A stretch of 21,682 nucleotides of DNA from a virus: positions 1 through 21,682 of IMG/VR virus record IMGVR_UViG_3300037584_003071; one strand, 5' to 3'. Below, one piece after another: positions 1 to 21,682 of this stretch. Made by a program: the position numbers and the translations under genes. Numbering within the stretch: the stretch's first letter is position 1; every line of letters begins with the position of its first letter. The notes beneath the pieces were generated by a model. It made no database searches. It saw only the letters and a list, made by a program, of their open reading frames with translations, and was not told where the DNA came from.

Positions 1-643
1 CTGTGCATATCTTTGTACTTATTTCTCTAAACTCTTTATTACTACATATACTACTGTAGTTACTGTCAACCTGGGGGTTTACTTTTTTGCCCCTTTGGTC
101 AACGTGAGGTTGACTTTTCTTCATCTCTAAATCAACCTGGGGGTTGACTTTACTAAAGTTATCCACAGGCTTTTCGATGACTTTCAGTGTCTCTTCAGCG
201 TCTTGTACTTCCACAAAGTCCGGCTTGTTATGCGCTATAATATCCTCATCGGTAGTCTTAGGATCGTACAGTATTCTCCAGGTCGCTCCCTTTCTACCTT
301 TCTTTCGGAGTGGGTTCTCCTTGTAGATCTTCTTGATGTATCCACACTTCTCCAGCAATCGCATCTGCCGACTGACAGCCTGTTTAGATATGCCCAATCG
401 ATTAGCAATAGTAAGCTGGTTCGTGAAGACAATCCCACTGTGCTGATTGGCATGGCAACAGATAGTTCCTAAGACCCGGATAGAGGCATTGAGTATTCTA
501 GCATCGGCAAATACTCTGGAAGGCAGTACAGAAAAAGGGGAGGGAGCGGTCGTATTATCTACCGACAAGCTATGCTTTTTAGGAGGCTGGAGTAACTCCT
601 TCCGGGCCTGCTTTATCTCTGCTATTTTCTCGCTATCTCTCAT
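1..643 (-). CDS. Replication initiator-like winged-helix protein, 3' end beyond the left edge
   Basis: Seen: starting at the ATG at 643, 214 codons stay open to the window edge, so the gene is partial. Residues 73-108 form a winged helix-turn-helix (core IANRLGISKQAVSRQMRLLE, then GYIKK and a basic wing, RKKGRKG). Residues 165-197 hold three 11-residue repeats (KVNPQVD, KSQPHVD, KVNPQVD). These are the translation of three palindromic DNA repeats next to a DnaA box. Known: lambda O and many plasmid or phage initiators bind iterons lying inside their own gene. Inferred: this is the phage replication initiator, binding its own coding DNA to open the origin. The start overlaps the stop of the upstream PP-loop gene (ATGA), which implies translational coupling. 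A MarR-type regulator is the alternative, but the embedded iterons argue for replication. Confidence 0.72.
   Translation of the reverse strand, partial: MRDSEKIAEIKQARKELLQPPKKHSLSVDNTTAPSPFSVLPSRVFADARILNASIRVLGTICCHANQHSGIVFTNQLTIANRLGISKQAVSRQMRLLEKCGYIKKIYKENPLRKKGRKGATWRILYDPKTTDEDIIAHNKPDFVEVQDAEETLKVIEKPVDNFSKVNPQVDLEMKKSQPHVDQRGKKVNPQVDSNYSSICSNKEFREISTKICT
66..151. repeat. Three iterons with dyad symmetry at a 33-bp period
   Basis: Copies start at 66, 99 and 132, so the start-to-start spacing is exactly 33 bp twice, about three helical turns, which would place bound proteins on one face of the DNA. Copies 1 and 3 match at 19 of 20 positions. The core is TCAACCTGGGGGTTGA, with 6-bp arms around TGGG. 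Copy 2 (TCAACGTGAGGTTGA) is one base shorter in the centre and keeps 5-bp arms. ACTTT follows the right arm in all three copies. Because 33 is a multiple of three, the repeat also appears as an 11-residue repeat in the encoded protein. Confidence 0.8.
159..167 (+). promoter_or_regulatory. Perfect DnaA box (TTATCCACA)
   Basis: The 9-mer TTATCCACA is identical to the high-affinity E. coli DnaA box consensus. It sits 7 bp beyond the third iteron and inside the initiator gene. No other perfect copy was noticed in the window by eye. Placement next to iterons makes a functional role in origin opening likely, by host DnaA or by the phage DnaA domain IV-like protein at 1647-1958. Confidence 0.65.
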
Positions 644-1485
644 AGTCCGGTACACTCTCCATCGTCAGCTTGACAAAGCACTCCTTCCGTATCGAATATC
701 CAATCCCCCTGCCGGGAAACAAAGTTTTCTATGTCAGCAAATCTTCTTGTAGCATGAAAGTGGGCTTCTCTTCCAACTGCCTTTGAATGGTTATTTTCAA
801 TATCAATCCACCATTGCATCCGTTCTGGATGTTCTCGAAACATCATCGCCAATGTTGCTTCAGATTTAAGAAAACAGCCATCACAATTTCCCTTTGGCGT
901 AACTCCATTCTTTCCCCACAGAGCAAGGTCAAATGATTGTTGTTCCCAGAAGTCCATAATTATAGATTTGGTTGCACCTGCATGGTAAAGAGGATACCAA
1001 TTATCCCATCTGTTGTCCTTCGAGGGCTTAATTCTTCTTTGCTCGTCACCTCTGATCCCAATACAGTTAATCCATTTCTTCCAGCCAAGACTTTTTAAAT
1101 ACCTTTTAAACGTCAGAACCTTTAAATCTTGCGTACAAAATCGCCTATGAACATTTGGCAATATACCTTTACCCTTGAGCAGTAATTCAAAAGGCTCTCC
1201 GTTTCGTGATGCAGAGTTGTGGTTGACAATTTGAAAAGTACTTCTCTTACCAATCTTAGTGTATTCTAACCAAGTGATAGGAACTCCCCACTCCTCACCG
1301 CATCGCTGAACAAAGTCTAATGTTTCTGGCATCTCTCGACCGGTGTTTGCAAAGACAACCTTGCAACTATCTGGCAAAATAAACTGTTGTGCTTCAAGTA
1401 TTTTATACAACATAAATGCTGATGTTCTGCCTCCAGAGAAGGAAATCAATACGTTAGCATCTGGTAATGTAAAGCTATCTCTCAT
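640..1485 (-). CDS. PP-loop ATPase / PAPS-reductase-like enzyme
   Basis: 281 aa. Seen: the N-terminal PP-loop SFSGGRTSAF (15-24), the FANTGRE strand typical of the adenine nucleotide alpha-hydrolase fold (45-51), and cysteines at 117 (FCTQD), 201 and 204 (CDGC), 271 and 278 that could hold a metal or Fe-S cluster. Known: phage relatives are annotated as phosphoadenosine phosphosulfate reductase-like. The superfamily also includes the DNA phosphorothioation protein DndC and tRNA thiolation enzymes. Inferred: an adenylating or sulfur-transfer enzyme acting on nucleic acid or a nucleotide rather than true assimilatory sulfate reduction, since no other sulfur genes are nearby. It lies in the replication operon, with its start overlapping the 66-aa gene and its stop overlapping the initiator gene. 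Confidence 0.8.
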   Translation of the reverse strand: MRDSFTLPDANVLISFSGGRTSAFMLYKILEAQQFILPDSCKVVFANTGREMPETLDFVQRCGEEWGVPITWLEYTKIGKRSTFQIVNHNSASRNGEPFELLLKGKGILPNVHRRFCTQDLKVLTFKRYLKSLGWKKWINCIGIRGDEQRRIKPSKDNRWDNWYPLYHAGATKSIIMDFWEQQSFDLALWGKNGVTPKGNCDGCFLKSEATLAMMFREHPERMQWWIDIENNHSKAVGREAHFHATRRFADIENFVSRQGDWIFDTEGVLCQADDGECTGL

Positions 1486-1675
1486 AGGTAATATTCGTCC
1501 TACATTGTTTCTTTCTCGCTATCGGATCTCTGACTTGATCCAGTGCCTGGGCTATCTGAATACAATCATTGAAGTTATTAAAGACCAATCGCTTGACCCT
1601 TATCTCATCGGAAAGCTCTATGTCTCGTATCAGTATCAAGATCAAACTATAGGTCGCTATTTCCATACTTCTCAT
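1475..1675 (-). CDS. Small conserved-position hypothetical protein
   Basis: 66 aa, function not recognised. It overlaps the DnaA-like gene upstream by 29 bases and the PP-loop gene downstream by 11 bases, so it belongs to the same translationally coupled operon. The N-terminal part is hydrophobic (YSLILILI) and the rest is mixed charged and helical. A second in-frame ATG at 1666 is an alternative start and would give 63 residues; neither has a strong ribosome-binding site. Without it, 1486-1646 would be the only gap in an otherwise gapless operon, which supports it being real. Confidence 0.5.
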   Translation of the reverse strand: MRSMEIATYSLILILIRDIELSDEIRVKRLVFNNFNDCIQIAQALDQVRDPIARKKQCRTNITYER

Positions 1676-1958
1676 CCATAAGTTTTTTGATGTTCTCTTC
1701 TAGATCCATGTAGATCAGTGCATAGCTATCATCCTCATTGACCAGCTCCTCATGTCTTTTGGAGTAGTGAAGGATCGATGCATGATCCCGGTTGAATATG
1801 GTGCCTATCTGATTGAGTGAGAACCGGCCTAGTCTCCGGGCTACGGCTGTAAACAAGGCACGAAACTTTATATGTTCCGCTCTGGCTCGTTTGTGGTGCG
1901 CAAAGTCATGCAGTGGCATTGGACTTACCTGGTCAAAGAAATGCATAAACTGGCCCAA
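1647..1958 (-). CDS. DnaA domain IV-like mini-protein
   Basis: 103 aa if it starts at the TTG at 1958, which lies two bases after the upstream stop and 8 bases after AAGGAA; an ATG at 1946 is the alternative. Residues 45-68 (SLNQIGTIF then NRDHASILHYSKR) match the DnaA C-terminal helix-turn-helix signature. E. coli DnaA has IG..F then RDHTTVLHACRK there. The Asp and His that contact bases in the DnaA box are kept (58 and 59), and Arg33 lines up with the minor-groove arginine. No AAA+ ATPase domain is present, so this is a DNA-binding domain only. Inferred: binds DnaA-box DNA as an origin helper or as a competitor of host DnaA. A perfect box lies 1.5 kb away inside the initiator gene. Confidence 0.78.
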   Translation of the reverse strand: MGQFMHFFDQVSPMPLHDFAHHKRARAEHIKFRALFTAVARRLGRFSLNQIGTIFNRDHASILHYSKRHEELVNEDDSYALIYMDLEENIKKLMDEKYGNSDL

Positions 1959-1960
1959 GG

Positions 1961-2353
1961 TTATACTTCCTTGATCTGCGTACCGGGATAACAAGCCTCG
2001 ACCAACTTCTTCTTTAAACGATAGATAGGTGTTTTGAAGCCTTTCACATCCTCTACTATCTGGCCCTCCTTGTCCCCGGTCATCGTGGGTGTCTGCCACT
2101 CGCCTTTCGAATTGAAAGATCGCTCTTTGCTTTCCGCTCGTACCGTGAAGTACCGGAAGTCTGCCTTGTATTTGCATATGTCTACCCCATTAACTGTTAT
2201 TTGATACTCCGGCTGTAACTCTAAGTGGGTTATCATGCCGGCCTTCTCTAGTACCTTCAGCTCGCTATATCTTTTGGCCTCTCGTTTACTGTCGAATGTG
2301 ATGCCATCTATTGTGGTCTTGACGGCTTTATATTTACTTCTGCTCCAGTTCAC
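1961..2353 (-). CDS. DUF1064 family protein, PD-(D/E)XK nuclease-like
   Basis: 130 aa, GTG start overlapping the RHH gene stop (GTGA). Seen: the DUF1064 hallmarks, in order FDSKREAKRYSEL (20-32), GMITHLELQPEY, KYKADFRYF, IVEDVKGFKT and YRLKKKLVEA. The Asp in ADFRYF followed by the VEDVKG strand resembles the D...(D/E)XK metal site of restriction-like nucleases. Known: DUF1064 proteins are common in the early regions of phages of Gram-positive and Gram-negative bacteria. Inferred: a DNA-processing nuclease in replication or recombination. No target can be named from the sequence. Confidence 0.82.
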   Translation of the reverse strand: MNWSRSKYKAVKTTIDGITFDSKREAKRYSELKVLEKAGMITHLELQPEYQITVNGVDICKYKADFRYFTVRAESKERSFNSKGEWQTPTMTGDKEGQIVEDVKGFKTPIYRLKKKLVEACYPGTQIKEV

Positions 2354-2592
2354 CGGGTAAAATCTCGCGCTACCATACTGTCTAAAGCAGAGTTAAGATC
2401 GGTGGTTAATCTATCCTGGCGGTAGTTCGTAACTGCTGGCTTACCCATTTGTTGTTCCAGCATAAAAATGATTTGTTTATTGAGTGATCTCTGGGCCGGT
2501 TTAGCCAACTCTACTAGCTGATCACGCAGTTTTGTGTCCACTCGTAGGTGAATTTGTACATTTTCTGTACCCTCTAAGTCGTTGTTTTCCAT
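2350..2592 (-). CDS. Arc-like ribbon-helix-helix DNA-binding protein
   Basis: 80 aa. Seen: residues 13-50 carry VQIHLRVDTKLRDQLVELA followed by RSLNKQIIFMLEQQM, which is the beta strand plus two-helix pattern of Arc/MetJ regulators. The C-terminal 30 residues are an extra tail. The ATG at 2592 follows GGAAAGCT. It is the first gene of the leftward operon and faces a divergent operon across about 120 bp containing two dyads, so it is probably the autoregulator of that region. A plasmid-type partition or antitoxin role is possible, but no partner toxin or ParA is seen. Confidence 0.78.
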   Translation of the reverse strand: MENNDLEGTENVQIHLRVDTKLRDQLVELAKPAQRSLNKQIIFMLEQQMGKPAVTNYRQDRLTTDLNSALDSMVARDFTR

Positions 2593-2624
2593 AGCTTTCC
2601 TATATTTATATACAATCTCTTACA

Positions 2625-2639
2625 TAAAAGTTACTTTTA
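2625..2639. promoter_or_regulatory. Perfect 15-bp palindrome, operator candidate
   Basis: TAAAAGT T ACTTTTA: two 7-bp arms around a single base. It lies between the divergent promoters, about 33 bp upstream of the RHH start, where a repressor could block both directions. No protein can be assigned to it from sequence alone; the adjacent RHH protein and the later stand-alone LexA-type domain are both candidates. Confidence 0.45.
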
Positions 2640-2643
2640 GGTC

Positions 2644-2671
2644 TTGTACAATAGTACCATTGTGCTATAAC
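2644..2671 (+). promoter_or_regulatory. Sigma70-type promoter with extended -10 for the rightward operon
   Basis: A -35-like TTGTAC (2644-2649), a 16-base spacer, then TATAAC (2666-2671) preceded by TGC, giving an extended -10. Transcription would start near 2679, a short leader before the gene at 2713. A dyad ACAAT-N6-ATTGT (2648-2663) fills the spacer, a classic place for repressor binding. Recognised by motif only. Confidence 0.5.
2648..2663. promoter_or_regulatory. Dyad ACAAT-N6-ATTGT in the promoter spacer, operator candidate
   Basis: 5-bp inverted arms around AGTACC, lying between the -35 and -10 of the rightward promoter. A bound repressor would exclude RNA polymerase. Short arms mean chance occurrence cannot be excluded. 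Confidence 0.4.
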
Positions 2672-2712
2672 TATGTATATCCCGAACAGAACAAGTGAAT
2701 AAGGAGAATAAA

Positions 2713-2982
2713 ATGGGTTACTTTGAAGAATGTGTAAAAGGTATAGAAAGATTAATTCCGGCAGAATGGGAATGCACTACCTGGCACCATGATGCGTGTC
2801 CATCGTACAGACTTGGAAATAAAAAAATGTTTATTGACCATCCAGATCCAGACAAAAGGGAAAATGAAGATTGGAAAAGGTTCTCGGTCACCAATGATGA
2901 TGAAACATCTGATGATTACCAAATGATTGTTCTTCATACAGATAATTTTTACGAGGCACTTAAATATATGGAGCAAAGCTAA
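2713..2982 (+). CDS. Small acidic hypothetical protein, first gene of the rightward operon
   Basis: 89 aa from the ATG at 2713, chosen because AAGGAG lies 6 bases upstream; a GTG at 2695 would add six residues but lacks that spacing. Rich in Trp, Tyr, Asp and Glu, with no transmembrane segment and no recognised domain. It ends MEQS and its stop overlaps the next start (TAATG). As the first product of a divergent early operon, an early host-directed role is possible, but nothing in the sequence shows it. Confidence 0.6.
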   Translation: MGYFEECVKGIERLIPAEWECTTWHHDACPSYRLGNKKMFIDHPDPDKRENEDWKRFSVTNDDETSDDYQMIVLHTDNFYEALKYMEQS

Positions 2983-3166
2983 TGAAACTTAAAGCACTAA
3001 GCATTTCAGAAGTGACTGAAAGTTTATATGACGATTATTGGATGGATTGTACTGATGATGGTGAAACTCCTCTTGAGCAAAGCGAATGGCTCAAGCTCGA
3101 TGGAGTAAAGCAACACATCACATATATTCATTCTTTATTCGCCAAGATCAAGGAGCAAAGCTAATG
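2970..3166 (+). repeat. Repeated coupling junction GGAGCAAAGCTAATG (two exact copies)
   Basis: The 15-mer occurs at 2970-2984 and 3152-3166. Each copy supplies GGAG, the stop TAA of the upstream gene and the overlapping ATG of the next. A related junction, GGTGGAAAGCTAATG, occurs at 3931-3945, and the RHH start on the other strand reads GGAAAGCTATG. The three + strand genes thus share a re-used translation coupling element. Confidence 0.75.
2982..3164 (+). CDS. Small acidic hypothetical protein
   Basis: 60 aa, function not recognised. Starts at the ATG overlapping the previous stop and ends with KEQS, overlapping the next start (TAATG). It is coupled at both ends through identical 15-base junctions, GGAGCAAAGCTAATG, which supply the Shine-Dalgarno element for the following gene. 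Composition is acidic in the first two thirds (DDYWMDCTDDGE). No motif. Confidence 0.6.
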   Translation: MKLKALSISEVTESLYDDYWMDCTDDGETPLEQSEWLKLDGVKQHITYIHSLFAKIKEQS

Positions 3167-3943
3167 GCGCATACTATATACGAACCCGGTAAACCGCATA
3201 AGGGTGTATACCATGCCTACGTCCGGGTCAGTACCGACAAGCAGGATATCGAACGGCAGAAACACGTTATCACGACCTTTCTGAATGGCGGTAAGCATGA
3301 GGTGAAGTGGTATATAGACGAGGGTTACTCCGGTCGATTACCCTTTGACGATAGACCAGCCTTGAATGCGTGTCTCAAAGATGCGTTGAAGAGTAAGAAG
3401 AAGGGAGGGAAGGGGCATATCATTATTGCAGACTTCTCCCGACTATCACGACAGGCATGGCATGCTATGCAGTTCTTCGAAAAGGTTCTGGCAAAAGACA
3501 AGTGTAAGCTCATCATATGCGATAAGCCGGCATACTCTAATCTTGATACCGATGCACTAGTATCTATCCTGGGCCAAGAGAGTATGGTTTCTCAAGCAAC
3601 GGCTGAGAAAGTAAGCTCCGCTACTAAGCAGGGTCTTGCTAGGATCAAGGCAGAAATAACCAGCGAGGGTTTCTATACCGCTCGTAACGGTAAGACAGTC
3701 TATAAGCTCGGTGTCCATGAAAACATGGATCTTGCTAGAGAGAATGCTGGTATCCGGGTCAGTGATGATGCCGATGCCTTTGCCAGTATGTGGTACCCAG
3801 ACATACAGTACCGCCTCAATGCCGGGCATAGCTATCGTACTATAGCAGAAGAGTTCAACGCACGAGGGTTCAGTACTGCTCGTGAGGGTGGCAGTTGGCA
3901 TGCCTCCACAATTTCAAACATAATTAAGAGGGTGGAAAGCTAA
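3164..3943 (+). CDS. Serine recombinase (resolvase/invertase family)
   Basis: 259 aa. The ATG at 3164 is chosen because it overlaps the previous stop after GGAG. Seen: catalytic serine in YVRVSTDKQ (Ser23), the YSGR...DDRPAL region (55-67), and DFSRLSR (90-96), which matches the D-R..R active-site arginines of gamma-delta resolvase. The C-terminal part (about 200-255) holds a helix-turn-helix-like segment (RTIAEEFNARGFSTA then WHASTISNIIKRV) similar to the Recombinase domain. Known: the family makes two-base staggered cuts through a 5' phosphoserine link and acts as resolvase, invertase or phage integrase. It is shorter than large serine integrases. Inferred: resolves multimers or integrates. 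No att or res site was recognised. Confidence 0.88.
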   Translation: MAHTIYEPGKPHKGVYHAYVRVSTDKQDIERQKHVITTFLNGGKHEVKWYIDEGYSGRLPFDDRPALNACLKDALKSKKKGGKGHIIIADFSRLSRQAWHAMQFFEKVLAKDKCKLIICDKPAYSNLDTDALVSILGQESMVSQATAEKVSSATKQGLARIKAEITSEGFYTARNGKTVYKLGVHENMDLARENAGIRVSDDADAFASMWYPDIQYRLNAGHSYRTIAEEFNARGFSTAREGGSWHASTISNIIKRVES

Positions 3944-4440
3944 TGAATAAGGAAACTAATTTTGAACACGATGTGATTATTGAACATTTACTTCTTGAGA
4001 TTGAAAAGAAAGTTGCAAAAAGAAATATTGATATTTTTCGTATGCAGAACGAGAACAGCTACAGTGAGGGAAGGGATAGTGAGTATGTCAATTTTCTGAA
4101 TGAAAGTGTCTATGCCCGTCCTTTTTCTCATTTCACTATTCTTTGCACTCTTGAAAAAAGGTGGACAACAATTATAGAAGTCAGTCGTAAAATTAGATGC
4201 AATGATAAGACGGCTCGTAACCTTTATCAAAAAGCAATGGACTATGACATGATTTATCGTGATACAAGTCGCACAAAGCTATGTTTTAAAGCCACTCCAA
4301 GAGCTATGAAGATATATCGAAACTATATAAAAGCTCTCTATTGTGACCAGGGAGATGCTCTTGCCGACCATCTTACAGACATATTGCAGTATATGAAATA
4401 TACCAAAAAGCATGGTACTCAGTACCAAGTAAAAAGGTAG
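3943..4440 (+). CDS. Probable winged-helix protein of unknown role
   Basis: 165 aa, coupled to the recombinase by TAATG after GGTGGAAAGC. Residues about 61-125 look like a winged helix-turn-helix: HFTILCTLEKRW, then TTIIEVSRKIRCNDKTARNL as helices 2 and 3, then YDMIYRDTS..KLCFKATPRA as the wing. The N-terminal 40 residues are charged and helical. Inferred: a DNA-binding regulator, or an accessory to the recombinase (directionality factor or site-binding helper), based only on position and fold guess. Confidence 0.55.
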   Translation: MNKETNFEHDVIIEHLLLEIEKKVAKRNIDIFRMQNENSYSEGRDSEYVNFLNESVYARPFSHFTILCTLEKRWTTIIEVSRKIRCNDKTARNLYQKAMDYDMIYRDTSRTKLCFKATPRAMKIYRNYIKALYCDQGDALADHLTDILQYMKYTKKHGTQYQVKR

Positions 4441-4476
4441 AGGCTTCCAGTTGATTAAGTGAACTAATAGAATAAA

Positions 4477-4887
4477 ATGAGGGAGTACATGGTAAAAAAA
4501 CCGAACGAAAGGATCATGGTGTATAGTCGTAAAGAAAGAGATGACCGAACCCGGCAAGTGTTGGCGCAAGAAGTTAAACCTATGAACGCTATTGAAAGAG
4601 AGCGATGGTTGAAATCAGAGCGCAACTTCTATTACAATGCCTTTAGCCAGGGGAGGAGCTATGCCTCCAGACTTACGATACCTATGACCAACATTACCGA
4701 ACTGAAGAAGGCATCACGCGAGCTGAGTGCCTTGGCAAAAAAACTTGCTGAGATTAGCACACAGTCTACAAGCGTTGATGACCGAATTATTCTGGCGCAG
4801 TTCCATATTGGTTTGACCGGTAAGGATCTTAAACAAAGTGCGGTAGGGTTTGATCCCAAGACGGGCAGTTACCGTGGCATTAAATAA
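4477..4887 (+). CDS. Helical hypothetical protein of the recombination operon
   Basis: 136 aa from the ATG at 4477. A second in-frame ATG at 4489 follows GGGAG, but at only 3 bases, so the start is unsettled. Strongly basic N-terminus, then a helical segment with heptad-like spacing (ITELKKASRELSALAKKLAE), and a C-terminal VGFDPKTGSYRGIK. No known domain recognised. It precedes the exonuclease and annealase genes and may serve replication or recombination. The stop codon forms part of a repeated 12-base motif. Confidence 0.6.
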   Translation: MREYMVKKPNERIMVYSRKERDDRTRQVLAQEVKPMNAIERERWLKSERNFYYNAFSQGRSYASRLTIPMTNITELKKASRELSALAKKLAEISTQSTSVDDRIILAQFHIGLTGKDLKQSAVGFDPKTGSYRGIK

Positions 4888-4895
4888 AACCTAGA
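4884..4895 (+). repeat. Motif ATAAAACCTAGA, copy 1 of 3
   Basis: An exact 12-mer also found on the minus strand at 10062-10073 and 14086-14097. Here it contains the TAA stop of the 136-aa gene and precedes the 15-codon ORF. All three copies lie at gene junctions. Function unknown; a promoter part, an RNA-processing site or a recombination boundary are possible. Confidence 0.5.
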
Positions 4896-4906
4896 GGTAC
4901 CGTTTT

Positions 4907-4954
4907 ATGGATCGGAATAAATCCGACCACCACCTTTCAGGTTTACAACATTGA
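4907..4954 (+). CDS. Possible 15-codon leader ORF
   Basis: ATG at 4907 preceded by AGAGGT at 8 bases, encoding MDRNKSDHHLSGLQH, with its stop TGA at 4952-4954 running into TGAGGAG, the ribosome-binding site of the next gene at 4968. The arrangement would let ribosomes ending on it feed the next start. A short inverted repeat (TCGGA ATAAA TCCGA) lies within it. It may be chance. Confidence 0.25.
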   Translation: MDRNKSDHHLSGLQH

Positions 4955-4967
4955 GGAGTAAAAAAAC

Positions 4968-5240
4968 ATGATTGAAAGAAATCATACAAATAAGGTGCAT
5001 CTAAAACCTGGGAAAAAATTAAACCCGGATTTGGCTGATAATATATATTCCGTTTATAATCAACCCAGCCTCCCACTACTCAGCCAACTTAGAAATTCCA
5101 GACTTGTCAGGTCAGTCTGTCTATTCAGTCTAGACGCACTGGCTTTGCTGGCTATATCAGTTAGTCTTTACTACTTGGCGGTTGGCTCCTGCTTGTTAGA
5201 TGATGCTTGTTATACCATGTATTATGGAGTTTCGCAATGA
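4968..5240 (+). CDS. Small single-span membrane protein
   Basis: 90 aa, start supported by GAGGAG upstream. The N-terminal 45 residues are polar and basic. Residues about 50-76 (CLFSLDALALLAISVSLYYL) form one hydrophobic span, followed by a short tail with cysteines at 75 and 81. The stop overlaps the exonuclease start (ATGA). No family recognised. A membrane-anchored early protein could act in superinfection exclusion or RecBCD-type inhibition, but that is only a guess from position. Confidence 0.6.
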   Translation: MIERNHTNKVHLKPGKKLNPDLADNIYSVYNQPSLPLLSQLRNSRLVRSVCLFSLDALALLAISVSLYYLAVGSCLLDDACYTMYYGVSQ

Positions 5241-6211
5241 GTGCAAGTAAATACAAGGAATGGTTTACCGAGCATCCGGGAAAGATGACCGATAGTTACA
5301 CACATTTAGGATCATCCGATGCTGACCCTATTGCTTATGGAAAGGGTGAATTTGGCACAACCGCAGAAGATCTAAGAAAGTTTTCTGCCGGGGAGACAGG
5401 CTCCAGAGGCTCAAAGATGGCTAATGAGGACGCTCTATATCGAGGTAAGGTCTTTGAGGCACCAAATGTTATGATGACGCTTAGGTACCTTTGTAAGCTA
5501 ACTGAGGAAGAGAACATAACTTCGACTTATCCAGTGATGGAACCCGATGTGTATGAGGCTCTTCAAATGGCCTCGTCAATAGACCACAAGTTGTACTTTC
5601 ACAAGCCGGTGCATATCCCGGTGCCTGGAGTGAAGGATCAGTACATCACGATGCAGGGTGAAGTTATCAATGAACTGAAGTCTCAAATGTTGGGCAACGG
5701 TGAATTGATGAGGAACTATATCTCGCAAGTACAACACCAGCTTGTCTGTAGTGGTGGAGATTTTGCATTGGTATCAGTACTCAGTCGAACTGGTCAGCTC
5801 ACGGTCTATCCTATTGAAAGAGATAACGAGTGGATTGCCGACTATCTGAAAGAGGTAGCTGAATACTGGAGAAGAGTAGAGGAGAACGATCCCTATCCGG
5901 AGCCTATCGACAACGACTACGTTGCTGATCTCAATTCACTGGATGAGAGCGATACTCTGATAGATCTTTTGGAAAAGAGGCAGATGTTTGAGATACAGAG
6001 AAAACAGTTTGATGACGATAAGAAAGCTATCGATGACGGTATCAAGCAAGTGCTGAAGAGGTTTGATGTAAGCAAAGCATTCGTTGGCCCCTTCAAGATA
6101 TCTCTTACAACTGTGGAACGTAAGCCTCAACCAGAGCGAGTGGTACCAGCAACACCCGGTAGCACCTATGAAAAATTAACCGTTAGTTTGAATAAGGAAA
6201 ATGTACAATGA
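5237..6211 (+). CDS. YqaJ / lambda-Exo-like viral recombinase exonuclease, possibly diverged active site
   Basis: 324 aa from the ATG at 5237, with GGAG 7 bases upstream. Seen: LGSSDAD (24-30), like the G(G/S)SD start of YqaJ proteins; NELKS (145-149), like the catalytic E-x-K strand; then YISQVQHQL (161-169) and a strand followed by YPIERDNEWI and WRRVEENDPY, the usual C-terminal order. A coiled-coil tail (about 240-275) follows. Known: the family degrades 5' strands of double-stranded DNA to leave 3' tails for an annealase. The ERF gene follows with an ATGA overlap, which fits that pairing. Odd: where relatives have (S/T)PDG with the metal-binding Asp, this protein reads TMQG (138-141). Confidence 0.75.
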   Translation: MSASKYKEWFTEHPGKMTDSYTHLGSSDADPIAYGKGEFGTTAEDLRKFSAGETGSRGSKMANEDALYRGKVFEAPNVMMTLRYLCKLTEEENITSTYPVMEPDVYEALQMASSIDHKLYFHKPVHIPVPGVKDQYITMQGEVINELKSQMLGNGELMRNYISQVQHQLVCSGGDFALVSVLSRTGQLTVYPIERDNEWIADYLKEVAEYWRRVEENDPYPEPIDNDYVADLNSLDESDTLIDLLEKRQMFEIQRKQFDDDKKAIDDGIKQVLKRFDVSKAFVGPFKISLTTVERKPQPERVVPATPGSTYEKLTVSLNKENVQ

Positions 6212-6894
6212 GTAAAGAAATTACAACACATATTAAGGCACTGTCCAAGGTTCAGAAGGATCTTAAACACGCTAAGAAGGATGACAAGGGAGCCTTCGGG
6301 AAGTATGCCGATCTCGCTACAGTGTATGACGCTATTAAGGCACCTCTGGCAAGCAATGGTTTTGCCTACTGTCACGAGATGATCAACACCGAGGACGGCA
6401 CCCTCTATGTCGAAACACATTTACTGCATGAGAGTGGTGGCACGTTCAAAACACGATTGCCCATCATTAATCAGAAGAGAGATATGCAGGGCCTGGGTTC
6501 GGCTATCACCTATGCCAAACGATATGGCATTTCAATGATTGTAGGTCTAGCTTCAGAGGAGGATGACAATGGCAAGAGAGCTGGAACCGGGAATGTTAAT
6601 AACTCTGTAAAAGCTAAACCAATCAGTAACTTAGTTATTAAGACAAGAGAAGGAGAGGGTAAAGTCAAATCTCTTGATGGTGCTGTCATGCAGTTTAACA
6701 GCATACTCAAAGCTCAAATGGAAAAGTACAAGGGTAAAGAGCTGAGAGAAACCGGTGAGTTTATGCGGAAAGAAAACGCAGAGATACTTGATCAAATTAA
6801 AAACAATCCTGCCTGGATTAGCAACGGTAGCAATGAACGGTGGAACCAAATAGATAAGAAACTTAAAGAAATGGAGAATACAAAAGATGAATAG
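6208..6894 (+). CDS. erf: ERF-family single-strand annealing protein
   Basis: 228 aa. Seen: N-terminal ERF core with FGKYADLATVYDAIKAPL, then GFAYCHEMI, HLLHESGGTF, and the signature GLGSAITYAKRYGISMIVGL followed by EEDDNGK, as in P22 Erf and relatives. The C-terminal third (about 145-228) is charged and variable, as usual for the family. Known: these proteins form rings on single-stranded DNA and anneal complementary strands in phage recombination and genome circularisation. Coupled by ATGA to the exonuclease gene, giving an exonuclease-annealase pair comparable in logic to lambda Exo-Beta. Confidence 0.9.
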   Translation: MSKEITTHIKALSKVQKDLKHAKKDDKGAFGKYADLATVYDAIKAPLASNGFAYCHEMINTEDGTLYVETHLLHESGGTFKTRLPIINQKRDMQGLGSAITYAKRYGISMIVGLASEEDDNGKRAGTGNVNNSVKAKPISNLVIKTREGEGKVKSLDGAVMQFNSILKAQMEKYKGKELRETGEFMRKENAEILDQIKNNPAWISNGSNERWNQIDKKLKEMENTKDE

Positions 6895-7129
6895 TTTTCC
6901 CCCAACCCCAAGAAACCTTGAGTTCCTCAAGATGTTGATCAATCACTTTGAGGCTAACTATACGATGCCGTCCTACCATGAGATTAAACTGGCGATGAAT
7001 GTGAAGTCTAATTCTGTGGTGCATGATCACCTCTCATCCTTGGAGAACCGGGGATATATAGAACGTGATTATCGTAAGCCTCGGCAGATAAAGCTGTTGC
7101 GAAACCTAGATGGAACCCCTAGAGTATAG
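6887..7129 (+). CDS. Stand-alone LexA-type winged-helix DNA-binding domain
   Basis: 80 aa, starting inside the end of the ERF gene. Seen: the LexA N-terminal pattern TPRNLEFLKMLINHF, then TMPSYHEIKLAM (PS..EI), NVKSNSVVHDHLSSLE and RGYIERDYRKPRQIKLL. Known: LexA reads SOS boxes through this domain and self-cleaves through a C-terminal S24 peptidase. Here the peptidase half is entirely absent, so the protein cannot be inactivated by RecA-stimulated self-cleavage. Inferred: a phage regulator, or a competitor of host LexA. It is the last gene of the operon, 25 bases before the terminator. Confidence 0.8.
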   Translation: MNSFPPTPRNLEFLKMLINHFEANYTMPSYHEIKLAMNVKSNSVVHDHLSSLENRGYIERDYRKPRQIKLLRNLDGTPRV

Positions 7130-7154
7130 GCAGAAACATATCCTTCAATTAACT

Positions 7155-7180
7155 TGGCCGGTCTATCCGGCCATTTTTTT
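7155..7180 (+). terminator. Strong intrinsic terminator of the rightward operon
   Basis: A perfect 7-bp stem, TGGCCGG / CCGGCCA (7155-7161 and 7167-7173), a 5-base loop, then seven Ts (7174-7180). It lies 25 bp after the LexA-like gene and overlaps the last codons of the converging endolysin gene, whose stop is in the loop. On the other strand the stem is followed by AAGTTAATTG, which has no T-run, so leftward termination would be weak. Confidence 0.9.
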
Positions 7181-7684
7181 ACCCTTAGCTAATGCCTCAT
7201 CATTACGTCTTGTCCAGCCACGGCCAAAGGTCTTGAAGGTCTTGAGGCTTTCATAGAAAGATTGCCGGTGTTTGTGCATCTGCTCCAATACATAGTCTGC
7301 ATCCATCTTCTTGAGGAGTGCTACAGTCTTAGGCCCGATCACCCCATCAGCTTCTGCTCCTATTGCTCTTTGAAGGCATTTCGCTCCCTGCCTCCCGGCA
7401 TTGACTGCAAAGTCTAGAAGGAAGTATGCCACCCCTGGAGAGCTTGCATCCTCTACCATATCGCAACGGTTACGATCCCAGTAATTCTTCTTATATATGG
7501 CAATGGCAGTTTCTTCAGTAAGGTCACGCATCTCCTGTTCAGTTGCCTCTCGACCTATCCACTTCTCATATACTCTTTTAGTAACACCTCTGTTTGTGAT
7601 CCCTCCCGGATCGTCAGGATGATTTACAAATCCACCTTCGTGGTGAAGGACTTCCTTGATTGCTATCTCAAATGTCTCAGCCAA
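7163..7684 (-). CDS. Endolysin, glycoside hydrolase family 108 muramidase with peptidoglycan-binding domain
   Basis: 173 aa, TTG start at 7684 supported by GGAGGT at 5 bases, and overlapping the upstream 50-aa gene. Seen: the GH108 motif HHEGGFVNHPDDPGGITNRG (14-33), where the Glu of EGG is the expected catalytic residue, then YWDRNRCD, and the C-terminal PG_binding_3 pattern NAGRQGAKCLQRAIG, DGVIGPKTVALL and GRGWTRRNDEALAKG. Known: such enzymes cut the glycan strands of peptidoglycan at lysis. There is no signal peptide, so export through a holin is expected. Last gene of the late operon, converging on the early operon. Confidence 0.93.
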   Translation of the reverse strand: MAETFEIAIKEVLHHEGGFVNHPDDPGGITNRGVTKRVYEKWIGREATEQEMRDLTEETAIAIYKKNYWDRNRCDMVEDASSPGVAYFLLDFAVNAGRQGAKCLQRAIGAEADGVIGPKTVALLKKMDADYVLEQMHKHRQSFYESLKTFKTFGRGWTRRNDEALAKGKKMAG

Positions 7685-7829
7685 TTTTTACCTCCATCAT
7701 TTTTTTCATGCTAGGTTTTTTCTTCTTACCCTTGCGTAGTTTCTTGAAGTCGGCCCCGGTGATCTTGTCTCTAGGTTCTGCGACCATTGCTAGTTTCTTT
7801 TGTTTGGGAGAGTATTTACTAAATGGCAT
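7677..7829 (-). CDS. Small lysine-rich protein of the lysis block
   Basis: 50 aa, starts at the ATG at 7829 with AAAGGA six bases upstream; its stop overlaps the endolysin start. Sequence begins MPFSKYSPKQKKLA and continues with KITGADFKKLRKGKKKK. Very basic throughout with no membrane segment. Similar tiny proteins are common beside lysis genes in marine phages (from memory, not searched). Function unknown; binding nucleic acid or a membrane surface would fit the charge. Confidence 0.7.
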   Translation of the reverse strand: MPFSKYSPKQKKLAMVAEPRDKITGADFKKLRKGKKKKPSMKKMMEVKIG

Positions 7830-7832
7830 AGC

Positions 7833-8075
7833 TTATCCTTTCTTCTTTACTATCTTTGACATTGATGATTTCTTTTTGCCGAGTAGATCCTTGTCTGCTT
7901 TTCTGGCTCCACCCTTACCGCTGACAAATGATTTCACACGGCCCATAGCCCAGGCTTGTGCTGGTACATTTCTAGATCCGGAGCTGTAGTAGGCTCCCAG
8001 TCCTCGTTTGTATACTTTATCTAAGGTGCTTTTTGAGAAACGGCTGGCACCCGGTATGCTGTCATATTTACCCAT
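7833..8075 (-). CDS. DUF5824-like small protein
   Basis: 80 aa. Seen: FSKSTLDKVYKRGLGAYYSS (13-32), SGSRNVPAQAWAMGRVKSF and KADKDLLG, the conserved pattern I associate with DUF5824 phage proteins. The C-terminus is lysine-rich. The start overlaps the stop of the gene at 8075-8254 (ATGA). Function not established for the family, as far as I know. It belongs to a run of four short basic genes between endolysin and holin. Confidence 0.75.
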   Translation of the reverse strand: MGKYDSIPGASRFSKSTLDKVYKRGLGAYYSSGSRNVPAQAWAMGRVKSFVSGKGGARKADKDLLGKKKSSMSKIVKKKG

Positions 8076-8254
8076 CAGTCCTTGCTCCTTTGTTTTGATA
8101 TTAGATCCATCATGCGCGGTGTTAGCTTGCCCTGCTTGTACAGCCTACGAGTTCTAAGTATCTCATTCTCTCGTGCAGACTTATTTTTTACCCCGGCCAC
8201 ATACTTCGTGGGTACTCCCTTCTTTGTTTTTGGAACTGGTGCAAACTTCCTCAT
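8075..8254 (-). CDS. Small basic hypothetical protein
   Basis: 59 aa, ATG at 8254 overlapping the stop of the preceding gene (ATGA). Begins MRKFAPVPKTKKGVPTKYVA, continues with NKSARENEILRTRRLYKQGK and LTPRMMDLISKQRSKD. Basic, helical, no membrane span. Comparable short proteins accompany DUF5824-like genes in marine phages as I recall them. The tight overlaps at both ends make it a credible gene in spite of its size. Confidence 0.7.
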   Translation of the reverse strand: MRKFAPVPKTKKGVPTKYVAGVKNKSARENEILRTRRLYKQGKLTPRMMDLISKQRSKD

Positions 8255-8520
8255 GATTTCTTATGCCTCTCTGAAAAGTTTCTCATTGCCTCTTTTGATC
8301 CAAAGCCCCAACGTGACATCGCTAGTTTCAGCCGGGTAGGTCTACCCTTCTCATCTTTGAGTGGGCCTTGTACTCCCTTAAATCTGTGAGCAAAATTTAT
8401 TCTGCGTTGATTGGTTCCGCTCTTGATCGGTGCCTTGAGATTAGATCCCTGGGTTCTTTTGAAATAGTCACGACCCTTTTGTGTGAGGCCACCCTTGGAA
8501 CTTTTGTGTTCTTTTCTCAT
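8251..8520 (-). CDS. DUF6321-like small protein
   Basis: 89 aa. Seen: KGGLTQKGRDYFKRTQGSNL (9-28), RRINFAHRFKGVQGP and LKDEKGRPTRLKLAMSRWG, a pattern I associate with DUF6321 proteins of marine T4-like and T7-like phages. Arg/Lys rich. Overlaps both neighbours by 4 bases. Role unknown; the GLTxKGRD and KGRPTRxxLAxxRW blocks suggest a nucleic-acid or protein-binding structural protein. Confidence 0.75.
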   Translation of the reverse strand: MRKEHKSSKGGLTQKGRDYFKRTQGSNLKAPIKSGTNQRRINFAHRFKGVQGPLKDEKGRPTRLKLAMSRWGFGSKEAMRNFSERHKKS

Positions 8521-8897
8521 TTGGTATCTACCTTCTTGGTCTTATCAAAGCTCCGCATCCCGGCTATACCCAGCATCCCCAGGAGTAGGGGCATCATTAC
8601 TGTCATGTCTGCTTGTGGTATCGTTACTCCAAAGCCTGCACATATCGGGGAGACTAGATAATTTATGGTGAGGGATAGTCCACATATCCAGCCTATGAAC
8701 GGCCTCCAAGAACTCTGGAACCAGTTTCCCTTCGCCTCTTCTTTATTAATAGCCAGTTGCCCTAATAGAGCCTCCTGATGATGTCTGTCGGCCATCGTTG
8801 CCAGCTCATGCGCCATTTTTTGTTTTGCGTCTTTATCCTCTACAAATTTATCAAGTATGCCCAGCACCGGGCCAGTCAGTGTACTAATCAAACTCAT
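8517..8897 (-). CDS. Holin of the three-TM GTA-release type
   Basis: 126 aa. Seen: amphipathic N-terminus (MSLISTLTGPVLGILDKFVE), a charged helix with HELATMADRHHQEALLGQ, then WFQSSWRPFIGWICGLSLTI and further hydrophobic spans (about 70-92 and 98-116) before a short KTKKVDTK tail. The W-x-SWRP-x-x-GW motif is typical of Holin_3TM (PF11351), known for release of gene transfer agents in Rhodobacterales. Inferred: makes the membrane lesion that lets the endolysin reach the wall. AGAAGGA precedes the ATG. Confidence 0.85.
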   Translation of the reverse strand: MSLISTLTGPVLGILDKFVEDKDAKQKMAHELATMADRHHQEALLGQLAINKEEAKGNWFQSSWRPFIGWICGLSLTINYLVSPICAGFGVTIPQADMTVMMPLLLGMLGIAGMRSFDKTKKVDTK

Positions 8898-9067
8898 TTG
8901 CCGTCCTTCTTCATTGCTATAGTATGTGCTTTCGAAAACGACTTTCCGGCAAGCATCTCCTTACGCATGGTAGCCATGTGCTTTTTTGTGTGGTGAACGC
9001 TATGTTTCTTCATGGTCTTCTCTTGCCGTGGTGTTAACATCTTTGTCATGCTTATTTTTTTAGTCAT
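8894..9067 (-). CDS. Small His/Lys/Met-rich protein
   Basis: 57 aa, ATG at 9067 overlapping the upstream stop and ending over the holin start (ATGA at both ends). Seen: LTPRQEKTMKKHSVHHTKKH, then MATMRKEMLAGKSFSKAHTI and AMKKDGK. The HHTxKHM...M..GxSFxxAHxxAMKKxGK pattern recurs in cyanophage and other marine phage small proteins as I recall. Function unknown. Strongly basic. Confidence 0.7.
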   Translation of the reverse strand: MTKKISMTKMLTPRQEKTMKKHSVHHTKKHMATMRKEMLAGKSFSKAHTIAMKKDGK

Positions 9068-9282
9068 GTTTTAGTATCTCCCTTTTTTGCCTCTGAATTT
9101 AGGAACACCGCAAGCGACCCGGTCATGGCCCCAGTGACAACCGATATAAGGCTTGCTTGTTGTGTGGTCATATCTGCACCAAGACTAATGGCGTACTCGA
9201 TGCACCGGATGTATACACCGGTCATAACAAAGAGCATTATCCGGGGAACTATCTTCCATTTATCTAACGTTTCTGGTGTCAT
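9064..9282 (-). CDS. Two-span membrane protein, second holin candidate
   Basis: 72 aa. Seen: METHIONINE-initiated MTPETLDKWKIVPRIMLFVM leads into a first span (about 12-34), a short loop with GADMTTQQA, and a second span (ASLISVVTGAMTGSLAVFL, 43-61) before a charged SEAKKGDTKT tail. Small two-span proteins with a positively charged tail next to an endolysin are typical class II holins or antiholins; the family itself is widespread in phages. Pairing with the three-TM holin suggests timing control, which is inference. Confidence 0.75.
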   Translation of the reverse strand: MTPETLDKWKIVPRIMLFVMTGVYIRCIEYAISLGADMTTQQASLISVVTGAMTGSLAVFLNSEAKKGDTKT

Positions 9283-9695
9283 TCCATTGCTCTCTTTATG
9301 CTGTCGAGGACTTCTTTGATGGTCGGCCTCTTTTCTTCTGAGGGGTCGTAGTCGCAGACGATTTCTTTTTGGCAGTCTTTCGGGTTGTCAACGAGGATCG
9401 TTTCTGTGGTACCGTTGGCTCCACGGTAGACGCAAAAATATTCTTGTAGGTTTCTGCCGGGGCTTTTGTTTTTGATCCTCCGAGCAAGCCGGCAAATAGT
9501 CTTGCCACCATTGTCCAAGCGTTTCGTATCATTTCTCCAATCATAAGTTTTCCTTTCGTAGTGTTCAGCCGATTTCACCTCGGTCGAGGAGGACAAGCCC
9601 ATAAGTGAAGTAATAAAGAACGGCACCGCCACCCAGGACAACCGCAGAGATGGCAGAGTACATAATAATTTTTTCTTTGAGTTGTTGTTTGGCAT
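9279..9695 (-). CDS. Alternate-frame ORF, possible embedded secreted lysis protein
   Basis: 138 aa open frame overlapping the end of the gene at 9565-10062 and the whole of 9296-9544. Support: AGGAG lies 7 bases before its ATG; the N-terminus reads like a signal or anchor (KKKLL, then LSWVAVPFFITSLMGLSSS); the second half has globular composition with four cysteines (ICRLA, FCVYRGANG, DCQKEIVCDYDPSEE), and its stop overlaps the next start (ATGA). Against: much of it lies on top of another plausible gene. It could be an embedded spanin-like or periplasmic protein; alternatively only the C-terminal part, from an internal TTG, is real. Confidence 0.45.
   Translation of the reverse strand: MPNNNSKKKLLCTLPSLRLSWVAVPFFITSLMGLSSSTEVKSAEHYERKTYDWRNDTKRLDNGGKTICRLARRIKNKSPGRNLQEYFCVYRGANGTTETILVDNPKDCQKEIVCDYDPSEEKRPTIKEVLDSIKRAME
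9296..9544 (-). CDS. Small membrane-proximal protein with basic AT-hook-like tail
   Basis: 82 aa, ATG at 9544 with AAAGGA 7 bases upstream. Residues 1-22 (GEMIRNAWTMVARLFAGLLG) are amphipathic or hydrophobic; the rest is a low-complexity Lys/Thr/Ser/Pro tail ending KKRGRPSKK, which resembles an AT-hook. Similar short proteins with Lys-rich tails occur in late regions of marine podoviruses as I recall. It shares most of its DNA with the alternate-frame ORF at 9279-9695, so one or both may be expressed. Confidence 0.5.
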   Translation of the reverse strand: MIGEMIRNAWTMVARLFAGLLGGSKTKAPAETYKNIFASTVEPTVPQKRSSLTTRKTAKKKSSATTTPQKKRGRPSKKSSTA

Positions 9696-10062
9696 ACACT
9701 TGCTCCTGCCGTAATTTTCTCAAGCGTCCCTCTTCTGCAAGGAGATCGTCCCAAAAACGAGTTCCCATTTTAAACATGATATAATTCTTTAGTGTCGCTC
9801 TCTGATCCTCCAGAGCTTTTTTTGCCTGTATGCTTTCGAATGCCATCTGCTCTATCTGGTTGCCGGACAGTAGCTTTCTAAAGAGGGAAGGGTTCTCAGA
9901 TTGTTTCTTCAGATTGTCTACATCGGACACCGCACTCATCCAACGGTTTAGATCTTTGCTGACACTTTCAATTTCTCTGCCAGCGTCCATAGCTCGCTTA
10001 ATTGCGTTGAAGGCCGAGGTTGCCGTGCTGACCGCAACTGTTATGGTAGCTGGATCAAACAT
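9565..10062 (-). CDS. Coiled-coil protein with C-terminal membrane span
   Basis: 165 aa. The N-terminus (MFDPATITVAVSTATSAFNA) is mildly hydrophobic. Residues about 28-130 are charged and helical with heptad-like leucines (IESVSKDLNRWMSAVSDVDN and LRKLRQEQVYAKQQLKEKII). Residues 133-158 (MYSAISAVVLGGGAVLYYFT) are one transmembrane span. The ATG at 10062 lies in the repeated ATAAAACCTAGA motif and has no clear Shine-Dalgarno element. The coiled coil plus membrane anchor would fit a spanin-type or virion membrane protein; no family recognised. Confidence 0.7.
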   Translation of the reverse strand: MFDPATITVAVSTATSAFNAIKRAMDAGREIESVSKDLNRWMSAVSDVDNLKKQSENPSLFRKLLSGNQIEQMAFESIQAKKALEDQRATLKNYIMFKMGTRFWDDLLAEEGRLRKLRQEQVYAKQQLKEKIIMYSAISAVVLGGGAVLYYFTYGLVLLDRGEIG

Positions 10063-10073
10063 CTAGGTTTTAT
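10062..10073 (-). repeat. Motif ATAAAACCTAGA, copy 2 of 3
   Basis: Exact 12-mer on the minus strand, containing the TAA stop of the XhlA-like gene at the same place in the motif as in copy 1, and reaching the first base of the next start codon (10062). That gene lacks an obvious Shine-Dalgarno element, so this motif stands in its place. Confidence 0.5.
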
Positions 10074-10249
10074 AACACTATGGTATTGAAGATTACACCG
10101 AAAGAACTGATCACATAGAATGCTGTTATTGATATGACGATCTTCTCTAGCCGGGAAACTCTGCGTTCCATATCCTGGCGAAAGTGATACATATCATTCT
10201 TCAGAACACTCAGCTCCATCAGTATTGCATTTATGTCCTGCTTAGTCAT
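10070..10249 (-). CDS. XhlA-like coiled-coil/membrane protein
   Basis: 59 aa, ATG at 10249, two bases before the upstream stop codon ends. Seen: MTKQDINAILMELSVLKNDM, then QDMERRVSRLEKIV as a coiled coil, then a C-terminal hydrophobic span (VISITAFYVISSFGVIFNTI). This is the topology of haemolysin XhlA and related phage lysis accessories: a cytoplasmic coiled coil anchored by one C-terminal helix. Inferred lysis accessory. Too short for confident family assignment. Confidence 0.65.
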   Translation of the reverse strand: MTKQDINAILMELSVLKNDMYHFRQDMERRVSRLEKIVISITAFYVISSFGVIFNTIVL

Positions 10250-10250
10250 C

Positions 10251-10664
10251 TTAGCTCGGCTTTGTTGGCCAGGTAACAGAGGACATATCTAGCGACCCAT
10301 CACTACTTAGCTTTGGTGATGCACCACTTGGCAAATCACGCAATGCTTGTCGATAGGTTTTCCAGTTATCTGCAAGAGTTACATCAGAGTTTGCCATCCA
10401 ATCTGTTTCAGCAAGCAATCTATCTCTTTCAACTCTTAGCAATCGCATTGGCTCTGCATTGACTAGCTCTGTCTTTTTATCAGATACAGCTTTCCATGTA
10501 GTACCAAAGTCACTAGGCGTTGAGCTTTCAATGGCACTTCCATTGCTGTCTGCTCCAGTAACTTTGCGAAACATAGCGTTAAACTCTGCTTCACTTGTAG
10601 GCTCTCCTCTGAGTACCCATTCTTTAATTCCTAAACTTGTTAACGCTGTTGATATTGTTGTCAT
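10251..10664 (-). CDS. Tail assembly chaperone-like protein (Phage_tail_APC type), copy 2
   Basis: 137 aa. Seen: C-terminal half RLLRVERDRLLAETDWM, then NWKTYRQALRDLP, the R..RD.LL..TDW...W..YRQALRD pattern of Phage_tail_APC. The last about 25 residues (PKLSS, SVTWPTKPS) recur in the 74-aa protein at 11689-11913, so the two are paralogues. Known: such proteins accompany tail fibres and help their assembly. It is adjacent to, and coupled with, the fibre-tip-like gene upstream. Confidence 0.72.
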   Translation of the reverse strand: MTTISTALTSLGIKEWVLRGEPTSEAEFNAMFRKVTGADSNGSAIESSTPSDFGTTWKAVSDKKTELVNAEPMRLLRVERDRLLAETDWMANSDVTLADNWKTYRQALRDLPSGASPKLSSDGSLDMSSVTWPTKPS

Positions 10665-11164
10665 TGTTTTATCTCCTGTGCTACTAAAGTTGCCATTGCG
10701 CCATTAATAAATGCGTAAACTGTTCCCCCATTATGCGATAAACACGCAACTGTATATCTTAGTTGTGAAGTTGTTGATGGAGAGTCAAAAATACCACTAC
10801 AATGAACACCCCCCATAATATGATTGCCTGGGTTATATGCAGATGAAAACCCCCACGAGCTACCTAAATTTGTGCCACTTATTGCTGAACCTGATGATGC
10901 TGTGCCTGTTTCTCTAAATACAGTACCAACAACATGAGTGTTAGAAGTACTATATACAGGAAGGCTAAAACTTACTAAAATTTTAGAAGTAGAAAATTTT
11001 GGTGTAATTAAGGCAGTCAATGAAGTTGCAACAAAAGATGTACTTGTTAGGTTTATTTCAGTATTGTGTGTCGCATTTACAGTTTGAATAACATGACCAG
11101 CCGGCATAGCCACAGTTCCAGACGTTGTCTTACCCTGTATTGTATCGACTTTGAGTGTACTCAT
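10661..11164 (-). CDS. Tail-fibre accessory / receptor-binding-like protein
   Basis: 167 aa. Seen: N-terminal MSTLKVDTIQGKTTSGTVAM then PAGHVIQTV, followed by a Ser/Thr/Gly-rich beta-sheet-type region. The N-terminal block recurs in the next gene upstream (11161-11679) and, more weakly, in the gene at 11915-12424, suggesting a shared attachment module with variable tips. Alternation of hydrophobic and Ser/Thr residues fits a jelly-roll domain. Inferred: an adhesin attached to the tail. Coupled by overlapping stops and starts at both ends. Confidence 0.65.
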   Translation of the reverse strand: MSTLKVDTIQGKTTSGTVAMPAGHVIQTVNATHNTEINLTSTSFVATSLTALITPKFSTSKILVSFSLPVYSTSNTHVVGTVFRETGTASSGSAISGTNLGSSWGFSSAYNPGNHIMGGVHCSGIFDSPSTTSQLRYTVACLSHNGGTVYAFINGAMATLVAQEIKQ

Positions 11165-11679
11165 TGGGCAATCTCCTGAATTATAAGCTCAACGTGTTCT
11201 TCTGTGGTAGGTGGTAATTCAACATCTGCTGCTGAACCCATTGTTTTTACATATACTTTGTATGTTACCGCACTCGTTGTATTAGGAGCGTCCATGATTT
11301 CAAGCAACATTGGTGCGTGAGTTCTTGAATAAGTATTATAAAGAGAACCTATACCAAACCCACCCGAAGTTGACCTAACATCAGAAAAACCAGCTCCTCC
11401 AATATCTCTAAAAAATGTCATGCGGAAACCCTCAATGTTACCATTATTTTGATTGGTATTACCAGTAATAAAAGCCCTTACGTTAAGCTTACTCGTTGCA
11501 AATTTTGGTGTAATTGAATTACTCAGTCCTGTAGCTACATAGCTAGAGCTTGCTGTTTGTATTCTTGTAATTGTTGTTGACGCTAAACTTACTGTCTGTA
11601 TCACCATACCAGCTGGCATCTGCACAGTACCGCTTGCGGTCACTCCTTCGATTTTGTCTGCTTTTAATATACTTGCCAT
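11161..11679 (-). CDS. Tail-fibre accessory / receptor-binding-like protein, paralogue
   Basis: 172 aa. Begins MASILKADKIEGVTASGTVQ then MPAGMVIQTV, clearly related to the start of the 10661-11164 product. Both also share SSxVATGLSNSITPKF-like and ATSKLNV-like blocks and end in AQEIKQ / IQEIAQ, so the genes arose by duplication along their full length and then diverged in the middle. Beta-rich composition. Inferred receptor-binding or capsule-binding tip protein. No enzymatic motif seen. Confidence 0.65.
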   Translation of the reverse strand: MASILKADKIEGVTASGTVQMPAGMVIQTVSLASTTITRIQTASSSYVATGLSNSITPKFATSKLNVRAFITGNTNQNNGNIEGFRMTFFRDIGGAGFSDVRSTSGGFGIGSLYNTYSRTHAPMLLEIMDAPNTTSAVTYKVYVKTMGSAADVELPPTTEEHVELIIQEIAQ

Positions 11680-11688
11680 TCTCTTATC

Positions 11689-11913
11689 CTATGAAGGTTT
11701 TGTTGGGAAGGTTACACTATCGTAATCAAACATAACACCATTTGAGTTAAGTTTTGGTGTTGATTTACTGGGCAAATCTCTTAATGCTTGTCTATAGGTT
11801 TCCCACTCTTTTTTCTTTTCATCTGTTAATGGTGCGTTCGGAAGTTGTGTCCAATCACATCCAAGTAACATTTCATTTCTAATTCTTCTAAGTTCTATTT
11901 CTGCTGTAGCCAT
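11689..11913 (-). CDS. Tail assembly chaperone-like protein (Phage_tail_APC type), copy 1
   Basis: 74 aa. Seen: ELRRIRNEMLLGCDWTQLPN, then EWETYRQALRDLP and a tail SVTFPTKPS. It consists of the APC core only and matches the C-terminal half of the 137-aa protein at 10251-10664, including the ending. It follows the C1q-like gene immediately (one base between), as the second copy follows the other fibre-tip genes. Confidence 0.72.
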   Translation of the reverse strand: MATAEIELRRIRNEMLLGCDWTQLPNAPLTDEKKKEWETYRQALRDLPSKSTPKLNSNGVMFDYDSVTFPTKPS

Positions 11914-11914
11914 G

Positions 11915-12424
11915 CTACCCTCCTACATACACAATATCAAAAGCATTATGAGCAATTCCACCATGACCATTATAGTGACCTCCAGACCCACCAGATTGAG
12001 ATTGAAGAAATACTGTATAATAATCACTAGCGGAAGCAGTATCTGTAACTGACATATCTAACCAATTCCATCCTTTTCCAGAACCTGAAATGTATCCAGC
12101 CGTAACCTGTGAGTCGTTCTTTCGAATTTGATAATTTACATCTCTATCATAAATTATGGTTTTAAAATGCACATAATAAGTACCAGCTATTGGAACAGTA
12201 AATCTACCATTAGTATCATTTGAATAAGTAATTCCAGTTTGATGACGTAAAGTAACTGAAGTTTGAAAAAAAGATTCTCCTGTAGTCGTGTTTAAATTTC
12301 CATCGGTACTGTGGTATGCACTTATTCTAGGTACGTTAGATATATTTACTCTACCACTACTGTCCACAGTCATAGCTGTAGTATTATTCGTATGCGATAT
12401 GGTTTCTACTTGTAGCTTGCTCAT
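11915..12424 (-). CDS. C1q/TNF-like jelly-roll tail protein
   Basis: 169 aa from the ATG at 12424, which overlaps the upstream stop (ATGA); an upstream in-frame start at 12439 is less likely because it lies inside the neighbouring gene. Seen: MSKLQVETISHTNNTTAMTV then DSSGRV at the N-terminus, and a C1q-like pattern GITYSNDTNGRFTVPIAGTY, YVHFKTIIYDRD, QIRKNDSQV, DYYTVFLQSQSGG and a final FDIVYVGG. Known: C1q-like domains form trimeric sugar- or protein-binding tips in phage fibres. Inferred receptor-binding tip. Confidence 0.75.
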   Translation of the reverse strand: MSKLQVETISHTNNTTAMTVDSSGRVNISNVPRISAYHSTDGNLNTTTGESFFQTSVTLRHQTGITYSNDTNGRFTVPIAGTYYVHFKTIIYDRDVNYQIRKNDSQVTAGYISGSGKGWNWLDMSVTDTASASDYYTVFLQSQSGGSGGHYNGHGGIAHNAFDIVYVGG

Positions 12425-12603
12425 CAGACTATCACCCACGTTCCAGACACAGTTACTGTGGCATTCAATGTAATAGGCCCTGGAGATACAGCATTGTTAT
12501 TTGCGTCTATGGTTAATGCATTGTTTATTGTGTTTTCTACCTGGCGAATAACTGGCTCATAGCTAGAGCCATCCGCTTGTTTTCCGATGCTATACTCTGA
12601 CAT
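12424..12603 (-). CDS. Small beta-rich structural protein
   Basis: 59 aa, ATG at 12603 overlapping the upstream stop (TAATG), stop overlapping the C1q-like start. Seen: MSEYSIGKQADGSSYEPVIR, then NALTIDANNNAVSPGPITL and TVSGTWVIV at the C-terminus. The NAVSPGPIT...VTVxxGTWVIV ending recurs in short tail proteins of marine phages as I recall. Probably a small tail or fibre component. Confidence 0.7.
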   Translation of the reverse strand: MSEYSIGKQADGSSYEPVIRQVENTINNALTIDANNNAVSPGPITLNATVTVSGTWVIV

Positions 12604-12971
12604 TATGTTATCTCCATTATAGACATTGTGACCGATACTTTGTCCGTGACTGATGCATCTACTGAAATTAGATCCCCTTGGTTCATAACGTGTTTACCAC
12701 CTACCAAGGCTTGTTTAGTTTCTCCAACTGCAAGAGGTATATTTTTTTGCAAAAAGGTTGTCTGGTTGTTACTCTCTCGACCATTCCCTGATGCAGATGT
12801 TGTTGAAACGTGCTTGATGCTGTAAGTTATTTGTGAGGTATGCTCGTTTGCAATCATTAAGCCAATGACAACTGTGGTTGTGGCTGGAGAGGTAGGACAA
12901 GTATATAACGTCTCAAATGTACCAGCACTTGCTGGCATAACCTGACTTACCGATTTAAATGTGTTTGCCAT
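12603..12971 (-). CDS. Tail accessory structural protein
   Basis: 122 aa, start supported by AAAGGAG. Seen: MANTFKSVSQVMPASAGTFE, TLYTCPTSPATTTVVIGLMI and GDLISVDASVTDKVSVTMSI. The YTCP...TTVV.GL.IAN pattern resembles tail accessory proteins of T4-like and T7-like cyanophages. Beta-sheet composition, no enzymatic residues evident. It sits directly downstream of the tail fibre gene (15 bases), which supports a role in the tail tip or fibre base. Confidence 0.65.
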   Translation of the reverse strand: MANTFKSVSQVMPASAGTFETLYTCPTSPATTTVVIGLMIANEHTSQITYSIKHVSTTSASGNGRESNNQTTFLQKNIPLAVGETKQALVGGKHVMNQGDLISVDASVTDKVSVTMSIMEIT

Positions 12972-12986
12972 ATATTTTCTCCTTTA

Positions 12987-14072
12987 CTAACCCAAGGCAA
13001 TGCTTAGTGCCGTGGCCTCGTCTGCTATGTCTGTTGTTAAAGCTATTGTTCCGGCTGTAGCTGGTAGGGTTAAAGTTATGTTTCCACTGAATGCACTGTG
13101 AGCCGGTGCCTGTAGTTGTGCATAGTGAGCGTTTGAGCTTTCGCAGTAGAACCGTACATAAGACTGCGCTCCACCATTCTTTATTGATATCGCTCCCTGG
13201 GATATATCCACACCAGTAGATCCATCTATCCTAACGACACCCGATCCATTTGGAGTGAGAGTGATATTACCGTTTGATACTGAGACAATATCCTGCCCAT
13301 TAACATCAAGCGATCCTCCAAGCTGAGGAGTTAGATCTGTTACGATATCCCCTCCAGATACACCTTGTGGGCCTTGTGGGCCGGTGTCTCCTTGTGGGCC
13401 TTGCGCTCCGGTTGCGCCAGTAGCACCAGTTGCACCGGTTGCCCCAGTAGACCCAGTAGACCCGGTTGCTCCTGCCGGTATACCCAATGTGAATGAGGCT
13501 GTGCCTCCAGATACACTGACACTAGCTGTTGGACTAGCACCAGCACTCAATCCGCTAACCGATACACTTGCCCCGGTCACTTGTTGAGTAGCCTCTGGAT
13601 TACCGGTTGATGAGTTAAACCCTAGTACCTTACCAAGTCGGGAGGCTTTGACAGGCAGTATAAAATTAGCCCCCGAAATGGTATCATGCTCAGGCACAAG
13701 TAAAGCTCTATCCAGTCTCTGATCGTGTTGCTGGTGGTGCATGAACTGATTGTTGAACTCTGTCTCCAATGATGAGGCGGTGAGGGTGCCTCCGGTGGTA
13801 AACTGTGATGTCCGTGAAATCGGGATGTTCGACATAATTGTGATAGTCTGTGCGTTTGTCGGAAAGTTCCCGGATGTAAAACTTATTGATCCGGTGCCAT
13901 CTGCACTGAGCGACACTGTGTAATGTGTTGTTAGGGTCTTGACCGTACTATCGACATAGACCTTTATCTCCGAGGTAGCGTTTACCTGGAACGAGAAACT
14001 GAACGGCCCAGCATCCGCAGGGTTGTTTCCGGTATATTGTATTCTCCGATCTTGTGCTGTTATGTTTGTCAT
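12987..14072 (-). CDS. Tail fibre: T7 gp17-like N-terminus, collagen-like stalk, C-terminal tip
   Basis: 361 aa. Seen: residues 1-155 match the podovirus tail-fibre N-terminal pattern (RRIQYTGNN, FSFSFQVNATSEIKVYV, YTVSLSADGTG, LETEFNNQFMHHQQHDQRLD), which binds the tail. Residues 201-239 are 13 Gly-X-Y triplets forming a collagen-like stalk. The C-terminal part (240-361) is beta-rich (QLGGSLDVNGQDI, ITLTPNGSGVVRIDG, LTLPATAGTIALTTD), as in marine phage fibres. It is shorter than T7 gp17 (553 aa). AAGGGG precedes the ATG by 8 bases. The genes downstream probably extend its host range. Confidence 0.88.
   Translation of the reverse strand: MTNITAQDRRIQYTGNNPADAGPFSFSFQVNATSEIKVYVDSTVKTLTTHYTVSLSADGTGSISFTSGNFPTNAQTITIMSNIPISRTSQFTTGGTLTASSLETEFNNQFMHHQQHDQRLDRALLVPEHDTISGANFILPVKASRLGKVLGFNSSTGNPEATQQVTGASVSVSGLSAGASPTASVSVSGGTASFTLGIPAGATGSTGSTGATGATGATGATGAQGPQGDTGPQGPQGVSGGDIVTDLTPQLGGSLDVNGQDIVSVSNGNITLTPNGSGVVRIDGSTGVDISQGAISIKNGGAQSYVRFYCESSNAHYAQLQAPAHSAFSGNITLTLPATAGTIALTTDIADEATALSIALG
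13356..13472 (-). repeat. Collagen-like Gly-X-Y repeat in the tail fibre gene
   Basis: Thirteen consecutive Gly-X-Y codon triplets: GAT, GST, GST, four GAT, GAQ, GPQ, GDT, GPQ, GPQ, GVS. Such stretches fold as collagen triple helices and give a flexible stalk. Short imperfect repeats of this kind change length by slippage. The apparent proline- and valine-rich open frame on the opposite strand is a reflection of this repeat. Confidence 0.85.
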
Positions 14073-14085
14073 ACTAAAAGCCCCT

Positions 14086-14097
14086 TCTAGGTTTTAT
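14086..14097 (-). repeat. Motif ATAAAACCTAGA, copy 3 of 3
   Basis: Exact 12-mer on the minus strand in the 29-base gap between the ejection protein and the tail fibre, just upstream of the AAGGGG Shine-Dalgarno element of the fibre gene. Here it does not include the stop codon, so the motif is not explained by the stop alone. Confidence 0.5.
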
Positions 14098-14101
14098 ATC
14101 A

Positions 14102-17100
14102 TTATTCATCTAAAATGTCCACGTCCATAAGCTGTATAAGTCTGCTCTCATTAGAGAATGTCCATTTCTTTGCAAGTGCTTGATACTCAGAAAGTGCGGT
14201 GCTTAGTAACTTGTAGCGTGTATCATCATCGGCCTCAGCGTAGACATCACTTTCAAATACCAACTCGTTCATAGTGTTGAGCATTGTGGTGTCACTATCA
14301 AAGTCATCATCACCCTCTATTCCCAAGGCTAAATTAGGTTTTACCCTGCCGTTTGCATCTATGTTGTTAGCAACGTAAACATTTCTATTGAACTCCTCGG
14401 CTGTCAGCTCATAGGTCTGGATATTATCTTTTGCTTTAGGGAATAACTTGAGGTTCTTTTGCAACCTCTTACGATGGTATCGGTTTGGGAAAGGCTGTTC
14501 TGTTACTTCAGATATGCGTATAAACTCTCTTTCTAATCGTGAGTAGGAGCCTTCCATAACTTGAAATGGGTTATACATAAACCGCCACTTGCCATACTTC
14601 TCTATCATCTTCGGCTGTATTTGATGTGTTGGTTCTCCCCAGAAGTTCATTTGCGGTTCAAGTTTATCAGAGTAGAGGAAGTGTCCACCTTTAGCTCTGT
14701 TCATCTCCTGGTAAAAACCTTTTAGAAATGGCGGTATATCTTCTATACGCATCAGTTCCATTTCATCAAGCTGACCTTGGTTAAGCATTGAGCTAGTGCT
14801 TTCCGGTGAAACTACTCTTTCTATATTTCTAAGTAGAGAGTTGACTGGTATGATTGGATAAAGCTCTGCATACTCCGGGTAGTTCTCTTCCATCCAAGAT
14901 CTAGCCATAGTGCCAGTTCCAAGAGTAGAGAATGTTTCTACTTGTCCTTGTATATTAGAGGCAATACTGCCGACTTTACCTCCCATAAATTTTACAACTT
15001 TATCATAAAACTCTTCACCAGTTTCTCTATCGCCTCTTATCATTACATTATTAAGCTCAGATATGCCCTGGAGAAATGGTAGATCAGTACTGTGCTGAGA
15101 TATAGCCAACCATAAAGCGTGTGTAAGCTCTGCTCCTTTTTGCGCTACGGCATCCGCAAGAGGGGGATCTACACCAAGACCAGCCGGGTTTTCAAACATC
15201 TGATAGTTGTGCATATCGGCTGACATCATTAGCAACATCGACACGGGATCCATTCTAGTAAACGATGAAAATTCATATATACCCGTTTCTTTATTTAGAA
15301 CACCTATAGAGCCTCTTGGAACTTCTGCTCCTCTTCCTACAATATTCTGCACTCTTTTGCTGGTTGGCCCAGCACCGGTTATAATGACATCATCTCCATA
15401 GTTCCCGGCAACCATGTTGGCACCAAAGAGCATAATACCCCAGCCCATAACAAGTTTTGACATTGCCTCATCAAACTCTCTTCCAGAGCCTTTCTTGACC
15501 GCTTGTATAAGTTCGTGAGGAATGAACCTATCCCCAATCTCAGAGAACACATTTGATGGTGTCTTATAGAATGGATTGAGAAACATCTTGCCCACAAAGT
15601 TATTAAACATTCCAGAGGCATAATTGAATGGAGGCCGAACTTGCCCTTGGAAAGTTTCCTTCTGTGCCATTTCTGTAGCTATCTTTTTTATGTTTTCTGG
15701 TGGCTCTTTAATGAGTTTAAAAATGTGTGTTTGTACCATTTCAGCACGTTCACCAACTGTGTACTTAGGATCACCATTGGTCTTCTTAAGTTTTGCTAAG
15801 TTTGCATTGAGAGACATACCAGAGCGATAAGCCTCTTGATATATAGTTTTGGAACGTATTATTCCTTTAAAGAACTCATCTTCCATAAGTAGCGCACGAC
15901 CAGGCATTCTACCAGCAATACCTATAATATTAATTACTGAGTTGAAGAAGTCACCCATACTCCTTGTCTGGCTTAGGTCTTTAAGAACTTTTGGTATGCT
16001 GTTCGTGTCACCGATAGCTGGCCCTCTAAGGTCTAGCTTAGTAGCAAGGTCACTAGCCTCACCTTTGAGCATGGCTCTAGTCATAAGAGTAAATGCATCT
16101 TTTAGGCCCATAGCATCACCAAACGCACCCATAGCCATTTCACCCATGTACGCTCTATCCATGTAGTCCTGGCCTCTAGCTTTTTCTGATCCTACAAGTT
16201 TAGCCATTTGCGTTCTGGCCTCACCGATGCCACCAGCTATGCCCCTCTCACCAAGGCGAAGTATTTGCATTGTAGCGTTGCCGGCTATGTTTACGGCATG
16301 AGTAACACCGGAAGTAAGTAATGAATTGATGTACAGTTCCGATATCATTCTTGAAGAAAGTGTGACGGCCTTGTCAGCCATTTCGACAAGATAGTGTCCT
16401 CGCTGGTCAAGGCTCATATTGTTGAGAGTTACCACATGAAGATCAATAAGACGAGGGTCAGCCTCGTTAAATAATATATCAGCTTGTTGTGTGATCTTGT
16501 CTAAGTTCTGCTCAAATATTTTATTTGCATTTGCAAGCACCGATAAACTTCTAGCACTTTCTGTAACTGAGGCCGATAGTCTTGCTGAGAAGTGCTTTAG
16601 TTGCCCTGCAAGTATCTGCACCTTTTTTGCTTGCAACCGTCTTTCCTCTGCAAGCTGAGGCATCATTGATGCAACTTCTGGTGTATCGGGTATCTCGCCT
16701 AACTTCTTTGTGCCATAGTTTATTTCTTTCATAAGACGTTTGATTATAAGAAGGCCACCAACAACATCCTCAGCCGGTAGCTGTCCACCAAGAGGCATAG
16801 TCAAAATTTGTTTCATAATGGTGGCAACACCTTTTTTCTCAGCCATCTCAACCATTTCACCGATTGTAAGAGTTTTTCGTCTGCGTAAGTATTGAAACAG
16901 TTCTTCGTTATTCTGCCGTAAATTTGTAATCATTGTCTCATAGCTACCAGCATCATTGACATTCAACCCTTCAACTTCGTCAAACAGACTGCCGATACGG
17001 CCATACTTTATACCGTCTCCTTCAAAGCCTCCTTTTTTGATAGCCTCAAACAAACCATCGAACTCGCTTTGATCCATAGAGGGAGAGACAACTTGCCCAG

Positions 17101-17221
17101 CAATAACTTCTGGCTTTTCCTTTGGAAGGTCTAAAACCTTTTCTTCAGTTACACGACCAAAGTCATCTAGCTTGATACCAAATGTATTTATAAGATTTCT
17201 GATTGGAGTTAATTTATCCAT
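14102..17221 (-). CDS. Large internal virion / DNA-ejection protein (gp16-position)
   Basis: 1039 aa. The ATG at 17221 is chosen because GGAGG lies 6 bases upstream; a GTG at 17227 touches that site and is unlikely. Mostly helical, with hydrophobic helices such as LVMGWGIMLFGANMVAG and the ordered motifs NPFYKTPSNVF, ITGAGP, PRGSIGVLN, FSSFTRMDPVSMLLMMSADM. This order is shared by the large late proteins of many marine podoviruses as I recall. Known: T7 gp16 lies in the same position before the fibre gene and is ejected to form the channel through the envelope. No transglycosylase motif was seen. It overlaps the upstream gene by 8 bases. Confidence 0.75.
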   Translation of the reverse strand: MDKLTPIRNLINTFGIKLDDFGRVTEEKVLDLPKEKPEVIAGQVVSPSMDQSEFDGLFEAIKKGGFEGDGIKYGRIGSLFDEVEGLNVNDAGSYETMITNLRQNNEELFQYLRRRKTLTIGEMVEMAEKKGVATIMKQILTMPLGGQLPAEDVVGGLLIIKRLMKEINYGTKKLGEIPDTPEVASMMPQLAEERRLQAKKVQILAGQLKHFSARLSASVTESARSLSVLANANKIFEQNLDKITQQADILFNEADPRLIDLHVVTLNNMSLDQRGHYLVEMADKAVTLSSRMISELYINSLLTSGVTHAVNIAGNATMQILRLGERGIAGGIGEARTQMAKLVGSEKARGQDYMDRAYMGEMAMGAFGDAMGLKDAFTLMTRAMLKGEASDLATKLDLRGPAIGDTNSIPKVLKDLSQTRSMGDFFNSVINIIGIAGRMPGRALLMEDEFFKGIIRSKTIYQEAYRSGMSLNANLAKLKKTNGDPKYTVGERAEMVQTHIFKLIKEPPENIKKIATEMAQKETFQGQVRPPFNYASGMFNNFVGKMFLNPFYKTPSNVFSEIGDRFIPHELIQAVKKGSGREFDEAMSKLVMGWGIMLFGANMVAGNYGDDVIITGAGPTSKRVQNIVGRGAEVPRGSIGVLNKETGIYEFSSFTRMDPVSMLLMMSADMHNYQMFENPAGLGVDPPLADAVAQKGAELTHALWLAISQHSTDLPFLQGISELNNVMIRGDRETGEEFYDKVVKFMGGKVGSIASNIQGQVETFSTLGTGTMARSWMEENYPEYAELYPIIPVNSLLRNIERVVSPESTSSMLNQGQLDEMELMRIEDIPPFLKGFYQEMNRAKGGHFLYSDKLEPQMNFWGEPTHQIQPKMIEKYGKWRFMYNPFQVMEGSYSRLEREFIRISEVTEQPFPNRYHRKRLQKNLKLFPKAKDNIQTYELTAEEFNRNVYVANNIDANGRVKPNLALGIEGDDDFDSDTTMLNTMNELVFESDVYAEADDDTRYKLLSTALSEYQALAKKWTFSNESRLIQLMDVDILDE

Positions 17222-19163
17222 CGTCACCCTCCATACTTGCTCCGGTGTCTAGAAGAGTTACTGAGGCTGGTAAGGCTAATAGTGGTAACTTACCCTCAAA
17301 AAACTTCTTAAATACTGTCTCTTTATCTTGCTTTAGAATTTGTGCAGTAACGTCAACTCTATCATTTATAAGATCAACCACAGTTTTTGGCTCGGAGGAA
17401 AGCCCGGTCTTTTGACCATTTGCAAACCAGCTCAGTGATTGCGCCTCAGCCGGTCTAACTCCGGCAAGTTCAGCTACCTTCTTATATAGATCGGAGAATA
17501 TTGCGTACTCTGTTTGCATTGCTTTGCCGTCAATCTTTTGTGTTTGCAAGGTATCGGCTATCATGTTTGATACGTCTAATGAACTAGGATCTTTCGTGTA
17601 CATCTCTCTAAACTTTTTGGTAGCCTCTGCATTCTTGCCTCCAATAAACTCTATAGGCACTGATCCCGGCTCTAGGTCGTTCATAACATCAAATACCGCT
17701 CGTATAGCATGAGTATCAACTGTGACACCTTCTAAGTTACCTAAGACATTTTGGGCAAAGGTAATTGGTTTTGGATTAAGGTCAGCATTTAACTCATCGA
17801 GTTTCTTTTCATCTGTTAACTTCTTATGTATGCCGGTTGGGCCTATCATCATTGGATAGCCTTTTTCATTGATACCATCTTTTGTTTTTTGACCAGGGCC
17901 AACTATTGTAGTCAGCGGTATATCTAGAGTTTCTTTGGTAGCTACTAGGGATGCGTTTCTCAAGTTTTGTTCTGTCATAGTCCTTGGGCTAGTGACCGCA
18001 TAGTTAAGAGCAAAGTCATAGAGTTGTTTTTCTGCTTGCTCTCTTGGCACTCCCATATCTACTGCCTTTTGTATGATCGGCCCAGTGTGGTAGAAGTATT
18101 GTACGTTTGTACCCTTGAACGGCTCTATTCTTTCGGCCAGTACTTTTGCTATCTCGTCAGTCTTCTCAACTACTTTGTTCACGCGGTTGTTTAGAGGCAT
18201 TTTGTCAGTTTTAGTATTTCTAGGAACATATGTTTCTTTCTGCTCCACCATTATATTTTCGTAACTCTCTGGCGAGGTATCGAACAATGGATCGTTGTTT
18301 GAGGGCTGTACTCTATCCTTCGGCTTCAAATTCATTTGCTTTGATCGTTCTTCAAGAACTACTTTAAGATCCTCTTCTACTAATAAATTTGATGGTGGCT
18401 TGCCAGTGTTAGAGTTCACCAGCTGATCTAGCTTTATGATGGCATCTACGGCTGGATCGGTAGGATCTGTAGAGAGCAATTTGGTACCCGGTGTCTGACT
18501 GCTTTTATATTCTCTAGCCTTAGTAGCTAAACCGGAAAGAGCCTCTTTTGCTTTTGGGGATGCTTTATCAAAGAGTGTCTTGAAAAATGGATAGGCTCCG
18601 ACAGCACCCAATGTTGTTTGCGCTAATCCTCCAAGAGCTAGTTTAGGGTCATCACTTGCCAAGCCAGATTGAAATTTAGTGAACCCCTCTGCAAGTTCTG
18701 ATAGTTCTCCGATACCAGTAGCGTCTAAGATACCCATCCCACTTTGATTAACGTCAGTAAGTAACTCACCAACAAACATTGAGTTGTCCATCGGAACACC
18801 TAATTTTGTTAGGAAAGAAGTTACATTGCTTGCCATTTTTTCTTTTGATGGCATTCGGATACCGGTCAAGTCGGTTACGATTGGGATATCTCCAGAGGGT
18901 GGAACGTCTATCCCGGTAGCCTTACCAGCCAAATCTTTGAGTTCCTCAGTAGTATCTACACCGCCTTGCTGTATTTGTTCATTGAGGTCAGAATACATAT
19001 TGCTGGTAACAGCATTAACATCGCCTATCTCAAGCCTATTTGTTTTCTTGTCGTAGTAGTAGCCATAGTCCTCGCCACTAGACCTCAGCTCATTGCTCTT
19101 GATTATCTCATCAACGATGTCGAGAGAGATAGTTCCTTTGTCTGTTACAATCTTATCAGCCAC
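17214..19163 (-). CDS. Internal virion protein with a conserved domain of unknown function
   Basis: 649 aa, GTG start at 19163 with AAGGG upstream. Residues about 1-240 are low in motif content. Residues about 350-590 form a conserved-looking block: YFYHTGPIIQKAVDMGV, YAVTSPRTMTEQNLRNAS, GYPMMIGPTGIHKKL, KPITFAQNVLGNLEGVTVDT then HAIRA, AEAQSLSWFANGQKTGL. The motifs resemble a domain seen in marine podovirus structural proteins, and its KxxxFxxNxxG..VTxDxHxxRA core looks enzyme-like. A hydrophobic segment (KLPLLALPASVTLL) lies near the C-terminus. It sits between the gp15- and gp16-position proteins and probably is packaged and ejected. Confidence 0.65.
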   Translation of the reverse strand: MADKIVTDKGTISLDIVDEIIKSNELRSSGEDYGYYYDKKTNRLEIGDVNAVTSNMYSDLNEQIQQGGVDTTEELKDLAGKATGIDVPPSGDIPIVTDLTGIRMPSKEKMASNVTSFLTKLGVPMDNSMFVGELLTDVNQSGMGILDATGIGELSELAEGFTKFQSGLASDDPKLALGGLAQTTLGAVGAYPFFKTLFDKASPKAKEALSGLATKAREYKSSQTPGTKLLSTDPTDPAVDAIIKLDQLVNSNTGKPPSNLLVEEDLKVVLEERSKQMNLKPKDRVQPSNNDPLFDTSPESYENIMVEQKETYVPRNTKTDKMPLNNRVNKVVEKTDEIAKVLAERIEPFKGTNVQYFYHTGPIIQKAVDMGVPREQAEKQLYDFALNYAVTSPRTMTEQNLRNASLVATKETLDIPLTTIVGPGQKTKDGINEKGYPMMIGPTGIHKKLTDEKKLDELNADLNPKPITFAQNVLGNLEGVTVDTHAIRAVFDVMNDLEPGSVPIEFIGGKNAEATKKFREMYTKDPSSLDVSNMIADTLQTQKIDGKAMQTEYAIFSDLYKKVAELAGVRPAEAQSLSWFANGQKTGLSSEPKTVVDLINDRVDVTAQILKQDKETVFKKFFEGKLPLLALPASVTLLDTGASMEGDDG

Positions 19164-21072
19164 TAGGTAAGCCCTTTTCCATTTTTCTAATCACACGTTC
19201 AATATTTTCTTTCCAAGTATTTCTGTCATCATTGAACAGCTCTCGCATATAAGGACTGCGATATATTTCTGGAATTTGGTTAAAGTCAGTAAACTCTGTC
19301 CATTGCTCAATTAAATCTTTGAAGTTCTTTACTGTGTCCTCATCGGTAGCTCCCCGGATCATGTCCTCTGTGAAAGAGGTGTCTTTCATTTTCTTAAATC
19401 CATCTATGAAACTATTGGCACTTCTTATTGCTTTTTTAAGATCGTCTTTTCTTTTATCTTCAGAAATAGAGAAGTTTGCCTCTTCTATAATATCCTCAAC
19501 AATCACTAAGGGATTGACTTCTGTTCCCTCTCGTCTTGACTTGAGGATAGCTCTTTTGAGTTTTCGTTCAGCCTCTTCAGCTTTTCTGTATTCATATTTT
19601 GCGTCATCTTTTAGATCACCATACACGATAGCTTTATAGTCCATGCCGACCGCCACCTTAATGTCATCGATAGCTTGTAGTGTTCTTTGGTCTAAGGAAG
19701 TCACTGTATCATCAAAGTATTTATTGTAATCCGCTTGCGACAAAAGCTTTCTGTACCTATTGAGATTGCCAAAGTTTATACGAGCTGTTCGTATTAATGT
19801 CTCCACTTCTAGGATAGCATTACCGTCCGACATCGGGGGAAAGCCGTTATCAACCGACAAGGGTTCTAGTGTTTCGCTATATTTATCGGCAAGATCGGAA
19901 AACCCAAACTCTTGTAACTTGGCTATAGCTATTCTAGCATCAGATATATCAGTATCATCGAGAGGGTCTGTCTTGTTAAATATATTGTCTAGGATAAGAA
20001 CTTTTTCTTTCTTTTTCTCGTCTAAGCGTTTGTTTCCAATATTTATTTCTTGGTTCTCCAAAGCTATCTTTTGCGTGTAGTTATTAGCGATTGCTTTCTG
20101 GAGGTCGTTGAGTGTGGGTACTTTTACACCACCTTTTTCTTTTAAGTTCATAAAGTCTATGATGAGTTTTGCTTGTGGGTCTTTGCCTACATATTTTCCC
20201 TTCTGTATTTGCGTAATAAGTATTTGTGGAGTGTAGGCACTTTCTTCGCTTATATCCCGATCAAAGACTTCCTGCGTAAACTGACTTAGAAACCAGTCCT
20301 CAATAATTTTATCCTGCTCGTTAATCTTTGTCTCAAGTTGTGTCTTAGCATAACCGTTTGTTGTGAACTCAATCAGACCAGTTTTAACTACATTCTCAAG
20401 TCTTGCTTTGAAAAGTTCTGGAGTAATGTTTTCAGTATTCAGTATAGCGGTCAACGTAGCCGGCAACGCATTTAGATATTCATTTACGCTGGCTCTACCG
20501 GTGGCTGAGGCTGTACCTACTGACCCTTTAGCAAATGCGGTACGGTATCGATCAAACTCTCCAATACCCTGCATCGTAAGTTTTGATTTTATGATCTCAC
20601 CAAGTTCGGGGGAACTCGCCTTAATAGCATCGGACAGTCCTAGTATAGAGGCATTGATCTGCTTTTGTAGAGTAGGTGGAGGAGTGTTGGCAGATGATGC
20701 GGTGAATACTAAATCATTGATTGTTCTCGTACCCTCTATCATCACCTCGTTTTGTAGAACGCGCAACGCACTCTCCCTAGCCGATTGACCAAATACAGTG
20801 TTGCCGAACTCTAGAAGATCTGATGTGTCTTTACCTTCTTTAAATGCGTTCTTCAGTGTGTTGACATCCGGTGCATTCTCTACCCCAAACTTTGCTCCTT
20901 CAATTCTGGCTTGCTCTTCGGCTCTCTTGAAAAAGAAGGAGGACATCTGATCCATAGACCGGGATAGCACGGTCATTGTTCTCTGCGCCTCTTGAGCCTC
21001 AGCTCCTTCCGGGAGGTTCAGTTGGTTCAGCCCTCGGCCTACTGATTGATATGGTCTAAATGTTGGTGCCAT
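19156..21072 (-). CDS. Internal virion protein (gp15-position)
   Basis: 638 aa, ATG at 21072 overlapping the stop of the upstream gene (TAATG). Begins MAPTFRPYQSVGRGLNQLNL, then QRTMTVLSRSMDQMSSFFFK and a long charged helical body without transmembrane spans or known catalytic motifs. T7 gp15 (747 aa) has the same position, helical character and size class, and forms the middle of the ejection channel. The N-terminal Pro/Gln motif followed by a helix rich in Ala, Glu and Arg is usual in these proteins. Assigned by position and composition rather than by a diagnostic motif. Confidence 0.65.
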   Translation of the reverse strand: MAPTFRPYQSVGRGLNQLNLPEGAEAQEAQRTMTVLSRSMDQMSSFFFKRAEEQARIEGAKFGVENAPDVNTLKNAFKEGKDTSDLLEFGNTVFGQSARESALRVLQNEVMIEGTRTINDLVFTASSANTPPPTLQKQINASILGLSDAIKASSPELGEIIKSKLTMQGIGEFDRYRTAFAKGSVGTASATGRASVNEYLNALPATLTAILNTENITPELFKARLENVVKTGLIEFTTNGYAKTQLETKINEQDKIIEDWFLSQFTQEVFDRDISEESAYTPQILITQIQKGKYVGKDPQAKLIIDFMNLKEKGGVKVPTLNDLQKAIANNYTQKIALENQEINIGNKRLDEKKKEKVLILDNIFNKTDPLDDTDISDARIAIAKLQEFGFSDLADKYSETLEPLSVDNGFPPMSDGNAILEVETLIRTARINFGNLNRYRKLLSQADYNKYFDDTVTSLDQRTLQAIDDIKVAVGMDYKAIVYGDLKDDAKYEYRKAEEAERKLKRAILKSRREGTEVNPLVIVEDIIEEANFSISEDKRKDDLKKAIRSANSFIDGFKKMKDTSFTEDMIRGATDEDTVKNFKDLIEQWTEFTDFNQIPEIYRSPYMRELFNDDRNTWKENIERVIRKMEKGLPSG

Positions 21073-21554
21073 TATGCTGGTAAGTTTCCGCTTTGTGATA
21101 GACCACCGCTTGAGCCTACTGTTCCATATTGTCCAAATCCTCCGGCTAGTGTGCCAATCGCTCCTATCTGACCTTGGAGTCGTGCTTGATCTCCAGCTCG
21201 TCTAAAGTCATCCGCTCTCATTTGTGAGTTCGCTATGGCCATTGAGGCATTAAACATCGTATCGCTTACATCTTCAGAGGCTGGACGGCCTACGAGAAAG
21301 ACACCCCGATCTAAGACAGTACCAGCATATCCAAGTCCTTGCTTTGGTGATCCGGCTATTATTGATGCCAAACTAGCGTTCGTGCGTTTCAAAGCCTCTA
21401 CACCTTTCTTTTTGGCATTGACGGCCTCAACTCGGCCTCGTAGCTCCTCATTTCTTGCTCGGATATCATATGCCTCTTTTGCTCGATTACCGGCCTCCAT
21501 TTGTCCTACGGCACTCACGGCAGATAAGGCTAAGGCTATTGCTTGGAAACTCAT
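21072..21554 (-). CDS. Small internal virion protein (gp14-position)
   Basis: 160 aa, ATG at 21554 with AGGAG 6 bases upstream. Seen: hydrophobic N-terminal helix MSFQAIALALSAVSAVGQME, then alanine- and arginine-rich helix (AGNRAKEAYDIRARNEELRG), a region with SIIAGSPKQGL, RADDFRRAGDQARLQGQ, and a Gly/Ser-rich end (GGFGQYGTVGSSGGLSQSGN). T7 gp14 (196 aa) occupies the same place and has the same small, Ala-rich helical design. It is ejected first, into the outer membrane. Coupled to the neighbouring core gene by TAATG. Confidence 0.7.
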   Translation of the reverse strand: MSFQAIALALSAVSAVGQMEAGNRAKEAYDIRARNEELRGRVEAVNAKKKGVEALKRTNASLASIIAGSPKQGLGYAGTVLDRGVFLVGRPASEDVSDTMFNASMAIANSQMRADDFRRAGDQARLQGQIGAIGTLAGGFGQYGTVGSSGGLSQSGNLPA

Positions 21555-21555
21555 A

Positions 21556-21682
21556 TTATGCTCCTGTCGATAGTTTGTACTCTACGGCTAACACGGTAGC
21601 GAATAGAGGTTTGGTCATTGTAAAAGTAAGCTGGGCCTCGGTAGAATATCCGAGTAGGGGAGACATACGTTTTCTCCCGGTA
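21556..21682 (-). CDS. C-terminal end of a tail-tube-type protein, 5' part beyond the right edge
   Basis: Partial. The frame open from the edge to the TAA at 21556-21558 reads RMSPLLGYSTEAQLTFTMTK then PLFATVLAVEYKLSTGA, and the next gene begins one base later after AGGAG. The alternating beta-type ending before the gp14-position gene fits a gp12-like tail tubular protein B in the T7 order. A second frame open to a TGA at 21551 exists (ending VQTIDRSII) and is less likely. Confidence 0.5.
   Translation of the reverse strand, partial: TGRKRMSPLLGYSTEAQLTFTMTKPLFATVLAVEYKLSTGA

Follow-up and report, generated by a model that had tools for sequence, protein, structure and literature searches.

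Large serine integrases combine a complete recombinase domain with a zinc ribbon and reach ~450 aa or more. The MEP301-like podovirus group has, to our knowledge, a plaque-type isolate as its sole cultured representative. MEP301, a phage of Methylophilales (OM43), was isolated by infection of its host, and its genome was assembled as a circle. Its gp04 (QRV71432.1, MW452941) is a serine recombinase encoded right upstream of the YqaJ and ERF genes, and the MEP301 authors considered that this copy may be non-functional. A literature search on phage-plasmid resolvases or marine-podovirus serine recombinases found nothing relevant except MEP301's own paper. Here we analysed a gene of this type in a fragmentary IMG/VR virus contig of 21,682 bp (the window). 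We propose, with a probability of about one half, that its product is an active resolvase that acts on circular multimers of the phage genome and yields monomers.

Phage context and gene layout

The window is a piece of a podovirus genome of ~32 kb; the phage is probably marine and is a relative of MEP301. The podovirus structural genes noted in the initial annotation are indeed present, and the closest near-complete relative (G004, 32.4 kb) adds TerL, a T7-like portal, a probable scaffold, capsid and tail tubular proteins; no polymerase was seen in G004. The TerL proteins of G004 and MEP301 are 63% identical. The phage is MEP301-like in its gene content: homologues of TerL and of the portal, capsid and tail genes follow the conserved order and accompany a recombinase–YqaJ–ERF module. 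A gene-by-gene comparison found the same gene order in all relatives. The two ends of G004 share 413 bp at 89%, suggestive of a circular map that was closed by strain variation. The features of the window that bear on the recombinase are as follows.

2-655, minus strand: O-like replication initiator (winged helix-turn-helix), cut by the window edge
66-85, ~98-114 and 132-151, no strand: three iteron-like dyads in the initiator gene, near-identical and of the GTCAACC..GGTTGAC type
2350-2592, minus strand: Arc-like ribbon-helix-helix (RHH) protein, divergent from the recombinase operon
2593-2712, no strand: putative promoter region, divergent, separating the RHH gene from the recombinase operon
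2713-3164, plus strand: two small open reading frames (2713-2982 and 2982-3164) between promoter and recombinase
3164-3943, plus strand: small serine recombinase, with a catalytic domain (~aa 15-165), a long E helix, a variable linker (169-188) and a C-terminal helix-turn-helix (~aa 220-258)
3943-4440, plus strand: 165-aa open reading frame right after the recombinase (stop/start overlap), variable among relatives
5237-6211, plus strand: RecE/YqaJ-like recombination exonuclease
6208-6894, plus strand: ERF-family single-strand annealing protein

Two further elements of the initial annotation proved real: the iteron-type initiator, whose gene contains the three near-identical dyad repeats, and the RHH protein, which matched Arc in Pfam slightly under the cut-off and Arc-like families in PHROG. 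We also observed a PAPS-reductase-like gene (646-1473) that is missing from close relatives and is inserted precisely between the initiator gene and that gene's upstream neighbour. A 14-bp direct repeat (GCTATCTCTCATAG) flanks it at 632-645 and 1474-1487, and because of this repeat the initiator gene and the PAPS-reductase-like gene share their first codons. The short protein encoded at 1647-2177 is conserved in the close relatives that cover this stretch, and its C-terminal part resembles the DnaA DNA-binding domain only (PF08299, under the cut-off; NCBIfam DnaA, E=1.3e-6). DnaA boxes were not in excess in the window.

The recombinase protein and its active site

The recombinase gene encodes 259 aa. 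Its ATG shares bases with the stop codon of the preceding gene (TAATG), and GGAGCAAAGC lies ahead. In Pfam, aa 18-163 matched the PF00239 catalytic domain (E=2.8e-19), which, with the catalytic residues described below, bears out the initial assignment of a serine recombinase to 3164-3943. The C-terminal aa 218-255 matched PF07508 ('Recombinase', E=8e-5) over 36 of its 102 positions. The predicted structure comprised an alpha/beta catalytic domain, a long E helix (129-167), a poorly predicted linker and three helices (188-219, 224-234 and 247-258). This order of elements in the model, whose mean pLDDT of 70 is adequate for the catalytic domain alone, is that of serine recombinases. The top Foldseek match of the model was the Sin recombinase (3pkz, E=3.1e-5), and Sin resolvase also topped an alignment-profile search of solved structures (E=1.2e-10). 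Judged by its sequence, the protein is a small serine recombinase of the resolvase/invertase class: an N-terminal PF00239 domain carries the Ser/Arg set, and the helix-turn-helix alone follows the E helix.

An alternative is that the protein is an integrase by which the phage genome enters the host chromosome. The catalytic domain is common to serine integrases of phages, and the TP901-1 integrase also matched in both the profile and the Foldseek searches, so that the catalytic domain alone cannot separate a resolvase from an integrase. The short PF07508-like piece, the name of the top PHROG family (integrase) and the finding of no other site-specific recombinase in the group would also fit this alternative. 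However, large serine integrases have full domains, a zinc ribbon and ~450 aa or more, whereas this protein has 259 aa and about a third of PF07508, and we regard an integrase as unlikely.

Among 31 recombinases of the phage group, whose pairwise identity falls to 16%, Arg21, Ser23, Arg64, Arg93 and Arg96 were invariant. Of the active-site residues listed in the initial annotation, Ser23, Arg93 and Arg96 thus stand, but Asp90 does not. Its column holds Lys in 16 of the 31 relatives, and the Asp column of the D-R-x-x-R motif is occupied by Ser92 in the window protein (Asp in 21 relatives, Ser in 9 and Glu in 1). This replacement of the usual Asp by Ser in the window group counts against an active resolvase. 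The dN/dS of the gene was 0.07-0.11 across the window and four close relatives (85-92% identical); by this measure (~0.1) the recombinase is under strong purifying selection. Its low dN/dS and never-varying catalytic residues make activity likely, and this conservation argues that the recombinase family functions, contrary to the doubt of the MEP301 authors. Strictly lytic relatives with an inactive recombinase had been named at the outset as a finding that would speak against the proposal; a phage isolate exists, which is half of that at most, but the recombinase family looks active.

Instead of recombining specific sites, the protein could bind DNA or assist within the YqaJ/ERF pathway, or regulate its own operon. 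Its fixed place beside the exonuclease and annealase genes, with no other lysogeny genes recognised, is consistent with such a role, as are the Ser that the window group carries in its DRxxR motif and the MEP301 authors' view of their copy. Nevertheless, the five core catalytic residues kept in all 31 relatives count against a purely binding role, which would not need them, and we consider this explanation rather improbable.

Dyads, repeats and the search for a recombination site

Our search for a res or att site found none, and dyads were seen only in the promoter region and the initiator gene. The promoter region (120 bp) persists in each of the five close relatives and, in part, in L012, even though its operon side borders on different genes from one phage to the next. 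It contains dyads at 2622-2642 and 2651-2668 (ATAGTACCATTGTGCTAT), and no second copies of these dyads occur elsewhere in the window. The dyad TAAAAGT..ACTTTTA is absent from L012; the dyad ATAG..CTAT, which we take to resemble an Arc-type operator, is retained there and lies beside the Arc-like gene. We rejected both as res on these grounds. The region is best read as an Arc-like operator with promoters, with a res function as the alternative. The dyads in the initiator gene are spaced ~31-36 bp apart, which would suit a res, but they were also rejected because MEP301-type phages, all of which have the recombinase, lack them. Iterons are therefore the simpler reading. These in-gene dyads are probably an origin, and a lambda O-like origin is their best reading.

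We also considered a DNA invertase acting as a switch for tail-fibre genes or for others. The second PHROG match was named 'DNA invertase', the best NCBIfam match was the Mpi invertase, although far under the cut-off, and the tail-fibre region is highly variable among relatives. By contrast, the longest exact inverted repeats in four genomes were 14-15 bp, not above those in shuffled sequence, and the matches of the relatives were collinear with the window, so that no invertible segment was found. Tail-fibre inversion was rejected for these reasons, and an invertase is very unlikely. The tail-fibre region itself (10251-14072) includes several paralogous small genes and a 56-nt repeat at 10309 and 11750 (79% identical), and its gene content varies strongly between otherwise close relatives.

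Close relatives conserve the recombinase and the promoter region but vary in the cassettes on either side of the recombinase; 2713-3164 is one such swapped cassette, and each close relative has another one. In the window group, start-associated repeats (GGAGCAAAGCTAATG and near copies, at 2970-2984, 3152-3166 and 3931-3945) lie ahead of several genes near the recombinase. A repeat of unrelated sequence (AATAACTATATAAGGACTAAGAC, at most four copies) precedes, in MEP301-type phages, the cassettes located between the initiator gene and the recombinase gene (L022, L023, L026 and L055). The recombinase might move or exchange the small flanking cassettes through these short repeats at cassette starts, in keeping with the exchange of cassettes around a conserved gene and promoter region. 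Yet the repeats include a start codon with its ribosome-binding site and show none of the dyad symmetry that a serine recombinase would be expected to recognise. The two phage types have entirely different repeats, and homologous exchange driven by ERF/YqaJ gives the same pattern. We therefore give cassette exchange by the recombinase little credence.

Inheritance, lifestyle and a proposed role in multimer resolution

At least 566 TerL relatives were confirmed in IMG/VR among the first 600 pattern matches listed. To estimate carriage we used 17 contigs of at least 28 kb among the matches listed, retrieved by TerL rather than by the recombinase: 13 encoded exactly one PF00239 protein and four encoded none. 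The long relatives lacking a serine recombinase are L124, L125, L131 and L138 (32-36 kb). In L134, two adjoining serine-recombinase-like open frames occupy 4543-5978, as either a tandem pair or a broken gene. Across 38 MEP301-type contigs found with MEP301 gp04, the recombinase lies directly upstream of YqaJ wherever the contig extends there, and ERF follows in nearly all. Recombinase and TerL distances were correlated (Spearman rho 0.71, 0/2000 permutations), which indicates that the gene is largely inherited with the phage backbone. We found a tyrosine integrase in none of 29 viral contigs and a ParA-type ATPase (PF13614) in none of 30 related viral contigs.

Integrated or plasmid relatives, which the initial annotation suggested looking for, did not appear. 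Querying 84,980 genomes with the recombinase revealed no integrated relative, a weak point against an integrase given the scarcity of cultured hosts. TerL relatives at ≥60% in these genomes were only on short contigs (3.6-34 kb). One of these contigs (L182+L183; 34,477 bp, in a MAG), checked in full, proved to be an entire circular phage: its ends overlap exactly over 77 bp, and no host sequence flanks it. Distant TerL relatives occurred on long chromosomal contigs as prophages, and this recombinase was missing from the flanks fetched. PLSDB held two distant TerL matches only (30-36%) and no plasmid record of the phage group; the Bradyrhizobium PLSDB record, read whole, has an annotated tyrosine integrase. 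These missing prophages and plasmids are weak evidence because the hosts are rarely cultured and poorly represented. The initial view that a resolvase is as likely as an integrase holds, and a resolvase is the more likely of the two, given a size and domain layout like those of plasmid recombinases and the finding of no integrated relative. Of the suggestion of a phage-plasmid, the likeness of the initiator, RHH protein and recombinase to a plasmid backbone was borne out, but a phage-plasmid as such was not: ParA was found in 0/30 contigs, PLSDB has no record of the group and MEP301 is an infecting phage. Some phage-plasmids lack ParA, which is not a strict requirement.

Multimer resolution is the best reading of the O-like origin, the YqaJ/ERF genes and the single-copy recombinase in the same block, together with the circular maps of a complete relative (77-bp ends), near-complete G004 (413-bp ends, 89%) and MEP301. 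What the enzyme acts on, at which site and in which direction, and that the RHH protein is a repressor, are inferences. The recombinase would be part of an early replication-recombination module in a large, mostly marine MEP301-like group. Replication from an O-like, iteron-bearing origin, combined with annealing recombination by YqaJ/ERF, may generate head-to-tail multimers. The recombinase would bind a putative site of which each genome has one copy. Within a multimer, two copies in direct orientation would be paired, and a tetramer would cut with Ser23 and release monomer circles. These circles could serve circular replication, as well as stable maintenance if the phage persists extrachromosomally. 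The Arc-like RHH protein would probably repress the recombinase operon.

Several observations weigh against a resolvase. Our search yielded no res site, and the only conserved dyads adjoining the gene could equally well be an operator for the RHH protein. Four long contigs (32-36 kb) lack the recombinase, which suggests that the gene is not essential, and terminal redundancy or circular permutation also gives a circular assembly without a circular replicon. More tentatively than for the resolvase itself, and with some doubt, we suggest that a phage group without a tyrosine integrase or partition ATPase may run its own multimer resolution, in replication or as an extrachromosomal prophage. If multimer resolution is correct, the serine recombinase would belong to the replication genes of these phages and act at an as yet undescribed site. 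Most long members of the group, which is common in IMG/VR, encode a single serine recombinase that appears to be active, and no tyrosine integrase; this bears on persistence in the host and on how a phage without its own polymerase processes multimers. The published doubt about the function of the MEP301 copy deserves revisiting, and what was already seen but set aside in MEP301 is a conserved and, from the sequence comparisons, probably active small serine recombinase.

MEP301 gp04 and the window gene both encode a small serine recombinase and occupy equivalent positions upstream of YqaJ and ERF, and the two phages have related terminase and structural genes, with no integrase reported in MEP301. 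However, gp04 is only ~24% identical to the window recombinase, its PF07508 part is undetectable and its C-terminal region is different. Unlike the window, MEP301 has no annotated RHH gene divergent to gp04, and its initiator is shorter and lacks the in-gene dyads. Sin and Tn3-family resolvases share the catalytic domain, Sin being the best solved-structure relative by profile and fold, but they are shorter (~185-210 aa), with a simple helix-turn-helix and known multi-part res sites. Large serine integrases such as TP901-1 match in the catalytic domain but are much bigger, and their full recombinase and zinc-ribbon domains are unlike the window protein.

In cellular genomes, the closest matches found (26-29% identity) span almost the entire protein, the C-terminal helix-turn-helix included. 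They lie on plasmids and megaplasmids, mostly of Alphaproteobacteria, and several of these plasmids are small. A pair of small Roseobacter plasmids, pMaD11 (Marinovum algicola) and pP18_i (Phaeobacter piscinae), both read whole, encode Rep, ParA and a recombinase, with an RHH gene in one, and the C-terminal region of their recombinases is close to that of the window protein (S.R.IA.E.N.RG..TA..GG.WHA.T..NI). A plasmid-backbone likeness of the initiator, RHH protein and recombinase, without partition, is thus supported at the level of predicted proteins. Both plasmids have ParA and no virion genes, whereas the phages have no ParA-type ATPase. Compared with the recombinases of these two plasmids, the window protein is extended by 15 residues at its N-terminus and its linker is longer; it is ~28% identical to them over the whole length and shares their arrangement of PF00239 followed by a partial PF07508 helix-turn-helix.
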